Source: Acidobacteriota bacterium (GTDB lineage Bacteria; Acidobacteriota; Holophagae; Thermotomaculales; Thermotomaculaceae). From it: a stretch of 64,000 nucleotides of DNA. Positions 1-64,000 of this stretch are shown here, piece by piece; position 1 is the first letter of the stretch, and every line of letters starts with the position of its first letter. The translations under genes were made by a program, and so were the position numbers. The stretch is taken from NCBI GenBank assembly GCA_013152385.1, contig JAADGL010000012.1:1-64000 (forward strand), written 5' to 3'. The notes under the pieces are model-generated. The model searched no databases. It was given only the letters and a program-made list of their open reading frames with translations, and was not told the DNA's origin.

Positions 1-630
1 CTCATCAACATGACCGGCGCGGGCCTTGTTCACGAAATCTCCCGTGACACCCCGGCACCGGGGGGCGGGTCCGTATCCGCATTTTCCTCCGCGATGGGGG
101 CAGGATTGGCTTCCATGGTTGCCGGGCTGACCCTCTCCAAAAAGAAATACGCGTCTGTAAAAGAGGAAATGGCGGAAATCGGCACAAAAGCCCAGTCAAT
201 CAAAGACAGCCTGTTGAAAGGTGTGGACGATGACACCGACGCCTTCAACGAATATTTCAACGCCCTGAAAATGCCGAAAAAAACTCCCGCCGAAAAAGAA
301 AAACGGGAAGCCGCCATGCAAAACGGGCTGAAACAGGCGGTAACCGTTCCGTTGAAAACAGCGGAAGAAAGCCTGGAAGCCATTGAACTCTGCCTCCGTG
401 TTGTTGAAAAAGGAAACCTGAACTCCGTAACCGACGGCGGTGTCGGTGCGGAAACCGCCTACGCCGGGCTCAGGGGAGCCGTATTGAACATTCTTATCAA
501 CCTTCCCGGCATACACGATGAAACATTTGTCAAAAAAATGAAAAAACAGTGCGAATCCCTGATAGAAAAAGGGGACAAACTGATCATAGACGTGCGCAAA
601 CAGGTGCTTGAAAAAATCGAATCCATGTAA
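1..630 (+). CDS. Cyclodeaminase/cyclohydrolase (FTCD_C family), 5' end cut by window
   Basis: The reading frame is already open at base 1, and the first in-frame ATG is at base 10. The visible 209 residues carry the family signature: the DTPAPGGGSVSA stretch near the N-end, an Ala/Gly/Met-rich helix after it, and the downstream SVTDGGVGAETAYAGLRGAV segment. This domain converts 5-formimino-THF to 5,10-methenyl-THF plus ammonia (FTCD) or acts as methenyl-THF cyclohydrolase (FchA). The residues before the signature (L-I-N-M-T) are typical of the linker that joins a formiminotransferase domain in bifunctional FTCD. The real gene may therefore start far upstream, but a stand-alone FchA starting near base 10 cannot be excluded. 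It runs directly into ptb-buk, 21 bases away, so C1 and butyrate genes are probably co-transcribed. Confidence 0.85.
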   Translation, partial: LINMTGAGLVHEISRDTPAPGGGSVSAFSSAMGAGLASMVAGLTLSKKKYASVKEEMAEIGTKAQSIKDSLLKGVDDDTDAFNEYFNALKMPKKTPAEKEKREAAMQNGLKQAVTVPLKTAEESLEAIELCLRVVEKGNLNSVTDGGVGAETAYAGLRGAVLNILINLPGIHDETFVKKMKKQCESLIEKGDKLIIDVRKQVLEKIESM

Positions 631-651
631 ATCCGAATAACGGAGCTTGAT

Positions 652-1545
652 ATGAAAACACTGAACGAACTGATAAAACAGGCGGCTTCTGTCCCGCCCA
701 GAAAAATTGCGGTGGCCATGGCCGGAGACGGGCCGGTTCTGGAAGCAATCGCAGAAGCCATGAAACTTGGAATTGTAAAACCCATCCTCTACGGAGACCG
801 GCCCCGGATTGAAACTCTGGCGGAAGAACTGGGAATCTCCCTCTCCGGCTGCACCCTGATTCAAAGCCAGACACCGGAAGACTGCGCGAGAATGGCGGTT
901 TCGGCGGTAAGCCACGGCAAAGCCGACATTGTAATGAAAGGGCTGGTCAGTACCGACGTTTTCCTCAGAGCCATCCTCAACAAAGAATGGGGGCTGCGCA
1001 CCGCATCCGTTCTGTCCCACGTTGCCCTTTTTGAAATCCCGGCATACCACAAACTCATACTCCTGACCGATGCCGCCATGAACATCGCGCCGGACTTACA
1101 GCAGAAAGTGCATATCACCCGAAACGCAGTCCGGTTTATGGAAAAAGTAACAGACGGGGCACCGAAAATCGCCTTCCTCGCCCACAGCGAAAAAATCATG
1201 GCCGGAAACCCCGCCTCCGCAGACGCGGCCCTTTTGTCCGCCATGGCAAAAAGAGGGCAGCTGGGAAACGTCATCGCCGACGGCCCGCTGGCGCTTGACG
1301 GCGCAATATCCGCGGAAGCGGCGGCGCACAAAGGCATTGAAAGCACGGTAACCGGCGACGCCGACATCCTCGTCTGCCCGGGGATTCAGTCCGGAAACGC
1401 CCTTTACAAATCGCTGACCTACTTTGCCAAAGCCCGTACCGCCGCACTGATTGCCGGAGCCAAAGCACCCATCGTACTGACATCAAGGGCGGATTCACCG
1501 GAAAACAAACTGTTGTCCATCGTATTCGCAGTGGTAAACGCGTAA
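652..1545 (+). CDS. ptb: Phosphate butyryltransferase
   Basis: A cytosolic 297-residue protein of the phosphate acetyl/butyryltransferase family. It reversibly transfers the acyl group of butyryl-CoA (or a branched acyl-CoA) to phosphate. The whole length matches the usual Ptb size of about 300 residues, and recognisable family stretches include the A-V-A-M-A-G-D-G-P-V N-terminal strand and the V-M-K-G-L-V-S-T-D segment around residue 95. It is followed 9 bases later by butyrate kinase, the classic ptb-buk pair that gains ATP from acyl-CoA. In an amino-acid fermenter the substrate could also be isobutyryl- or isovaleryl-CoA from branched 2-oxo acids. The pairing makes the assignment firm; the chain length preferred is not readable. 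Confidence 0.93.
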   Translation: MKTLNELIKQAASVPPRKIAVAMAGDGPVLEAIAEAMKLGIVKPILYGDRPRIETLAEELGISLSGCTLIQSQTPEDCARMAVSAVSHGKADIVMKGLVSTDVFLRAILNKEWGLRTASVLSHVALFEIPAYHKLILLTDAAMNIAPDLQQKVHITRNAVRFMEKVTDGAPKIAFLAHSEKIMAGNPASADAALLSAMAKRGQLGNVIADGPLALDGAISAEAAAHKGIESTVTGDADILVCPGIQSGNALYKSLTYFAKARTAALIAGAKAPIVLTSRADSPENKLLSIVFAVVNA

Positions 1546-1554
1546 GGATTTCAC

Positions 1555-2625
1555 ATGTCATTGAAAATCCTGGCAATTAACCCCGGCTCCACATCAACCA
1601 AACTGGGACTGTACGAAGACGAAACCCCCTGCCACATACAAACCCTGCACCACAGCAACGAAGAACTGGCAAACTTCAAACGGGTCTATGACCAGCTTGC
1701 CTTCCGCCGGGAAGCCATATTGGACTTCCTTTCGGAAAATGGAATCAAACTAAGCGAAATTGACGCCTTCTGCGGCCGGGGCGGCCTGTTGAAACCCATT
1801 CCCGGAGGCGTTTACGCCGTCAGCACCGCCATGAAAAGCCACCTCCGAAGTGCCAAATACGGAGAACACGCTTCCAACCTCGGAGCCATTCTGGCAGACG
1901 AACTGGCGAAAAAAGCAGGGGGGAAACCCGCGTTCATCGTAAATCCCGTAGTCGTAGATGAAATGCAGCCACTGGCACGGTATTCCGGCATGCCGGAAAA
2001 TCCCCGTGTCTCCATCTTTCACGCGCTGAACCAGAAAGCCGTCGCCCACCGCTACGCCCGTACTCTCAACAAAAAATACGAAGAACTCCGACTCATCGTC
2101 ACCCACATGGGCGGCGGCATCACCGTAGGTGCCCACAAAGGGGGCCGGGTAATTGACGTCAACAACGGACTGGCGGGAGACGGCCCGTTTTCCCCGGAAA
2201 GAAGCGGCGGAGTCCCCACACTGAAACTCATCGAACTGTGCTTCTCCGGCTTCTTTGAACCGGCAACCATGAAACGGAAAGCGGCGGGAAAAGGCGGGCT
2301 GGTCGCCTACCTCCGCACAAACGATGCCAGAGAAATTGAAAACAGAATCGAAAAAGGTGATGAAAAAGCACAGGAAGTGTACCACGCAATGGCGTATCAG
2401 GTTGCCAAAGAAATCGGTGCCATGCACACCGTGCTGAACTGCCGTACCGACGCCATCATCCTCACCGGCGGCCTCGCCCACAGTGAGCTTTTAACCGGCT
2501 GGATAGAGGAAATGGTCGGCAAACTGGCAAAAATCGTCATCTACCCCGGCGAAGACGAACTCCTCGCCATGGTGGAAGGCACCCTGAAAGCCATCCGCGG
2601 CGAAACCCCGATTCAAACCTACTGA
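1555..2625 (+). CDS. buk: Butyrate kinase
   Basis: A 356-residue member of the acetokinase family in the ASKHA fold, of normal Buk length. It phosphorylates ADP from butyryl-phosphate, or makes butyryl-phosphate in reverse. Visible landmarks are the N-terminal phosphate-binding INPGSTSTK (residues 8-16), the central THMGGGITVGAH stretch around residue 182, the DGPFSPERSGG loop and the C-terminal ILTGGLAHSE nucleotide-binding strand. It lies 9 bases after ptb, so the two act as one unit. The operon ends here: GC content falls sharply right after the stop codon at the border of the AT-rich patch. Confidence 0.94.
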   Translation: MSLKILAINPGSTSTKLGLYEDETPCHIQTLHHSNEELANFKRVYDQLAFRREAILDFLSENGIKLSEIDAFCGRGGLLKPIPGGVYAVSTAMKSHLRSAKYGEHASNLGAILADELAKKAGGKPAFIVNPVVVDEMQPLARYSGMPENPRVSIFHALNQKAVAHRYARTLNKKYEELRLIVTHMGGGITVGAHKGGRVIDVNNGLAGDGPFSPERSGGVPTLKLIELCFSGFFEPATMKRKAAGKGGLVAYLRTNDAREIENRIEKGDEKAQEVYHAMAYQVAKEIGAMHTVLNCRTDAIILTGGLAHSELLTGWIEEMVGKLAKIVIYPGEDELLAMVEGTLKAIRGETPIQTY

Positions 2626-2664
2626 GGCCAAATGTGCGAAAATTTTTGGCATTACCCGTTTTTA

Positions 2665-3711
2665 TTATTTTAACATTATTAATTTTCTTCCATTATATAG
2701 CCCTATTCCATCATTTTGAGATAGAAATACAAATCTTTTCTTATCCAATATTTCTAATTTCAGGATGTTCATTTGTGAACCGACTGCATCCCGTTGTCCA
2801 TATATCCAATGAAGTTTCGGTTTAATAATTAACTTCCAGTTTTCCTTTTTCGATAAGTCTCTTTTTAAATTACCTTTCTTTATCCCTTCTTGTGAATAGT
2901 AATAAATTGAATTGTTGTATTTATTAAAGGTTGCCGGCCCAATATATTCGTTATGGCCACTGAAACTTTTATCATCAGAATCACCATACTCAAATTCAGA
3001 CACATAAACTTTTTTGGGCGTTAAACCGTCAAATTTAAGTATTAACCCTTTCATAAAAAAATGTTGAAGCCCGGCAGATAAATATATGTTTTTATTTGTC
3101 TCAAAAAATGATTTTACCGGCCAAAGAACAGTAAAAAAGAATTGGTCAATATCCGGTTTTAAAAACTCATTTTTTTTTGTATCAAAAATAAAAATACATC
3201 CTCCCCATTCTCCGTAATCAAATGCCATCCAAATTCTATCTTTTTTATCAATGTAATAAGTATATGGTTTCGTCCACTGATGTCTTTTATTTTTTCGATA
3301 ATTAAAAGCTGCTTCTGAAAAATATTGTTTTTGAGTTCCCGTATTTATAATTCCGGTTGCCGTAATTAAATAACAAGTATTTTTGCTGTCAAACAAGACC
3401 CCAAAAACTTGACTTTTCGAATTTGCTATCCGTTGCCAAGTTTTTTTATCTTTTTCATACTTTATAATTTCATTTTTTTCGTTAGCAACTACAATTTCTC
3501 CTGACCTGTCTTTTGCCAATACCACCCCTTTTGACGGAACCGCTACAGTATCAACCTTTTCACCTCTTTCTTTATCAAAAAAGACAATTTTTCCATTTTC
3601 AGTAAGCCCGATAATGTTTTTATCAGACACAACAAGGCCTGTATATTGGGGTTGTGATTTTGCTGAAATAGTAAAAATTGAAACTATAATTAATACAATA
3701 ATTTTTTTCAT
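2665..3711 (-). CDS. Secreted hypothetical protein, probable beta-propeller
   Basis: I do not recognise this 348-residue protein. It opens with a clear signal peptide (M-K-K-I-I-V-L-I-I-V-S-I-F-T-I-S-A-K-S-Q) and continues with repeated short strands rich in aromatic and lysine residues, such as VVSDKNIIGLTENGKIVFFD and ITATGIINTG. This is the look of a periplasmic or extracellular beta-propeller. Base composition is far more AT-rich than in the flanking genes, with long A/T runs and many AAA/AAT/TTT codons, which points to recent acquisition, perhaps from a Bacteroidota-like donor. Its ATG overlaps the stop codon of the preceding zinc-ribbon gene by 4 bases (ATGA), so the two are probably translated together. 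Confidence 0.7.
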   Translation of the reverse strand: MKKIIVLIIVSIFTISAKSQPQYTGLVVSDKNIIGLTENGKIVFFDKERGEKVDTVAVPSKGVVLAKDRSGEIVVANEKNEIIKYEKDKKTWQRIANSKSQVFGVLFDSKNTCYLITATGIINTGTQKQYFSEAAFNYRKNKRHQWTKPYTYYIDKKDRIWMAFDYGEWGGCIFIFDTKKNEFLKPDIDQFFFTVLWPVKSFFETNKNIYLSAGLQHFFMKGLILKFDGLTPKKVYVSEFEYGDSDDKSFSGHNEYIGPATFNKYNNSIYYYSQEGIKKGNLKRDLSKKENWKLIIKPKLHWIYGQRDAVGSQMNILKLEILDKKRFVFLSQNDGIGLYNGRKLIMLK

Positions 3712-4040
3712 ATTACTTTCTGTTTCTGAGGCTTACAAGTCGGTTTCTTCAGTTTCTTGAACCGACTCTCACAATATCTGTCAAGAGGTAGTGCCAATAC
3801 CAACCCGACACACACCGCCAAAAGAACAGCATAGCCATTTCCATCTAACAAATACAGGAACAAAGCGGTCAAGCATCCGGAAAGTATTATGATTGGAAAT
3901 AGTGAACAGAACACATATTTGCCAGAACTCCCCAGACGTGATGATTGCTTACACAATGGACATATATGTTTTCCGAATGGAGCCGTCAGATAACGTTTCC
4001 ACGTCAGAGGAAATTCAACGCCACAATATGGACATTTCAT
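3708..4040 (-). CDS. Small zinc-ribbon membrane protein
   Basis: A 110-residue protein not assignable to a named family. The N-terminus holds two C-x2-C knuckles (CPYCG at residues 3-7 and CPLCK near residue 32), as in a zinc ribbon. Two hydrophobic helices follow (about residues 46-65 and 70-86), then a basic tail rich in Lys and Arg. It is therefore probably an inner-membrane protein with a cytoplasmic zinc finger. It overlaps the next gene by ATGA. Function is unknown; the pair with the secreted propeller protein suggests a small two-gene cargo of the AT-rich patch. Confidence 0.65.
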   Translation of the reverse strand: MKCPYCGVEFPLTWKRYLTAPFGKHICPLCKQSSRLGSSGKYVFCSLFPIIILSGCLTALFLYLLDGNGYAVLLAVCVGLVLALPLDRYCESRFKKLKKPTCKPQKQKVI

Positions 4041-4127
4041 AAATACCCCACTTTTTTCCAGATGTTGAGCTAAAATACATGGTTTGTCGCATTGCCTTAC
4101 GCACTTAATCCCTCCGCTCTTTTACAA

Positions 4128-4946
4128 TTAACGGCAGCTTTCATTCGCCGCCTCGGAGATTGCCTGGTTCAGGACTTTAAAAAGCCGATCTGAGACTTTT
4201 TCGTACTCCTTTTGTTCATTTCCATCAAACCACATATCATTCCACGATCCCATCCCGCCAAAAACCCATGCCCTCTGACACGCATCCAGAATAGCCCGTG
4301 CCTGATCAGATAGATACCCGGGATGAGCCAGGTCCTTGTGATATCCGTGCAGCTTCTTTCCATCCGAATCAAGGGTTTCCAATGCGTCCGCAAAACACTG
4401 TGTAAACCCTCCACAGTCATGTTTCATAGAGAATGAATGAATGTCCCGAAGTGCCTGTGTCAAACGCATTGCCGTCCCTTGCAGATCGGCCGGTTCAGGG
4501 TTTACTGTAATTTCCCCGGATACATGACCGTATGTTACGCGCCAGATTCGATCTTCAGGAGCCTTTTGATTCCACACTTCCCATCGAGCTATCCAGAACT
4601 CACTTCGGTTCTTCGGAAACATAACTTCCATAGACCATATACCACCGCCTCCGATAAACCCGGCGGACATACGGTCCGAAATGTGCGGATCGTTCTGCGG
4701 TGTCCGGAAAAGACAAATGCCGGCAGCACCGGAAGTGCGAAGGAATCTGAACCATTCATCCGGTGTTTTTGCAATTTCCTTTTCCTTCAGTTTCCCGAAG
4801 AGTGATTTCTCAACAGTAACAAAATTCACCCGGTCACAAAACATGCACGTGGAGTTCCCTGGGAAAAATTTCTCCACTGAAATCCCCTGAAGGAATGCAT
4901 TTCCATGACAGGTTAACGCAACAATCTGTGCTATCGGCCCATTCAT
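4128..4946 (-). CDS. Conserved-looking hypothetical protein (272 aa)
   Basis: I do not recognise a named domain. The 272-residue product has no signal peptide or membrane segment. The first third has Cys/His positions (LTCHGNAF, CMFCDRV) that could bind a metal. A Gly-rich turn FIGGGGIWSMEV follows at about residue 97, and the C-terminal third has a run of acidic and aromatic residues with C-G-G-F-T-Q-C-F. Composition is closer to the host than the two genes downstream. It stands alone with 87 bases to the next gene and almost 300 empty bases upstream. An immunity or cargo protein is possible, but nothing in the sequence decides this. Confidence 0.6.
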   Translation of the reverse strand: MNGPIAQIVALTCHGNAFLQGISVEKFFPGNSTCMFCDRVNFVTVEKSLFGKLKEKEIAKTPDEWFRFLRTSGAAGICLFRTPQNDPHISDRMSAGFIGGGGIWSMEVMFPKNRSEFWIARWEVWNQKAPEDRIWRVTYGHVSGEITVNPEPADLQGTAMRLTQALRDIHSFSMKHDCGGFTQCFADALETLDSDGKKLHGYHKDLAHPGYLSDQARAILDACQRAWVFGGMGSWNDMWFDGNEQKEYEKVSDRLFKVLNQAISEAANESCR

Positions 4947-5235
4947 TTTGTTGCTCGAACATATTTATTAAGTAATTGCTTCATGATTTTTTATTTAATC
5001 ATAAAACAACGCACATAGGAAGGGAATTATAACCGGATTGTGTCATTTTCACGCTACAAATGAATTAGTTGCCCCTCACATATCAATCGCCAATGCAATA
5101 ATTCCATTGTAATCCAACATATCGGATGAACGCTTTTTTCCGTCAGGCGCAGAAATTTTCAAGTGGGTAGTGGCACTAACCACTTTGCCGCGAATCGAAT
5201 ACAGGCACCGCTATTTACTGCCCTGCGGTTGCGGA
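4947..5235. other. Intergenic region without recognisable feature
   Basis: The 289 bases between the hypothetical gene and the end of pgi hold no open frame with a ribosome-binding site, no strong hairpin followed by a T-run and no repeat that I can recognise. Both genes are on the reverse strand, so the promoter of the 272-residue protein should lie at the left side of this gap. The stretch is moderately AT-rich and marks the right border of the foreign-looking patch. Confidence 0.4.
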
Positions 5236-6486
5236 TTAGTCTTCCAGGAGTTTTCGGGCAATGATTTTGCCTTCTTCGACGCCGGGCTGGTCGAAGGGGT
5301 TGACGTTCATCAGGTAGCCGGTGATGGCGGTCTGCATTTCAAACATGAATATCAGGGCACCCAGCGTTTCCCCGTCAATGCCGGAAAGGGTATATTCAAA
5401 AACCGGGAGGCTGTTTTTTTCAAGTGACTGCATGGTTCCTTCCGCCTCCGCCAGCATGAGTTTTCCAAGGCTTTTTCCCCGGAGAATCTGAAAAGACGGA
5501 TAGCGGCCGAAAACGTCCGGTATCGGAATGTTTTCCTGGTTTTCCAGTGTAAAGAAGAAAAATGATTTGTCGCCCGGCCCTTCTTTGTACAGTTGAAGCT
5601 GGGAATGCTGGTCGGTAACCCCAACCGCCACGACGCCGGTCTGGCCGCTTCTAACTACCATTCCCCGGCGGTTTTTCAGTTTGCCGAGGCTTTCGGCAAA
5701 TAGTTGAAGATACCAGTCTCCGAATGTTTTCAGCCGGTCACAGTAGGGGAAAAGAACTTTGATGTTCCGCCCCTGTTCCTGAAACAGGTAATCCAGTACG
5801 GCACCGCAGACCGCCCGGCTTTGCCCTTCCCGCTTTTCACGTTTTGCCCCGAGAAGCAGGGGAACGACATCAATTCCGGCAAACATGGCGGGAAATAGCC
5901 CCACTGGGGTCAGCACGGAGAAGCGGCCGCCTACGTTTCCGGGTATCGGAAGGCTGATGAGGTTTTCTTCTTCCGCAAGCTGGCGCAGCGCCCCTTTTTC
6001 AACGTCTGTTGTTACCACCACCCGCCGGAATGCTTCTTCCCGCCCCAGCTTTGCCACAAAATGTTCGAAGAAGATGCTGAACAGCGAAAGGGGCTCCACG
6101 GTGGAGCCGGATTTGGAAATCACATTGATAACGCTTGTTTCCGGATTCATTTCCCGAAGCAGCTGGTTTACCGTGCTGCCGTCCACGTTGTCCACCACCA
6201 CAACTTTCCGGATGCAGCTGCCGGAAAAAGCATTGATGAGCATGGAAGTTCCCAGAGCGGAGCCGCCGATTCCCAGTACGTAGAGGGTTTCCGACCCGGC
6301 AGGCAGGCGGTTCAGCGCTTCATCACAGCGGTCAACATAAACAAGATTTTCCGGCAGGCCGGTGAAACCGATTTCAGGGTCTTCACATATTTTTCCGAAA
6401 AAGCCTTCCGCTTTCCGGGCCAATTCCCGGTATGCCGTCCCCTCTTTCAGGTATGCCATTTTTCTCATTTTCAATGTAATGCCCAT
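5236..6486 (-). CDS. pgi: Glucose-6-phosphate isomerase
   Basis: Interconverts glucose-6-phosphate and fructose-6-phosphate in the cytosol. The product from the chosen ATG is 416 residues, as in the short bacterial/archaeal-type PGI branch rather than the 550-residue form. Family marks are YVLGIGGSALG, the sugar-phosphate-binding VISKSGSTVEPLS, the VGGRFSVLTPVGLFP segment, TDQHSQLQLYKEGP and the C-terminal NPFDQPGVEEGK, whose Lys is the active-site base region. I chose the ATG at 6486 because GGAGGCG stands 5 bases ahead of it. A start at 6513 would lie further inside the previous gene. The start overlaps the end of the TldD/PmbA-like gene by 16 bases, so translation is coupled in the trmL-tldD-like-pgi operon. 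Confidence 0.93.
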   Translation of the reverse strand: MGITLKMRKMAYLKEGTAYRELARKAEGFFGKICEDPEIGFTGLPENLVYVDRCDEALNRLPAGSETLYVLGIGGSALGTSMLINAFSGSCIRKVVVVDNVDGSTVNQLLREMNPETSVINVISKSGSTVEPLSLFSIFFEHFVAKLGREEAFRRVVVTTDVEKGALRQLAEEENLISLPIPGNVGGRFSVLTPVGLFPAMFAGIDVVPLLLGAKREKREGQSRAVCGAVLDYLFQEQGRNIKVLFPYCDRLKTFGDWYLQLFAESLGKLKNRRGMVVRSGQTGVVAVGVTDQHSQLQLYKEGPGDKSFFFFTLENQENIPIPDVFGRYPSFQILRGKSLGKLMLAEAEGTMQSLEKNSLPVFEYTLSGIDGETLGALIFMFEMQTAITGYLMNVNPFDQPGVEEGKIIARKLLED

Positions 6487-7352
6487 TTCTCGCCTCCATC
6501 CAGCTCTACCCACGGCAAATAAAACAGAATTCCGTTCTGAAAAAGCTGAAATTCTTTTGATACTTTCTTCATTGATTTTAGCACGTGATGATGCACTGTG
6601 AAGTTTTTTGTGTTTTCAAAGAAAAGTTCCGGTGTCCCGTCCCGGTTCAGCGCCACACGGCGGCAGCAGCGGCCGCCGGTAGCGGTGCCGGTGGGAATCG
6701 CCAGGCCGATTGCCGCTGAAAGGATGTCAAGATTGTCCGGTGTCCGGCTCCGGTTCATTTCCTTTCCGCCAATACGGTCAAAAGCATGGTGCAAAAAGCC
6801 CCGGGCCGGTTTTTTACAGGCAATATCTTTCAAAAGTCCGGCATGAAAGAGAAACAGTACCGTTTGAGGAGAAAGCAGTATTTTCTCACCGCCGGGCCGC
6901 CCTGTCCATTCCGGTTTTTCATTCCACAGGCCGTTTTCATCTTCAAAAAGGCCGAATTTTCCTTCGGCGGAAAGCCGTATTCCGGAAGCTGTGACAACAA
7001 TGTCGCGAAACCATCCGGCCACATTGGCACCTCTGCCCCGGGACGACGAAATGGAAAATCTCTTTTCCATCCTGCCGGACGGAACAGGGAGCTCCATTTT
7101 TCCCGGAGATGCCAATTCAATCAACGATGCCACAAGGGGCAAATCCGGCAGAAACCCGCCGAAGCCCACAGAGTATTCCAGCCCGTCCCGCTGCCACCGA
7201 AGCCGTGTAAAGGCCCGGATACCTTTTGCTTTCCGGCTGCCGATCTTCCCATTTCTTTCGGAAAACATTACACGGTAATATACTTCAACACTGGGGGTTC
7301 CGGCCTTTTCGGCAACAAATTCGGACAGCTCAATCAAGGGGCGCAGAAACAT
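6471..7352 (-). CDS. Divergent TldD/PmbA-like protein (tentative)
   Basis: A 293-residue cytosolic protein without signal peptide. I see only weak resemblance to the TldD/PmbA protease family. An N-terminal part has alternating strands and an R-x-F-T-R-L-R-W segment like the family's first domain. A middle I-L-L-S-P-Q-T-V-L-F-L-F-H stretch sits where TldD/PmbA have the LSPEAA...L motif. A G-T-A-T-G-G-R segment lies before a C-terminal strand ending V-H-H-H-V-L-K. It is much shorter than TldD/PmbA (about 450 residues), and the zinc site HEAxGH is absent, so it would more resemble PmbA or an inactive relative. It is overlapped by trmL (23 bases) and pgi (16 bases), so it belongs to one operon. 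Unknown protein is the safe reading. Confidence 0.6.
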   Translation of the reverse strand: MFLRPLIELSEFVAEKAGTPSVEVYYRVMFSERNGKIGSRKAKGIRAFTRLRWQRDGLEYSVGFGGFLPDLPLVASLIELASPGKMELPVPSGRMEKRFSISSSRGRGANVAGWFRDIVVTASGIRLSAEGKFGLFEDENGLWNEKPEWTGRPGGEKILLSPQTVLFLFHAGLLKDIACKKPARGFLHHAFDRIGGKEMNRSRTPDNLDILSAAIGLAIPTGTATGGRCCRRVALNRDGTPELFFENTKNFTVHHHVLKSMKKVSKEFQLFQNGILFYLPWVELDGGEKWALH

Positions 7353-7806
7353 GAAGCTGCCTCATTCCTTCGTAAACCGCGACTGCCACACTGTTTGACA
7401 GATTGATGCTTCTTGTCTCCCCCGGCATGGGAATTCTCAGCGACTGTTCCGGATAGTTCTTAATGAAGGATTCCGGCAGCCCCAGTGTTTCTTTCCCGAA
7501 TACCAGGGCGTCTCCCCGCTGAAACGAAACATCCCAGTAATTTTTTACGGCTTTTTTTGAAAAAAAATAGAACCGCTCCGGATGCATCTTTTCCATAAAC
7601 GCCTCAAAACTGTCATGAAGATGCCAGTCCAGATACTTCCAGTAGTCCAGCCCTGCCCGTTTCATATAGCGGTCTTCCAGTGAAAAGCCCAGGGGTTTGA
7701 TCAGATGCAGGCTGCACCGGGAACCCACGCATAACCTGCCGATATTTCCCGTATTCTGCGGAATCTCCGGCTCCACAAGCACAACATGAAAAAGAGGCTG
7801 TTTCAT
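7330..7806 (-). CDS. trmL: tRNA (cytidine/uridine-34 2'-O-)methyltransferase TrmL
   Basis: SPOUT-class methyltransferase that 2'-O-methylates the wobble base of tRNA-Leu isoacceptors. At 158 residues it is the minimal catalytic form typical of TrmL (YibK). Visible motifs are VEPEIPQNTGNIGR at the N-end (substrate and cofactor knot), FGKETLGLP in the middle and IPMPGETRSINLSNSVA at the C-end, which forms the trefoil knot. GGAGGAAGGAAGAG precedes the ATG at 7806. First gene of the trmL-tldD-like-pgi unit. Another SpoU-type methyltransferase is encoded at 20931-21641. Confidence 0.93.
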   Translation of the reverse strand: MKQPLFHVVLVEPEIPQNTGNIGRLCVGSRCSLHLIKPLGFSLEDRYMKRAGLDYWKYLDWHLHDSFEAFMEKMHPERFYFFSKKAVKNYWDVSFQRGDALVFGKETLGLPESFIKNYPEQSLRIPMPGETRSINLSNSVAVAVYEGMRQLHVSAPLD

Positions 7807-7859
7807 CTCTTCCTTCCTCCCGTCTTAAACAGGATTTTAACATAAATCGAAAGCAGGGA

Positions 7860-7888
7860 TTGAAAAGCGGGCTTCTGTCATTTATAGT
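7860..7888 (+). promoter_or_regulatory. Sigma70-type promoter of the ALDH7 gene
   Basis: TTGAAA (7860-7865) and TATAGT (7883-7888) are separated by exactly 17 bases, 42 bases ahead of the ATG at 7930. Seen directly; activity is inferred. Confidence 0.7.
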
Positions 7889-7929
7889 GGTCACGCAGAG
7901 AATTGTAGTATTGATTGAGGAGGAATTTC

Positions 7930-9447
7930 ATGGAATTCATGAAAGAACTTGGGTTAGAGGGCGTTCTCAGCGGCACCTATGCCGGTGAATGGATAAGCGG
8001 CGAAGGCCGTGATCAGCTTGTTTCCGTTTCCCCCGCGACAGGAGAAACCATCGGAACGATTCTTCAAACCAGTGAAGCGGATTATGAGCGTGTAATGCAG
8101 TCTTCCACCGAAGCGTGGAAAAAATGGCGGATGACTCCTGCCCCGATTCGCGGGCTGGTGATCCGGGACCTGGCGGATGAACTGAGAAAGTTCAAAGAGC
8201 CCCTTGGAAAACTCGTTTCCCTTGAAATGGGTAAAATCTATCAGGAAGGGCTGGGTGAAGTCCAGGAAATGATTGACATCTGCGATTTCGCGGTGGGCCT
8301 CTCCCGTCAGCTCTACGGTAAAACAATGCCGTCGGAACGGCCGGAACACCGGATTCAGGAACAGTGGCACCCGCTGGGGGTTATCGGCATTATTACCGCT
8401 TTTAATTTCCCGGTAGCGGTTTACGCGTGGAATGCCGCGCTGGCTGCCGTCTGCGGTGACGCGATGATCTGGAAACCTTCTTCCAAAACACCGCTTTGCG
8501 CCGTCGCGGTTCAGAATATTGTTAACCGGGTGGCAAAACGCCACGATTGCGAAGGCGTTTTTAACCTGATTATCGGAAAAGGCTCCACCGTCGGCGAACG
8601 CCTGCTTCAGGACAAACGGGTTCCCCTGGTCAGTTTCACCGGTTCCGTTCCCATGGGGCGGCACGTCAGTGAAACGGTGGGGAGACGCCTGGGCCGCACC
8701 ATCCTGGAACTGGGCGGAAACAATGCCGTGGTCGTGATGGAAGACGCGGATATTGACAACGCCGTCAACAGCGTGTTCTTCGGCGCAGTGGGCACTTCCG
8801 GCCAGCGCTGCACCTCCACCCGCCGGGTACTGGTACACAAAGATGTGAAAGGTGAATTTGTTTCCAAACTTGTGGAAAAATATCAGCACGTCCGCATCGG
8901 CGACCCCCTGGATTCCAGCACGGTAATGGGCCCCCTTGTTGACGAGCAGGCCATTGTTGCTTACGAACGGGCTATGGATGAAGTCAAAAAGGCAGGAGGG
9001 AAAATCCTCTACGCCGGCGAACGGATTGAAGGGAAAGGCTCATTTGTGAAACCCTGCATCGCCGAAGTTAAAAACGATTTCAAAATTGTTCAGGAAGAGA
9101 CCTTCGCGCCGCTTTTGTACATTATCGAAATTGACTCCATTGACGATGCTATTGAAAAGCACAATGACGTGCCGCAGGGGCTTTCTTCTTCTATTTTCAC
9201 GAGAAACTTCCACTATGCTGAAAAGTTCGTTTCCCCCGCCGGCAGTGACTGCGGTATGGCAAACATCAACCTCGGCACTTCCGGTGCTGAAATCGGCGGT
9301 GCCTTCGGCGGCGAAAAAGAAACCGGCGGCGGCCGTGAATCCGGCTCCGACGCGTGGAAACTTTATATGAGACGCCTGACTTCCGCTATTAACTACGGTT
9401 CCGAATTTGTTCTCGCCCAGGGTATCAAATTCGGAGAAGATGACTGA
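7930..9447 (+). CDS. ALDH7-family dehydrogenase, probably 2-aminoadipate 6-semialdehyde dehydrogenase
   Basis: A 505-residue NAD-dependent aldehyde dehydrogenase of full family length. The catalytic Cys is C294 in GQRCTSTRRV, the general base is E260 in LELGGNN, and the cofactor-binding TAFNFPVAVYAWN and FTGSVPMG segments are intact. The overall pattern is that of ALDH7 (antiquitin, AmaB/Pcd), whose substrate is 2-aminoadipate 6-semialdehyde from lysine. The lysine 6-transaminase that makes this semialdehyde is encoded 10 kb away at 19247, which supports the role. GAGGAGG ends 7 bases before the ATG at 7930; an in-frame TTG at 7915 sits before the ribosome site and is rejected. Single-gene unit with its own promoter and strong terminator. 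Substrate is inferred from family and context. Confidence 0.88.
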   Translation: MEFMKELGLEGVLSGTYAGEWISGEGRDQLVSVSPATGETIGTILQTSEADYERVMQSSTEAWKKWRMTPAPIRGLVIRDLADELRKFKEPLGKLVSLEMGKIYQEGLGEVQEMIDICDFAVGLSRQLYGKTMPSERPEHRIQEQWHPLGVIGIITAFNFPVAVYAWNAALAAVCGDAMIWKPSSKTPLCAVAVQNIVNRVAKRHDCEGVFNLIIGKGSTVGERLLQDKRVPLVSFTGSVPMGRHVSETVGRRLGRTILELGGNNAVVVMEDADIDNAVNSVFFGAVGTSGQRCTSTRRVLVHKDVKGEFVSKLVEKYQHVRIGDPLDSSTVMGPLVDEQAIVAYERAMDEVKKAGGKILYAGERIEGKGSFVKPCIAEVKNDFKIVQEETFAPLLYIIEIDSIDDAIEKHNDVPQGLSSSIFTRNFHYAEKFVSPAGSDCGMANINLGTSGAEIGGAFGGEKETGGGRESGSDAWKLYMRRLTSAINYGSEFVLAQGIKFGEDD

Positions 9448-9464
9448 ACCCGCACTTGACACAC

Positions 9465-9498
9465 AAAAAAAGAGGGGGCAAATGCCCCCTCTTTTTTT
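9465..9498. terminator. Strong bidirectional rho-independent terminator
   Basis: A near-perfect hairpin with arms AGAGGGGGCA and TGCCCCCTCT around AA, flanked by a run of A on the left and T on the right. It can end the ALDH gene (+) and the DUF4097-like gene (-). Confidence 0.92.
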
Positions 9499-9512
9499 AT
9501 CTTTACCCCGGC

Positions 9513-10355
9513 TCATTCACAAAGCAGGGTAATCTTTCCATTGACATTTTCCAGCGAAATCCGGGTCTTCCCCCGGTCAGAAACATGGATTCTCTTTCCC
9601 CGCATCTGTGTTGTCCAGTCTTTTGGCCCTTTTCTCTTTTTCAGCACAGCGGTTCCGGTGGCGGAACTCATCTTCAATTGCCCGATCAAGCCGCACGGAA
9701 CCCGGACAGTGATCCGCCCGTTTACAAACTCGGCTTTCACCTGTTTCAGCGCAGGAGAAGCAGAAACCAGGTTCAGGCTTCCGTTGACCGCGTCAACCGC
9801 AGCCTGTATTTTCAGGCCCCGGATTTCCATACAGCTGTTCACCGCCTCAATGGAGGCCCCGGAAACCCCTTCCATATTGATTTTTCCGTTCACCAGGTCC
9901 ACACTGCATTTTCCCATCCCTTCCATATGGATGTTTCCGTTCACAAGATTCACAGACACATCCACGGGAACCGGAATTGATATCTCGAAATCAACAGACA
10001 GGCGGATGGAATTCCCCAAACCGAAAAACGAAGAAGAACGCGGTTTGTTCACCTGAATTTTCAAAACACCCTTCACCCGGGTAACTTCAATTCTAACCTT
10101 CTGATAATAACTCTCACACGCCTCGTCGGAAGGCCCTTTCACTGTAATCGTCGCGTTTATTGTCAGGTTTTTCTGTTTCGGCGCCAGAAAAAAATGGCAG
10201 TCTCCGTTCACATTATCCAGCGTAACGGATGTGATTCCGGGAATTTCCGAAATTTCCCTGTGAAAACTGTCTGACAGAACAGCGGCCCGGGCCGGATTGA
10301 ACCCGGACAGAAAAAACAGAAAAACGAAAAAAAACAAGGCCTTTATACTCTTCAT
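9513..10355 (-). CDS. Exported DUF4097-like beta-repeat protein
   Basis: The 280-residue product starts at the ATG at 10355, which has GAGGGGG 4 bases upstream. The longer frame to 10412 lacks such a site. A signal peptide (hydrophobic F-F-F-V-F-L-F-F-L core ending A-R-A-A) is followed by regularly spaced strands built on a V-N-G-x-I/L motif: DNVNGDCHF, LVNGNIHM, LVNGKINM, AVNGSLNL, FVNGRITV and ENVNGKITL. This repeat is the hallmark of DUF4097-type beta-solenoid proteins, found in the periplasm or on the envelope and often linked to stress regulators. No enzyme residues are visible. It stands alone between two terminators. Function unknown. Confidence 0.8.
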   Translation of the reverse strand: MKSIKALFFFVFLFFLSGFNPARAAVLSDSFHREISEIPGITSVTLDNVNGDCHFFLAPKQKNLTINATITVKGPSDEACESYYQKVRIEVTRVKGVLKIQVNKPRSSSFFGLGNSIRLSVDFEISIPVPVDVSVNLVNGNIHMEGMGKCSVDLVNGKINMEGVSGASIEAVNSCMEIRGLKIQAAVDAVNGSLNLVSASPALKQVKAEFVNGRITVRVPCGLIGQLKMSSATGTAVLKKRKGPKDWTTQMRGKRIHVSDRGKTRISLENVNGKITLLCE

Positions 10356-10620
10356 ATTTCCCCCTCGGCATTTCACAGGGAGAAATACGGAAATCATTCC
10401 CGATTGTTTCATCGGACAAGAATAACAGTCCGGTTCGAACCGATCCGAAAAAAATGACTTCGTTCTGCACTCTAATTAAAAATTCATTTCAATAAATCCT
10501 GAAAAAGCGAAAGAACTCGGATAAATGGAATTGAGTTGGTTTGCCTGTCCCGGAGGGCTGAATTCAAGTGGCGGAAATTTACGGTAGCGGGGCAATGGAA
10601 AATAAGAAGCCGGAAAACAG

Positions 10621-10652
10621 CCCGCACTGCCGGTTTCAGCCGACAGCGCGGG
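10621..10652 (-). terminator. Probable terminator of the S9 peptidase gene
   Basis: Read on the minus strand, CCCGC-g-CTG-t-CGG ... CCG-g-CAG-t-GCGGG forms a long hairpin followed by CTGTTTTCC, about 30 bases after the stop codon. The two internal mismatches and short T-run lower confidence. The rest of the 10356-10682 gap shows no further feature. Confidence 0.5.
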
Positions 10653-10682
10653 TTTGCCTCTTCCAACTTACAATATAAACAA

Positions 10683-12764
10683 CTATTTCTCTGATTTCTT
10701 CTCTACAAAAGCCTGGTTTCGAATCATTTTTTCCGTACTGTACGGGGCGGGAGCGCCGCCCAGGTATTTGTGAAACCATTCCAGATGCGCGTTGTAATAT
10801 ACCGGCATTGATTTTACGTAATCCGGCCAGTGGCCGTCGTTTTTGAAAATAATCAGCCGGGAGGGGACGTTCATTTTCTGTAAGGCGGTAAAAAACTGCA
10901 TGCTCTGGGTGTAGGGAACCCGGTAATCCCGTTCTCCGGTGATGACCAGGCAGGGGGTTTTGAATTGTGTTACGTAGCTGGACGGGGATGCCCGATGGTA
11001 GTAGGCAGGGTTTTCCCACGGTGTGCCGCCGTTGTCCCATTCCGGAAACCAGAGTTCTTCGGTGGCGTAGTACATGGATTGAAGGTCAAAGATTCCCATC
11101 ATGGATACGATGGCTTTGAAGTGTTTGTTGTGCCCTTCCAGCCACATCATGCAGTATCCGCCCCATGACCAGCCCATGGCGCCCATACGATTGGCATCCA
11201 CGTAGGGCAGTTTTTCAAGGTATTGGGTCGCGTTTTCAATGTCAGTCATGACTTTTCCGTCGTAGTCACCGGAGATGGCGGCGGTAAAGTCCTGGCCGTA
11301 ACCGGTGGAACCGTGGGGATTGGGAAATGCCACCACGTACCCGGCACCGGGATATACCTGCCAGTCACCCCGGAAGGAATCGGACCACATGTATTGAGGC
11401 CCGCCGTGCACATTCAGTATCAGCGGGTATTTTTTTGCCGGATCAAAGTTATGGGGTTTTACGATGAACATTTGAATTTTGCTGCCGGCGGCACCGTCCA
11501 CCCATACGCTTTCCGCCGGGCGGATGTCCACTTCCTCCGCTATTTTCTGATTAAAATCGCTTAAACGGATGGGCATTTTCATATGGCCGGGGCGGAATTT
11601 CCATATTTCATACGGGGTTCCGACAGAAGAGCTGGTATAAACAAGGGTACCGTCCGGTGTCAATCCGAATTCCCGGACAAAGGTGTGTTTCAACACTTTT
11701 TTGATTTTTCCGCTGGCAATTTCAACCCGGTACACCGGGGTATATCCCTTTTCGGGAACGGTGAAATAAATGCTCCGGGAGTCTTTTGCCCATTTGAATG
11801 CAGTCACCCAGTTATCCAGAGATTCGGTCAGGAAAACGGTCTGATGTTTTTTTGTGTCGTAAACACAGAGACGAAATCTGTCGGATTCATAACCCGGGAC
11901 TTTCTGCATCCGGTAGGCAATGTAGCGGCCGTCCGGGGAATATGCAGGGTCACCGTCATAGGCGGGATTCGCCGCGGTGAGGTTTGTCCCTTTCAGCGTT
12001 TTCAGGTCAAGCAGGTAGAGGTCGGTGTTTGTGGATGTTTCTTTGTGTTTGTCAAAGTTTACCGCGATGCAGGCGGTTTTCCCGTCCGGGGATACCACAA
12101 ATGTACCGGCATAGGTGGGGTAGTCCTGCTTCCCCTTTGTCAGTTCCACGATACTGCCGTCGGCGGTGTTCAGGCAAAACAGGTGAGTGTACTGCCAGTC
12201 CCGGTATTGGGTCCAGTGACGGTAGAGCAAGCCGGAAGCATAGTGCGCCTGCGTCGGGCCGTCCGCCAGTTCTTTGTGCAGTTTTTTGTTCTCGGCAGAG
12301 TTGGCTCCGGCTTCCGGAAAGACCCGGCTTTCAAAAATAATTCCCGAGCCGTCCGGCAGGGGGACAGGGTTGGAAACCCCGGTGGAAAAGTCCGTCAGTT
12401 TCCGGGCTTCTCCGCCGTTTACCGCCATTTCCCACAGTTGCGGGCCGTCTTTTCTTGTGGATACAAAGTAGATGGTTTTGCCGTCCGCCGACCATTTGGG
12501 CGAGAAGTCCGCGGCTTTGTTGAAAGTAAGCTGCTGTACCGCGCCGGTTTTTATGTTCATCCGCCAGATGTCACTGTTTTTTTTCGCCTTTTTCAGCTTG
12601 AAGCTGGTTACGACAAAAAGCATCTCTTTTCCGTTTGGAGATAACTGCAATGACGAGATTGATTTGAGACGATACAGGTCATCCAGGGTGAACGCGCGTT
12701 TTTCCGCTGCCGGCACATTTACCGCCATGCACAAAACAACAAGAAGAAAAATAGCTTTTTTCAT
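10683..12764 (-). CDS. S9 family prolyl-oligopeptidase-type peptidase, exported
   Basis: A 693-residue serine peptidase with a signal peptide (MKKAIFLLVVLCMAVNVPAA). The first two thirds form a WD40-like beta-propeller with repeated LSPNGKEMLFVV and W-S-A-D-G-K-type blades. The last 250 residues form the alpha/beta hydrolase with nucleophile GWSWGGY, acid GERDYRVP and base NDGHWPDY. Such enzymes (acylaminoacyl-peptidase/dipeptidyl-peptidase type) cleave short peptides, here in the periplasm. The start at 12764 has GGGAGG just ahead; the longer frame from 12788 adds residues that break the signal peptide. It follows the permease genes by 50 bases on the same strand, so it likely shares their transcript. 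This puts peptide cleavage and uptake together. Confidence 0.9.
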   Translation of the reverse strand: MKKAIFLLVVLCMAVNVPAAEKRAFTLDDLYRLKSISSLQLSPNGKEMLFVVTSFKLKKAKKNSDIWRMNIKTGAVQQLTFNKAADFSPKWSADGKTIYFVSTRKDGPQLWEMAVNGGEARKLTDFSTGVSNPVPLPDGSGIIFESRVFPEAGANSAENKKLHKELADGPTQAHYASGLLYRHWTQYRDWQYTHLFCLNTADGSIVELTKGKQDYPTYAGTFVVSPDGKTACIAVNFDKHKETSTNTDLYLLDLKTLKGTNLTAANPAYDGDPAYSPDGRYIAYRMQKVPGYESDRFRLCVYDTKKHQTVFLTESLDNWVTAFKWAKDSRSIYFTVPEKGYTPVYRVEIASGKIKKVLKHTFVREFGLTPDGTLVYTSSSVGTPYEIWKFRPGHMKMPIRLSDFNQKIAEEVDIRPAESVWVDGAAGSKIQMFIVKPHNFDPAKKYPLILNVHGGPQYMWSDSFRGDWQVYPGAGYVVAFPNPHGSTGYGQDFTAAISGDYDGKVMTDIENATQYLEKLPYVDANRMGAMGWSWGGYCMMWLEGHNKHFKAIVSMMGIFDLQSMYYATEELWFPEWDNGGTPWENPAYYHRASPSSYVTQFKTPCLVITGERDYRVPYTQSMQFFTALQKMNVPSRLIIFKNDGHWPDYVKSMPVYYNAHLEWFHKYLGGAPAPYSTEKMIRNQAFVEKKSEK

Positions 12765-12814
12765 GGAACCTCCCGAACCAGTTTTCAATTTATTCTAACA
12801 CAGGAAGAGGCGAA

Positions 12815-13690
12815 TCAGCGGGAATGAAGCCAGCGTTTCAAGTCCTGGCCGAGGATGTCATAGGAAAAGATGGATAGAAACAGCATTACCATGGGAGGGA
12901 CGTAAATCCACGGCGCCACGTTGAGAAAGCTCAGCCCTTCATATACCATCCTGCCCCAGCTGGGATACGGCGGCCGCACACCCAGCCCGAGAAAACTTAA
13001 AGTCGCTTCCACAAGAATGAGGTTGGCCATATTAAAACTTGCTGCCACCAGCACCGGGCCGATTCCGTTGGGGATGAGATGGGTCCGGATAATATGCCAT
13101 TTGGACGCGCCGGTGGCCACCGCGTAACGGACATAGTTCATCTCTTTCAGTTTCAATACCTCCCCCCGCATGTACCGGGCCGGGACAATCCAGCCGAACA
13201 CCCCGAGAAGGATGGAAAGGGAAATCATGTTCAACTCATATATCCCCGAAACAAGTATCAGAAGCAACAGCATGGGCAGGGCATAGAAAAGTTCCACAAA
13301 CCGGCTGAAAATCCGGTCTTTCCATCCTCCTGAGAATCCGGCTACGGCACCGGCGGGAATGCCGATAAAAAGCGAAATCAGTGTTGCCAGAAAACCGATA
13401 ATGAATGATACCCGGCCCCCGAGCATCAGCCTTGCCAGAATGTCCCGGCCAAGGATATCAGTACCCAGCCAGTGATGCCGGGAAGGTGGTTTCAATGAAG
13501 CTGTGCTGTCAATCCGGAAAGGGGAAATGCCGAAAAGCGGAAGCAGTGAAGTGCGGGCCGCCCCGGCGGCGGTTGCCCCGTGTGATACGGTGCCGGGAAG
13601 CGGGCTTGTCGGGATCAGAAACGGCATCAGAATGCTGATTGAAACGATAAAAATGATAAACCCCCTGGCCGTGTATCTAAGAATCCGCAT
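12815..13690 (-). CDS. Peptide ABC transporter permease, DppC/OppC type
   Basis: Inner-membrane permease of 291 residues with about six helices. It has the expected N-terminal helix, the DILGRDILARLMLGGRVS segment typical of DppC/OppC, and the cytoplasmic EAA loop that docks the ATPase (EMNYVRYAVATGASKWHIIRTH, then P-N-G). The C-terminal LSFLGLGVRPPYPSWG is another family mark. It overlaps the preceding permease by 14 bases and belongs to the operon 16735-10683. A substrate of di- or oligopeptides is inferred from family and the neighbouring peptidases. No ATPase gene (OppD/OppF) is present in the cluster, so ATP-binding subunits must come from elsewhere. Confidence 0.9.
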   Translation of the reverse strand: MRILRYTARGFIIFIVSISILMPFLIPTSPLPGTVSHGATAAGAARTSLLPLFGISPFRIDSTASLKPPSRHHWLGTDILGRDILARLMLGGRVSFIIGFLATLISLFIGIPAGAVAGFSGGWKDRIFSRFVELFYALPMLLLLILVSGIYELNMISLSILLGVFGWIVPARYMRGEVLKLKEMNYVRYAVATGASKWHIIRTHLIPNGIGPVLVAASFNMANLILVEATLSFLGLGVRPPYPSWGRMVYEGLSFLNVAPWIYVPPMVMLFLSIFSYDILGQDLKRWLHSR

Positions 13691-14636
13691 ATTTCACCCT
13701 CGGGTCAAAACAATAATAAAGGAGATTCGATATCATCAGCCCCAGAAAAACAAACAGGGTGTCAATGAAGCAGATTGCGAGAATTACCGGATAATCCCGT
13801 GCCAGCACCGCGTCAAAGAAGGTTTTTCCAATTCCGGGAAAAGAGAATAAAGATTCCACCACCACCGCTCCGCCGACAATTGCCGGGATAATAAAGCCGG
13901 CCATGGTCAGGAATGGGAAAATTCCGTTTTTCAAAACGTGGCGCAATACCCGCCGGGCCGGGATTCCCCGACTCCTCAAGGCAAAAATATAAGGAGCATC
14001 CAGAATCTCAATCAGTGAGGATTTGGTAAATCTCGTGATAAACACCAACCCGGATGCCGACAGGGTAATTCCCGGCAGAATGAGGTGGTAGAGCACGTCC
14101 AGCCAGCGCATCCAGGGGGTTGAAATACTGATATCAAAGCTGTGGAGACAGCAGGACGGAAACCAGTGCAGGGAAAACGCAAAAACAGACAAAAGCAGCA
14201 CGCCGAGAACAAAGTCGGGTACCGCATACAGAATGTACAGAAGGGATTCCAGGGGGTGGCCGGATTCAGGAGTGTGATAGGCAAGAAAAGTACCCAGCAG
14301 AATTCCTCCGAGAAAAATAAGAAACAGTGAAAACAGGTTCAGTAAAACCGAATTCCACAGTCTTGGAAAAATGAGCCCGGAAACCGGGCGGCGGCTTGAA
14401 AGGGATGTGCCGAATTGCAGCCGCAAAGCTTTTGAAAACCAGCGGAGATAGGCACCCGGCATCTCCGAAAGCGAGGGCGGCCTGGAAACCGGCAGCTTTT
14501 TGGTAATGGAAAGATTCCCGGCGGTGGGAAGGACGGTTTCCCCCCCCACCCTGAACACAAGCATAAAAACAAGAAACATGACAAGCAGAAAAGACAGGCT
14601 GTGGGACAGTAATGATTTTAAAATGAATCGAAACAT
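13677..14636 (-). CDS. Peptide ABC transporter permease, DppB/OppB type
   Basis: A 319-residue membrane protein forming the other half of the permease pair. Family signs are the long periplasmic region after helix 1 (about residues 35-90), a GTFLAYHTPES turn, the coupling loop A-L-R-S-R-G-I-P-A-R-R-V-L-R-H-V-L-K-N, and the VVVESLFSFPGIGKTFFDAV motif near the C-end. It lies 40 bases after the binding-protein gene and overlaps the DppC-type gene, so the three are made together. The N-terminal periplasmic stretch is divergent, as is usual. Confidence 0.9.
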   Translation of the reverse strand: MFRFILKSLLSHSLSFLLVMFLVFMLVFRVGGETVLPTAGNLSITKKLPVSRPPSLSEMPGAYLRWFSKALRLQFGTSLSSRRPVSGLIFPRLWNSVLLNLFSLFLIFLGGILLGTFLAYHTPESGHPLESLLYILYAVPDFVLGVLLLSVFAFSLHWFPSCCLHSFDISISTPWMRWLDVLYHLILPGITLSASGLVFITRFTKSSLIEILDAPYIFALRSRGIPARRVLRHVLKNGIFPFLTMAGFIIPAIVGGAVVVESLFSFPGIGKTFFDAVLARDYPVILAICFIDTLFVFLGLMISNLLYYCFDPRVKYADS

Positions 14637-14676
14637 TATACCTGTTCGGTATCCGCAGCTCTCGGTGCCGATCTGT

Positions 14677-16365
14677 TCATTTTCCGCTTCTGTGTTTTTG
14701 AAGCGGTTTCGGCACGTAGGTTTTCAACAGGCCGGGATAACAGCGGAACATCCCGCTGGGCGAGGTCTGGCACGCTCTGAACCGGTTGTTTATCGCGACC
14801 AGTGCGGCGGGATAGTATAAAAACAGATAAGGCTGGTCAACGTGGACGATTTCCTGAGCTTTCATGAAAAGCGCTTTTCTCTTTGCCGGGTCCAGTTCCC
14901 TTTCCGTCTCATCCAGTAATTTATCCAGTACCGGATTCGAATATCCGTTGTCATTAAAACTGTTCCGGTCTTTTCGGGTTCTGAAAATCGAAATCATGAA
15001 ATCCGGATCCGCTCCGGTTAACCAGCCGCGGAAGCAGGCATCGAATTTTCCGGCATTGGTTAATTCCTGAAATTTTCCGGCGTCCACAACCTTTATTTTC
15101 ATATCAATTCCGTTCTGAGCCAGAATGGATTGATAAAATTCTCCCCAGGAAGCGCCCCGCTTGTCATCACTGGAAACAAGGTAGGTAAAACGGAAGGGAT
15201 GTCCCGAACTGTCTTCCCGGATACCGTCACCGTTTCTATCCACAATTCCTTCTTCGTCAAGGAGCTGAACAGCCTTTTGGGGGGTGTAAGGATAGGGCCT
15301 GATATTGGGATTAAAAAACGGAGACTGGGGATGCACGGGAGAGGCTGCAATTTTGAACAGTCCGAAGAAATTTGTTTTATTGAATGATTCCCTGTCCGCA
15401 AGATAAGCCATTGCCTGACGGACTTTTCTTAATTTGAAAAAACGGTTTTTTTCATTCCAGCTCATCAGGTAAAATGCCAGCACATAGTATTTTCTCTTTT
15501 GAAAATTCCGCTTGAATTCCGGAGTCTGCGTCCGATACTGCCATTCAACGGTGGAAATGGGGGTTAAATCCAGTTCCCCCTTCAACAGCATGTCAAACGT
15601 CATGGCGTTTCTGTCTATGATTTTGAAAACAATTTTATCAAGGTAAGGCCGCCCGGCAAAATAGTCGGGATTGGCTTTCAATACGATTTCGACACCCTTT
15701 TCCCATTTTTCCAGAATATAGGGCCCGCTCCCCACCGGATGAAAATTTGCCGGGTTGTTATCAAAGGAATATTTCTTCGTATCGTATAGATGCTTCGGCA
15801 GAATAAAGAAATCCTCAAAGGAAGATAAGGGATTTGCCGCAGGCTCTTTAAATGTAACGACCAGCGTGTAGTCGTCCAGTTTCCGAATACTTTTGATATT
15901 TTGAAACATCTGACGGTAACTTCCCCATAAAATAGACGGATCCAGTGATTTTTTGTAGGTGTAGATCACATCGTCCGCTGTCAGCGGAACGCCGTCATGA
16001 AAGCGAACGCCTTTGTGGAGGTGAAAAGTCAATTTCAGATGGTCCCTGGAAATTTCCCAGCTTTTCGCCAGCCTGGGCACCACATTCAGATTATGATCGA
16101 AAGTTACCAGAGAGTCAGCGACCAGATACACAACATCCAGCTGGTCGGTGGAATAGGATTCCAGAAAGTTTAATGTGTTGACGGCACCGGTCGTTGTAAT
16201 TAACCAGTCGCCATCTACCGGCTGATAGGCATCGGAGTGTACCGGACCGGTATGAACGGCTTTTTTGGTAACGGGCCGCCTGTTTCCACCGCAACCGGCT
16301 CCCGGCAGAATCAGAAAAAGAAACAGAGCCGGGAGGGCGATAAGCAGATCACGGGGCCTCATCAT
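14677..16365 (-). CDS. Peptide-binding lipoprotein, SBP family 5 (DppA/OppA type)
   Basis: Solute-binding protein for the adjacent permeases. From the ATG at 16365 it is 562 residues, with a lipoprotein signal whose lipobox ends P-G-A-G-C. The mature N-end would therefore be lipid-anchored to a membrane. The SBP_bac_5 core is clear: RLAKSWEISRDHLKLTFHL, the HDGVPLTADDVIYT stretch, and GSGPYILEKW in the middle. AGAGGGG lies close upstream of the tandem ATG-ATG at 16365/16362; the start at 16395 lacks a site. The start overlaps the end of the small membrane-protein gene by 17 bases. The family binds di- or oligopeptides, less often nickel or sugars; peptides fit the neighbours. Confidence 0.88.
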   Translation of the reverse strand: MMRPRDLLIALPALFLFLILPGAGCGGNRRPVTKKAVHTGPVHSDAYQPVDGDWLITTTGAVNTLNFLESYSTDQLDVVYLVADSLVTFDHNLNVVPRLAKSWEISRDHLKLTFHLHKGVRFHDGVPLTADDVIYTYKKSLDPSILWGSYRQMFQNIKSIRKLDDYTLVVTFKEPAANPLSSFEDFFILPKHLYDTKKYSFDNNPANFHPVGSGPYILEKWEKGVEIVLKANPDYFAGRPYLDKIVFKIIDRNAMTFDMLLKGELDLTPISTVEWQYRTQTPEFKRNFQKRKYYVLAFYLMSWNEKNRFFKLRKVRQAMAYLADRESFNKTNFFGLFKIAASPVHPQSPFFNPNIRPYPYTPQKAVQLLDEEGIVDRNGDGIREDSSGHPFRFTYLVSSDDKRGASWGEFYQSILAQNGIDMKIKVVDAGKFQELTNAGKFDACFRGWLTGADPDFMISIFRTRKDRNSFNDNGYSNPVLDKLLDETERELDPAKRKALFMKAQEIVHVDQPYLFLYYPAALVAINNRFRACQTSPSGMFRCYPGLLKTYVPKPLQKHRSGK

Positions 16366-16735
16366 GCCCCTCTTTTCCAAAAACAAGCGTATCAAGCAAC
16401 AGATAGTATGCCACTGTAAATATCATAAAACCAATAACATACCTCATTATTCCCCCGATTAGAAAATACACCAGGCCCAAGGTCGCCGGAAGGAGATATG
16501 CGGCATAAACCACCAGACGGAACTGAATGGTACATCCGCCTTTCAGATACAGTTTCCGTGCCGCAAGGGGCGTCAGCAGAACAACGGCACTGAACAGATA
16601 GCCGACCCCATTAACATAAGATTCCGATGCAATGGGTTTGATAAAGGGGTGAATGAAATAGACCATCAACCCGTAAAGAAAGGGCAGAAAAACATCAATC
16701 ACCGCCCCGAATACCTTTGCCTGCTTTAAATCCAT
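16349..16735 (-). CDS. Small four-helix membrane protein
   Basis: A 128-residue protein with about four hydrophobic helices (approximately residues 10-28, 43-60, 72-92 and 95-117) and a short polar C-tail K-E-G-H-D-E-A-P. I do not recognise a family. GGAGGGATGA stands directly before the ATG, and a TATAAT lies further upstream in the divergent region. It is the first gene of the peptide-transport operon and overlaps the binding-protein gene, so it may help that transporter, but no function can be read from it. Confidence 0.75.
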   Translation of the reverse strand: MDLKQAKVFGAVIDVFLPFLYGLMVYFIHPFIKPIASESYVNGVGYLFSAVVLLTPLAARKLYLKGGCTIQFRLVVYAAYLLPATLGLVYFLIGGIMRYVIGFMIFTVAYYLLLDTLVFGKEGHDEAP

Positions 16736-16860
16736 TCATCCCTCCAGTTTGGTAGATTATAACAAGGATAGGGATAGGGAACAAGTCAGATTCAAAAAAA
16801 GCGAAAATCTGTGTCCTCTTTCACACTTACGGCTGTCAATTCGCCAAAAGGAACAGAATT

Positions 16861-16891
16861 TTGAAACCTGCAGCGGCTGCGGATGTATAAT
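16861..16891 (+). promoter_or_regulatory. Probable promoter of the S46 peptidase gene
   Basis: TATAAT (16886-16891) preceded by TG, with TTGAAA at 16861-16866. The spacer is 19 bases, longer than ideal. It lies 41 bases ahead of the start codon in the 197-base divergent region. Confidence 0.5.
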
Positions 16892-16932
16892 AAACCGGGT
16901 AGTTGACCTATTTCAAGAAGAGGAGATTTCGG

Positions 16933-19083
16933 ATGAAAAAAACTTTAATTGTTTTGATGATGGTATTCACGGCTGCGGCGGCCTTTGCCGTTGAAGGGAT
17001 GTTTCCGTTAAATGAGCTTCACAATCTGGACAAAAAAAAGCTTCAGAAGATGGGGCTGCAGATTCCCCTTTCGGAAATAAAAGATGATGTTTCAAAAGCC
17101 GTGGTCAGCCTCGGCGGCGGCAGCGGCTCTTTTGTTTCGAAAGACGGGCTCATTGTCACCAACCACCACGTGGCATACGGGGCTGTCCAGTACAATTCCG
17201 GCCCGAAACACGACTATATCACCAACGGATTTTACGCCCCTACTTTTGACAAGGAACTGCCGGCACCGGGGTATTATGCCGACATTATTCTGAATGTTAA
17301 AGATGTTACTTCAATAATCAAAAAAGCAGTAAAAAAAGGGATGACAGACAAAGAACGCTTTAAGGCGATTGAAGAAGCAATAAAGAAACTGGAATCCGAG
17401 GTGGAGAAGAATAATCCGCACATCCGCGCTTCTGTTGCATCCATGTATCAGGGACGCCAGTATCTTCTGTTCACCAAGCTCCGTCTGCTGGATATCCGGC
17501 TGGTATACGCGCCGCCTCAGGCAATCGGAAACTTCGGCGGAGATGTGGATAATTTTGAATGGCCACGCCATACCGGTGACTTTTCTTTCCTCCGGGCATA
17601 CGTGGCACCGGACGGAACCCCGGCGGCGTACAGCAAAAAAAATGTCCCTTTCCACCCGAAACATTTCCTCACGATTTCCATTAAACCGCTGAAAAAAGGC
17701 GATTTCACATTTATTCTCGGTTTTCCGGGCTCTACAAACCGCTACATGACCGCAGAGCAACTTGATTTTTACCTTAATAAACAGATCCCACTCCGGCTCA
17801 AGCTGTTCCATGACATTATCGACCGTTTAAATGCCATCGGCAGCGAAAGCCGGGAAAACCATATCCGTGTCGCCTTCTGGGTAAAAATGCTGAATAATTC
17901 CATGAAATACTATCAGGGAGTTTATGACGGCCTTCACCGGGATAAGGCCGTTTCCCTCTTCAGAACAAGAGATGCCAATCTTGAAAAATGGATTGAGAAA
18001 TGCAAAAGCGGCTCGAAATACAAAGGCCTGATTCCGGCCATTAACCAAATAAATGACAAATTTAAACCCATCGCGAACAAATTGACCATCATGGGCTATA
18101 TGCGCCTGATTCCGACATTTTCCGCCGCCGGCACACTGACCCGCTGGGCAGAGGAAAAAACAAAACCGGATTTGGAACGGGATCCCGCCTATATGAACCG
18201 GAACATTCAGAGAATGGAGATGCGGCTCAAATCCATGCAGCGGAACCTGCTGGTAAAAAGTGATGTCACTCTGATGAAGTATTTCCTTCACCAAATGGCA
18301 AACCTGCCCAAAGACCAGTGGCCGGAAACCTTCAAAAAAACATTCGGCAATGTTAATGCTGCGGATTTAAGCAAAGCCATTGACAAAAAAGTGGATGAAA
18401 TGTACACGAAAACCGGGTTGACAAAAACCGCCGCCAGGATGAAATATTTCAGCATGAGCGCAAAAGAGCTGGCAAAGGTCAATGACCCTCTTTTGAAATT
18501 CGGTGGAGAATTTGCCAATGAAATCAAAACATTGCGGGACCAGAACGAATCCCTTGCCGGAGCACTGTCCAGACTGAAACCGCAGTTCATCGACCTGATC
18601 CACGCCTATACCCACAATGAGCTCTATCCCGATGCAAACGGCACCATCAGATTCACTTACGGCTCCATTATGGGATACAGCCCGAGGGAAGCGGTATGGT
18701 ACCGCCCCTTTACCACCCTTGCCGGTGTGGTACAGAAAGAAACAGGCAAAAAACCCTTTGCCAGCCCGAAAAAACTCCTGGAACTGTATAAAAACAAAGA
18801 CTTCGGCTCCTATGGCGACCCGGCTCTCGGTGGAAATGTCCCGGTAGATTTTCTAACCGATAACGATACCACCGGCGGAAACTCCGGTTCCCCCACCCTG
18901 AACGGCAAAGGACAGCTCATCGGACTGCTGTTTGACGGAAACTACGAATCCATCTCAGCCGATTACTATTTCAATCCGGCTCTGACCCGCAGCATTGTGG
19001 CAGACGCGGATTACATGATTTTTATTCTGGACAAGTTCTCCAACGCGCAGAATCTGATTCATGAAATGACCATTGTACGCTGA
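16933..19083 (+). CDS. S46 dipeptidyl-peptidase, DPP7 type
   Basis: A 716-residue exported serine exopeptidase with signal peptide MKKTLIVLMMVFTAAAAFA. The chymotrypsin-like triad is visible: His in IVTNHHVAYG (H78/H79), Asp in GGDVDNFEWPRHTGD, and Ser S651 in TTGGNSGSP. In P. gingivalis DPP11 an Arg located 18 residues after the Ser sets Asp/Glu preference, while DPP7 has Gly there. Here the equivalent residue is G669 in LLFDGNYE, so the enzyme should act like DPP7 and release dipeptides with a hydrophobic second residue. The ATG at 16933 has AAGAGGAG ahead and starts the signal peptide; the earlier frame start at 16903 is rejected. It is divergent from the peptide-transport operon, which would import its products. 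Confidence 0.93.
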   Translation: MKKTLIVLMMVFTAAAAFAVEGMFPLNELHNLDKKKLQKMGLQIPLSEIKDDVSKAVVSLGGGSGSFVSKDGLIVTNHHVAYGAVQYNSGPKHDYITNGFYAPTFDKELPAPGYYADIILNVKDVTSIIKKAVKKGMTDKERFKAIEEAIKKLESEVEKNNPHIRASVASMYQGRQYLLFTKLRLLDIRLVYAPPQAIGNFGGDVDNFEWPRHTGDFSFLRAYVAPDGTPAAYSKKNVPFHPKHFLTISIKPLKKGDFTFILGFPGSTNRYMTAEQLDFYLNKQIPLRLKLFHDIIDRLNAIGSESRENHIRVAFWVKMLNNSMKYYQGVYDGLHRDKAVSLFRTRDANLEKWIEKCKSGSKYKGLIPAINQINDKFKPIANKLTIMGYMRLIPTFSAAGTLTRWAEEKTKPDLERDPAYMNRNIQRMEMRLKSMQRNLLVKSDVTLMKYFLHQMANLPKDQWPETFKKTFGNVNAADLSKAIDKKVDEMYTKTGLTKTAARMKYFSMSAKELAKVNDPLLKFGGEFANEIKTLRDQNESLAGALSRLKPQFIDLIHAYTHNELYPDANGTIRFTYGSIMGYSPREAVWYRPFTTLAGVVQKETGKKPFASPKKLLELYKNKDFGSYGDPALGGNVPVDFLTDNDTTGGNSGSPTLNGKGQLIGLLFDGNYESISADYYFNPALTRSIVADADYMIFILDKFSNAQNLIHEMTIVR

Positions 19084-19102
19084 TTTTACTTTCAATTTCC
19101 TT

Positions 19103-19140
19103 CGTATCCGAAAAGGGGCTTTCGTCCCTTTTCGGATACG
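19103..19140. terminator. Long perfect hairpin, probable terminator
   Basis: Fifteen-base perfect arms (CGTATCCGAAAAGGG / CCCTTTTCGGATACG) around an eight-base loop, 20 bases after the S46 stop codon. Only TTT follows, so termination may be less than complete. Confidence 0.65.
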
Positions 19141-19183
19141 TTTCGGGAACTGAAAAAAAGAAAAACCGAATCAATGAATTCAG

Positions 19184-19212
19184 TTGACCTCTATCAGGGC
19201 GTCGGCTAATAT
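19184..19212 (+). promoter_or_regulatory. Sigma70-type promoter of the lysine transaminase gene
   Basis: TTGACC (19184-19189) and TAATAT (19207-19212) with a 17-base spacer, 34 bases before the ATG. Confidence 0.78.
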
Positions 19213-19246
19213 GAGTGAGCATGAATTTTAGGAGGGAGTTTTGACA

Positions 19247-20563
19247 ATGGCAAAGACAAAGGTACAACCAAACGATGTGCTGAACAGCTTAAGCAAGCAT
19301 ATGCTTGTGGACGGTTATCATATTGTTCTGGATCTTGAGAAAAGCCACGACTGCGTGATGGTGGATGCAAGAGACGGGAAGGAATTCATTGATTTTTATG
19401 CATTTTTTGCATCCCTGCCCCTGGGATTCAACCATCCCAAGATGAAAACGCCGGATTTTCTGGATGCGCTGAAAGAAGTCTCCATTCACAAAGTCGCAAA
19501 CTCGGATATCTATACAACATGGATGGCGGATTTCGTGGACACCTTTTCAAAAAAAGGCGCTCATCCGGATTTCAACAACTATTTTTTTATTGATGGCGGC
19601 GCCCTGGCAGTTGAAAACGCACTGAAAGCCGCATTTGACTGGAAAGTCCGGAAAAATTTTGCCAAAGGCTATCAGGAAGAAAAGGGAATGAAAATTCTCC
19701 ATTTCCGCCAGGCTTTCCACGGCCGCACCGGCTACACCATGAGCCTGACCAATACCGACCCCACCAAAACCAAATATTTTCCGCAGTTTGACTGGCCCAG
19801 AATCAGCAACCCGAAAATTAACTTTCCCCTCACCGCCGACAGCATTGAAGATGTGGAGAAACGGGAAGCGCAGGCACTGGCGGAAATCAAAAATGCCCTC
19901 AAAAACAACAAAGACGACATTGCGGCACTGATTATTGAGCCGATACAGGGAGAAGGCGGAGACAATCACTTCAGAGGTGAATTTCTCCGGGCACTGCGTG
20001 AAATTACGGAAGAAAACGAAATCCTGTTCATTGCCGATGAAGTGCAGACCGGCCTCGGCGCCACAGGGAAAATGTGGGCTTTTGAACATTTCGGCATCCA
20101 GCCCGACATCGTCTCTTTCGGCAAAAAAATGCAGGTTTGCGGAATTATGGCAACGGATAAGCTGAATGACGTAGATTCCGTTTTTAAGGTATCTTCCAGA
20201 ATCAACTCCACATGGGGTGCAAACATCACCGATATGGTCCGGTCGAAACGCATCCTTGAAATTATTGAAGAAGACAATCTTGTGGAAAACGCGGCACGGA
20301 TGGGCGACCATCTGCTGAAACGGATTCACGAAGTCAGTGAAACGGCAAAAACCGCTATTACAAATATCCGCGGCCGGGGGCTCTTTGCGGCATTTGACCT
20401 GCCCACAGCGGAAATCCGGAACAAAATCGCGGCAGACTGCTTCGACAAAGGCCTTGCGGTTTTGAAATGCGGCGATGTGTCCATCCGTTTCCGTCCGGCA
20501 TTGACCGTTGACGCGGCAACCATTGACAAAGGAATTGACATTCTTTCCAGTGTCCTTTCATAA
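19247..20563 (+). CDS. lat: L-lysine 6-transaminase (LAT)
   Basis: PLP-dependent class III aminotransferase of 438 residues. It moves the epsilon-amino group of lysine to 2-oxoglutarate, giving 2-aminoadipate 6-semialdehyde and glutamate. LAT-type marks are the conserved N-terminal MLVDGYHIVLDLEKSHDC, FFIDGGALAVENALKAAFDWK, the PLP-contacting IEPIQGEGGDNHFR, and the PLP lysine K293 in SFGKKMQVCG. The family is otherwise known from actinomycete beta-lactam clusters and from general lysine degradation. Here no such cluster is present, so catabolism is the likely role, together with the ALDH7 at 7930. GGAGGGAG ends 8 bases before the ATG at 19247; a TTG at 19241 is too close to it. Confidence 0.93.
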   Translation: MAKTKVQPNDVLNSLSKHMLVDGYHIVLDLEKSHDCVMVDARDGKEFIDFYAFFASLPLGFNHPKMKTPDFLDALKEVSIHKVANSDIYTTWMADFVDTFSKKGAHPDFNNYFFIDGGALAVENALKAAFDWKVRKNFAKGYQEEKGMKILHFRQAFHGRTGYTMSLTNTDPTKTKYFPQFDWPRISNPKINFPLTADSIEDVEKREAQALAEIKNALKNNKDDIAALIIEPIQGEGGDNHFRGEFLRALREITEENEILFIADEVQTGLGATGKMWAFEHFGIQPDIVSFGKKMQVCGIMATDKLNDVDSVFKVSSRINSTWGANITDMVRSKRILEIIEEDNLVENAARMGDHLLKRIHEVSETAKTAITNIRGRGLFAAFDLPTAEIRNKIAADCFDKGLAVLKCGDVSIRFRPALTVDAATIDKGIDILSSVLS

Positions 20564-20591
20564 ATTTGTGCGTGATTAAAGGAGGTTGAAA

Positions 20592-20816
20592 ATGGAAACA
20601 AACAACAAGGTTGAGGCAGCCTTGAATAATATCCGCCCCGCCCTGCAAATGGACGGCGGTGATGTGGAACTCGTCAAGTTTGAAGACGGCGTTGTCTACG
20701 TAAAACTTCTCGGTGCCTGCGGTGGCTGCCCCATGTCCACAATGACTCTGAAACTCTTTATTGAAGAGCGTCTGAAAGAAGAAGTACCGGAAGTTACCGA
20801 AGTGGTATCTGTATAA
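20592..20816 (+). CDS. NifU-like C-terminal domain protein (Fe-S carrier)
   Basis: A 74-residue stand-alone NifU C-terminal domain with the C-x2-C pair C43/C46 in GACGGCPMS, preceded by the conserved LQMDGGDVELV stretch. Such proteins hold or deliver 4Fe-4S clusters to apoproteins. GGAGG stands 6 bases before the ATG at 20592. It lies 28 bases after lat, so it shares that transcript and ends at the hairpin at 20838. A link to lysine metabolism is not obvious; co-transcription may be incidental. Confidence 0.92.
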   Translation: METNNKVEAALNNIRPALQMDGGDVELVKFEDGVVYVKLLGACGGCPMSTMTLKLFIEERLKEEVPEVTEVVSV

Positions 20817-20837
20817 TAATACCGGACAAAGCAAACC

Positions 20838-20863
20838 GCCCCCTCAAATGAGGGGGCTTTTTT
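20838..20863 (+). terminator. Rho-independent terminator after the NifU-like gene
   Basis: GCCCCCTC-AAAT-GAGGGGGC followed by TTTTTT. Confidence 0.93.
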
Positions 20864-20915
20864 ATGTTCCCGCTGCCAGCTTTCATTTTTTCACCGGGTT
20901 TCCATTTCAGATTCA

Positions 20916-20924
20916 TGATAAAAT
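20916..20924 (+). promoter_or_regulatory. Extended -10 promoter, leaderless arrangement (SpoU gene)
   Basis: TGATAAAAT (TG-n-TAAAAT) ends only 6 bases before the ATG at 20931, and no Shine-Dalgarno sequence is present. Transcription would begin at or next to the start codon. Confidence 0.55.
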
Positions 20925-20930
20925 ACCCGC

Positions 20931-21641
20931 ATGAGACGGAAAACCGTAAAAAAAATCGAGATCCAGCCAACTCTCAGTACCGAACAAAGAGAATTCCTCG
21001 AATCCTTCCTTTCTGCCAAACGAATCAATACCCTTCACCGGATTCTGAATTTTCGTCTCGGAGATATCACCGTGGTTCTGGACAATCTGTTCGACCCTCA
21101 CAATATGGGTGCAATTGTCCGGACAGCGGAGGCACTGGGCATTCAGGACATTCATGCGGTTGAAAAAGACACAGAACTGGACTTGAGCGCAAAAATCACA
21201 AAGTACAGTGACAAATGGGTCTCAATTCACACCCACAAAGATTCAAAAGAGTGCGTCAGCTCCCTGCAGAAAGACGGTTTCACCATTGTTGCCGCACAAA
21301 TGACCCGCCAGGCGATTCCGGCGGAACAATATGAAATCACAGCAGACACAAAAACCGCGCTGGTTCTCGGCAACGAACACGCCGGCACTTCTGAAGAAAT
21401 GTGCAGCATGGCGGATGTTCATGTGGTTATCCCCATGTACGGTTTTACCGAAAGTTTCAATGTATCGGTGGCGGCCGCACTTCTTCTCGGTGATTTTGTC
21501 AGAAAAAAGCGCGGAGCAATCCGTCCGGAAACCGGGACACTGGATGAGAATCGGAAATCCGTCCTTTACAGCCAATGGCTCCAGAAAGCGGTCAAGAAAA
21601 GCGACCGGCTTCTCCGGGCATTTGAGAACCGTCACGGTTAA
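20931..21641 (+). CDS. SpoU-family tRNA/rRNA 2'-O-methyltransferase (TrmH-like)
   Basis: A 236-residue SPOUT methyltransferase. The three motifs are present: NLFDPHNMGAIVRTAEALG (motif 1, about residues 52-70), VLGNEHAGTSEEM (motif 2) and IPMYGFTESFNVSVAAAL (motif 3, the AdoMet knot). A C-terminal helical tail with an SQWLQK stretch follows, as in TrmH, which makes Gm18 in tRNA. The ATG has an extended -10 box just 6 bases ahead and no ribosome site, so the mRNA may be leaderless. TrmH is the best guess, but an rRNA target cannot be ruled out from sequence alone. Confidence 0.87.
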   Translation: MRRKTVKKIEIQPTLSTEQREFLESFLSAKRINTLHRILNFRLGDITVVLDNLFDPHNMGAIVRTAEALGIQDIHAVEKDTELDLSAKITKYSDKWVSIHTHKDSKECVSSLQKDGFTIVAAQMTRQAIPAEQYEITADTKTALVLGNEHAGTSEEMCSMADVHVVIPMYGFTESFNVSVAAALLLGDFVRKKRGAIRPETGTLDENRKSVLYSQWLQKAVKKSDRLLRAFENRHG

Positions 21642-21644
21642 CGG

Positions 21645-22016
21645 TTATTTTTCTTTCCATTGGATTTCCGGCATGAAAAAGTCATCCGGCTGGTTCACTT
21701 CCCCGGAAGGAACGTTATCTTCCAAATCAACAAAAACAATCCCGTCCCGAATGCTGACCGGATACATTTTCAATTTACAATCGTTGTTCAGCCCTTCCCC
21801 GCTCTCCAGATCAAACCGCCATCCGTGCCAGTGGCAACAGACCTCATGGCCACTGAAAACCCCCCGGGTAAGATTTGCCCGGGCATGGGGACAAAACGGG
21901 GAAAAAGCAAAAATATTTTCTCCCTCCCTGTATACCGCTATCTGCTTCCCCTCCACCCTTAAAATCCGTGCCCGGTGGTTATTCAGCTCTGTTTTCTTGC
22001 ACATTTTTATTATCAT
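21645..22016 (-). CDS. Small Rieske [2Fe-2S] protein
   Basis: A soluble 123-residue Rieske ferredoxin. Both cluster loops are visible: C-P-H in FSPFCPHARANL (residues 42-44) and C-H-W-H in VCCHWHGWRFDLESG. The fold is the non-membrane ferredoxin type, as in NirD or dioxygenase ferredoxins, with no signal peptide or membrane helix. No oxygenase or nitrite-reductase subunit lies beside it, so its partner is unknown. The start may be the ATG at 22016 or, four residues later, 22004; neither has a good ribosome site. It is convergent with the SpoU gene and divergent from plsB. Confidence 0.88.
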   Translation of the reverse strand: MIIKMCKKTELNNHRARILRVEGKQIAVYREGENIFAFSPFCPHARANLTRGVFSGHEVCCHWHGWRFDLESGEGLNNDCKLKMYPVSIRDGIVFVDLEDNVPSGEVNQPDDFFMPEIQWKEK

Positions 22017-22088
22017 TTCACACTTCCCGGGTTATCCCCTGAGTGCAACCGCAAAAGATTTGAAATCCGCTCATATTCCCTCCATTTG

Positions 22089-22097
22089 TGGTACAAT
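22089..22097 (+). promoter_or_regulatory. Extended -10 promoter, leaderless arrangement (plsB)
   Basis: TGGTACAAT (TG-n-TACAAT) ends 9 bases before the ATG at 22107. No Shine-Dalgarno site is visible. Confidence 0.5.
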
Positions 22098-22106
22098 ATC
22101 ATAACT

Positions 22107-24524
22107 ATGAGGCAGAAGAAGACAACAATTTTTTCACGGGTGCAAATTACCGAACATGTCCGACAATTGATATCCACTCATGTTCAGGAACCGGACAGTA
22201 TTGTTGTGTTCATCCTGAAACATAACAGCCGCCTCGAAAAACGCTTTCTGAAATGGGTTATTGAACAGAGTCTCGAAAAAACACTTCCGGAACTTCAAGT
22301 TGTCATTTCCACAGATCCGGAAGATTCCGGCAAACTGCTCCGGCAGGATTTTGATCCGGCCCATCCTTTGCTCGTTATTCTACAGCCGCAGCAGCGGTTC
22401 AAAAAGGTGTCCCCTTTCTTCATTCCGCTTTTACACCGGCTGCACAGGGACGGAAAAAAACTCGTACTCATCCCCATTTCCATTCTCTGGAATAAGTACC
22501 CCCTTCCCATCACCAAGCACCCTTTGTTCTCCGGCAAACACCGCTACCATTCCGAAATTTATAATCGCTGCATGCTGCTTTTCAGGCCGAAAAACATCGC
22601 GTTTGATATCGGAACCCCGTTTGTCCCGGATATTTCGGAATTTGATGAAAACAAGGGAGAACAGCAGATCAGAAGCCGCTTGTTCCGGGCAATTTCAAGG
22701 ATGGAACATGCCGTCGTAGGCCCGCCGATGAGAAGCCGGGCTCATGTCTCTCAGCGTGTCCTGAAAGACCGGCGATTTTTGAAACAAGTCGCCATTCTTG
22801 CCGACGGAGATGAAGAAAAACAGAAAAGGCTTCTGCGGCAGGCTGAAAAAATTCTCTATGAAATGGCGGCGGATTTCAAAAAATCAACCGTTATGAAATT
22901 TCGCGGAACACTGGACTGGGCATGGCCGAAAGTCATTGAAGGATTCTGGATTGACCGGGAAGGAATGGAGCAATACCGCATCCTTTCCCGGAAGGCGCCG
23001 GCACTTATTCTTCCCTGTCACAGGAGCCATGCGGATTACCTCATCGTTTCATACCTGTTTAATCTGAATAATCTGATGCTGCCGTTTATTGCGGCGGGAA
23101 TTAACCTGTCGTTCTGGCCCATGGGGCCGATATTCAGGCGTTCCGGCGCTTATTTTATCCGCCGGACATTCAAGGGAGACAAGCTCTATCCCCTGGTGCT
23201 GGAAGCCTATGTCCGGAGAATCCTGAAAGACAAAATTCCCCAGGAATTTTTTCCGGAAGGAACCAGAAGCCGCACCGGAAAACTTCTTCACCCCAAAACC
23301 GGATTGCTGGCCATCAATCTTACCGCCGCAAGAAACGGGGACGTGAAAGATTTGCTCTTTGTTCCTCTTTCCATTGTTTATGGGAAACTGTTCGAAACCG
23401 GTTCTTACCTGAATGAAGCGGAAGGTGCGGTAAAGAAAAAAGAAAATGCACGGGCGGTATTGAAAACCGCAAGACTTCTCGGTAAAAATTTCGGAAAAGT
23501 TTACATGAATTTCGGAAAGATGTTCATGCTTTCCGAATACCTCCGGGAAAACGGCGTGCAACTGGACAAACTGAATGATAAGGAATTCAGGGAATTCACA
23601 AACAAAACCGGTTATCGGATTATTCGCGAAATCCAGAAAAGTACCCTGGTCACGCCCATTGCCCTGGTTTCTCTGCTTTTTCTTGCCAATGTCAGAAGAG
23701 GCATGAGCCGGGACGGTTTGATGATGCGTCTCGATTATGCCCTCCGTTTTTTCCGGTCAAGAAAAATTCCCGTCGCAGAGCTCTCCACCGAAATCAAGGA
23801 AGCGGTAATGAAAGTGCTGAACTATCTCGTTGAATCTGAAAAAATTGAAAAATATGAAATTGAAAATCAGATTATTTATCGCCCCGTCGAGTCCAAAAGA
23901 AGTTACCTGGAATACTATAAAAACAACATTATTCATCATTTTATAGATGTCTCTTTTGTTGCCGCGTCCATTTTAAAACTGAAATCATCTTCCTTTTCTT
24001 TTGAAGAATTGAAGAAAGAGTACAATTTCCTGTTTCATCTTTTCCGGATGGAATTTGTCTATGAAACAGACGAACCTCAACAAAACAGCATCCGGAAGGA
24101 GCTGGAACTTCTGAAAGAATTGGATATAATCACTGAGAAAGAGGGTAAATTCCAAATTGACAGTAAAGCTGCTTTTGTACTCAGAAATATTGCAGGGTGT
24201 GTCTTGTCCTATCTTGAGGCCTATTACACGGTTCTGGAAAGCTACTACCCGATTTCAAGACAGCATGAAACCCTGCCGCCAAACATCATGCCGTCTATTC
24301 TGACACGGGGAAAACTTCTTCATACCATGGGTGAAATTACCCGGAAAGAATCCATCAATAAATTTTATTACCAGACCGGGCATCAGTGGATGAACCGGTC
24401 CGGAATGGTAAACTGGGGAATACTTGCCCCTGACCTGAGGAAGGGCGGCGATACGGAACAAACACGTAATTATAGAGAATTGAAGGAGAAAGTTTCTGCA
24501 TTTATTTCCGTAATTACAGGATAG
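22107..24524 (+). CDS. plsB: Glycerol-3-phosphate 1-O-acyltransferase
   Basis: Membrane-associated acyltransferase making lysophosphatidate, the first step of phospholipid synthesis. From the ATG at 22107 it has 805 residues, like E. coli PlsB (807). The acyltransferase motifs are complete: block I H305-x4-D310 in LPCHRSHADYL, block II GPIFRRSGAYFIRR, block III FFPEGTRSRTGK and block IV FVPLSIVYGK. The long C-terminal domain is typical of PlsB and separates it from PlsC. The reading frame stays open back to 21975, but that part would overlap the Rieske gene and has no homology-like features, so the start next to the extended -10 box is preferred. PlsB rather than PlsX/PlsY alone supports a Gram-negative envelope. 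Confidence 0.92.
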   Translation: MRQKKTTIFSRVQITEHVRQLISTHVQEPDSIVVFILKHNSRLEKRFLKWVIEQSLEKTLPELQVVISTDPEDSGKLLRQDFDPAHPLLVILQPQQRFKKVSPFFIPLLHRLHRDGKKLVLIPISILWNKYPLPITKHPLFSGKHRYHSEIYNRCMLLFRPKNIAFDIGTPFVPDISEFDENKGEQQIRSRLFRAISRMEHAVVGPPMRSRAHVSQRVLKDRRFLKQVAILADGDEEKQKRLLRQAEKILYEMAADFKKSTVMKFRGTLDWAWPKVIEGFWIDREGMEQYRILSRKAPALILPCHRSHADYLIVSYLFNLNNLMLPFIAAGINLSFWPMGPIFRRSGAYFIRRTFKGDKLYPLVLEAYVRRILKDKIPQEFFPEGTRSRTGKLLHPKTGLLAINLTAARNGDVKDLLFVPLSIVYGKLFETGSYLNEAEGAVKKKENARAVLKTARLLGKNFGKVYMNFGKMFMLSEYLRENGVQLDKLNDKEFREFTNKTGYRIIREIQKSTLVTPIALVSLLFLANVRRGMSRDGLMMRLDYALRFFRSRKIPVAELSTEIKEAVMKVLNYLVESEKIEKYEIENQIIYRPVESKRSYLEYYKNNIIHHFIDVSFVAASILKLKSSSFSFEELKKEYNFLFHLFRMEFVYETDEPQQNSIRKELELLKELDIITEKEGKFQIDSKAAFVLRNIAGCVLSYLEAYYTVLESYYPISRQHETLPPNIMPSILTRGKLLHTMGEITRKESINKFYYQTGHQWMNRSGMVNWGILAPDLRKGGDTEQTRNYRELKEKVSAFISVITG

Positions 24525-24591
24525 CTACCTGCCCCGCCCCATTGACAAAGGGATGGGTTACTGGTAGCATTCCCGGGAAAAGGAGAGAAAA

Positions 24592-24930
24592 ATGGAATGT
24601 GTATTTTGCAAAATTGTCCGGGGAGAAATTCCCACCGAGCTTGTTTTTGAAAATGAAAACCTTGTGGCTTTCAAAGACATCAACCCGGTGGCGCCGGTAC
24701 ACATTCTGATTGTTCCCACAAAGCACATTGAATCCATTGATGCAATGGAGACCTATGATCAGCCCTTAATCGGAGAAATTTTTCAGGTCATGCAGAAACT
24801 GGCCCGTCAATATCGAATTTCCGATTCCGGCTATCGAATTTTTGTCAACACCGGTGCAGACGGAGGACAGGAAGTTCCCCATCTGCATTTTCATCTTATC
24901 GGAGGCAAAAAACTCGGAAAATGCTGGTAA
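24592..24930 (+). CDS. HIT-family nucleotide-binding protein (HINT type)
   Basis: A 112-residue HIT protein with N-terminal ECVFCKIVRGEIP and the catalytic triad H-x-H-x-H in EVPHLHFHLIGGK. HINT enzymes hydrolyse AMP-lysine or AMP-amine phosphoramidates; the cellular role in bacteria is loosely defined. AAGGAGAG stands before the ATG. It follows plsB by 67 bases and precedes der by 48 bases on the same strand. Confidence 0.92.
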   Translation: MECVFCKIVRGEIPTELVFENENLVAFKDINPVAPVHILIVPTKHIESIDAMETYDQPLIGEIFQVMQKLARQYRISDSGYRIFVNTGADGGQEVPHLHFHLIGGKKLGKCW

Positions 24931-24978
24931 CCACAGCGTTCCGAAATCGCATCCGAGCTAAACACGAAAGGGTAATCA

Positions 24979-26376
24979 GTGAAGAAACTTCCCATAATTG
25001 CAATTATCGGCAGGCCCAATGTCGGCAAATCGACTTTATTCAATCGGCTGGCAAAAGAGCGAAAAGCGATTGTAAATGATATGCCCGGTGTAACACGGGA
25101 CCGTATTTTCCATGAAGTTGAACTGGATAGCGGCGTATCGGTTCTGTTCACTGATACCGGCGGGCTGGAACCTTCGACTTCCGACTACATCCTCGCACAG
25201 ATGCGCACACAAACCCTTATCGCACTGAAAGAAGCCGATCTTGTCGTGATGATGGTGGATGCAAAGCAGGGCCTCACCGCCATGGACATAGAAGTGGCGA
25301 ACGTGGTAAGAAAATCGGCAAGGCCGGTTATCCTTGCAGCAAATAAAGTGGATATCAAAGGTGCGGCGCACAACATTTCAGATTTTTTTCAGTTGGGGTT
25401 TCAGGAAATGATTCCCATTTCATCCGCCCACGGAGACGGAATGGGACAGCTTAAAGAAACAATCATGAAATTGTTGAACCTTGAACCCATTGAAATTGAG
25501 ACAGAGAACCTGTCCGAAGAAACGGATTCGGAAGATCTGCCCCCGGAATATTCCATCTCCATCATCGGAAAACCCAATGTCGGAAAATCATCTCTGCTGA
25601 ACCGGCTGCTGGGTGAAGAACGCGCGCTGGTATCTGACATTCCGGGCACCACCCGGGATGCGGTGGATGCCAAACTGAAATACCACGGGCGAACTTTTCG
25701 ATTTATTGATACCGCCGGCATCCGGCGAAAGGCGAAAGTCAGTCATTTTGTTGAAAAAATCTCGGTTCTCCACGCCCAGCAGAATATCGAAAAATCAGAT
25801 TTTGTGCTGATGCTCATTGATTCAAGTCAGGACACTTCCCTGCAGGATGCCAACATCAGCGGTTATGCCCACAACCACTACAAGAATGTCATTATCCTGT
25901 TCAACAAATGGGACCTGATTGAAAAAGATACCGGAACCGTTAAAAAATTTGAAGAGCAGATACGCCAGAAAATGAAATTTCTGAAATATGCCCCCATTCT
26001 GTTTATTTCGGCAAAAACAGGCCAGCGGGTAACACGAATTCTGCCGCTGATTGATAAAATTACAGAGCAGGCCACTTTGAAAATACCGACTTCAAAGCTT
26101 AATCAGTATCTGGCAAACGCCACGGGAAAGCACCGCCCCCCCACACAAAGCGGGCGGTTCCTGAAATTTTTTTACATCACACAAACCGGCACCATGCCTC
26201 TGACATTTACAATTTTCACAAATTCAAAAAAACCGCCGCATTTCTCATATCAGCGCTACCTTGAAAACAGTTTGCGAAATGAGTTTAATTTAACAAATGT
26301 CCCGATTAAACTGCTGTTCAGGAATCGCCGCGAAGCGCGGGAACTCCCGGCTGCCAGGAGGAAAAGAAAGTCATGA
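24979..26376 (+). CDS. der: Ribosome biogenesis GTPase Der (EngA)
   Basis: A 465-residue double GTPase needed for 50S subunit maturation. Two complete G domains are visible: GRPNVGKS (residues 11-18), DTGG and NKVD in the first, and GKPNVGKSS, DTAG and NKWD in the second, followed by the KH-like C-terminal domain containing the PPHFSYQRYLENSLRN stretch. The start codon is GTG with GAAAGGG ahead. Its last bases overlap the next start by ATGA, coupling it to the ybaK-like gene. Confidence 0.96.
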   Translation: MKKLPIIAIIGRPNVGKSTLFNRLAKERKAIVNDMPGVTRDRIFHEVELDSGVSVLFTDTGGLEPSTSDYILAQMRTQTLIALKEADLVVMMVDAKQGLTAMDIEVANVVRKSARPVILAANKVDIKGAAHNISDFFQLGFQEMIPISSAHGDGMGQLKETIMKLLNLEPIEIETENLSEETDSEDLPPEYSISIIGKPNVGKSSLLNRLLGEERALVSDIPGTTRDAVDAKLKYHGRTFRFIDTAGIRRKAKVSHFVEKISVLHAQQNIEKSDFVLMLIDSSQDTSLQDANISGYAHNHYKNVIILFNKWDLIEKDTGTVKKFEEQIRQKMKFLKYAPILFISAKTGQRVTRILPLIDKITEQATLKIPTSKLNQYLANATGKHRPPTQSGRFLKFFYITQTGTMPLTFTIFTNSKKPPHFSYQRYLENSLRNEFNLTNVPIKLLFRNRREARELPAARRKRKS

Positions 26377-26852
26377 AAACAAGAGGCATTACGTATCTGG
26401 AACAGTTCCGCTTTCCTTTCGAAATTTACAGCTACCGGCATGACCAGAAAGGGGCCGAATTTGCCGCCAAAGCCACCGGAGTACCGCTGGAACGCATGAT
26501 AAAAACCCTTGTGGTGGGAGATACCACCCGAACCCAATACTTTTTTATACTGATGCCGGGCCATCTTGAACTGGATCTGAAAAAAGCCGCGGCAGCCGCC
26601 GGAGTCAAACGGCTCAGAATGGCATCTGTCAGCGAAGCAGAACGCCTGACCGGTTATCAGGTGGGAGGGATCAGCCCCTTCGGCTCCCGGAAAATGCTCC
26701 CGGTATTCATGGAAGAAGATCTGAAACGCCATGTCACAGTTGCCATCAACGGCGGCAAACGGGGCTGTATCATCGCATTAAGAACGGAAAAGCTCATTGA
26801 AATATTGAAGCCGGAGATTCTGCCTCTGGCTCAAAGGAAAGAAGAAAGCTGA
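26373..26852 (+). CDS. YbaK/EbsC-type aminoacyl-tRNA deacylase
   Basis: A 159-residue protein of the YbaK/ProX editing family, which hydrolyses Cys-tRNA-Pro and similar mischarged tRNAs. Recognisable parts are E-F-A-A-K-A-T-G-V-P near residue 30, the K-T-L-V-V-G strand with the conserved lysine, and the GGISPFGSRKMLPVFME turn. Length is the usual 155-160. It starts in an ATGA overlap with der, so it is translated together with it. Confidence 0.92.
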   Translation: MKTRGITYLEQFRFPFEIYSYRHDQKGAEFAAKATGVPLERMIKTLVVGDTTRTQYFFILMPGHLELDLKKAAAAAGVKRLRMASVSEAERLTGYQVGGISPFGSRKMLPVFMEEDLKRHVTVAINGGKRGCIIALRTEKLIEILKPEILPLAQRKEES

Positions 26853-26868
26853 CAAAGCCTGAAATCGT

Positions 26869-26897
26869 TTGACGGATACAGGGCTTTCTGCTATAAG
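26869..26897 (+). promoter_or_regulatory. Sigma70-type promoter of rplI
   Basis: TTGACG (26869-26874) and TATAAG (26892-26897), spacer 17 bases, 37 bases ahead of the ATG. Confidence 0.8.
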
Positions 26898-26934
26898 ATT
26901 AAATCTGATGTGAAATGTTGAGGAGGTTCCGATC

Positions 26935-27378
26935 ATGCAGGTAATTCTAAAAGACGCCGTTCCCGGCCTTGGCAACCGCGGAGAAGTCATCAAGGTCAAA
27001 GATGGATATGCCCGTAATTTTCTTCTGCCGAAAAATCTGGCGGTTCAGGTAACAAACGGTAATCTGAAACAGATTGAACTGGAAAAGAAGAGCTGGGCGC
27101 TGAAAAACCGGAAAGAAGTGGAAGCAGCCAATGCGCTGAAAGACATTATTGAAAAAATGACCATCAGCGTTGCTAAAAAGGCGGGGGAATCAGAAGCTCT
27201 CTTCGGTTCTGTAACCAGCCAGGACATTGCCGACGTGCTGGCAGTGGAAAAAATCGAAGTGGACAAACGGAAAATTGAACTTCCGGAACCGATTAAAAAA
27301 CTGGGGACCTTTCCGGTTATCATCCATCTTCATCCGGAAGTAAAAGTGGAAACGAAAGTCTGGGTTGTGAAAGAATAG
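26935..27378 (+). CDS. rplI: 50S ribosomal protein bL9
   Basis: A 147-residue bL9 with the diagnostic N-terminal domain: VILKDAVPGLGNRGEVIKVK, then DGYARNFLLPKNLAV, the connecting helix, and the C-terminal domain ending in a charged strand. GAGGAGG precedes the ATG. It is transcribed alone from its own promoter and ended by a hairpin. This is unlike the common rpsF-ssb-rpsR-rplI operon, none of whose other members is near. Confidence 0.97.
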   Translation: MQVILKDAVPGLGNRGEVIKVKDGYARNFLLPKNLAVQVTNGNLKQIELEKKSWALKNRKEVEAANALKDIIEKMTISVAKKAGESEALFGSVTSQDIADVLAVEKIEVDKRKIELPEPIKKLGTFPVIIHLHPEVKVETKVWVVKE

Positions 27379-27407
27379 CAGATTCACATTCATCATCGAA
27401 AGATTGT

Positions 27408-27432
27408 AAAAACCGCCTGAAAAGGCGGTTTT
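27408..27432. terminator. Bidirectional rho-independent terminator
   Basis: AAAAACCGCC-TGAAAA-GGCGGTTTTT between the convergent rplI and cation-exchanger genes. Confidence 0.93.
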
Positions 27433-27436
27433 TCTG

Positions 27437-28423
27437 TCAGCGGCTGAAAAGATAAAAAGCGTTGAGAAGGAACAGCAGCAGTATCGTCAGGCCATCCCAG
27501 CGGATACGCCCTCTCATCCGGTATTTGAGAGAAACGATACAAACGGCAACCATCAGAATAAATATAAAGAAAGAAAAGAAAATGTGAATTCCGACATCGG
27601 CAAACATGTTCCCTCTGTACACAAGCGCGGAAACACCGAGGATTGCCATATTGAAGATATTGCTTCCGAAAACATTGGCATACGCCATATCAATCCGTCC
27701 CAACTTCACCGCACTGAAAGAAACAATCAGCTCCGGCAATGAAGTGGCAACGGCAAGAAACATCTGGCCTACAAATGTCCGGCCCAATATCAGCGTTTTC
27801 CCGGCAACAATCAGCGGTGTAACGGCAATCCGGTCACAGACCCCTGTCATAAAATAGCCCGCAAAAACAATCAGTGCTGAAAAAAACAGAAATTTCAGAT
27901 AAACCGAAGCAAGTTTACGGAAATGAAACGCCGGTGCCGGCAATTCTGTATTTCCCATTGACTGCCGCTCAAAACGGTAATGAACCCCCATCAGCAACAG
28001 ATAAACCGATATCAATACCCATCCCGCATATCCCGCTTTCAACACAATCAGAATTCCGGCAGCAGCGGCAATAATGATTCCCATGGCACCGGAAAGCACA
28101 TTGTTTACATCTCCCATTCCGGTTTCGCCGCCGCTTTTCACCTTCCATCCCAATCCGATGAGAATCATACCGATAATCAGGGTATTGAAAATATCCGAAC
28201 CCACCATGTTTCCGAACACCAGTCCCGCCTGCCCCAAAGCCGCGCCGGTAATTGAGGTAGATAACTCAGGCAGTGAGGTAATGGCCGCAAGAAGGACAAA
28301 CCCGACAATATTGTGGCCGAACCCGGTTTCTTCCGCAATGGTATCGCCAAGACAGGTGAGGTAATACCCCGCAAAGACCGTCAGTGCCGCCAGCAGCGCA
28401 AATATTCCCATCAACTGCCACAT
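27437..28423 (-). CDS. Calcium/sodium:proton-type cation exchanger (CaCA family)
   Basis: Inner-membrane exchanger of 328 residues with about ten helices in two inverted halves. The two alpha repeats are clear: LLAAITSLPELSTSITGA in the first half and LAVATSLPELIVSFSAV in the second, each with the ion-binding Glu. The TSLPE motif pair is that of YrbG/CaCA exchangers. The ion is Ca2+/Na+ by family; H+ coupling is possible. A run of G followed by GTGAAACA precedes the ATG, which overlaps the PTPS gene by 13 bases. It is the last gene of the RND-mpl-PTPS-exchanger operon. Confidence 0.92.
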   Translation of the reverse strand: MWQLMGIFALLAALTVFAGYYLTCLGDTIAEETGFGHNIVGFVLLAAITSLPELSTSITGAALGQAGLVFGNMVGSDIFNTLIIGMILIGLGWKVKSGGETGMGDVNNVLSGAMGIIIAAAAGILIVLKAGYAGWVLISVYLLLMGVHYRFERQSMGNTELPAPAFHFRKLASVYLKFLFFSALIVFAGYFMTGVCDRIAVTPLIVAGKTLILGRTFVGQMFLAVATSLPELIVSFSAVKLGRIDMAYANVFGSNIFNMAILGVSALVYRGNMFADVGIHIFFSFFIFILMVAVCIVSLKYRMRGRIRWDGLTILLLFLLNAFYLFSR

Positions 28424-28770
28424 TGTTTCACCCCCCCGCTGAACCCGTCGGTCTCAAAAACCTCCACTTCCAGAACTTCACATCCGAGACTGTCCATTTT
28501 CTCCGCAATAAATCCGGCAATATGTTCCGTGGAAGGCGTTGTCTCCCGAAAAAACGGAATCCGGTTCAGGTGCTGATAATCCAGGCCCTGAATTACCTGT
28601 CTGAAACAGTTTCGGCTGAACACAGGCCTGTTCAAAGACACTTTAACCCGGCACCTGAAATTGTGCCCATGGAGTGTTTCTCCGTAATGTTTGTGGGAAG
28701 CAACAAAACACCCCTCAAGGATATGAAAAAACCGGTGAATTTCAGTGTTCTTTCCGCTCAGTGAATTCAT
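28411..28770 (-). CDS. 6-pyruvoyl-tetrahydropterin synthase homologue, PTPS-III type
   Basis: A 119-residue T-fold protein of the COG0720 family. The zinc ligands are H26 (VASHKHY) and H34/H36 (HGHNF), and a second active-site histidine sits in TPSTEHIA. QueD has C-x3-HGH with a catalytic Cys; here that Cys is absent and the motif is G-E31-T-L-H-G-H, i.e. E-x2-HGH. In established work this signature marks PTPS-III, which makes 6-hydroxymethyl-dihydropterin for folate and replaces FolB, rather than QueD. The gene starts in an ATGA overlap with mpl. The folate role is inferred; folP, the next step, is at 42538. A queuosine role would need the missing Cys. Confidence 0.82.
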   Translation of the reverse strand: MNSLSGKNTEIHRFFHILEGCFVASHKHYGETLHGHNFRCRVKVSLNRPVFSRNCFRQVIQGLDYQHLNRIPFFRETTPSTEHIAGFIAEKMDSLGCEVLEVEVFETDGFSGGVKQCGS

Positions 28771-30191
28771 TTGTCACCTGCAATGGAAAATGTGTTAATT
28801 GTTTCGGTTAATTCCTCGAGAATGCCCTGCCCCGTTCCGTTTGACATGAAGAGAACCACATCGTCTTTTTGCAGGATGCTCCGGACAAGGGAAGGAATAT
28901 CCGCCTGCCGGCTTAATCCCCTGACATTGTCCGACAGTTTCCCGGCAGGAATTGAATTAAAATTCTTTGCCAGTTCTCTTCTGCTCTCGGGAATCGGAAG
29001 CAGAAAAGCAAGATCGGCAAGTTCCAGAGACTGCAAAAGTTCCCGGCGCAATGCTCCCCGCCTCATGGTGTTGCTTGCCGGTTCAAAGAATGCCAGAATC
29101 CGGCTGCCGGGGAACATTGACCTGGCACCCCGGATGGTTGTGGCCACCGCTGTCGGATGATGGGCAAAATCTTCAATTAAACGGATTCCGGATACGGAAT
29201 TCAGTGCGCGGAGTTCAAATCTGCGGCGGACACCGGGAAAAGACTCGACCGAACGGGCCATCTGCACAGCAGAGACATCCAATGCCATGCAGACAGTACA
29301 GGCCGCCGCAATATTCATGGCATTATGGCGTCCCGGCAGCCGGGAAAAAAGTGAAAAGGATTCATGATCAAGGTGAAGTCCGAGCTCCATCTTCCCTGAA
29401 CTGTAACCGGAAAGCTCCACACGATTGGGATTTTCCCGTCCGAAACCGAAACTTGTAAAACGAGAATAAGAAAACTGTTTTAAACTGAGAACCCGTTTTT
29501 CATCTCCATTTGCCACCACCAGCGAATTTGCGGGTGTTCTGCGCAGCAGAAATTGAAATGCCCGCTCAATTTCTCCGATTGAGCTGAAAATGTCTGCGTG
29601 ATCAAATTCAATAGCATTAATAATCAGAAAATCAGGGGAAAATTTCAGGAATTTTGAGGTTTTATCAAAAAATGCCGTGTCGTACTCATCCCCTTCCATC
29701 ACAAACAATTTACTTTCAGGGGACCAGAAAAACCCGCTCTTTTCCCCCAGCGGAACCCCGCCGATCATACATGAAGGGTTGAAGCCGTTCTCTTTCAATA
29801 TATGAAAGATAAGCGCTGTTGTTGTGGTTTTGCCGTGGGTACCGGTTACCAGTATCAGTTTCCGGTCTTCAACAAATTCATCCCGGAGCAACTGCGGCAG
29901 AGAACAGAAAGGCTTTCTCCGGTTGAGAATCTCCTCAACTTCGACATTACCCCTGGGGATGGCATTGCCAATAACAAAAAGATCGGGTTTCCGCGTGTTC
30001 GAAGCCTCAAAAGGCCGAATTCCAATCCCCTTCTCTTTCAGCACCTCGCTCATCGGCGGGTAAACACCGCTGTCCGAACCGGTAACGGCAAATCCTTTTT
30101 CCTGCATTCCAACCGCTACGTTTCCCATGGCAGTTCCGCAAATCCCCACAAAATGGACATGGGCGCCCGGGGGCAGATTCCACATCTTCAT
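28767..30191 (-). CDS. mpl: UDP-N-acetylmuramate:L-Ala-gamma-D-Glu-meso-DAP ligase
   Basis: Murein-recycling ligase of 474 residues that attaches the recovered tripeptide to UDP-MurNAc. Mur-ligase features are the N-terminal FVGICGTAMGNVAVGM, the ATP loop VTGTHGKTTTTA, and the C-terminal domain with PGVRRRFELR and IEDFAHHPTAV. The GICGTAMG start (rather than the G-I-G-G-x-G-M of MurC), VIGNAIPRGNVEVE and the EGDEYDTAFFDK stretch fit Mpl, not MurC. ATGA overlaps link it to both neighbours. Its presence implies meso-DAP peptidoglycan and recycling, as in Gram-negatives. Confidence 0.93.
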   Translation of the reverse strand: MKMWNLPPGAHVHFVGICGTAMGNVAVGMQEKGFAVTGSDSGVYPPMSEVLKEKGIGIRPFEASNTRKPDLFVIGNAIPRGNVEVEEILNRRKPFCSLPQLLRDEFVEDRKLILVTGTHGKTTTTALIFHILKENGFNPSCMIGGVPLGEKSGFFWSPESKLFVMEGDEYDTAFFDKTSKFLKFSPDFLIINAIEFDHADIFSSIGEIERAFQFLLRRTPANSLVVANGDEKRVLSLKQFSYSRFTSFGFGRENPNRVELSGYSSGKMELGLHLDHESFSLFSRLPGRHNAMNIAAACTVCMALDVSAVQMARSVESFPGVRRRFELRALNSVSGIRLIEDFAHHPTAVATTIRGARSMFPGSRILAFFEPASNTMRRGALRRELLQSLELADLAFLLPIPESRRELAKNFNSIPAGKLSDNVRGLSRQADIPSLVRSILQKDDVVLFMSNGTGQGILEELTETINTFSIAGDK

Positions 30192-32722
30192 TTACCGGCA
30201 CCGGTCCGCAAACTCCCGAGGTGCCGATGGAGGAGTTTCAGAAAACTGGGAAAATAAAACAGCGAAGCGGCCCAGCAGGAAACCACACCGAGAATACTTG
30301 TGAATCCGAGGCTCACAAAGCCCTCGAAATGACCGATAAACAGGGATCCGAAACCGAAAACAGTGGTCAGAGAAGTCAGCGTGATGGCTTTTCCGGTATG
30401 AACAATGGTATCGGCAATACCGCCGCTCTCTCCGCTTATGTATCGGTCAAGGAGATGAATTCCGTGATCAATTCCGATTCCGATAATCATCGGTGTCGCC
30501 ATAAAGTTATACAGGGTGATGTCCCGGCCGGATAATTTCAGGATTCCAAGCATCCAGATAATCCCCGCCACCAGCGGGAAAAAAGACAAACCGGTTTTCA
30601 GCAAGCTGTGCTGATGAATCGCAACAATGGCAAACACAAACAACAGCGATAGAAATGTCGCAAGATAAAAGTTTTCTTTTATCAGCCGCTTAATCTCATT
30701 TACCATAATTTCGATTCCGGTTAAATAAGTTTTCTCCCATTTCTGCTTCTGAAGAAAATTATCAATCTGCTGAACCAGAACTCCCATCTTCTTTTTGTTC
30801 CATGTTGCCGCCTTCGGATAAATACTGACAATCATCTCCATCCGGCCGTTCCGCTCGTGTACAAGCCGGGAAAAAAGCGGTGCCATCGGTGACTCCAAGA
30901 CTTCATGAAGAGAAAGCGGCTTCTTGATTTTCAAGCTGTCTGCCAATGCACTGATGTAAAGCGAACAGGACTTGTCACAGACCATTCCGGCTTCATCAAA
31001 ATCCCTGTGAAACCGCTTTTTAATGTTTGTGGGCAGGGGGTGGGAAACCAGATATCCGATGTTTTTCAGCTGATGATCCATTGGCGGAACGATGGAATAG
31101 ATGGATTCGATTTTCGCAATATTACAGGTATTCAGATAATTCCGAAGTTTTTCATACCGGGCGGAAAGTTCCCTTTCATTATCAGCTGACAGAATCAGGG
31201 ACAAGGCACGGAAAGAGGCTTTCAGTTTTGCCGTGATTTCAGTTTGAAGCCGGATGGCCGGATTTGTTTTACTTCTTAAATGACGCATATCGGTTGTAAA
31301 TTTCAGCTGAGTTGCCGACCCCAGCAAAATTACGGTAACAATTGTAAAGAAAATGAAGACGCCTTTTGCGTGGCGGTCAATCAGATTGTGAAAGAGATGC
31401 AGACCGAAACTTGTCAGCTGCTTCGGTTTGTATAACCGCTTCCGCATCAGGAACATCAACGGCAATACGGTGCAAACCGCGAGAAGCGTACAGAGAATCC
31501 CGACCGAAGCAATAATTCCAAACTCCCGGAGGCCCCGGAACGAAGAAACACTCATGGCTGCAAACGCCGCCGCCGTTGTCAACGCTCCGGCAATGGTAGA
31601 CGCTCCGGTTTCCGTCATTGTTTTGTGAAGTGCCGCGCGCACGTCGTTCTGTTCAACCATTTCATCTAAAAAACGGGAATAAATATGGATCGCAAAATCT
31701 ATTCCCAGGCCGACAATAATTGCCGCGCTGACCGATGTCAGGATATTCAGTTTTCCGATAATGAAATACGCTAAGCCGAATGTCCAGAGTTCGCCGAGCA
31801 GAAGCGGAACCATCGCATACACAACGGAAAACGGACTTCGATACGCAATTACAAAAGTAAGAATTACCAGCAGAAAGGAAAGCAGGAAGGTGGAAGTCAT
31901 ATCGTTTTGCATCACTTCCCTGTCAAAATAGGTAATCGCATGGGCACCGGTAAATCTTGCCGAAAGCGGACAGGGCTCATCCAGTTCTTCCCGGTATTCT
32001 TTCATGGCTGCGACCCGGGTTTCCATCAGATACCGCATGACCTTTTCCGTGTATTGCATATTGTCAGCACTGCCGGTGGGCTTCAAGAATGCCAGAAACA
32101 GGGTATGATCCCGGGAAGCGTAATAGCCGTCCGGAAAATCAAGGGCATATTTCCCCTTCATTTGAGAAGAAAGAGATGAAAGCATTCCGAGAAGCCGCAG
32201 GGGGTCCTTATCCACCAGCATGGAACTGCCTGTTCCCGTTTCCAGCAATTCTCTGTTTTTCATGATAATTTCTTTCATGTTTTCCGGTTCAAGCCTGTTT
32301 ATAAATTCTGGCAGCCGGTTCCCGGGAATCAGGAGGCTGACATGACTCAAAAAAAATGGATTAAAAATCAGTTTCAGTTTTCCGGACAGGTTGTAGTCCA
32401 CTCCATGAAGCAGTTTGTGATATCGTCGGTCCTTTTTCAGCATTTCCATGAAAATATCCAGAAACATTTCCTCATTCTGCACATTTCCGTCTTTCTGCTC
32501 CACTGCCAGCACTATATCTTCCGACACCCCGAAATCTTTGATGACATGAAGATAATTACTGACCTGACGATCGTTGACAGGCAAAAGGTCTGCGATGGAA
32601 TTTGAATACTTCAACCGGCTGATTCCAACTGCACAAACCAGAGTGAACAAAGAAATCCCGGCAAACACAAGCAATCGATGTTCACTTAAAAATTCAATCC
32701 AGAATCTCGCCATTCGTCTCAT
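30188..32722 (-). CDS. RND-family exporter (MMPL/HpnN-like)
   Basis: An 844-residue inner-membrane protein with the typical two-fold plan: one N-terminal helix, a periplasmic domain (about residues 35-230), five helices, a second single helix near residue 450, a second periplasmic domain and five more helices. The helix pair after each loop carries the RND patterns GLGIDFAIHIYSRF and GIGIDHGIHLLDRY, with the proton-relay Asp. It belongs to the lipid-exporting MMPL/hopanoid-transport type rather than AcrB (1,040 residues). The cargo is unknown, probably a lipid. The start codon lies 6 bases from an extended -10 box without a ribosome site. First gene of a four-gene overlapping operon with mpl, the PTPS gene and the exchanger. 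Confidence 0.87.
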   Translation of the reverse strand: MRRMARFWIEFLSEHRLLVFAGISLFTLVCAVGISRLKYSNSIADLLPVNDRQVSNYLHVIKDFGVSEDIVLAVEQKDGNVQNEEMFLDIFMEMLKKDRRYHKLLHGVDYNLSGKLKLIFNPFFLSHVSLLIPGNRLPEFINRLEPENMKEIIMKNRELLETGTGSSMLVDKDPLRLLGMLSSLSSQMKGKYALDFPDGYYASRDHTLFLAFLKPTGSADNMQYTEKVMRYLMETRVAAMKEYREELDEPCPLSARFTGAHAITYFDREVMQNDMTSTFLLSFLLVILTFVIAYRSPFSVVYAMVPLLLGELWTFGLAYFIIGKLNILTSVSAAIIVGLGIDFAIHIYSRFLDEMVEQNDVRAALHKTMTETGASTIAGALTTAAAFAAMSVSSFRGLREFGIIASVGILCTLLAVCTVLPLMFLMRKRLYKPKQLTSFGLHLFHNLIDRHAKGVFIFFTIVTVILLGSATQLKFTTDMRHLRSKTNPAIRLQTEITAKLKASFRALSLILSADNERELSARYEKLRNYLNTCNIAKIESIYSIVPPMDHQLKNIGYLVSHPLPTNIKKRFHRDFDEAGMVCDKSCSLYISALADSLKIKKPLSLHEVLESPMAPLFSRLVHERNGRMEMIVSIYPKAATWNKKKMGVLVQQIDNFLQKQKWEKTYLTGIEIMVNEIKRLIKENFYLATFLSLLFVFAIVAIHQHSLLKTGLSFFPLVAGIIWMLGILKLSGRDITLYNFMATPMIIGIGIDHGIHLLDRYISGESGGIADTIVHTGKAITLTSLTTVFGFGSLFIGHFEGFVSLGFTSILGVVSCWAASLFYFPSFLKLLHRHLGSLRTGAGK

Positions 32723-32728
32723 AAAGAG

Positions 32729-32737
32729 ATTCTACCA
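32729..32737 (-). promoter_or_regulatory. Extended -10 promoter, leaderless arrangement (RND gene)
   Basis: On the minus strand TGGTAGAAT (TG-n-TAGAAT) ends 6 bases before the ATG at 32722; no Shine-Dalgarno site. Confidence 0.5.
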
Positions 32738-32835
32738 TTTACAGAGGGCAAGCTGAACAGCAAAATCAACCCGGCAATTTGCCAAGTCCATCAAAATATG
32801 CTGAAATACTGAACGTATCGAAAAAAGGCGGTGTT

Positions 32836-34599
32836 ATGGCAAAACAGAAACTTCGAATTCAACATACAATTCTCATTTGGATGATTGTTCTTACCATCAT
32901 TCCCATCGCAGTTGTTTCTTTTCAGGGCTTTCATTGTGCAAGACAAGCCCTGATTGAAACTCAAAACGCGCATCTTCAGACCGTTCTTTCAGGTAAAGCC
33001 GCTCAGGTGGAACAAATTATGGATGTAGTTCGCTCAGATCTTCATCTCCTTTCAATTTTATCTTTCAGCGGCGTTCCGGAACCGGAAAAGGGATGTTGTG
33101 AATCACCGTCCTGCACCTGTAACCCGCTTTCCAAAGCACTCGGTGAAAAAGCCTATTACAACAATCTGGTGGCATTCGGTTCCAACTGGAAAATCAAAGG
33201 AAGCGCCAGGCCCCTGAATTCGGGAAACGAACTTCCCGAAAAATTTCGAAAATCACTGGAATCCGCTTCCGGCCTGGTTTTTTCCGGTGTCGTTGAAGAC
33301 AAAAACGGGCCGAAGATTGTGGCAGGCTGTCCCCTGACGGGACAAAAGGAAGGAAAACGGGGATTCATTACCGGCACTCTGAACATTGCCCCTATTATTC
33401 GGCCGATTCTTTCCAATTTAACGGGAATCGGCAAATCCGGGCGAATTATCCTGATTTCCAGATCCGGAAAGGTTATTCAATTGGAAAAAGACGGTGTCCG
33501 GCTCTTTCAGCCCGATAAAATGACTCTAAAAATGATGAAACTTCCGAAAAAAACCATCATGCCGGAAACACTCTCTTTTCCCGGAACAGGAAAACTGCTG
33601 GTGGAAAGTACTGTGATTCCTACCCTGGGCTGGCGAATGTTTCTGGTAAGTTCCTACTCGGAGACATTCAGATGGCTGAACATTCTCAAAGAACGGGCAA
33701 TTATAACCGGTATCATTGTTTTCATCTTTGTACTTTTTGCTGCCGCCCGGATGGCTGTTCGGATTTCAGCTCCACTGAAAACACTGGCCAAAACAGCAAA
33801 CAGCATTGCTTCCGGGCAAATCTCAACCCGGGTCCCCTCCCTCAGCGGCAAAGAAGCGGCAGATGTTGCAGACGCATTCAACCGGATGATGGACAAACTC
33901 AGCAGGTTACAGCAGAAACTGGCACATTCTGCGTCTCTGGCAGCCATCGGTGAACTCAGCTCCAGTATTGTCCATGAAATGAGAAATCCCCTATCGTCAG
34001 TTAAAATGAATCTCCAGGCACTTCGGGAAAAGGTGAAGGAAGACCCTGACTATCGGGAATTATCCGAAATTGCTCTGTCCCAAACAATTCGGCTGGAAAA
34101 CATGCTCACCGAGCTTCTGGGGTATGGGAAACCAATGAAAATTCATAAAAATCGGTTTAAATTACATAAATTTTTAGAAAGCTGTGTCAATCAATCACTT
34201 GCAATTGCCACTGAAAAAAACATACAAATCACGACCGAACTGCCGGAAAATGAAGTAGAAATCACGGCTGACAAAGAACTTCTCTCTCGGGCAATTGTCA
34301 ATCTCCTGCGAAACGGAATTGAAGCCGGACCGGAAAAAACAACGGTAAAAGTTCTAATCCGAATCAGCCGCAATCGCTGCTGTTTTACAATCACGGACCA
34401 GGGGCCGGGCATTCCACCGGCAATTTCAAATGATATTTTCAAACCTTTTGTCACAGGCAAAGATAATGGCACCGGTCTCGGCCTGGCCAACGTCCGAAAA
34501 ATCGCCCGACTCCACGGGGGAACGGTAACAGCCAAAAATATGGAAAAAGGTGGAGCATGTTTTCAACTCTGCATCCCACAGGAGGAGGCTTCAACATGA
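32836..34599 (+). CDS. Membrane sensor histidine kinase with Cys-rich periplasmic motif
   Basis: A 587-residue kinase. Order of parts: membrane helix 1 (about 11-32), a periplasmic sensor region to about residue 275, membrane helix 2, a HAMP domain (PLKTLAKTANSIASGQIS), a dimerisation helix with phospho-acceptor H380 in SSIVHEMRNPLSSVK, and a catalytic domain with N box NLLRNGIEAG, G1 DQGPGIPP and G2 GTGLGLANV. The sensor region is cache-like in layout and carries an unusual cluster C87-C88-x4-C93-x-C95 that could bind metal, haem or act as a thiol switch. AAGGCGG precedes the ATG at 32836. It ends in an ATGA overlap with the NtrC-type regulator. It is divergent from the RND operon. Ligand unknown. 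Confidence 0.9.
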   Translation: MAKQKLRIQHTILIWMIVLTIIPIAVVSFQGFHCARQALIETQNAHLQTVLSGKAAQVEQIMDVVRSDLHLLSILSFSGVPEPEKGCCESPSCTCNPLSKALGEKAYYNNLVAFGSNWKIKGSARPLNSGNELPEKFRKSLESASGLVFSGVVEDKNGPKIVAGCPLTGQKEGKRGFITGTLNIAPIIRPILSNLTGIGKSGRIILISRSGKVIQLEKDGVRLFQPDKMTLKMMKLPKKTIMPETLSFPGTGKLLVESTVIPTLGWRMFLVSSYSETFRWLNILKERAIITGIIVFIFVLFAAARMAVRISAPLKTLAKTANSIASGQISTRVPSLSGKEAADVADAFNRMMDKLSRLQQKLAHSASLAAIGELSSSIVHEMRNPLSSVKMNLQALREKVKEDPDYRELSEIALSQTIRLENMLTELLGYGKPMKIHKNRFKLHKFLESCVNQSLAIATEKNIQITTELPENEVEITADKELLSRAIVNLLRNGIEAGPEKTTVKVLIRISRNRCCFTITDQGPGIPPAISNDIFKPFVTGKDNGTGLGLANVRKIARLHGGTVTAKNMEKGGACFQLCIPQEEAST

Positions 34600-35936
34600 C
34601 TCGAATTCTGGTAATTGACGATGATCGGGCAATCTGCCGTTCTTTGCAGCTTCAGTTGAAGCAAAGAGGCCATGAGGTGGAAACCGCACAAAGCGGGGCA
34701 ACGGGAATGACTGTTTTTGAAACTGTTTCTCCTGAACTTATACTTCTGGATGTCACTCTTCCGGACGCAAACGGGCTGGACCTCCTTTCGGAATTCAAGA
34801 AAAGATCCCCTTTAACTCCGGTCGTAATGATAACCGGCCGGCAGGATACTTCCCTGATTATTGAAGCAATGCAGAAAAATGCATTGGATTATATCCGAAA
34901 ACCACTGAACATGGATGATGTTTTCATTGCCATAGAGAAAGCACAAATGCAGACATCCAAAGAAGCGGCAGTCCTTACAAATCCGGTTGAAAACCCGCTG
35001 TCTCCTCACAGCATTGTAGGAATGAGCCGGGGAATGCTGGAGGTAATCAAACAAGTGGGGCGCTTATCGCAAAACAGGTTTCCGGTTCTGATTCAGGGGG
35101 AAAGCGGTACGGGGAAAGAGCTGGTCGCCCGGGCGCTTCATACAGCTTCAACACCTGCCGAACCCTTTGTTGCCGTCAATTGCGCTGCTATTGTTCCCAC
35201 CCTCCTCGCCAGCGAACTCTTTGGCCATGAGCAGGGAGCATTTACCGGAGCCAAAGGACGAAGAATCGGAAAACTGGAATTCGCAGGAAACGGCACATTC
35301 TTCCTGGATGAGATCGGTGAAATCCCCCCGGATTTTCAGGCTCAGCTTCTCCGCGTACTACAGGAAAAAGAATTTGAACGGGTGGGCGGAAACCTGTCTG
35401 TACCACTTCGTGCAAGAATTATCGCAGCAAGTCATCAAAACCTCACGGAAATGGTAAAGCAGGGGAAATTCCGGGAAGATCTTTTTTACCGGCTCTCGGT
35501 CGGGGAAATAATCATCCCGCCGCTGAGATCACGCCCCGATGATATCCCCGTACTGGCGGCCCACTTCCTGCAAAAACATGCTCAATCCGGCCGGAAACCG
35601 ATTTCCGGCATTGACCGGAAAGGATTAGATGCGCTGATGGAACATTCTTTCCCGGGCAACGTCCGGGAACTGGACAATATCATTGCCCGGGCACTGGTAA
35701 ACTCCGACAGTGGAATACTGTCGGAAGAGGATATACGGAAAGCGATTCGTTCGGATCCGGCCGAAAAAATTCCCGATCGGATTCTGCCCCTTTATGAAAT
35801 AGAAAAACGTCATATTCAAGCCGCACTTGATTTTTACAAATGGAATATCAGTAAAACTGCCCGGCAACTGGAAATCTCACCGACAACTTTACGGAAAAAA
35901 ATCGCGGATTACAAAATCAGCAAGCCGGAATCATAA
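34596..35936 (+). CDS. NtrC-family sigma54-dependent response regulator
   Basis: A 446-residue partner of the preceding kinase. The receiver domain has the acidic pocket D8-D9-D10 and phospho-acceptor D52 in LILLDVTLP. The AAA+ domain has Walker A GESGTGKE, the sigma54-contact loop GAFTGAK, Walker B FFLDEIGEI and the arginine-finger region. The C-end holds a Fis-type helix-turn-helix (KTARQLEISPTTLRKKI). GGAGGAGG stands ahead of the ATG at 34596, which overlaps the kinase stop. It should switch on sigma54 promoters, but I could not find a convincing -24/-12 element (GG-N10-GC) in the nearby gaps, so its targets are open. Confidence 0.94.
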   Translation: MTRILVIDDDRAICRSLQLQLKQRGHEVETAQSGATGMTVFETVSPELILLDVTLPDANGLDLLSEFKKRSPLTPVVMITGRQDTSLIIEAMQKNALDYIRKPLNMDDVFIAIEKAQMQTSKEAAVLTNPVENPLSPHSIVGMSRGMLEVIKQVGRLSQNRFPVLIQGESGTGKELVARALHTASTPAEPFVAVNCAAIVPTLLASELFGHEQGAFTGAKGRRIGKLEFAGNGTFFLDEIGEIPPDFQAQLLRVLQEKEFERVGGNLSVPLRARIIAASHQNLTEMVKQGKFREDLFYRLSVGEIIIPPLRSRPDDIPVLAAHFLQKHAQSGRKPISGIDRKGLDALMEHSFPGNVRELDNIIARALVNSDSGILSEEDIRKAIRSDPAEKIPDRILPLYEIEKRHIQAALDFYKWNISKTARQLEISPTTLRKKIADYKISKPES

Positions 35937-35947
35937 TCCCTGAAATA

Positions 35948-35982
35948 CAAAAAAGCCCATCCTTCCCGGATGGGCTGATTTT
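35948..35982. terminator. Bidirectional terminator
   Basis: AGCCCATCC and GGATGGGCT arms with A-run before and GATTTT after, between the convergent regulator and cytochrome genes. Confidence 0.85.
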
Positions 35983-36001
35983 CATACCGTGTACAGAACG
36001 G

Positions 36002-37258
36002 TTATTTCACCGCTTTTTTCATTTCCCGGGCATGTTCTCTCCGCATTTCTTTTGCCATTGCATTGATTTCCACCAGGTCTTTCTTCATCTTGGCATAGCC
36101 GTACCATGTGGCATAGTCCGGAAACATGTGAAAAGACGCCTGGAAAGTTTTCATTCTATGATCCATAAACATCTCGTACAGTGTTTCTTCGATGGGTGTT
36201 TTGGAATCATAAAATTCAAGCAAATCAGGATACTGCCTGCCGTCTTTTGATTTAATGATGCCATCTTTGTACAAACCGGCAACCGTCGTAATTGCCTCGG
36301 AAAAGAGCTTGTCGGCAGCTTTCAACATCTGATCCGCGTTCTTCATGTTCTCATCCACAAAATTTTTGCTGTGGCATTTCATGCAGATATCAGTCATCCG
36401 CTTCCGTTCGGCATCGAAAGACGCTTTATCCAGCCGTGCCAGCTGGCCGGCTTTCACCACATCAAGCCTTCCGGTGGGTTTGCCATTGGCATCCAGCACA
36501 CCGAGGCCTTTCAGAATGATTACCCGATATCCCATCCATTCCTTGTCCGCTTCAGGCAGCCGCAATCCGAGAAAGCCCCACGCGGTCATTACTCTGTGGT
36601 TTCCATCCGGCATATGGCAGGTCTGGCATTTTGGCCCGCGGTTTTTGTTTTTGGGGTCCAATTCGCGGTTCAGAAGATAGGTGACACCATGTTTGGACCC
36701 GGACCACATTTCCCACTGGGCATGGTCAAACCCGGTATGGCAGGTCATACATGCTTCCGGTTCCTGAGCTTCTTTTTTGGAAAACATGTGACGGGTATGG
36801 CAATTCTGGCAATCCATCCCGTATTTGTAGTATTTCCGCTCCGGTGTCTCCCTCGAAGCGGCATCTTTTAACCCCAGAGTATGGCAGCCGCCGCACCCTT
36901 TCTGCCCGGCATTAAACGCCATCGGCTGCATGTGAAAAGTCGGCATCGCTTTCAGCGCCACCATGCCCAGAGCATGTTTACCCGAAAGATACTGTTTTGC
37001 CTGTTTCGGATGGCACATCTGGCAGGTTTTGATGGTGGGAAGTTTCGCTTTCTCCACATCATTCATCCCCTGATGCGCATCACCGTGGCAGGAACTGCAG
37101 TCAAGGGATGCTGCCATTTTACCCCGATTAAAATCTTTGACAATCCCCGGAGTTACTTTTTTATGACACTCTTCGCACTTTGAGTTTACCGCCTGCACCG
37201 GGAACGCCAGAACAAGCAGTACGGCAGAGGCAAAAACCCCCATCCAGAATTTTTTCAT
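36002..37258 (-). CDS. Octahaem cytochrome c of the hydroxylamine-oxidoreductase (HAO) family
   Basis: An exported 418-residue cytochrome with signal peptide (MKKFWMGVFASAVLLVLAFPVQA). I count eight C-x2-C-H haem sites: CEECH, CSSCH, CQMCH, CGGCH, CQNCH, CMTCH, CQTCH and CMKCH. Haem spacing, W-S-G-S-K-H-G after the sixth site and the haem-free helical C-terminal tail (FHMFPDYATWYGYAKMK) fit the HAO/reductive octahaem family, which reduces nitrite or oxidises hydroxylamine or hydrazine in the periplasm. A Tyr-haem crosslink, needed for oxidation, cannot be proved here. It stands alone, without a membrane quinol partner (NrfH-like). GGAGG precedes the double ATG at 37261/37258. It has an FNR-type site exactly at -41.5. 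Confidence 0.85.
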   Translation of the reverse strand: MKKFWMGVFASAVLLVLAFPVQAVNSKCEECHKKVTPGIVKDFNRGKMAASLDCSSCHGDAHQGMNDVEKAKLPTIKTCQMCHPKQAKQYLSGKHALGMVALKAMPTFHMQPMAFNAGQKGCGGCHTLGLKDAASRETPERKYYKYGMDCQNCHTRHMFSKKEAQEPEACMTCHTGFDHAQWEMWSGSKHGVTYLLNRELDPKNKNRGPKCQTCHMPDGNHRVMTAWGFLGLRLPEADKEWMGYRVIILKGLGVLDANGKPTGRLDVVKAGQLARLDKASFDAERKRMTDICMKCHSKNFVDENMKNADQMLKAADKLFSEAITTVAGLYKDGIIKSKDGRQYPDLLEFYDSKTPIEETLYEMFMDHRMKTFQASFHMFPDYATWYGYAKMKKDLVEINAMAKEMRREHAREMKKAVK

Positions 37259-37312
37259 CATCACCCTCCTTTTCATTCTTCTTTAAAATCCTGATCCTAG
37301 TATCAGTCTAAC

Positions 37313-37354
37313 ATTTTATGCTTTTTTTTCAATTTCAAATTTGATTTATATCAA
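37313..37354 (-). promoter_or_regulatory. FNR-type activator site and -10 box of the octahaem cytochrome gene
   Basis: TTGAT-TTAT-ATCAA (37341-37354) is a perfect Crp/Fnr-family FNR/DNR consensus. On the minus strand TAAAAT occupies 37318-37313, which puts the start at about 37306 and the centre of the site at -41.5, the textbook class II activating position. The rest of the 37259-37592 gap holds the weak iorA promoter region and no gene. Confidence 0.8.
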
Positions 37355-37592
37355 TTCCCTGAAACATCATTTCAAAACCACACGCCGGAAAATCTTCACA
37401 AAAAAAATCAACGGGCAGCAATACCGCTATTGAAACGCATGAATGAACTTGTCTCCCGCTGACTTATATAAAATGCCCGAACCGTCACAATGGAAAGAGC
37501 TTTCTTCGCTTTCTATTACTGTTTTTGTGATACACTTTTCCTGGAAGTTCGAATAAAAGAACACCAATAAACTCTTTTGAGAGGAGGTTTTC

Positions 37593-39368
37593 TTGAAAAC
37601 ACTGCTTTCAGGAAATGAGGCAATTGCCAGAGGAGCGTACGAGTACGGCTGTGTCTTTGCCACCGCTTACCCCGGAACTCCCAGTACCGAAATACTGGAA
37701 AATATCGCAAAATATAAAGAAATCAAAAGTCAATGGGCCCCCAACGAAAAAGTGGCTGTTGAAGTAGCCATCGGCGCTGCCATGGCGGGAGCCCGGTCAC
37801 TTTGTGCCATGAAACACGTCGGTGTCAATGTGGCTGCCGATCCGCTGATGAGTTTCACCTTTATGGAAGTTAAAGGCGGCTTCGTGCTGGTTTCTGCAGA
37901 TGATCCGGGTATGCACTCGTCACAGAATGAGCAGGATAACCGGAATTACGCAAAATTTGCCAAAATGCCGGTACTGGACCCATGTGATTCCGATGAAGCC
38001 AAACAATTTGTCGGAGAAGCTTTTAATATCTCGGAAACATTTCATACCCCGGTTATGGTCCGTACCACCACACGGACATCCCATGGGAAAGGACTTGTAA
38101 AACTGGGAGAGCCGATAGAACGAAAAGTCTCCGGGTTTGAAAAGAACTTCGAAAAAATGGTCGTATTGCCCATGAATGCCCGCAAACTGCGCGTATATGC
38201 GGAAGAACGGCTTCGGAAACTGGAAACTTTCGCAGAAAATACCAATCTTAATTTTGAAGAACCGGGGGAAGGACGTGTCGGGTTCATTACGTCCGGAATT
38301 GCTCACGTTCATCTGAAGGAAGTGCTGCCCACTGCGCCGATTCTGAAAATCGGTATGCCCTATCCCCTCCCCATAAACAAAATCCGTGATTTTGTGTCCC
38401 GTTTTGACAGGGTCATTGTGGTGGAAGAGTTGGATCCGTTTATCGAAGAACAAATTCTCGCAGCAGGTATCTCCGTGGAGGGGAAAAACCTGATTCCGGG
38501 AATCTGGGAGCTGAATCCGGAAATTATCCGGGATGTCCTGGAAAAAGAAAACATTATTTCCAAGAAAGAACGCCATGAAAGCCAGAAATCCGATGCCATC
38601 CCCAGACCGCCGGTTTTCTGCCCCGGCTGTCCTCATCTGGGAATTTTCCATGCATTAAAAAAGGCAAAAGCCAAAATTATCACAGGGGATATCGGCTGCT
38701 ACACCCTTGCCGCAATTCCTCCGTTTAACGCAATGGACACCTGTGTGTGCATGGGGGCTTCCATCGGAAATGCCATCGGTATCGAGAAAGCAACGGGTTC
38801 AGGTAAAGGAATCGCAGCTGTCATCGGTGATTCCACCTTCACACATTCCGGACTGAACGGCCTGGTAGACGCAATCATGAACAACAGCCACATAACGATT
38901 GTCATTTCTGACAACAGCATCACTGCCATGACAGGCGGACAGCCGGATCCCAGAACCGGATGGGACCTCCATCACCGGGAAAACAAACAGATGGATTTTG
39001 AAATTGTTGCCCGGGCAATGGGAGCGGAACATGTTTTTTCTGTGGATCCGACAGACATCGCTCCTACCTTTGAAGTGGTCAAACGCGAACTGGAAGCCGA
39101 CCACCTTTCCGTTATCATCAGCCAGGCTCCCTGTGTATTGTATCCCAAGAAAGTCAAGCGTCCGAAGTTTTTTACCTTTCTTGATAACTGCACAGCCTGC
39201 ACCATGTGTTCCAGAATCAATTGTCAGGCCATTTCCCGTTCCGATGAACTGACAGACAAGGGACGGAATAAATGGCAGATAAATGTAGACCTGTGCACCG
39301 GCTGCGGCCTCTGTATTCAGATGTGCAAATTTGACGCAATCCGGCCGGTATCCGGAAGGGAGGAATAA
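37593..39368 (+). CDS. iorA: Indolepyruvate:ferredoxin oxidoreductase, alpha subunit
   Basis: A 591-residue subunit that oxidatively decarboxylates aryl-pyruvates to aryl-acetyl-CoA with reduction of ferredoxin. The N-half has the pyrimidine-binding A-T-A-Y-P-G-T-P-S-T-E stretch. The C-half holds the TPP domain (GDIGCYTLA, then MGASIGNAIG and GDSTFTHSG). The tail carries two ferredoxin clusters (CTACTMCSRINC and CTGCGLCIQMC). The start is TTG with GAGAGGAGG 5 bases ahead. It overlaps nothing upstream and is followed at once by iorB. Substrates are the transamination products of Trp, Phe and Tyr, and the CoA esters can feed ATP formation. Confidence 0.95.
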   Translation: MKTLLSGNEAIARGAYEYGCVFATAYPGTPSTEILENIAKYKEIKSQWAPNEKVAVEVAIGAAMAGARSLCAMKHVGVNVAADPLMSFTFMEVKGGFVLVSADDPGMHSSQNEQDNRNYAKFAKMPVLDPCDSDEAKQFVGEAFNISETFHTPVMVRTTTRTSHGKGLVKLGEPIERKVSGFEKNFEKMVVLPMNARKLRVYAEERLRKLETFAENTNLNFEEPGEGRVGFITSGIAHVHLKEVLPTAPILKIGMPYPLPINKIRDFVSRFDRVIVVEELDPFIEEQILAAGISVEGKNLIPGIWELNPEIIRDVLEKENIISKKERHESQKSDAIPRPPVFCPGCPHLGIFHALKKAKAKIITGDIGCYTLAAIPPFNAMDTCVCMGASIGNAIGIEKATGSGKGIAAVIGDSTFTHSGLNGLVDAIMNNSHITIVISDNSITAMTGGQPDPRTGWDLHHRENKQMDFEIVARAMGAEHVFSVDPTDIAPTFEVVKRELEADHLSVIISQAPCVLYPKKVKRPKFFTFLDNCTACTMCSRINCQAISRSDELTDKGRNKWQINVDLCTGCGLCIQMCKFDAIRPVSGREE

Positions 39369-39369
39369 A

Positions 39370-39954
39370 ATGGGAAACACAAATATCCTTCTCGTTGGTG
39401 TCGGCGGCCAGGGTATTCTCCTGGCAAGTGAAGTGATGAGCGAAGTTTTCCGCCGCGCCGGATTTGACGTAAAAAAAAGTGAAGTACACGGAATGGCCCA
39501 ACGGGGTGGAATTGTATCCTCACATGTCCGCTTCGGTGAGAAAGTTTATTCCCCGATGATCGAAGAAGGCGATGCCGACATTATGCTGTCCTTTGAGCTT
39601 ATGGAAGCCCTGCGCTGGGAACACTATCTGAAACCGGACGCTTTTCTTGCCACTTCCAATGTCCGAATGGTGCCTCCGATCTGCAACAGCGGAAAAATTG
39701 TCTACCCGGATAATACGGCAGAAAAACTGGAAGAGATCCGGCCAGAAGCCAGAATTCTGGATATTGAAAGCACCCTTCGGGAAGTCGGAAATTCCAAAGT
39801 CACAAATGTCATCATGCTGGGGGTATTGTCCACAATCCTGAAAATACCGGAAGACAGCTGGCTGGATGTGGTGAAGGAAGCTGTCCCGGCAAAGCTTGTG
39901 GACGTTAATCTCAAAGCATTTACCGCAGGCCGGGCGTTTATGACAAAAAATTAA
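39370..39954 (+). CDS. iorB: Indolepyruvate oxidoreductase, beta subunit
   Basis: The 194-residue partner of IorA, of the gamma-type pyruvate:ferredoxin oxidoreductase domain. The N-terminal VGVGGQGILLASEV binds CoA or assists electron transfer, followed by SEVHGMAQRGGIVSSHVRFG, a strong family mark. GGAAGGGAGG lies just before the ATG at 39370, one base after the iorA stop; the frame open to 39331 is inside iorA and is not used. The operon continues 21 bases later into the Crp/Fnr regulator. Confidence 0.94.
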   Translation: MGNTNILLVGVGGQGILLASEVMSEVFRRAGFDVKKSEVHGMAQRGGIVSSHVRFGEKVYSPMIEEGDADIMLSFELMEALRWEHYLKPDAFLATSNVRMVPPICNSGKIVYPDNTAEKLEEIRPEARILDIESTLREVGNSKVTNVIMLGVLSTILKIPEDSWLDVVKEAVPAKLVDVNLKAFTAGRAFMTKN

Positions 39955-39975
39955 TGTAAGAGAGGCGGAGTACCG

Positions 39976-40632
39976 ATGCAGTTAAACGATGCGCTGGATA
40001 TCTTTCTCAACAGCTTTGTCGGACAGAGTGACCCCGAATTAAAAAAGTCGCTTTCAAAAATCACTTATGTATCTGAAAAGCAAAAAAAGGATATCCTGTT
40101 CCTGGAGGGGGAAGAAGGAGACACCATTTACTACCTGATTTCAGGAGTCATCAAACTCTCCCGCACCAACCCGGAAGGGAAAGAAGCAGTGGTTCATTTC
40201 GTTCACCCCGGAGAAATGTTCGCGGAAATTCTATTTTACATGGAAGGGCGCTACCCCGTTACCGCCACTGTGCTGGACAACGCGATACTCCTTGGAATCC
40301 CGGCAGGCAAAATGACACGGCTGCTGGAGGAATCTCCCCGATTTTCCATGCGGCTCATCGGTTTGCTGGCAAAACGGCTGCAATATTTCGTTACAATGGT
40401 TGAACAGCTTGTCAATTCCGATGTCCGGGAACGTTTTATTTCCTACCTCGTACATCTGTCCGAAGAACGGGGCAGCACACAACTATCGCTCCCTGTTCCC
40501 AAGGGAGAGCTTGCGGCACTGCTGGGAACAACGCCGGAAACCTTTTCACGGCTGTTACGTCAACTTTCAAGCGACGGAATTATAGAAATCCACGGAAAAA
40601 AAATCACCCTTCTGGAAATTCCACAGTCCTGA
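39976..40632 (+). CDS. Crp/Fnr-family regulator without cysteines (DNR-like)
   Basis: A 218-residue regulator with an N-terminal cyclic-nucleotide-binding-like beta-roll (about 30-115), a dimerisation helix, and a C-terminal winged helix. The recognition helix reads T-T-P-E188-T-F-S191-R192, the E..SR pattern by which FNR, DNR and NnrR read TTGAT half sites; Crp has R-E-T-x-x-R. The protein has no cysteine at all, so it cannot hold the FNR Fe-S cluster. A haem/NO, redox or other small-ligand sensor is more likely. A matching perfect site lies 2.6 kb away before the octahaem cytochrome. AGAGGCGG precedes the ATG. Last gene of the iorAB operon. Confidence 0.9.
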   Translation: MQLNDALDIFLNSFVGQSDPELKKSLSKITYVSEKQKKDILFLEGEEGDTIYYLISGVIKLSRTNPEGKEAVVHFVHPGEMFAEILFYMEGRYPVTATVLDNAILLGIPAGKMTRLLEESPRFSMRLIGLLAKRLQYFVTMVEQLVNSDVRERFISYLVHLSEERGSTQLSLPVPKGELAALLGTTPETFSRLLRQLSSDGIIEIHGKKITLLEIPQS

Positions 40633-40645
40633 GAACAAATAACAT

Positions 40646-40683
40646 AAAAAAAGGGGAGAAGCAGATGCCTCTCCCCTTTTTTT
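40646..40683. terminator. Strong bidirectional terminator
   Basis: AAAAAAAGGGGAG / CTCCCCTTTTTTT around a 12-base loop, between the convergent Crp/Fnr-type and etfA genes. Confidence 0.95.
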
Positions 40684-40700
40684 ACTTTTAACTCTATCTG

Positions 40701-41660
40701 TTACCCAAGCTTCTTCAACTCTTCCGTTAAGGCCGGAACGACCTTGAACAAGTCCCCGACAATACCAAGAGACGCAACATTAAAAATCGGCGCGTCCTCG
40801 TCTTTGTTAATTGCAATGATATATTTTGAGGAACCCATTCCGGCAATGTGCTGAATGGCACCGGAAATCCCGCAGGCAATGTACACGGTGGGAGAAACAA
40901 CCTTACCGGTCTGGCCCACCTGATGGGAATGGTCAATCCATCCGGCATCCACCGCCGCACGGGATGCGCCCACTGCGCCGCCGAGAAGATTGGCCAGCTC
41001 TTCAATCAGCGGGAAGTTCTCCGGCCCCTTCATGCCACGGCCGCCGGAAACCACCACCGCGGCCTCTGCCAATTCAACCTTCCCGCCCTCTTTCAGCTCG
41101 GTGGCAACCGCAATGCCTTTGGGAGCGATTCCGGAAGCATCCACCTTTGCCACTTCGGGATCGGAAGGATTCTCTTCAAGGGGAAACACATTACTGCGCA
41201 GCGTTACCATCTGAATATCAGATTTAAATTTTACAGTGGCAACAGCTTTTCCCGAATAAACCGGTTTGGTTGCCACAATTTTTCCATCCGCAACGTCCAG
41301 GCCGGTAATATCCGAAACCAGACCGGCTTCAACTTTTGCCGCCACACGGGGCGCCACATCCACACCCATCGTCGTGGCAGGAAAAAGAATAACATTTGCA
41401 CCCTGCTCCTTCGCCACATTGGCAGCAGCTTCTGCAAATCCGTCTGCCGAATACCGGTCCAGCGGCTCCCCTTCAACAACAAATACTTTGTCCGGGCCAA
41501 ATTTTTTAACTTCATCAACTGCCTGGTCCGCGCCTTTCCCCATCAACACAGCCCCAACCGGCATGTTCAGTTTGGATGAAAGCCGTTTTCCCTCGCTCAC
41601 TGCCTCTTTGGCAGCCTTTTTCAATACGCCGTCTCTCTGTTCTGCAAATACGAGTATCAT
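40701..41660 (-). CDS. etfA: Electron transfer flavoprotein, alpha subunit
   Basis: A 319-residue FAD-binding subunit. The C-terminal FAD domain is typical: VVSGGRGMKGPENF, AVGASRAAVDAGW, GQTGKVVSPTVYIACGISGAIQH and INKDEDAPIF. With EtfB it passes electrons from acyl-CoA dehydrogenases or other flavoenzymes. GGAGGG lies ahead of the ATG. It follows etfB by 11 bases. No acyl-CoA dehydrogenase or EtfQO gene is in this window, so its electron donors and acceptors are not shown. I saw no clear sign that decides between bifurcating and classical types. Confidence 0.95.
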   Translation of the reverse strand: MILVFAEQRDGVLKKAAKEAVSEGKRLSSKLNMPVGAVLMGKGADQAVDEVKKFGPDKVFVVEGEPLDRYSADGFAEAAANVAKEQGANVILFPATTMGVDVAPRVAAKVEAGLVSDITGLDVADGKIVATKPVYSGKAVATVKFKSDIQMVTLRSNVFPLEENPSDPEVAKVDASGIAPKGIAVATELKEGGKVELAEAAVVVSGGRGMKGPENFPLIEELANLLGGAVGASRAAVDAGWIDHSHQVGQTGKVVSPTVYIACGISGAIQHIAGMGSSKYIIAINKDEDAPIFNVASLGIVGDLFKVVPALTEELKKLG

Positions 41661-41671
41661 TGCTTCCCTCC

Positions 41672-42457
41672 TTACAGTGCCTTGGCTTCATTTTTCAGGA
41701 AGGCGACGATTTCTTTCGCGGCGACTTCCGGTTCCACTTCCAGTTTCTTTCCGGCTTCCCTCGCAGGCGGCAGTTCAAGGCTTGCATATTCCGTTTTGCT
41801 GCCGGCAGCTCCGACCTCGTCCGCAGACAGGCCCAGATCGCCCGGTGTCAGTTTTTCAATGGGTTTGCGTTTGGCCTGCATAATACCGCGCAGTGCCGGG
41901 TACCGGGGTTCGTTGAGGCCTTTCTGTGCCACAACAACGGCGGGAAGTGCCACTTCAATTGTTTCACGTCCGCCTTCAATTTCCCGTTCACCACGGATTT
42001 TATCTCCGTCAATTTCCAGCTTTACACACATTCCGATGTGGCCCAGTCCGGCCATCTCGGCAACCATCTGGCCAACTTGAGTATTATCTGTCCCAACTCC
42101 CTGCTTTCCAAAGAAAACCAGATCAGGGCTGTACTTTTTCACCACCGCAGCCAATGCCTTCGCAGTTGCGTAGGAATCCGCACCCTGAAACGCTTCATCT
42201 TCCAGATGAACCGCTTTGTCACAACCCATGGCAAGGGCTGTCCTCAGTGCGGCTTCCGCACGGTTCGGCCCCATGGTCACAACGGTGATTTCACCGCCGA
42301 GGGCTTCTTTACGAAGAAGTGCTTCCTCAATCGCCATTTCATCATAGGGGCTGACAATGAAGTTTACGCCGTCCTCAGCAATAGACTTCCCGTCCCCCGC
42401 AATCTGGATTTTGGTTTCCGTGTCGGGAACCTGTTTGACAAACACTAAAAAATTCAT
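41672..42457 (-). CDS. etfB: Electron transfer flavoprotein, beta subunit
   Basis: The 261-residue AMP-binding subunit, starting MNFLVFVKQVPDTET, with the signature VSPYDEMAIEEAL, the conserved GVGTDNTQVGQMVAEMAG loop and the C-terminal recognition region ending in lysine-rich helices. I chose the ATG at 42457 with GGAGGAAAGC directly ahead. It is the first gene of etfBA and has a strong promoter and a TetR/FadR-like operator upstream. It lies after folP on the same strand, so some read-through from the long cell-envelope operon is possible. Confidence 0.95.
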   Translation of the reverse strand: MNFLVFVKQVPDTETKIQIAGDGKSIAEDGVNFIVSPYDEMAIEEALLRKEALGGEITVVTMGPNRAEAALRTALAMGCDKAVHLEDEAFQGADSYATAKALAAVVKKYSPDLVFFGKQGVGTDNTQVGQMVAEMAGLGHIGMCVKLEIDGDKIRGEREIEGGRETIEVALPAVVVAQKGLNEPRYPALRGIMQAKRKPIEKLTPGDLGLSADEVGAAGSKTEYASLELPPAREAGKKLEVEPEVAAKEIVAFLKNEAKAL

Positions 42458-42489
42458 GCTTTCCTCCACACTTAGTTGTAGATAACTTG

Positions 42490-42518
42490 ATTTTACCCGA
42501 GAAATATACTTTCGTCAA
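42490..42518 (-). promoter_or_regulatory. Sigma70-type promoter of etfBA
   Basis: On the minus strand TTGACG (42518-42513) and TAAAAT (42495-42490) are separated by 17 bases, 32 bases ahead of the etfB ATG. Confidence 0.82.
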
Positions 42519-42526
42519 GAAAAAAA

Positions 42527-42544
42527 TGAATGAATGCTCATTCA
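42527..42544. promoter_or_regulatory. FadR (TetR-type)-like operator upstream of etfBA
   Basis: TGAATGA-ATGC-TCATTCA, a perfect dyad with 7-base arms. As I recall it, the Bacillus subtilis FadR/YsiA consensus is TGAATGAMTANTCATTCA, so all but one informative position agree. That regulon includes etfB-etfA. The dyad sits 8 bases upstream of the -35 box and overlaps the last codons of folP. Confidence 0.65.
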
Positions 42545-43398
42545 GATAGCAGATTCCACATCAAAAGAGCCTGTTTTGTCTCAAAAACATCATGGACACG
42601 AACAATGGATACCCCCTTCTCCATGCAGAAAAGTGCGGCGGCAAGGCTGGGCGCTAAACGTTCCTCGACATCAAGCCCCAGGAGACGCCCCATCAGGCTT
42701 TTTCTGGAAATCCCAAGCAGAAGCGGGTATCCGATTTTCTCCAGTTGATTCAGCTCTTTCAATAACGAGAGATTGTGCCTGTCATTTTTTCCGAATCCGA
42801 TTCCCGGGTCAACGGCAATCTTTTCAGCCGGTATTCCGGCATTTTCAGCCGCCGTCGCCTGTGCCTTCAAAAAACGGCTGACTTCAAGAACCACATTCTG
42901 ATAACTCGGATTTTTCTGCATGTTCCGGGGTGTTCCCTGAATGTGCATCCCCACGTAAGCGCACTTTCTTTTTGCGACAACAGAAAACATTCGCCTGTCA
43001 AAAGTACCGAAAGAAATGTCATTTATAATGTCGGCTCCCGCCGCGATGGCTGCTGCGGCCACTTCGCTTTTGAAGGTATCCACGGATACCGGTAAATCCG
43101 TTTCGCTTTTCAGCGCTTCCACAACCGGAATTACCCGTTCCAGTTCCGCCTCCAGGCTTACCGGTTCGGCTCCGGGCCGTGTGGACTCCCCGCCCACATC
43201 AAGGATGTCCGCCCCCTCTGAAGCCAATCTGATTCCGTGGGCAACGGCAGTTTCTTTCCGGCTGTAACAGCCGCCGTCAAAAAACGAATCAGGCGTTACA
43301 TTTAAAATTCCCATTACCAGCGGGACACCGTGTTTATGACAGATCCCCAGACTGTACCGGTCAGATTCTTTTTTGTTTCCGGAAATAAAATCAGGCAT
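42538..43398 (-). CDS. folP: Dihydropteroate synthase
   Basis: A 286-residue TIM-barrel enzyme joining p-aminobenzoate to 6-hydroxymethyl-dihydropterin diphosphate. Conserved loops are MGILNVTPDSFFDGG, DVGGESTRPGAEPVS, ADIINDISFG and DPGIGFGKNDRHNL, and the C-terminal VRVHDV holds the last pterin contact. The ATG follows the ftsH stop directly (TAG-ATG), so translation is coupled. It is the last gene of the tilS-ftsH-folP block, an order also seen in other bacteria. The PTPS-III-type enzyme at 28411 may provide its pterin precursor. Confidence 0.95.
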   Translation of the reverse strand: MPDFISGNKKESDRYSLGICHKHGVPLVMGILNVTPDSFFDGGCYSRKETAVAHGIRLASEGADILDVGGESTRPGAEPVSLEAELERVIPVVEALKSETDLPVSVDTFKSEVAAAAIAAGADIINDISFGTFDRRMFSVVAKRKCAYVGMHIQGTPRNMQKNPSYQNVVLEVSRFLKAQATAAENAGIPAEKIAVDPGIGFGKNDRHNLSLLKELNQLEKIGYPLLLGISRKSLMGRLLGLDVEERLAPSLAAALFCMEKGVSIVRVHDVFETKQALLMWNLLSE

Positions 43399-45279
43399 CT
43401 ACGCCTCTTCGGCAGAACCGCCCTCATCCGATACAGGATTCTCAGCCGCCGGTTCGGGGGTATCGCCGTTTACAATTGCCATCACCTCATCCGCGGACAA
43501 AACTTCTTTTTCATACAATGTCTCAGCCAGCCGGATGAATGTTTCCCGGTTTCCTTCGAGAATTTTTGAAGCCCGCTCATACCCTTTTCGGATAAATTCT
43601 GAAATTGTGTCGTCAATCCGCTGGGCAGTGGTATCGGAATAGTTGTTGTGACGGACCAGATCTTTGCCAAGAAAGATTTCATCTTCCGCGACTCCATAAT
43701 TCAATGGGCCCAAATCACTCATTCCCCATTTGCAGACCATCTTTCGGGCAAGATCGGTGGCAACCTCAATATCATTGCCGGCACCAGTGGTCATATGGCC
43801 CATAAACAGTTCTTCAGCCACACGGCCCGCCATTAAAATGGCAATCCTGCTTTCCAGATAGGTCTTCGTATAGGTGTAGCGGTCATCTTCCGGCAGCTGA
43901 ACCGTGACTCCGAGAGCTCTGCCCCTGGGGACAGTGGTCACTTTGTGAATGGGGTCGGAATCCGGGAGCATCACCGCAACCAGTGTATGTCCGGCCTCAT
44001 GATACGCCGTATTCTTTTTTTCATCTTCATTCATGGCAAGGGATTTCCGCTCCAATCCCATGATAATTTTATCTTTGGCTTCTTCAAAATCGCTCATTTC
44101 CACAACATCCTTCTCCCTCCTCGCGGCAAGGAGCGCGGCTTCATTTACCAGGTTTTGAAGATCGGCACCGGAAAAGCCCGGGGTGCTTCTCGCAATGACA
44201 CGCAAATCAACGGATTCCGCAATGGGAACTTTCCGGGTATGAATGGCAATGATGGCTTCCCTTCCGTTTACATCGGGACGGGCCACTACAACCCGGCGGT
44301 CAAACCGTCCCGGCCTAAGCAGTGCGGGGTCCAGTACATCCGGACGGTTAGTCGCCGCCATCAGGATTACTCCGTCTCCACTTTCGAATCCATCCATTTC
44401 AACCAGCAGCTGGTTCAGGGTTTGTTCCCGTTCATCATGGCCTCCGCCGAGGCCGGCGCCCCGGTGGCGCCCCACAGCATCAATTTCATCCACAAAAATA
44501 ATACAGGGTGCATTCTTTTTTCCCTGCTCAAACATATCCCGGACACGGGAAGCGCCCACACCCACAAACATCTCAACAAACTCGGATCCGCTGATGGAAA
44601 AAAACGGAACATTTGCTTCTCCCGCAATTGCCTTTGCCAGCAGTGTTTTCCCGGTTCCCGGAGGTCCCATCAGCAAAACGCCTTTCGGAATTTTCCCACC
44701 CAGTTTGGTAAACTTCTTCGGTGTTTTGAGAAAATCCACAATCTCACGCAATTCTTCAATCGCTTCATCCACACCGGCAACATCCTCAAACGTGACTTTT
44801 CTCTGGTCATCAATGAGCCGGGCCTTGCTCTTCCCGAAACTCAGCGCTTTGTTCCCGCCGCCCTGCATCTGGCGCATGAACATGACCCAGATAACAATGA
44901 GAAGAAGAATCGGCCCCCAACCGATCAATACGGCCATCCACGGGTTTTCTTTATCTTCCTTTACCTGGAATTTCTGCAGCCCCTTCCCTTCCCACGAAAG
45001 AATATCCTTGGAAAGATTCTGATAAAATTCGGGGACAACAGTCGTGAACTTTGTAAACTTGCGGCCCTGGGCATCTTTATAAGGGGTTACGAAATCCCCG
45101 TTTACTTTTTGCCCTTTCATTTCCAAAGATGAAATATTGCCGGTTTTTCCCTGTTCCATGAAAGTACTGAACGGCAATTCGGTGGATGCCTGCTCAACCT
45201 GATTAAATATATTAAAAACAAGTACAACTATGACGATGAGAAAGAGCCATAGAAATACATTTTTCATTGTCTGGTTCAA
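43399..45279 (-). CDS. ftsH: ATP-dependent zinc metalloprotease FtsH
   Basis: Membrane-bound hexameric protease of 626 residues. Order: helix 1 (about 7-25), a periplasmic domain, helix 2 (about 113-130, beginning [11 protein letters not shown]), the AAA+ domain with Walker [14 protein letters not shown] and Walker [12 protein letters not shown], the second region of homology, and the protease domain with zinc site HEAGH and the downstream Asp. I prefer the TTG at 45279 as start because GGAGGAG stands 7 bases ahead. The ATG five codons on is too far from that site (19 bases), and the upstream frame to 45336 has no site. It follows tilS by 71 bases and runs into folP. Confidence 0.95.
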
Positions 45280-45350
45280 ATTTTCGCTCCTCCTTTGATG
45301 CGCTGACGGGCTGGAAATTTTATCCGGCCGGTACACGGATTCTAACGCAT

Positions 45351-46721
45351 TTAAGCGGTGAAGTAAACTGCTATCCGATTTCCAGGTATCCCGCTTTCTT
45401 TCTTTGAAATCAGCTTAACAAATCCCGGAATCCACAAAATCCGATGCCCCTTTTTCAAAACCGGCATCCGGTCCCGCTCCGCCTTTCCAATCCCGTGTTT
45501 CTTCAAAAAATTACGTATATCCGGAACAGGATGTCCGTTATAAAAAATAGCATCCTGTTCAAAATCAACCGGTGCCAGCTGAAAAGGGAAAGGAAATTGA
45601 TTCTCATCAATAAAAAGAAAATCGGAATCATCCGGGACAGGACAGCTGTCATTGATTCGGCAGAACCGGATTTCTTTCCCGAACCATGAAACATAATTTC
45701 CCGGTTCATGAATCTCAAGTTCCAGGTTGGGAATTTTGTTAAGGAAATAAAGCCATTCACTGCTTCTGACCACCTGAACCCCGCTTGGAAGTTCGATGAT
45801 TCCGTATCCGTTCCCCGATGAAAACCGGACGAGACGGGCAACCAGTTCACCGGTCACAAAGAAAGTTGACCCTGCGCTCTCTTCCAGAAAATAGAGCATT
45901 GCCTCCCGACTTACGGCTTCCGGCAGCCCCCGGAAAAGATTCCGGGACACGCGGAACCCGAAAGAATCCCGCTCTATTCCCCGGAAAAAGAATTTTTCAA
46001 ACAGAAAACGAAGCGAAGAAAGGCTGTCTGCAGCATGTTCGGAAAGCCGACGCCATTTTTCAGGATATCCGGGCCCGAAAACAGCTGAAACGGAAGGAAG
46101 AATTTCAGCCCGGACCCGGTTCCTCATGTACTTCGGGTCATTATTACTTTTATCAAAGAGATATTGAATCCGATGTTCTTCCAAGGTTTCCCGGATTTTC
46201 TCCCGCCCAAGGCGAATCAAAGGCCGGATGATTCTCCCCCGTACCGGCTCAATTCCGGAAAGGCCCCGAAGGCCGGTTCCCCGATGAATATTCATCAGCA
46301 TTGTTTCCACATGATCCGTCCCGGTATGGCCCAGAGCGATTTTTGAAGCCCGGGCCGTATCCGCCACCGCATTCAGAAAGCGTTTTCGCATTTCCCGGGC
46401 CGCCATTTCAATGGATTTTCCCGGCATTTCCGCAAGCATCCCCCGGGGTATCGCCGCACCGTGGAAAGGAACGCGGTAATTCCTGCACATCTCCCTGACA
46501 AAATCCACCTCTCCGGCCGCCTCCGGCCGCAATCCGTGATTCAGATGTGCCGCAATCAGGTGGATTCCCTTCTCCCTGCGCACGGCAAGAAGGACATGAA
46601 ACAGAAACACGGAATCTGCACCGCCGCTGATTCCCGCCACAACACAGTCCCCGTCCTGCAGCATTTTCTGTTCGTCAATAAACCGGCGGCAGTGATTCAC
46701 AATATCAGGAAAAGAATCCAC
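45351..46721 (-). CDS. tilS: tRNA(Ile)-lysidine synthase
   Basis: Makes lysidine at C34 of the CAU-anticodon tRNA-Ile, which is essential for reading AUA. The 456-residue protein has the PP-loop SGGADSVFL at residues 31-39, the [15 protein letters not shown] stretch, and a long C-terminal region of the TilS type ending in a domain with R-M-P-V-L near residue 425. The start is GTG with GGAGG 6 bases ahead. It overlaps the end of ispE by 17 bases. Confidence 0.94.
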
Positions 46722-47571
46722 CCAATGCCTCCACGCGGGAAATTGTCTTTAACTCCAGCATTTTCCAAGGTTCCGGAATCAATGGGGCCAGTTCGGAAAA
46801 AGAAACAGCTCCTCCGGAAACAAGAAAAGTGGAGCCGGAACCCGCCAGCGTAACAAAAAAACCCTGTTCCCGGATTTTTCCCATTACATCCGCCACTTTC
46901 CCCGACATATCCGAAACCACACGGTCAAAAGTATTTTCCCAGCAGTTATGCCGGTTATGAATACCCTTTTCCAATTTTACATTCCTGAAATCCCTTTCAG
47001 GCAGAAATTTCTTTTTCAAATCCAGCAGCCGGTACATTTCTCCCGTGGGAAAAGGAATATCCGGAAACACCGCAATAAACCGGAAAAAATCAAAACCCGG
47101 CAATGCCCTGACAAGCTCTCCGTGCCCGGTTCCAAGTGCGATTCCCCCCACAAGAAAAAACGGAACATCGGAACCCAGAGACACTGCCAGAGACATTAAA
47201 TCTTTCTCAGACAGCGGAGAATTTAACATCAGATTCAGCAGGCGAAGGGTACCGGCCGCATCCGAACTGCCGCCGCCGAGGCCTCCCCCGGCGGGAATCC
47301 GTTTTTCAATACGAATGGAAACACCGCCGGAATAACCGGCAAATGATATAAGTTTCTCCGCCGCCTGCCAGACAAGGTTCCTCCGGTCCGAAGGAATGGC
47401 GGAATCCGGCACAGACAGCTTAATTCCTGATTTTGCCGTCAGTCCGATATGCAGCGTGTCATAAAGGGAAATACTCCGATAGACTGTAACAATCTCATGA
47501 AATCCGTCTTTTCGGGGCGGCCCGACCAGCAAAGGGGTATTTATTTTCCCGAAACAGTTAATTCTTTTCAT
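46705..47571 (-). CDS. ispE: 4-diphosphocytidyl-2-C-methyl-D-erythritol kinase
   Basis: GHMP kinase of the non-mevalonate isoprenoid route, 288 residues. It has the N-terminal K-x-N-region F-G-K-I-N-T-P-L, the ATP loop PAGGGLGGGSSDAAG (about residues 92-106), and the C-terminal LAGSGSTFLVSGG. The expected Lys-Ile-Asn start is preserved. It overlaps the LolB-like gene by 14 bases and tilS by 17. The lolB-ispE neighbourhood is the same as in many proteobacteria. Confidence 0.93.
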   Translation of the reverse strand: MKRINCFGKINTPLLVGPPRKDGFHEIVTVYRSISLYDTLHIGLTAKSGIKLSVPDSAIPSDRRNLVWQAAEKLISFAGYSGGVSIRIEKRIPAGGGLGGGSSDAAGTLRLLNLMLNSPLSEKDLMSLAVSLGSDVPFFLVGGIALGTGHGELVRALPGFDFFRFIAVFPDIPFPTGEMYRLLDLKKKFLPERDFRNVKLEKGIHNRHNCWENTFDRVVSDMSGKVADVMGKIREQGFFVTLAGSGSTFLVSGGAVSFSELAPLIPEPWKMLELKTISRVEALGGFFS

Positions 47572-48154
47572 TGAGCTGCCTGTATGCAGAGGGGATTTTC
47601 AGAACAAGCGGGCCACCCCCGCGCTTTTCCGGTTTTGACAACGGTGTCAAAAGAAGGTTCGAACCGTTATTGAACAGGGCGACAATACGGAGTTCCCCCG
47701 TTAGAATCAGTTTCCCCCAGGAATACGTCTGTGTCCGCCCGCCCTGCCCGGCCACGCCCCGCCGGTAAAACTCGGCAAGTGAAACAATGTCAAAACGAAA
47801 CGGAAACCCCGGTCCCGGAGAAAACGGTAATGTCCTGTCCACATAATAAGTTCGGGAACGGTAATCCACCACTGTCAGGCTTTTCCCGTCGTAAAATACC
47901 GTACTGAGGGGAGAATTCATCGCAGTCAGCAGGTTCAACATAAAATCTCCGCTGCTGTCGGTTTGCAGAAACGCTCTCACGCCATGGACGGACTGGCCGT
48001 TGATTTTCCCTTCCACCCGGAAAAACGTGGAGGTAATACGTCTGTCCACATGCGTATTTATCTGCCGGACAGGATGCCGGACACAGGAAACCGGCAGAAA
48101 CAGAAAAAGACTAATGATCCAGAAAAGAGATTTTTTTTCTGAGAGATGCTTCAT
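47558..48154 (-). CDS. LolB-like outer-membrane lipoprotein
   Basis: A 198-residue lipoprotein. From the ATG at 48154 (GGAGG 5 bases ahead) the signal peptide is positively charged, hydrophobic (L-F-W-I-I-S-L-F-L-F-L) and ends in lipobox L-P-V-S-C. The mature part has about ten short strands, as in LolB/DUF4292-type half-barrels, with RITSTFFRVEGKINGQSV near the start. Direct resemblance to LolB, the receptor that inserts lipoproteins into the outer membrane, is weak; gene order TPR-lolB-ispE is the best argument. It overlaps the TPR gene by 44 bases. A frame open to 48280 lacks a ribosome site and would bury the signal. Confidence 0.65.
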   Translation of the reverse strand: MKHLSEKKSLFWIISLFLFLPVSCVRHPVRQINTHVDRRITSTFFRVEGKINGQSVHGVRAFLQTDSSGDFMLNLLTAMNSPLSTVFYDGKSLTVVDYRSRTYYVDRTLPFSPGPGFPFRFDIVSLAEFYRRGVAGQGGRTQTYSWGKLILTGELRIVALFNNGSNLLLTPLSKPEKRGGGPLVLKIPSAYRQLNEKN

Positions 48155-49847
48155 CCACACCTCCGTTCTCGATGGCTTCCAGCCACAGTTCTTTTGCTTT
48201 GGCAAAATTTCCCTTTCTAAAATAAACTTCCCCGAGATGCTGACAGATTTCCCCGTTTTCCGGATTCTTTTCATACGCAAACTTCAAATTCTCTTCCGCA
48301 TCATCCAGCTGCCCGAGAAGGAGATACGCATACCCGAGAGTGTCCCGGTACATGGGACTGTCCGGCACCAGCTGAACCGCAGTTTTCGCCAGCCGCAGGC
48401 CTTCTTTCAAATTGCGGCGGTACATCAGCAGAGAATAACTGTAATTGTTCAGCAGAAGCGCATCTTTCGGATAAACTTTCAATAAAGTTTTATAAATGGA
48501 AATCACATGATTCTGTTTTCCGTTCCGGTCATAAATAAAAGCGAGGGGAATGGCCACATCCCGGTTTTCCGGATCTATCCGGTTTGCACTTTTCAGCAAT
48601 GGAAACGCACGGTCATAATCTTCCAGTGCATAATAAACAATTCCGCGGTAATAATATTTTAGAAACGCCGGCTTCTTTTTAAGGATTTTCAACAGCCGGA
48701 CAGCCGGCGCCTTTTCTTCTTTCAACATTGATTCTGCAATTCGGATGGCAACTTTCTGCCGGTTGTTTAATAGGTTAATATAAACAGAATCTGTTTTCAA
48801 CGGCACTGAATCAGGAAAAGATTTCAATCCTTTTTTCACCACATTCAATGCGGCTTTGTTATTTCCGGCCGCCACCAGCACCTTCAGATAGTCCCGCATA
48901 ATTTCCAGCCGGACCGTTTTGCCCCAGCCGCTTTGATCCGCTGACAGTGAACGGCTGAAAAATGCGGCCGCCTCTTTGTAGCGATGCTGATGGCCGAGAC
49001 AATTTGCCATGGAATACAAAGAAAGCGATGTCGGATGAGCGGCGTATTTCTGCCGAAACACCCGGCTCACCGTTTTACAGTCAGAAGCCGCCAGCGCGGC
49101 AAACATGTATTTATCCCATTGTTTAAAAGAAGCCGGGTCCAGCTGAATCTCCTGCTGCATCAATCTCAATGCTTCCTTGTAAAACCCGTGTGTAATTGCC
49201 TGATTTGCCACATGCTCCAGATAATCCACACTTTTTATACGGGCATTGATAAACATTTTTATTGTTTTTCTCAACCGGTTATTCTGCCCGGTAATCTCAT
49301 AGACATTCAGCATCACCACAAGAAGCCGGGGCCGCAGACGGACGGACAGGGGAAAGGACTCATACAGTTTTGCAGCTTCTTCCGGTTTTTTCAAAACCGC
49401 AGCCATCTCAACCGCTTTTGCTCCGGCCTCCGGATCCGCCGACAGCTTCCAGCCTTTCAACAGGTTGTCATATGCTTGCCGTACAATATCATCCGAAGGC
49501 ATGCCCGCCTTATACAAATCGTAATAAATATCTCCTTTTGAGATATACAAGCGGCCGTCATCGGGGAAAAAACGGATTCCCTCATCCAGAATTGACATCG
49601 CTTTTTCCATTGTCCCCTGATACGCGTAGCAATCTGCAAGTTCAAGATAAATAGATGGATTTTTATGAAGTTGTCGCGCTTTTTCAAGATGGGGAATTGC
49701 CTTTCCGCAGTTCCCGGCAGAGCTGTAATAAGCGCCGATAAAATATTCAGACAAAGAAAGCTCGGCGGCGGACGACCCTTTTTCTTCCGCCATGCCGGAA
49801 ACAGCCAAAACGCTTATTACAAAAACAACAACAAGCCTGCGAAGCAT
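48111..49847 (-). CDS. Exported TPR-repeat protein
   Basis: A 578-residue protein with a signal peptide (M-L-R-R-L-V-V-V-F-V-I-S-V-L-A-V-S-G-M-A). A long series of tetratricopeptide helices follows, for example AIPHLEKARQLHKNPSIYLELADCYAYQG and, near the C-end, LLNNYSYSLLMYRRNLKEGLRLAKTA and YAYLLLGQLDDAEENLKFAYEKNPENGEI (shown only in part of their length). About a dozen repeats are likely. It is probably a periplasmic or outer-membrane scaffold for assembly. GGAGATATGG precedes the ATG at 49847. First protein gene of the operon running through to folP; TPR proteins beside lolB-ispE are common. Confidence 0.8.
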   Translation of the reverse strand: MLRRLVVVFVISVLAVSGMAEEKGSSAAELSLSEYFIGAYYSSAGNCGKAIPHLEKARQLHKNPSIYLELADCYAYQGTMEKAMSILDEGIRFFPDDGRLYISKGDIYYDLYKAGMPSDDIVRQAYDNLLKGWKLSADPEAGAKAVEMAAVLKKPEEAAKLYESFPLSVRLRPRLLVVMLNVYEITGQNNRLRKTIKMFINARIKSVDYLEHVANQAITHGFYKEALRLMQQEIQLDPASFKQWDKYMFAALAASDCKTVSRVFRQKYAAHPTSLSLYSMANCLGHQHRYKEAAAFFSRSLSADQSGWGKTVRLEIMRDYLKVLVAAGNNKAALNVVKKGLKSFPDSVPLKTDSVYINLLNNRQKVAIRIAESMLKEEKAPAVRLLKILKKKPAFLKYYYRGIVYYALEDYDRAFPLLKSANRIDPENRDVAIPLAFIYDRNGKQNHVISIYKTLLKVYPKDALLLNNYSYSLLMYRRNLKEGLRLAKTAVQLVPDSPMYRDTLGYAYLLLGQLDDAEENLKFAYEKNPENGEICQHLGEVYFRKGNFAKAKELWLEAIENGGVDEASLRKKISFLDH

Positions 49848-49880
49848 CCATATCTCCAATGTAAAAAATTTTCAAAACGG

Positions 49881-50223
49881 AAGAAAGGCTGTAAGCCGAA
49901 TTCTGTCGAGAACTGCCATTCATCTGGGACTGCCATTGCTGACAGCCTCAAGCGGCCTACCCGGAAACATCAGGCGGACAACCTTCAAACGTTCCCCTAT
50001 TTGGCCTTGCTCCATGTGGGGTTTACCCTGCCCTGCCCATTACTGGGCAGGCGGTGAGCTCTTACCTCGCCATTTCACCCTTACCGCCACCGGAAACCGG
50101 TAACGGCGGTATATTTTCTGTGGCACTTTCCGTCGCCTCACGGCGCCCGGGCGTTACCCGGCACACTGTCCTGCGGAGTTCGGACTTTCCTCAGGCTTTC
50201 GCCTGCGGCAGCTCGCCTTTCTT
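49881..50223 (-). ncRNA. rnpB: RNase P RNA, bacterial class A
   Basis: The minus strand shows the conserved core in order: GAGGAAAGTCC followed by GAACTCC near the 5' end, CAGGACAGTG, GGCGACGGAAAGTGCCACAGAAA, the AAGGGTGAAATGGCGAGGTAAGAGCTCACCG block and, near the 3' end, GACAGAATTCGGCTTACAGCC. Helix P1 closes by pairing AAGAAAGGC (5' end) with GCCTTTCTT (3' end), giving 343 nt. The ribozyme cuts the 5' leaders of pre-tRNAs. The coordinates follow the P1 arms and may be off by a few bases. Confidence 0.95.
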
Positions 50224-50231
50224 CCTCGCGA

Positions 50232-50240
50232 AGTATAACA
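50232..50240 (-). promoter_or_regulatory. Extended -10 promoter of rnpB
   Basis: TGTTATACT (TG-n-TATACT) on the minus strand, ending 8 bases before the predicted RNase P RNA 5' end. The -35 box is weak. Confidence 0.6.
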
Positions 50241-50299
50241 CAGAAGGAGAGTATTCAGTATTTCGTTTTCCGCAAATACTTCTAAAATGAGAAGCCGTC

Positions 50300-50530
50300 T
50301 TACTCCAGCCAGCTCAAATCTGATTTCCCGTTTGTAAGAAAGCGGAGAAGATCGCTGCGGGTTTCAAATGAATCGGCACATTCCCTGTGTATCAGCACCA
50401 CCGCATCACCAAGCCGCATTTGCACCAGATTATCCCGGCCGCTGAAAAAGAGTGCCGTCTCATGGGGGAAAATATTTTCTTTGCAGACCGGACACGTCCT
50501 TATCTCACCTTGATGCCCATCTTTTTGCAT
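50300..50530 (-). CDS. Small zinc-finger-like protein
   Basis: A 76-residue protein with a likely treble-clef metal site: C-P-V-C (residues 13-16), H near residue 23 and HREC near residue 49. AGAGGAG lies 6 bases before the ATG, which makes translation likely. No known domain is recognised; the C-V-C/H-x2-C layout recalls small heat-shock-neighbour or ribosome-related zinc proteins, but this is only likeness. It lies between rnpB and the divergent clpB. Function unknown. Confidence 0.6.
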   Translation of the reverse strand: MQKDGHQGEIRTCPVCKENIFPHETALFFSGRDNLVQMRLGDAVVLIHRECADSFETRSDLLRFLTNGKSDLSWLE

Positions 50531-50654
50531 GACATACTCCTCTTTACGTCTTTCAGTATCAGTGAAATTATAGCCTTTTTACAAAAAAATGTTTAACAAA
50601 ATGTGCCACTTCCATAATCTGATAATATTTGACTCATATTTTCTGATATCTTTA

Positions 50655-50684
50655 TTGCATTTTTTGAAAAAGGGGCCATATTAT
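50655..50684 (+). promoter_or_regulatory. Probable promoter of clpB
   Basis: TTGCAT (50655-50660) and TATTAT (50679-50684) with 18-base spacing, 32 bases before the ATG. No CIRCE dyad was seen, so HrcA control is not supported. Confidence 0.5.
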
Positions 50685-50716
50685 TTAAGGACAAGAAAAA
50701 ATTATGGAGGGAAATA

Positions 50717-53290
50717 ATGAACTTAAATGATTACACAATAAAAGCGCAGGAAGCCATTACGGAGTCTTTCCGTTTTGCAGAAGAAGCTCTGCATCCGGAA
50801 GTTACACCTGCCCATCTTTTGAAAGCTCTGCTGGATCAGGAAAACGGAATCCTAAAACCGGTTCTTGAAAAAAGCGGCGCCATCGGGAGCGTGCTTGGCG
50901 AAAAACTGGATACAATTCTGAATTCAAAAACAAAAGCGGAGGGAGCGGACCGGACACCCTCCCGGGACTTGATGAATGTCCTGACAGCTGCCAAAAAGAA
51001 GGCAAAGGAAATGAAAGACAGCTATGTCAGCTCGGAACACCTTTTCCTTGCCATTCTGGACACCCCCGGAGAACTGGTGGATGCCCTTGCCGCAGCTCAG
51101 GTTGACCCGAAAGCGGTGTTGTCTGCGCTAGAGGAGATCCGGGGCGGAAAAAATGTAAACAGCCCCACAGCCGAGGATAATTACCAGGCAATTGAACGTT
51201 TCTGCATTGATTACACTTCACTGGCCGAACAGGGAAAACTGGACCCGGTTATCGGTAGAGATGATGAAATCAGACGGGTTCTTCAAGTGTTGACCCGGCG
51301 GACCAAAAACAATCCGGTGCTCATCGGTGAACCGGGAGTGGGTAAAACCGCGATTGTGGAAGGAATTGCCCAGAGAATCATAAAACAGGATGTTCCGGAA
51401 AACCTGAAAGACAAAAAGCTTGTGGCACTGGACCTTGCGGCTCTCATCGCAGGGGCAAAATTCCGGGGTGAATTTGAGGAACGGCTGAAAGCGGTCCTGA
51501 ATGAGATTGAAAAAGCGGACGGAAATGTTGTGCTGTTCATTGACGAACTGCACACGCTGGTCGGTGCCGGAGCCAGCGAAGGCTCAATGGATGCGTCCAA
51601 CATGCTGAAACCCGCCCTTGCCCGGGGCAGGCTGCGGTGTATCGGCGCCACCACCTTGAATGAATATCAAAAATACATTGAGAAGGATGCGGCACTGGAA
51701 CGCCGGTTTCAGCAGGTCCTTGTGTCGGAACCCAACGTGGAAGACACCATTTCCATTCTTCGGGGCCTGAAAGAAAAATATGAGGTTTTCCACGGAGTCC
51801 GTATCGCAGACGAGGCGCTTGTGGCAGCCGCAACTCTTTCCCACCGTTATATTACAGATCGTTTTCTCCCGGACAAGGCGATTGACCTTGTGGATGAAGC
51901 CTGTGCAAGACGAAAGATTGAGGTGGACAGTGTTCCGGTGGAGGTGGATCAGCTTCAACGCCAGATCATGCAGCTTGAAATTGAAAAACAGGCAATGAAG
52001 AAAGAAAAAACTGAAGTCTCGAAGAAGCGCCTTGCTGAAATCGAGGAACACCTTTCTTCGGCAAAAGAACAGGAACAGGCACTCCTTGCAATCTGGCAGA
52101 ATGAGAAGGAAAAACTGCAGCGGGTTCGTGATATTAAAAAGAAAATCGAACAGCTTGAACACGAACTGGAAGAATGTACCCGGAATGGTAACCTTGAAAG
52201 AGCGGCGCAGATTCAATACGGAAGCCTGCCGGAAGAGCAGAAAAAGCTGGAAGAAGCAAACAGAGAACTGAATCAGATTCAATCCAACCAGAAAATGCTG
52301 AAAGAAGAGATTGATGATGATGATATCGCGGAAATCGTATCCAAATGGACCGGCATCCCGGTGACCAAAATGATGGAAAGTACCCGGGAACGGCTTTTGA
52401 AAATGGAAAACGCCCTGAAACAGCGGGTGGTCGGACAGGATGAAGCCCTCGCCCTTCTCAGCGATACAATCCGGCGCTCCCGGGCCGGGCTCCAGGATCC
52501 CGACCGCCCCATCGGCTCCTTTATTTTTATGGGCCCCACCGGGGTCGGAAAAACAGAGCTGGCCAAAGCACTGGCAGATTATCTGTTTGACACCGAACAG
52601 GCACTTGTACGGATTGATATGTCCGAGTATATGGAAAAACACGCGGTCTCAAAGCTGATCGGAGCTCCCCCCGGATATGTGGGCTATGACGAAGGCGGCG
52701 CGTTAACGGAAAGGGTCCGCCGTCAACCTTATTCTGTGATTCTCTTTGATGAAATTGAAAAAGCGCATCCGGATGTATTGAACATCCTGCTGCAGATTCT
52801 GGATGACGGGCGCCTGACAGACGGAAAAGGCCGTCTGGTGAATTTCCGTAACACGGTACTGATTCTGACTTCCAACCTGGGAAGCGATCTCATTCTGCAG
52901 GCGGATGACCCCACGGACAGAGAAACACGGCAGGCACTGGACAACATTCTCCATGCAACATTCCGGCCGGAATTTCTCAACCGTGTGGATGAAATTGTTG
53001 TTTTCAACCGCCTGAGCCGGGAAGTTATGACAGATATTGTAGATATTCAGCTGAAAACGGTAATGGAACGCCTGCAGCAGCAGGGGCTGAAACTGGATCT
53101 TGATGAAAGCGCCGAAAAACGGCTGGCCGATCTCGGTTACGACCCCAAATTCGGGGCAAGGCCGCTGAAGCGGGTTATTCAGAAAGAATTGCTGAACCCG
53201 CTGTCCAGAATGATTCTGGAAGGCCGGTTTGTCGAGGCAACGGAAATCCATGTATCGGCAGGGGAAGACAGGCTGATTTTCTCTGCGTAA
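50717..53290 (+). CDS. clpB: ATP-dependent disaggregase ClpB
   Basis: An 857-residue Hsp100 chaperone that, with DnaK, pulls proteins out of aggregates. Order: N-domain (about 1-145), AAA-1 with Walker [14 protein letters not shown] and Walker [16 protein letters not shown], the long coiled-coil middle domain (about 400-520, with [19 protein letters not shown]), and AAA-2 with [14 protein letters not shown] and [15 protein letters not shown]. The M-domain and length mark ClpB rather than ClpA/ClpC. GGAGGG precedes the ATG. It is a single-gene unit ended by a strong hairpin. Confidence 0.96.
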
Positions 53291-53295
53291 TAAAT

Positions 53296-53330
53296 GCAGG
53301 GGGGAAAATCCCCCCTGCGCTGCCTTTTTT
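53296..53330 (+). terminator. Terminator after clpB
   Basis: GCAGGGGGG-AAAAT-CCCCCCTGC (53296-53318) followed by GCTGCC and TTTTTT. Confidence 0.85.
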
Positions 53331-53346
53331 AGACAAGATTAATTTG

Positions 53347-54504
53347 TTATTTCAATTTTTCCTGCAGCAAAGCCTGAACCGCCTTCTGAAAATCCTTCTC
53401 CTGATACATACCGGTAAAAACACGGCGAATCACGCCTTTTTTATCGACTAAAACCACATGCGGCAGCCCGGTCACTCCGTAATCGGAATAAGAATCATCT
53501 TTTCCGATAAGAACCATTGGGTACGACAACTTCATTGATTTAACAAATTCAGCAATCAGGAAAGCTTCTTTTTTCGCAGTAATATTCTGCTCATTCACTT
53601 TTCCGTCCGCAAAAAATCCATAAAGCCGGGTAATGCCGATTACATCCAGCCCTTTATCCCGTTTCTCAAGAAAAAGTCTACTGAGGGCCTTCATTTCATT
53701 CCGGCACGGCGCACACCACGGCGCGAAAAATTCCAGCACCAGCACCTTTCCTTTTTCTTTATAGAGAACCGGCGCCCGGCCGTTAAACCGGCGAACGATG
53801 TCCTGAAAATTGAAAGCTTTTTTTCCAATCATCGCCATTGCCTTTTGTGTGTTTGCCAAATCAAGGCGGGATCTTGCGGACAGTGTGTTGTCTTTTGCAA
53901 ACTCAGATAACAGCTTCATTGCTTCCGGATGCCTGCCCGCACTCTCATCGTAATCCACAAGGGTATGAATCGCAAAAACCCGGTAGGCGTCCCGAAGGGT
54001 CACAACCTTGATCACCTGTTTCAGATATGGAAGCGCCCGGTTTATTTCCCCCTTCTTTTTCAATGACATGGCTCTTCCGAAACACAGCATTCCATAGTAT
54101 TTCCCTTCATGGTTCAGTTTCTCAAGGTATTTGGACGCAAGTGCATCTTTTCCCAGGCCAAAAAGAGCCCGGGTGCATAAGGCATTATATTTTTCAACAT
54201 CATCAGGCTTCGTAATCGCTTTCAGAATATCCCAGGCCGGAGCCATACGATTAACCGAAATCAGAATTTCAGCCATGAGTATTTTCTCATTCCCCGCAAG
54301 TTTTTTCCCTTTATACTTCACCAGCAGGTTTTCCAATGCAGCCGTCCGTTCAGCCATGAGCTTGTCCATATCCGCCCGGCTGCGTATGTTCATCCTCTTT
54401 CTCATAAACTGCTGCTGCAATGCCTGATAATCCTCACTCAGCCCGGCATACGCCAGTGAAACCGCCATCAGCACCAACAGAAAAACAGAAACTATTTTTC
54501 TCAT
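53347..54504 (-). CDS. Exported TlpA-like thioredoxin protein with helical-repeat N-domain
   Basis: A 385-residue periplasmic protein. A signal peptide (M-R-K-I-V-S-V-F-L-L-V-L-M-A-V-S-L-A-Y-A) is followed by about 210 residues of TPR-like helices (YFSK-type A/L-rich repeats, e.g. ALPYLKQVIKVVTLRDAYRV). The C-terminal redox domain has the active site F-A-P-W-C-A-P-C-R, a cis-Pro loop GVTGLPHVVLVDKKG and a C-terminal V-F-T-G-M-Y. TlpA/ResA-type domains keep cysteines reduced, for instance for cytochrome c maturation, which would suit the octahaem protein. The ATG at 54504 has GGGAGGAG ahead; the frame open to 54819 overlaps the divergent nrdJ and is rejected. Confidence 0.85.
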   Translation of the reverse strand: MRKIVSVFLLVLMAVSLAYAGLSEDYQALQQQFMRKRMNIRSRADMDKLMAERTAALENLLVKYKGKKLAGNEKILMAEILISVNRMAPAWDILKAITKPDDVEKYNALCTRALFGLGKDALASKYLEKLNHEGKYYGMLCFGRAMSLKKKGEINRALPYLKQVIKVVTLRDAYRVFAIHTLVDYDESAGRHPEAMKLLSEFAKDNTLSARSRLDLANTQKAMAMIGKKAFNFQDIVRRFNGRAPVLYKEKGKVLVLEFFAPWCAPCRNEMKALSRLFLEKRDKGLDVIGITRLYGFFADGKVNEQNITAKKEAFLIAEFVKSMKLSYPMVLIGKDDSYSDYGVTGLPHVVLVDKKGVIRRVFTGMYQEKDFQKAVQALLQEKLK

Positions 54505-54588
54505 TTTCTTTCTCCTCCCATCTGCTACTATCCACAACAGTCTACCCAATTTCCAACTTTTACTCAACACAAAAAACGAAAAACCCCG

Positions 54589-54618
54589 TTGACCCATCAC
54601 AATATATTGTGGTATAAA
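54589..54618 (+). promoter_or_regulatory. Promoter of nrdJ
   Basis: TTGACC (54589-54594) and TATAAA (54613-54618), spacer 18 bases, 38 bases before the ATG. A palindromic NrdR box fills the spacer. Confidence 0.8.
54597..54612. promoter_or_regulatory. NrdR box 1
   Basis: TCACAATATATTGTGG contains the perfect palindrome CACAATA-TATTGTG and fits the NrdR consensus ACACWATATWTWGTGT. It lies between the -35 and -10 boxes, where bound NrdR would block transcription. Confidence 0.85.
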
Positions 54619-54628
54619 AAAGGTCCCT

Positions 54629-54644
54629 ACACTATATCTATGAA
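54629..54644. promoter_or_regulatory. NrdR box 2
   Basis: ACACTATATCTATGAA, a weaker match to the NrdR consensus. It begins exactly 32 bases after box 1 begins, i.e. about three helical turns, the spacing known for tandem NrdR boxes. Confidence 0.75.
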
Positions 54645-54655
54645 GGAGAGGGGTA

Positions 54656-57600
54656 ATGAAGGTCTCACGATATTTTACCGGAAATTTAACAAACCCGACC
54701 GACGGCGTCCATTTTTCCGGCCGCAGTTCCCGGATGGTGAACCCGGACGGCACGTTGGTTTTTGAAGCATCGGATGTCATGGTTCCGGAATCCTGGTCCC
54801 AGGTGGCCACCGATATCATGGCACAGAAATATTTTAGAAAAGCAGGTATTCCGAAAAAACGGAAACCTGTCCGGGAAGACGGAATTCCCCGGTGGCTGCA
54901 ACGGCATGAACCGGACGAAGAAGCGTTAAGTAAACTTCCCGAACACGAACGAACCGAAGGAGAAACGGATTCAAGACAGGTATTTCACCGTCTTGCCGGA
55001 ACCTGGACATACTGGGGCTATAAACACGGATATTTTGATTCGGAAGAAGATGCCAGAGCTTTTTATGACGAATTGGTATACATGCTCTGCCGTCAAATGG
55101 CCGCCCCGAACTCTCCCCAGTGGTTCAATACCGGCCTTCACTGGGCCTACGGTGTCAACGGGCCGTCCCAGGGACACTTCTACGTGGATCCGGAAACAGA
55201 AACCCTACAGCGTTCCACATCTTCCTACGAACACCCGCAGCCCCACGCCTGTTTCATTCTTTCCATCGCCGATACCCTTGTAAATGAAGGCGGTATCATG
55301 GATCTCTGGACCCGGGAAGCCCGGATTTTCAAATACGGATCAGGATCCGGAACCAACTTCTCAAATCTCAGGGGAAAAGGGGAACCTCTCTCCGGCGGCG
55401 GCCTCAGCTCAGGATTGATGAGTTTTCTCAAAATCGGCGACCGGGCGGCAGGCGCCATTAAATCCGGCGGAACCACCAGAAGAGCCGCAAAGATGTGTAT
55501 CCTCAACGCGGATCACCCGGACATTGAAGAATTCGTGGAATGGAAGGTAAAGGAAGAAGAAAAAGTCGCATCAATGGCTGCCGGTTCCCGGCAGTGTAAC
55601 ATCCACCTGAACAAAATTCTCCGTGCCGCCCAGGGTAAAAACGGAAAACCGAATGTAACTCCCTCTGAAAATCCGGAACTGGCCGAAGCGCTGGGGAATG
55701 CCAAACGCAGCGGAATCCCGGAAACCTACATCTTCCGCATTTTACAGCTCGCAAAACAGGGGGTCACGGAGATTGAATTCCCCACCTTCGACACAAACTG
55801 GGAATCTGAAGCCTACAATACGGTTTCAGGACAAAACTCCAACAACTCCGTCAGGGTTACGGCGGAATTTATGCGGAAAGTTGAAACAAACGATGACTGG
55901 GAACTTAAATTCCGTGTCAACGGCGAAGCCGCCCGGACAATCAAAGCCGGAGAATTATTCGGAAAAATCAGCACTGCGGCATGGGCCTGTGCCGACCCGG
56001 GCTTACAGTTTGACAGCACAATCAACGAATGGCACACCTGCCCGGACTCAGGCCGAATCAATGCGTCCAACCCTTGTTCGGAATACATGTTTCTGGACAA
56101 CACCGCCTGCAATCTCGCCTCTTTGAACCTCCTGAAATTCTATAACACCGAAACAGGGGAACTGGACATCCCCGCATTCAGGCACGCGGTGAGACTGTGG
56201 ACAATCGTGCTGGAAATCTCAGTATTGATGGCCCAGTTTCCAAGTAGAGAAATCGCGGAATTGAGCTATCGTTTCCGCACCCTGGGCCTTGGCTATGCCA
56301 ATATCGGAAGCCTGCTGATGACAGCCGGAATTCCCTACGATTCTGAAGAAGGCCGTGCCATCACCAGTGCCGTTACCGCGCTGATGACCGGTGTTTCGTA
56401 TGAAACATCCGCCGAGCTTTCAAAAGAAAAAGGCCCATTTTCAGAATACCGGAAAAACCGGGAGCACATGCTTCGGGTAATCCGCAATCACAGACGGGCC
56501 ATCTACAACACCGAACACGACCAATACGAAGGGTTGACCGCCTTCCCTTACCGCTTTGACGAAACCCTCTGCCCCGCCTCCCTGCTTCAGGCGGCGCGGG
56601 AATCCTGGGACCGTGCCCTTGAAAACGGAGAAAAACACGGATTCAGAAACGCGCAGGTAACTGTTCTCGCACCGACCGGCACCATCGGCCTGCTGATGGA
56701 CTGCGACACCACCGGAATTGAACCGGATTTCGCCCTGGTAAAATTCAAAAAACTGGCCGGGGGCGGCTATTTTAAAATCATCAACCAATCCATTGAGCCC
56801 GCCCTGAAAAAGCTGGGGTACAGCAGGGATGAAGTCAGAAAAATCACCAACTATTGCATCGGAACCCAGTCGTTTGGCACTGAAAACTGTCCCGTCAACC
56901 GGGAAAGCCTTTCTGAAAAAGGATTCTCCGGAGAAACAATTGATAAACTTGAAAAAACAATCCCCATGTTCTTTGACCTTGAAAGTGTGTTTGACACTTG
57001 GAACATCGGGAAAGAAATCATTGAAAAAGAGCTGAAAATCCCACAGGAAACCCATTCAAAACCGGGTTTTTCCCTCCTCACTGAACTGGGTTTCAGCGCC
57101 GAGGAAATCCAGCTTTCATCCGACATCATCTGCGGCAGAATGACGGTGGAAGGGGCACCTGAACTGAATGAAGAACACCTCCCGGTCTTCGACTGCGCCA
57201 ACAAATGCGGCCGGTACGGCACCCGCTACATTGCGCCGGAAGGGCATCTGAAAATGATGGCTGCCGCTCAGCCTTACATCTCCGGCGCCATCTCCAAAAC
57301 CGTCAACCTTCCCAACTCCGCCACAGTGGAAGATATTGAAAATATTTATATGGAATCCTGGCGCATGATGCTGAAAGCCGTTGCACTGTACCGGGACGGC
57401 TCCAAACTCAGCCAGCCTCTTTCCTCCCTCAGCGACACAGACATTGACCTGACAGCCCTCTCCAACGGAGACATCATGGACACTGCGAAACAACTGGCTG
57501 CCGAATTTATCCGGAAACGGGAACGTCTTCCCTACCGCCGTGCAGGGTACACCCAGAAAGCAAAAATCGGGGGACACTCCGTGTTTCTGCGTACCGGTGA

Positions 57601-58189
57601 ATATGAAGACGGTCGTCTCGGAGAAATCTTCATTGATATGCACAAAGAAGGCGCCGCGTTCAGAAGCCTGATGAACTGTTTCGCCATTGCAATTTCCCTG
57701 GGGCTTCAATACGGCGTGCCCCTTGACGAATACGTGGATGCCTTTGTCTTCACCCGTTTTGAACCCAATGGCATGGTCGCGGGCAACCCCCATATTAAAA
57801 TGACCACATCCGTTATTGATTACATTTTCCGGGAGCTTGCAATTACATATTTAGACCGGTTCGACCTGGCGCAGGTGCTGCCGGAAGATATTCGCCCCGG
57901 AACCCTTCAAAAAAAAGACGAACTGAAATTCAATGGAAACGGAAATGGAAACGGCCATGTAAGCCATCCCCACTCTGTTAAAACCCACCTCCGGTATCAA
58001 AAAGGCGGCCAAACGGGAAAGAAAAACAAAGCTGTCACAAAAGAGGAGGAAAAAGCCGAGCTGATTCGGATTGCCCGCCTGAAAGGCTACGAAGGCGACC
58101 CCTGCCCTGTCTGCCAGCAGTTCACCATGGTCCGAAACGGCGCCTGTCTCAAATGCGTCTCCTGCGGCAACACCTCCGGTTGCAGTTGA
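54656..58189 (+). CDS. nrdJ: Adenosylcobalamin-dependent ribonucleotide reductase (class II)
   Basis: An 1177-residue class II reductase making dNTPs with coenzyme B12, independent of oxygen. The catalytic barrel shows [22 protein letters not shown], the cysteine-bearing finger loop; an early [16 protein letters not shown]; and [19 protein letters not shown]. The C-terminal end carries a zinc-ribbon-like set CPVCQQF and [13 protein letters not shown], where the redox-active pair usually lies. A short repeat (N-G-N-G-N-G-N-G-H) forms the linker before that tail. GGAGAGGGG precedes the ATG. It is transcribed alone from the NrdR-box promoter. No cobalamin riboswitch is visible in the short leader. 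Confidence 0.96.
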
Positions 58190-58292
58190 TAATGGAAAGC
58201 AAAAGATGGGGCAGAGCTACAGTCCTCTCCTGCTCAACATGCCGTAAACGGAGAGAAATTGCACCATAATCGGAAAACCGGAGAAAAGTGAA

Positions 58293-58329
58293 ATAATAAA
58301 GCCCGCCGATTGGCGGGCTTTTTATTATT
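58293..58329. terminator. Bidirectional terminator
   Basis: AATAATAAAGCCCGCC and GGCGGGCTTTTTATTATT around a short loop, between convergent nrdJ and the DegT-type gene. Confidence 0.93.
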
Positions 58330-58344
58330 CAGGTTGTGGCATAA

Positions 58345-59511
58345 TCAACGATAAAAATCCAGAATTGCTTTAATAACAGTGTCTTTCTGCTCTGCTGTCA
58401 ATTCCGGATAAATAGGCAGCGCGATGGTTTCCTTTGCCGCTTTCTCAGCTTCGGGAAAATCTCCTTCACTGTACCCGAGATATTCAAAACATTTCTGGAG
58501 ATGCAGCGGAACCGGATAGTAAATGGCACATCCGATCCCCTTTTCCCGGAGAAAATCCACCAGTTTATCCCGGTTTTTCACACGGAGAATATACTGGTTG
58601 TAGATGTGATGGTTTCCGTTCACCGCTTTCGGCGTGGCAAAAATTCCATCACAGGCAGCCAAATCAAATGCCTCATTATAGTAAACGGCGTTTTTCTGGC
58701 GCCCGGCTGTCCAGCCGTCCAGATATTTCAGCTTGATTTCCAGTACCGCAGCCTGCAATGCGTCAAGGCGGGAGTTGAACCCCACTTCATCGTGATAGTA
58801 ACGGGTTGATTCTCCGTGCATTCTCAAAGATTTCAAGCGATTGGCAATATTTTCATCGTTTGTGGATAAAGCACCGCCGTCACCGAAGGCACCGAGATTT
58901 TTGCTGGGGAAAAAGGAAAAACACCCAATTTTGCCCATATTTCCGGCTTTCTTTCTCAAATTTCCATCCATAGAACCAATGGATTGAGCGGCATCCTCAA
59001 TTACAGGAATTCCATATTCTTCGGCAATGGACAGAATCTGCGCCATATCCGCGGTCTGGCCGTAGAGATGGACAGGAAGAATCGCACCGATTCTGCGGCC
59101 GGTTTTTCTGTTATATACCGAATTATCCCGTTTTTCCGCATGCTCAGCCAGAAAGGCCCGGAGCTTTTCCGGATTCAGATTGTATGTTATCGGATCAATA
59201 TCGAAAAAAACCGGAACAGCACAGATCCGGGCAATCGCCCCGGCTGTGGCAAAAAAAGTGTAGGGCGTCGTCAGCACTTCCATGTCCCGCTTAACATCCA
59301 GCGCCATCAATGCCAGCACAATGGCGTCGGAACCGCTGGCACAGCCGACGGCGTAAGATGTTCCGCAATATTCAGCTGTTTTTTCTTCAAATGAAACCAC
59401 ATCCGGGCCGAGAATAAAGTATTGACGGTCACAGATGTCTTTTATTTTCGGTTCGATTTCAGCTTTTAACGCTCTGTACTGAATCTTTAAGTCCAGAAGG
59501 GGCACCTGCAT
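58345..59511 (-). CDS. DegT/DnrJ/EryC1-type sugar aminotransferase
   Basis: A 388-residue PLP enzyme that aminates keto-sugar nucleotides for LPS, glycan or polysaccharide building blocks. The internal aldimine lysine is in SFFPSKNLGAFGDGG, the PLP phosphate loop in GCASGSDAIVLAL, and the ring-stacking part in EDAAQSIGS. The N-end V-P-L-L-D-L-K-I-Q-Y is typical. GAGAGGTG precedes the ATG. It follows the LPS-kinase gene by 37 bases on the same strand, so the two may serve LPS or surface-glycan assembly. The exact sugar is unknown. Confidence 0.92.
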   Translation of the reverse strand: MQVPLLDLKIQYRALKAEIEPKIKDICDRQYFILGPDVVSFEEKTAEYCGTSYAVGCASGSDAIVLALMALDVKRDMEVLTTPYTFFATAGAIARICAVPVFFDIDPITYNLNPEKLRAFLAEHAEKRDNSVYNRKTGRRIGAILPVHLYGQTADMAQILSIAEEYGIPVIEDAAQSIGSMDGNLRKKAGNMGKIGCFSFFPSKNLGAFGDGGALSTNDENIANRLKSLRMHGESTRYYHDEVGFNSRLDALQAAVLEIKLKYLDGWTAGRQKNAVYYNEAFDLAACDGIFATPKAVNGNHHIYNQYILRVKNRDKLVDFLREKGIGCAIYYPVPLHLQKCFEYLGYSEGDFPEAEKAAKETIALPIYPELTAEQKDTVIKAILDFYR

Positions 59512-59548
59512 GGTTCACCTCTCTTAAAATAGTCCTGATTACACTACC

Positions 59549-60292
59549 CTATTTTCGGTTAAGCTTCCAGAAAAAAGCACGAATCCTGCGGATTTTCCTG
59601 TAATTTTTCATCGCCTCTCCTACATAATCCGGAACAGTTCCAAACGGAAACCCTTCCCAGAAATGGAATTTCCCCAGTTTATCAAAAGAACGGAACAGAC
59701 GTTTGTAGATGCGGCTCCGTTCCACCGGCGCAAGTGCACCTGGCAGCAGGGCTGCGCGGTCAAAATCAAGGAGAAAATACGCACCTGACACCCGGTCAAT
59801 GAGGATATTTTTGATATTGAGGTCCGGATGATACAGTCCGGCATCAAAAAACCGTTCCAACAGTTTTATCAGCAACTCCAGGGCATCCGGGGTTAAATTT
59901 TCCACCCCGGCAAGGTCTGTCGTGTGGCTGAGATAAACGGTCACAAGGGCCTGATGATAGCCGACCGGTTTTTTCTCCACCAGCGCGAACACCGGTTCCA
60001 CAACAGGAAAGCCCTGTTTTTTCAAACTGGAAAGGATTTCCAGTTCCCGAACGGCACGGGGAATTGCGCCGATGTAGCATTCCCGGAACACGTGGCGAAG
60101 CAGGCCGCCGTGGGCAAAACGGCGAAGCAGGCAGTTCTGCCCCTGAAAATCCCCTTTCAGCAGAAATTTCCGGCCTTTCAACCGGGATAAAACCGCCTCT
60201 TCCAGAAAACGGTGAACCGCTTCACATTGAATTTTTCGCTCCGGGGCGGGAAAGACACGGAACGGCTTACAATTCAAAAATTCTGTTGACAT
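59549..60292 (-). CDS. LPS kinase of Kdo-kinase/WaaP type
   Basis: A 247-residue eukaryotic-like small-molecule kinase. Its catalytic loop is GLYHPDLNIKNILI (H-x-D-L-x3-N), and the metal-binding DFD is in FLLDFDRAALLPG. The N-lobe has the V-R-E-L-E-I-L region. The pattern is that of KdkA/WaaP, which phosphorylate Kdo or heptose in the LPS core and act at the inner membrane face. An N-terminal K in LLKGDFQGQNCLLRRF could be the ATP lysine. It overlaps selA by 26 bases and precedes the DegT-type gene. KdkA specificity is inferred only from family. Confidence 0.78.
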   Translation of the reverse strand: MSTEFLNCKPFRVFPAPERKIQCEAVHRFLEEAVLSRLKGRKFLLKGDFQGQNCLLRRFAHGGLLRHVFRECYIGAIPRAVRELEILSSLKKQGFPVVEPVFALVEKKPVGYHQALVTVYLSHTTDLAGVENLTPDALELLIKLLERFFDAGLYHPDLNIKNILIDRVSGAYFLLDFDRAALLPGALAPVERSRIYKRLFRSFDKLGKFHFWEGFPFGTVPDYVGEAMKNYRKIRRIRAFFWKLNRK

Positions 60293-61649
60293 GGTGTTTC
60301 AATATGGACAAATCATTTTCCGGAATGGTACGGAAATCCAGCAGAAAACGGTTTTCATGAATTCTGCCGATAACCGGAGGCGTCATGCTCCGGAAATGTT
60401 CCGAAAGACTGTCCAAAGATAATCCGGGAGGGGAAACTGCCAATGCCGCGCTTGCAATTCCCTGTTCCGGTGTGGTCCCTCCCCCGATTTTTGCCTGCGT
60501 TTCCACAATTTCACATCCGTTCACGGCTTTCTTTGTCAGAGATTTCAGAAATTCCGAAATTCTCTTTTTCAGCTCCGATACCGGTTCAAAAAGCATCCTC
60601 CACGTGGGAATTTCATCCACACGCCCTGTCAGATAAAGAATCAACTGCTGTTCCAGGGCGGCATACACCAGTTTATCCACCCGGAGGGCCCGGAGCAGAT
60701 GGTTTGCGCGGATTTTGTCCAGAAGTTTTTTCCGCCCGATAATGATTCCCCCCTGGACGCCGCCGAAGAGCTTATCCCCGCTGAATGAAATCAGGTTGAC
60801 GCCGCTGTTTACAGAATCGGAAACCCGGGGCTCTCCCTGAATTCCCAATATATTCAAATCGTAGACATTGCCACTTCCCATGTCTTCGGCAAACGGCACA
60901 CCGCGTTCGGCACAGATTGAAGCCAGACGGGAAGCATCCACAGACTCGGTAAATCCGCTGATACGGTAATTGCTTGGATGTACTTTCAGCACCAGGCCTG
61001 TCTCCGGCCCGATTGCATTTTCATAGTCCCGTAGATGGGTTTTGTTGGTTGTACCGACCTCCACCAGTTTTGCGCCGGCTTTTTTCATAATTTCGGGAAT
61101 TCTGAACGATCCCCCGATTTCAATGAGTTCTCCCCTGGAAACCACTACTTCCCTGCCTGCCGCAAAGGTATTGATAATAAGCAGCACCGCAGCCGCATTA
61201 TTATTCACAACGCAGGCGCTTTCCACACCAAAGAACTTTGCCATCAGCCGTTCCGCGTGAATGTCCCGGTGGCCCCGCCCTCCCCTGTCCAGGTCATATT
61301 CCAGACAGTTATATCCGCTGCCGATTTCCGTAAGGTGTGACAAAACCGGCTGCGCCAGAACCGCCCGGCCCAGATTGGTGTGGATAATAATGCCCGTTCC
61401 GTTTATCACACGCTTCAAAGACGGTTCCAATTGCCTGATGAGAAAGTTTCCGGCAGAATCGATCAGCATTTTCCGTATATCTTCCGGAAGATTCCCCCGC
61501 TGAATTTCATTTCTGAGCTGTTTCACAGCATCTGTCAATGCCTCTTTAACGAGAAACCGGCCGAACTCCGCTTCCAGCGTTTTTGTTTCCGGCCAGTTCA
61601 GAACAGCATCCATTTTCGGAATATTCCGGAAAGCTTCATTTTTGTTCAT
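60267..61649 (-). CDS. selA: L-seryl-tRNA(Sec) selenium transferase
   Basis: PLP-dependent homodecameric enzyme of 460 residues, converting Ser-tRNA(Sec) to Sec-tRNA(Sec). Family stretches are INGTGIIIHTNLGRAVLA (about residues 81-98), YDLDRGGRGHRD, VNNNAAAVLL and the PLP lysine in SFSGDKLFGGVQGG. It shows that the organism inserts selenocysteine; selB, selC and selD are not in this window, and I found no selenoprotein gene here. It overlaps the ThyX-like gene by 14 bases and the LPS-kinase gene by 26. Confidence 0.95.
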   Translation of the reverse strand: MNKNEAFRNIPKMDAVLNWPETKTLEAEFGRFLVKEALTDAVKQLRNEIQRGNLPEDIRKMLIDSAGNFLIRQLEPSLKRVINGTGIIIHTNLGRAVLAQPVLSHLTEIGSGYNCLEYDLDRGGRGHRDIHAERLMAKFFGVESACVVNNNAAAVLLIINTFAAGREVVVSRGELIEIGGSFRIPEIMKKAGAKLVEVGTTNKTHLRDYENAIGPETGLVLKVHPSNYRISGFTESVDASRLASICAERGVPFAEDMGSGNVYDLNILGIQGEPRVSDSVNSGVNLISFSGDKLFGGVQGGIIIGRKKLLDKIRANHLLRALRVDKLVYAALEQQLILYLTGRVDEIPTWRMLFEPVSELKKRISEFLKSLTKKAVNGCEIVETQAKIGGGTTPEQGIASAALAVSPPGLSLDSLSEHFRSMTPPVIGRIHENRFLLDFRTIPENDLSILKHHVNRIFEL

Positions 61650-63084
61650 CCGGAAACACCTTGTCTTTTATTTTCTTAAATTCATGCTTTCCACAGGCCA
61701 TCATGAAAGTCAAGGGCGCCGTATCCCGCACACGGTCCAGCATCTCACCGGCAATGGCACGAATGTCCCACTGAGCGTGTTTATCCGCCCGCAGCCGCAC
61801 GAAATGATACATTTCACGGGCATTCAATTTGAAAAGCACCCGTCTGCGGTGCCCGTTTGTCAGACAATAAGCCGCCGCAGAAGCATTCTGTTCCGAAAGA
61901 CGGCGGTAAACGCCGTTTACCCGGCGGGCCAAATCCAGATAACCGGTCTCCACGCACGCGGCAACCATGGTCTCCGGTATTGTCACCCCCAGTTCAGGCA
62001 GATACGGCTGGGGAATCAATGTTCCCATCCGATGACGTTTTAACTGGGCAAAGGCGGTGGCGGAAAGGATAATTTCAAAGGTAAACTCCGTATTCTCAAA
62101 CACACGATTCACCGAATGATAACTGTTCATGTCCTGAAAAAGTTCCAAAAAGAGTGATTTTCTCTCTTCAAATGTCATTTTCCGGACAGCAGCCGCCCCG
62201 GTGTCAAAAGAAACGGGCGCTCTGCTGAACAGCAGCGTTTCCAGAACACTGTCATCCGGATTCGGGCTGTGGGAAAGCAGGTGGACAGCAGAATTCTGCT
62301 CGCCGCCCCTGGTATCTGATTTGGGAACAAACGGAAACCGGGCGGCAAATTTCCCGGCATTCAGATGATAGGTGTCCGGTGCGGTATATTTTACAAGGGA
62401 CGGCACCAGATCGCCGCAGCAGGCAAATAAGCGCCGCCCAAGCTCCCGCACCTCCGCAAGGGGAGCCGCCCGGAGTTTTTGAATCATGTTTTCCAGAGTC
62501 CGCCCGTTCACCGTCATTCCCAGCTGGCCCCGGATTGCCAGCGGAAGCGCGTATCTTGCATCTTCTTTGGCCTTCAAAGACGCTTCCTTCGGTTCCTCTC
62601 CGTTTTCAATCAATGTCTGCTCAATTTCGGAATACGCCCGGCGGTAAAATTCATTCTGTTCCTGTATCAGCGCGCGGAACTCACTGCGCAGCGGTTCGGC
62701 GGAAAACTCTTCCGGAATCAGCCCGTTATCGTCAATTTTGATATAACGCTGGGATTTTTCCGTGTAAGAGGCCAGACGGAAATGTTCCAGATATTCAATC
62801 GCCAGCCGGGAAACATCAATTACATCAAAATTGAAACATGCATGTTCGGCAATAGACGCATGGCCAAGGCCGAATACGATCTGTTCGTTTGATTTACGGG
62901 CCTTTTCCACCGCCTCCCGTGATTTCTCCCGCAGCACATTCACATCCGCCGGATTCCGGCTGATTCTGGCATAGGCCGCCGAAACGGTTTCCGGGGTCAA
63001 AGCGGCTTCGTCCACCGCTTCACCGCGCTTCAACCGTTCAATCAAATCCCTGTCAATATTGTATCCCGCAAGTAATATCTTCAT
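61636..63084 (-). CDS. Double-domain flavin-dependent thymidylate synthase (ThyX tandem)
   Basis: A 482-residue protein, twice the usual ThyX length (220-250). Both halves resemble ThyX. N-half: G-H-A-S-I-A-E-H at 74-81, then H101-F-R-L-A-S-Y-T-E-K-S-Q-R-Y114, which keeps R, S, E, S, R-Y of the ThyX motif RHRxxSxNExSxRY but lacks the first R-H. C-half: F-T-F-E-I near 335, R350-H351-R352 retained but S.N..S.RY lost, then NAREMYHFVRLRADKHAQWDIR as in the ThyX C-terminal helix. ThyX makes dTMP from dUMP with FAD and CH2-THF. Pairing the two halves could rebuild a complete site. The start lacks a ribosome site and lies 8 bases from TATAAT. ThyX activity is inferred. Confidence 0.82.
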   Translation of the reverse strand: MKILLAGYNIDRDLIERLKRGEAVDEAALTPETVSAAYARISRNPADVNVLREKSREAVEKARKSNEQIVFGLGHASIAEHACFNFDVIDVSRLAIEYLEHFRLASYTEKSQRYIKIDDNGLIPEEFSAEPLRSEFRALIQEQNEFYRRAYSEIEQTLIENGEEPKEASLKAKEDARYALPLAIRGQLGMTVNGRTLENMIQKLRAAPLAEVRELGRRLFACCGDLVPSLVKYTAPDTYHLNAGKFAARFPFVPKSDTRGGEQNSAVHLLSHSPNPDDSVLETLLFSRAPVSFDTGAAAVRKMTFEERKSLFLELFQDMNSYHSVNRVFENTEFTFEIILSATAFAQLKRHRMGTLIPQPYLPELGVTIPETMVAACVETGYLDLARRVNGVYRRLSEQNASAAAYCLTNGHRRRVLFKLNAREMYHFVRLRADKHAQWDIRAIAGEMLDRVRDTAPLTFMMACGKHEFKKIKDKVFPDEQK

Positions 63085-63092
63085 GGTTTTTC

Positions 63093-63098
63093 ATTATA
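63093..63098 (-). promoter_or_regulatory. -10 box ahead of the double-ThyX gene, leaderless arrangement
   Basis: TATAAT on the minus strand ends 8 bases before the ATG at 63084; no Shine-Dalgarno site. Confidence 0.5.
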
Positions 63099-63136
63099 AA
63101 GCAAAGGAGCTCATCCGTAAAACAGAAAGAACATAC

Positions 63137-63165
63137 AAAAAAAGGGGAAGAAATTTCCCTCCCCT
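63137..63165 (-). terminator. Terminator of the tonB unit
   Basis: On the minus strand AGGGGA ... TCCCCT around an 11-base loop, followed by TTTTTT, about 32 bases after the tonB stop. Confidence 0.7.
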
Positions 63166-63196
63166 CTTCTCTCAGATATTCAGAATCAATACCGGG

Positions 63197-63916
63197 TCAC
63201 CGCGTCAGGCGGAAATGAATGGTCAGATTCATCACAACACTCACCGGCCGGCCATGATAAAATCCCGGCCTGAATGCCAGTTTCCTCACAGCAGACTTCG
63301 CGGCTTCCGGAAAACCGAATCCTTTCAGGGTACCGCCGATAACTTTAACATCCGTTACCGTACCGTCCCGATTCAAAACTGCCTGCACCACCACATAGCC
63401 ATGAAGGCCGGCAGTGATGCCCAGAGGCGGATACACCACGTTTCTTTGAAGCTGCGCCATACTGTAAACCGGTGCCGTCAGCCCCGCCGTATGGATATCC
63501 AGCGGGTCAATATTGTCCGGAACATTATCATCCGGAATAAAATCATTAACCGGAACCGTCGATTTATTCACCGCGTTAATGGAAACCGCCGGCTCCGGGT
63601 CTTCCGGTGTCGGATCCGGAACCGGAACCAGTCTGGAATGGGGTTTCATCACCAGAATATCCAGCGAATCTTTCGGAGGAACCTTCAGAATAATCCGCAC
63701 AAGAGGTTTTTGGGGATGAATCCTTTCTCCCTTGACGTCAGAACTGTTTCCCGGTAACACCACCCACAGCAGCAGAACATGCGCCAGAATAGCAACCAGA
63801 AGTGCAATCTTGAAATTCCGGCTGTCCTCCTCCGCTTCCATTGCCCACGTTGCGGGAAGCCCCGGATCGTATCCGGTATTGCCGCCCGCGTATTGATAAT
63901 TTAACTTCCCGTTCAT
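63197..63916 (-). CDS. TonB-family energy transducer
   Basis: A 239-residue TonB protein that couples the proton-motive force to outer-membrane receptors. It has a short cytoplasmic N-part, one membrane helix (about residues 35-54, ALLVAILAHVLLLWVV), a Pro-rich periplasmic linker (VPVPDPTPEDPEP), and the C-terminal TonB domain with Y-P-P-L-G, GLHGYVVVQAVLNRDGTVTDVKV and AVRKLAFRPGFYHGRPV. The cytoplasmic N-part is longer than in E. coli TonB, a layout frequent outside Proteobacteria. GAGGGAGG lies ahead of the ATG. ExbB/ExbD are not visible; they may lie beyond the window edge. Confidence 0.92.
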   Translation of the reverse strand: MNGKLNYQYAGGNTGYDPGLPATWAMEAEEDSRNFKIALLVAILAHVLLLWVVLPGNSSDVKGERIHPQKPLVRIILKVPPKDSLDILVMKPHSRLVPVPDPTPEDPEPAVSINAVNKSTVPVNDFIPDDNVPDNIDPLDIHTAGLTAPVYSMAQLQRNVVYPPLGITAGLHGYVVVQAVLNRDGTVTDVKVIGGTLKGFGFPEAAKSAVRKLAFRPGFYHGRPVSVVMNLTIHFRLTR

Positions 63917-63943
63917 GCAAACCTCCCTCGCACACCGGCAGAA

Positions 63944-64000
63944 TCAGCCGGGTTCCGGCCCATAACGAACCGCGTTCACATCCGGTTCATATCCTGAAAC
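63944..64000 (-). CDS. C-terminal end of an upstream gene, cut by the window edge
   Basis: The minus-strand frame is open at base 64000 and stops at TGA 63946-63944. It would encode the last 18 residues of a protein ending in an acidic, Pro/Gly-rich tail (A-V-R-Y-G-P-E-P-G). It ends 27 bases before tonB, consistent with a gene of the same operon. Too short to name. Confidence 0.4.
   Translation of the reverse strand, partial: VSGYEPDVNAVRYGPEPG

Follow-up and report, generated by a model that had tools for sequence, protein, structure and literature searches.

A tandem ThyX protein with complementary active-site residues in its two halves, probably a flavin-dependent thymidylate synthase

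Introduction

The flavin-dependent thymidylate synthase ThyX makes an essential building block of DNA, and its active site is assembled from three identical subunits. In each site, subunit A supplies the RHR triplet and Mycobacterium tuberculosis R199 (R174 in Thermotoga maritima), subunit B supplies S71 and R190, and subunit C supplies R87, S105, R107, and Y108 (M. tuberculosis numbering; PMC6514825). In the ThyX of PBCV-1, one monomer contributes Q75 and R182 and a second one S88 and Q89 (PMC3498832). A "domain duplication" in the ThyX of Chloroflexi was noted, as an uncharacterised feature, by Valas and Bourne (2009; PMC3224940), in a passage that gives no residue split, structure, or function.

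Here, we analyze a tandem ThyX encoded in a stretch of 64,000 nucleotides of acidobacterial DNA (the window). Like the enzymes of T. maritima (TM0449), M. tuberculosis, and PBCV-1, the window protein belongs to the ThyX family, with both of its halves, and all active-site residues are found in its chain; unlike them, it consists of two fused domains, neither of which holds a complete site. Judged by the published description, the domain-duplicated ThyX of Chloroflexi probably has the same architecture (PMC3224940). The tandem architecture as such was already noted in 2009. A search of the open-access literature found no description of the complementary split of residues.

The ThyX of Chlamydia trachomatis is about twice the usual length. 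It was reportedly the subject of a biochemical study by Griffin et al. in J Biol Chem in 2005 (cited in PMC8316439). If this protein is such a tandem, the activity of a tandem ThyX has already been measured.

Domain Organization and Fold

The gene thyX (61636..63084, minus strand; ORF 63084..61636 with an ATG start codon) encodes a tandem flavin-dependent thymidylate synthase of 482 residues and is the only Thy1 gene of the genome. A reading of the sequence alone had described the product as two ThyX-like halves, and profile searches agree with it. Pfam PF02511 (Thy1) matches the N-half at residues 30-228 (62401..62997, minus strand) with 108.9 bits and the C-half at residues 269-457 (61714..62280, minus strand) with 90.1 bits, both well in excess of the cut-off of 24.8 bits; the second half does, then, match the family. 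Against the NCBIfam thyX equivalog TIGR02170 (cut-off 87.9), the full-length protein scores 134.9 and passes, and the single halves, with 77.0 and 67.6, fall short.

The C-half is predicted to adopt the ThyX fold, since its AlphaFold2 model (pLDDT 91) has T. maritima ThyX for all of its 50 best PDB matches (with modest TM-scores of about 0.6-0.74), a result that is not fully independent because the underlying alignment contained ordinary viral ThyX, which favors this fold. For the N-half the same fold is assigned from the sequence. Full-chain prediction with four tandem sequences in the alignment gave a pLDDT of 46 and a pTM of 0.32, too poor to read the contact between the halves. An alignment of ordinary ThyX with the complete tandem came out mixed, with the N-half in front and the C-half at the tail, and was not used for folding.

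Distribution of the Active-Site Residues

Residues were numbered by alignment of both halves with the printed sequence of M. tuberculosis ThyX and with that of T. maritima ThyX, which was verified against PDB 1kq4. The full RHRxxSxNExSxRY-type motif is found in neither domain: the N-half reads HFRLASYTEKSQRY (residues 101-114; 62743..62784, minus strand), the C-half reads RHRMGTLIPQPYLP, and the motif is complete only across both. The N-half has H, F, and R at the positions of T. maritima R78, H79, and R80 and keeps S83, E86, S88, R90, and Y91, so that the dUMP-side residues S111, R113, and Y114 are present and the equivalents of R78 and H79 are lost. The C-half keeps R78, H79, and R80 as the FAD-binding triplet R350-H351-R352 (62029..62037, minus strand), and equivalents of S88 and R90 are absent from the alignment, although this is loose just after RHR and the individual letters at S88-Y91 are uncertain. 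The sequence-only reading had placed the N-half motif at H101 to Y114 and the triplet at R350 to R352 and had seen no S.N..S.RY stretch in the C-half, all of which holds; it was also right that the first R and the H of RHR are lost from the N-half, with the correction that R103 is the last R of the triplet and is kept.

The remaining positions follow the same division in the alignment. R93 of the N-half (62806..62808, minus strand) is equivalent to M. tuberculosis R87, a dUMP residue of subunit C, and the C-half has A342 in its place. S77 (62854..62856, minus strand) corresponds to T. maritima T55 and M. tuberculosis S71, the FAD contact of subunit B; here the C-half carries R327 (62104..62106, minus strand), an arginine that is conserved at this position in C-halves only. 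R177 (62554..62556, minus strand), the equivalent of T. maritima R147, is replaced by A405 in the C-half, and conversely R432 of the C-half (61789..61791, minus strand), the equivalent of the catalytic R174 of subunit A, is replaced by K203 in the N-half.

Sorted by role, the residues of subunit A lie in the C-half (Q347, equivalent to Q75, with R350, H351, R352, and R432), those of subunit C in the N-half (R93, S111, R113, and Y114), and the serine of subunit B, S77, in the N-half as well. The second residue of subunit B, M. tuberculosis R190, has counterparts in both halves (R195 and R423) that are poorly conserved and hence uninformative. Since crystal structures put the two sets of residues on different subunits, the split tracks structural role and not sequence neighborhood. 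The confinement of R147 to the N-half and of R174 to the C-half, which the sequence-only reading had not included, points the same way, because both residues lie far outside the motif and the split is thus not the mere loss of one stretch.

Conservation of the Split and Origin of the Tandem

To describe the split more generally, 88 tandems were collected, comprising every ORF with two domain matches in the fetched loci. The motif was not used in picking them, and they are motif-blind in this sense only, as the search profile was built from halves that included 57 motif-selected tandems; an earlier table of those 57 is superseded by the present set. The 88 sequences represent no fewer than 47 families of the phylum and also include plasmid copies from Paenibacillus, Bacillus, Miltoncostaea, and Euzebya and two phage records. 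All 88 N-halves have S88, R90, and R147 as well as S or T at the T55 position, 86 have Y91 (the other two have F), and 64 have H53. All 88 C-halves have R78, H79, R80, and R174, lack both H53 and S/T55, and in 84 cases carry R at the T55 position. Two C-halves deviate: in the plasmid-borne tandems of the Bacillota Paenibacillus and Bacillus licheniformis, RHR is replaced by RHNR, and the T55 position has E, not R. Both phage sequences in the set, from Tunturiibacter phage Tunturi_5 and a human faecal phage (L111:1938-3494 and L112), are tandem ThyX that show the same split. Viral scans for further tandems yielded one locus, a 488-aa tandem ThyX with 44% identity to the window protein on a 340 kb viral contig (L145:7046-8512).

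Single-domain ThyX served as control. S88, R90, Y91, R147, and R174 are kept in these proteins (n = 23), and the complete set is present in one chain in 76 of 80 viral single-domain ThyX, the loci of which were partly found via an RHR pattern. Between species, dN/dS is 0.06-0.09 for the N-half, 0.11-0.15 for the C-half, and higher for the linker; purifying selection acts on both halves, and a pseudogene or a decaying half was rejected on these values (0.06-0.15 over both halves). With the pattern in all 88 motif-blind tandems and both halves under purifying selection, the split is not due to chance.

A tree built from 27 tandems and 25 single-domain proteins sets all N-halves apart by one branch and all C-halves by another, with support values of 85 and 92 (not starred). 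After removal of the active-site columns the N-halves still group together (83), and a single clade of C-halves is not rejected (AU p 0.655). The tree is compatible with one old duplication and fusion, which it does not prove.

Two relatives from the same class (L048 and L049) have a single-domain ThyX with an in-frame insert of about 400 aa after KHR and before SEFNEISGRY, which is flanked like an intein (C...HN/S).

Thymidylate Supply in the Genome and in the Phylum

The source genome (2.57 Mb, 99.3% complete) was searched for a normal thyA or thyX elsewhere: no second Thy1/ThyX was found with the Thy1 profile, and no match to PF00303 (ThyA). It does encode a thymidine kinase (G000:C6:9568-10086, plus strand; PF00265, 178 bits), which offers a salvage route to dTMP, so that the tandem ThyX need not be essential.

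Across the phylum, two Thy1 matches are present in 198 of 396 genomes and a strong ThyA in 96 of 396; the two sets of genomes do not overlap (Fisher p ~5e-36, shared ancestry ignored), and 12 of the 198 have only weak ThyA-like matches. The two-match status was checked in detail for the fetched loci only. Three more two-match genomes were set aside, two of them with a single ThyX interrupted by an insert and one in which the second match, beside a single ThyX, is partial. Neither Thy1 nor ThyA was found in two genomes of the same family (G005 and G006, 97% and 89% complete), which may reflect assembly gaps or reliance on thymidine salvage.

Predicted Assembly and Alternative Explanations

There is good support for the origin that the sequence-only reading proposed, duplication and fusion followed by sub-functionalisation into complementary halves: the residues segregate by supplying subunit in all 88 tandems, and no further de novo synthase is encoded in the genome. 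We consider it very probable that the protein is a working flavin-dependent thymidylate synthase built from two fused, specialised ThyX domains, its activity, dimeric state, two sites, and geometry being what we infer. The C-half would take the part of subunit A, with RHR for FAD, Q347, and R432, which activates dUMP, and the N-half that of subunit C, with the dUMP-binding and lid residues R93, S111, R113, and Y114 and with R177 also kept; the FAD contact of subunit B (S77) would probably come from an N-half too. As part A falls to the C-half, part C to the N-half, and S/T55 occurs only in N-halves, each site would consist of one C-half and two N-halves. The two N-halves of a site would come from different chains, so that the protein would be an obligate dimer that has two sites and binds one FAD per chain, not one per domain. 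Two chains would thus assemble their four domains into a pseudo-222 tetramer in which two sites are complete, compared with four sites per four domains in ordinary ThyX, the remaining two possible sites being dead. The earlier notion that the halves complement each other therefore stands, but the notion that the two halves of one chain form a complete site probably does not: three subunits build each ThyX site, and two or more chains probably have to contribute domains to a complete one.

The most serious alternative concerns the layout of the sites. The C-halves could pair with their FADs facing each other, R327 would then make the contact of subunit B, and the N-halves would provide the dUMP side only. 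An arginine of the R327 type, found in nearly all C-halves, could bind an FAD phosphate, but the S/T55 of every N-half and the H53 of most, neither of which occurs in C-halves, would then face no FAD, and we regard this layout as rather unlikely. It is much less probable that thymidylate synthase activity has been lost and that the protein does another job with FAD and/or dUMP. Such a loss, also raised by the sequence-only reading as a change of activity, would fit the incomplete motif in either half, the failure of each half alone to reach the equivalog cut-off, and the salvage by thymidine kinase. Against it, the catalytic residues are all present between the halves and conserved throughout the tandems (Y91 in all but two), the gene is the sole de novo synthase gene of its genome, and none of the two-match genomes has a strong ThyA. 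Hardly credible is the idea that one half is decaying or a mere scaffold and the other active alone; the C-half does evolve faster than the N-half, but selection on both is strong, and each half of every tandem holds catalytic residues that the other is missing.

If the sites are laid out as we prefer, with one C-half and two N-halves each, the dead sites may not be empty. That the conserved arginine of the C-half at the T55 position marks a new ligand or regulatory pocket derived from the vacated FAD site is a speculative and rather doubtful suggestion, which, if true, would give the widespread tandem ThyX a control missing from single-domain ThyX. The separation of subunit roles within one chain allows mutations on the FAD side or the dUMP side alone, which is impossible in a homotetramer, and opens the three-subunit model, the number of sites required, and half-site behavior to direct tests. 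It also offers an explanation for how many bacteria can have, as their only thymidylate synthase, a protein without a complete motif in either copy.

Start Site and Neighboring Genes

Upstream of thyX (region 63085-63121), a promoter-like TTTACG-17-TATAAT element (63093..63121, minus strand) ends 8 nt before the ATG, and both the box and its spacing are conserved in two genomes of the same genus (L003 and L004). No Shine-Dalgarno sequence was seen before the ATG, and the thyX mRNA probably has a leaderless start. Downstream, selA shares 14 nt with the end of thyX, and behind it come genes for a Kdo/WaaP-type kinase and a DegT aminotransferase (58345..61649, minus strand). The order thyX-selA-kinase-aminotransferase is conserved in the same two genomes and, as far as ORF sequences tell, apparently also in a sister genus (L037), so that selA is a stable neighbor and not a functional clue. 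The selA neighbor and the leaderless start, which had been listed as oddities, are thus ordinary features, given the conserved gene order and TATAAT box, and both were rejected as hints to function. Also near thyX, on the opposite strand, lies a gene for a B12-dependent class II ribonucleotide reductase with a TSCPD domain (54656..58189, plus strand).
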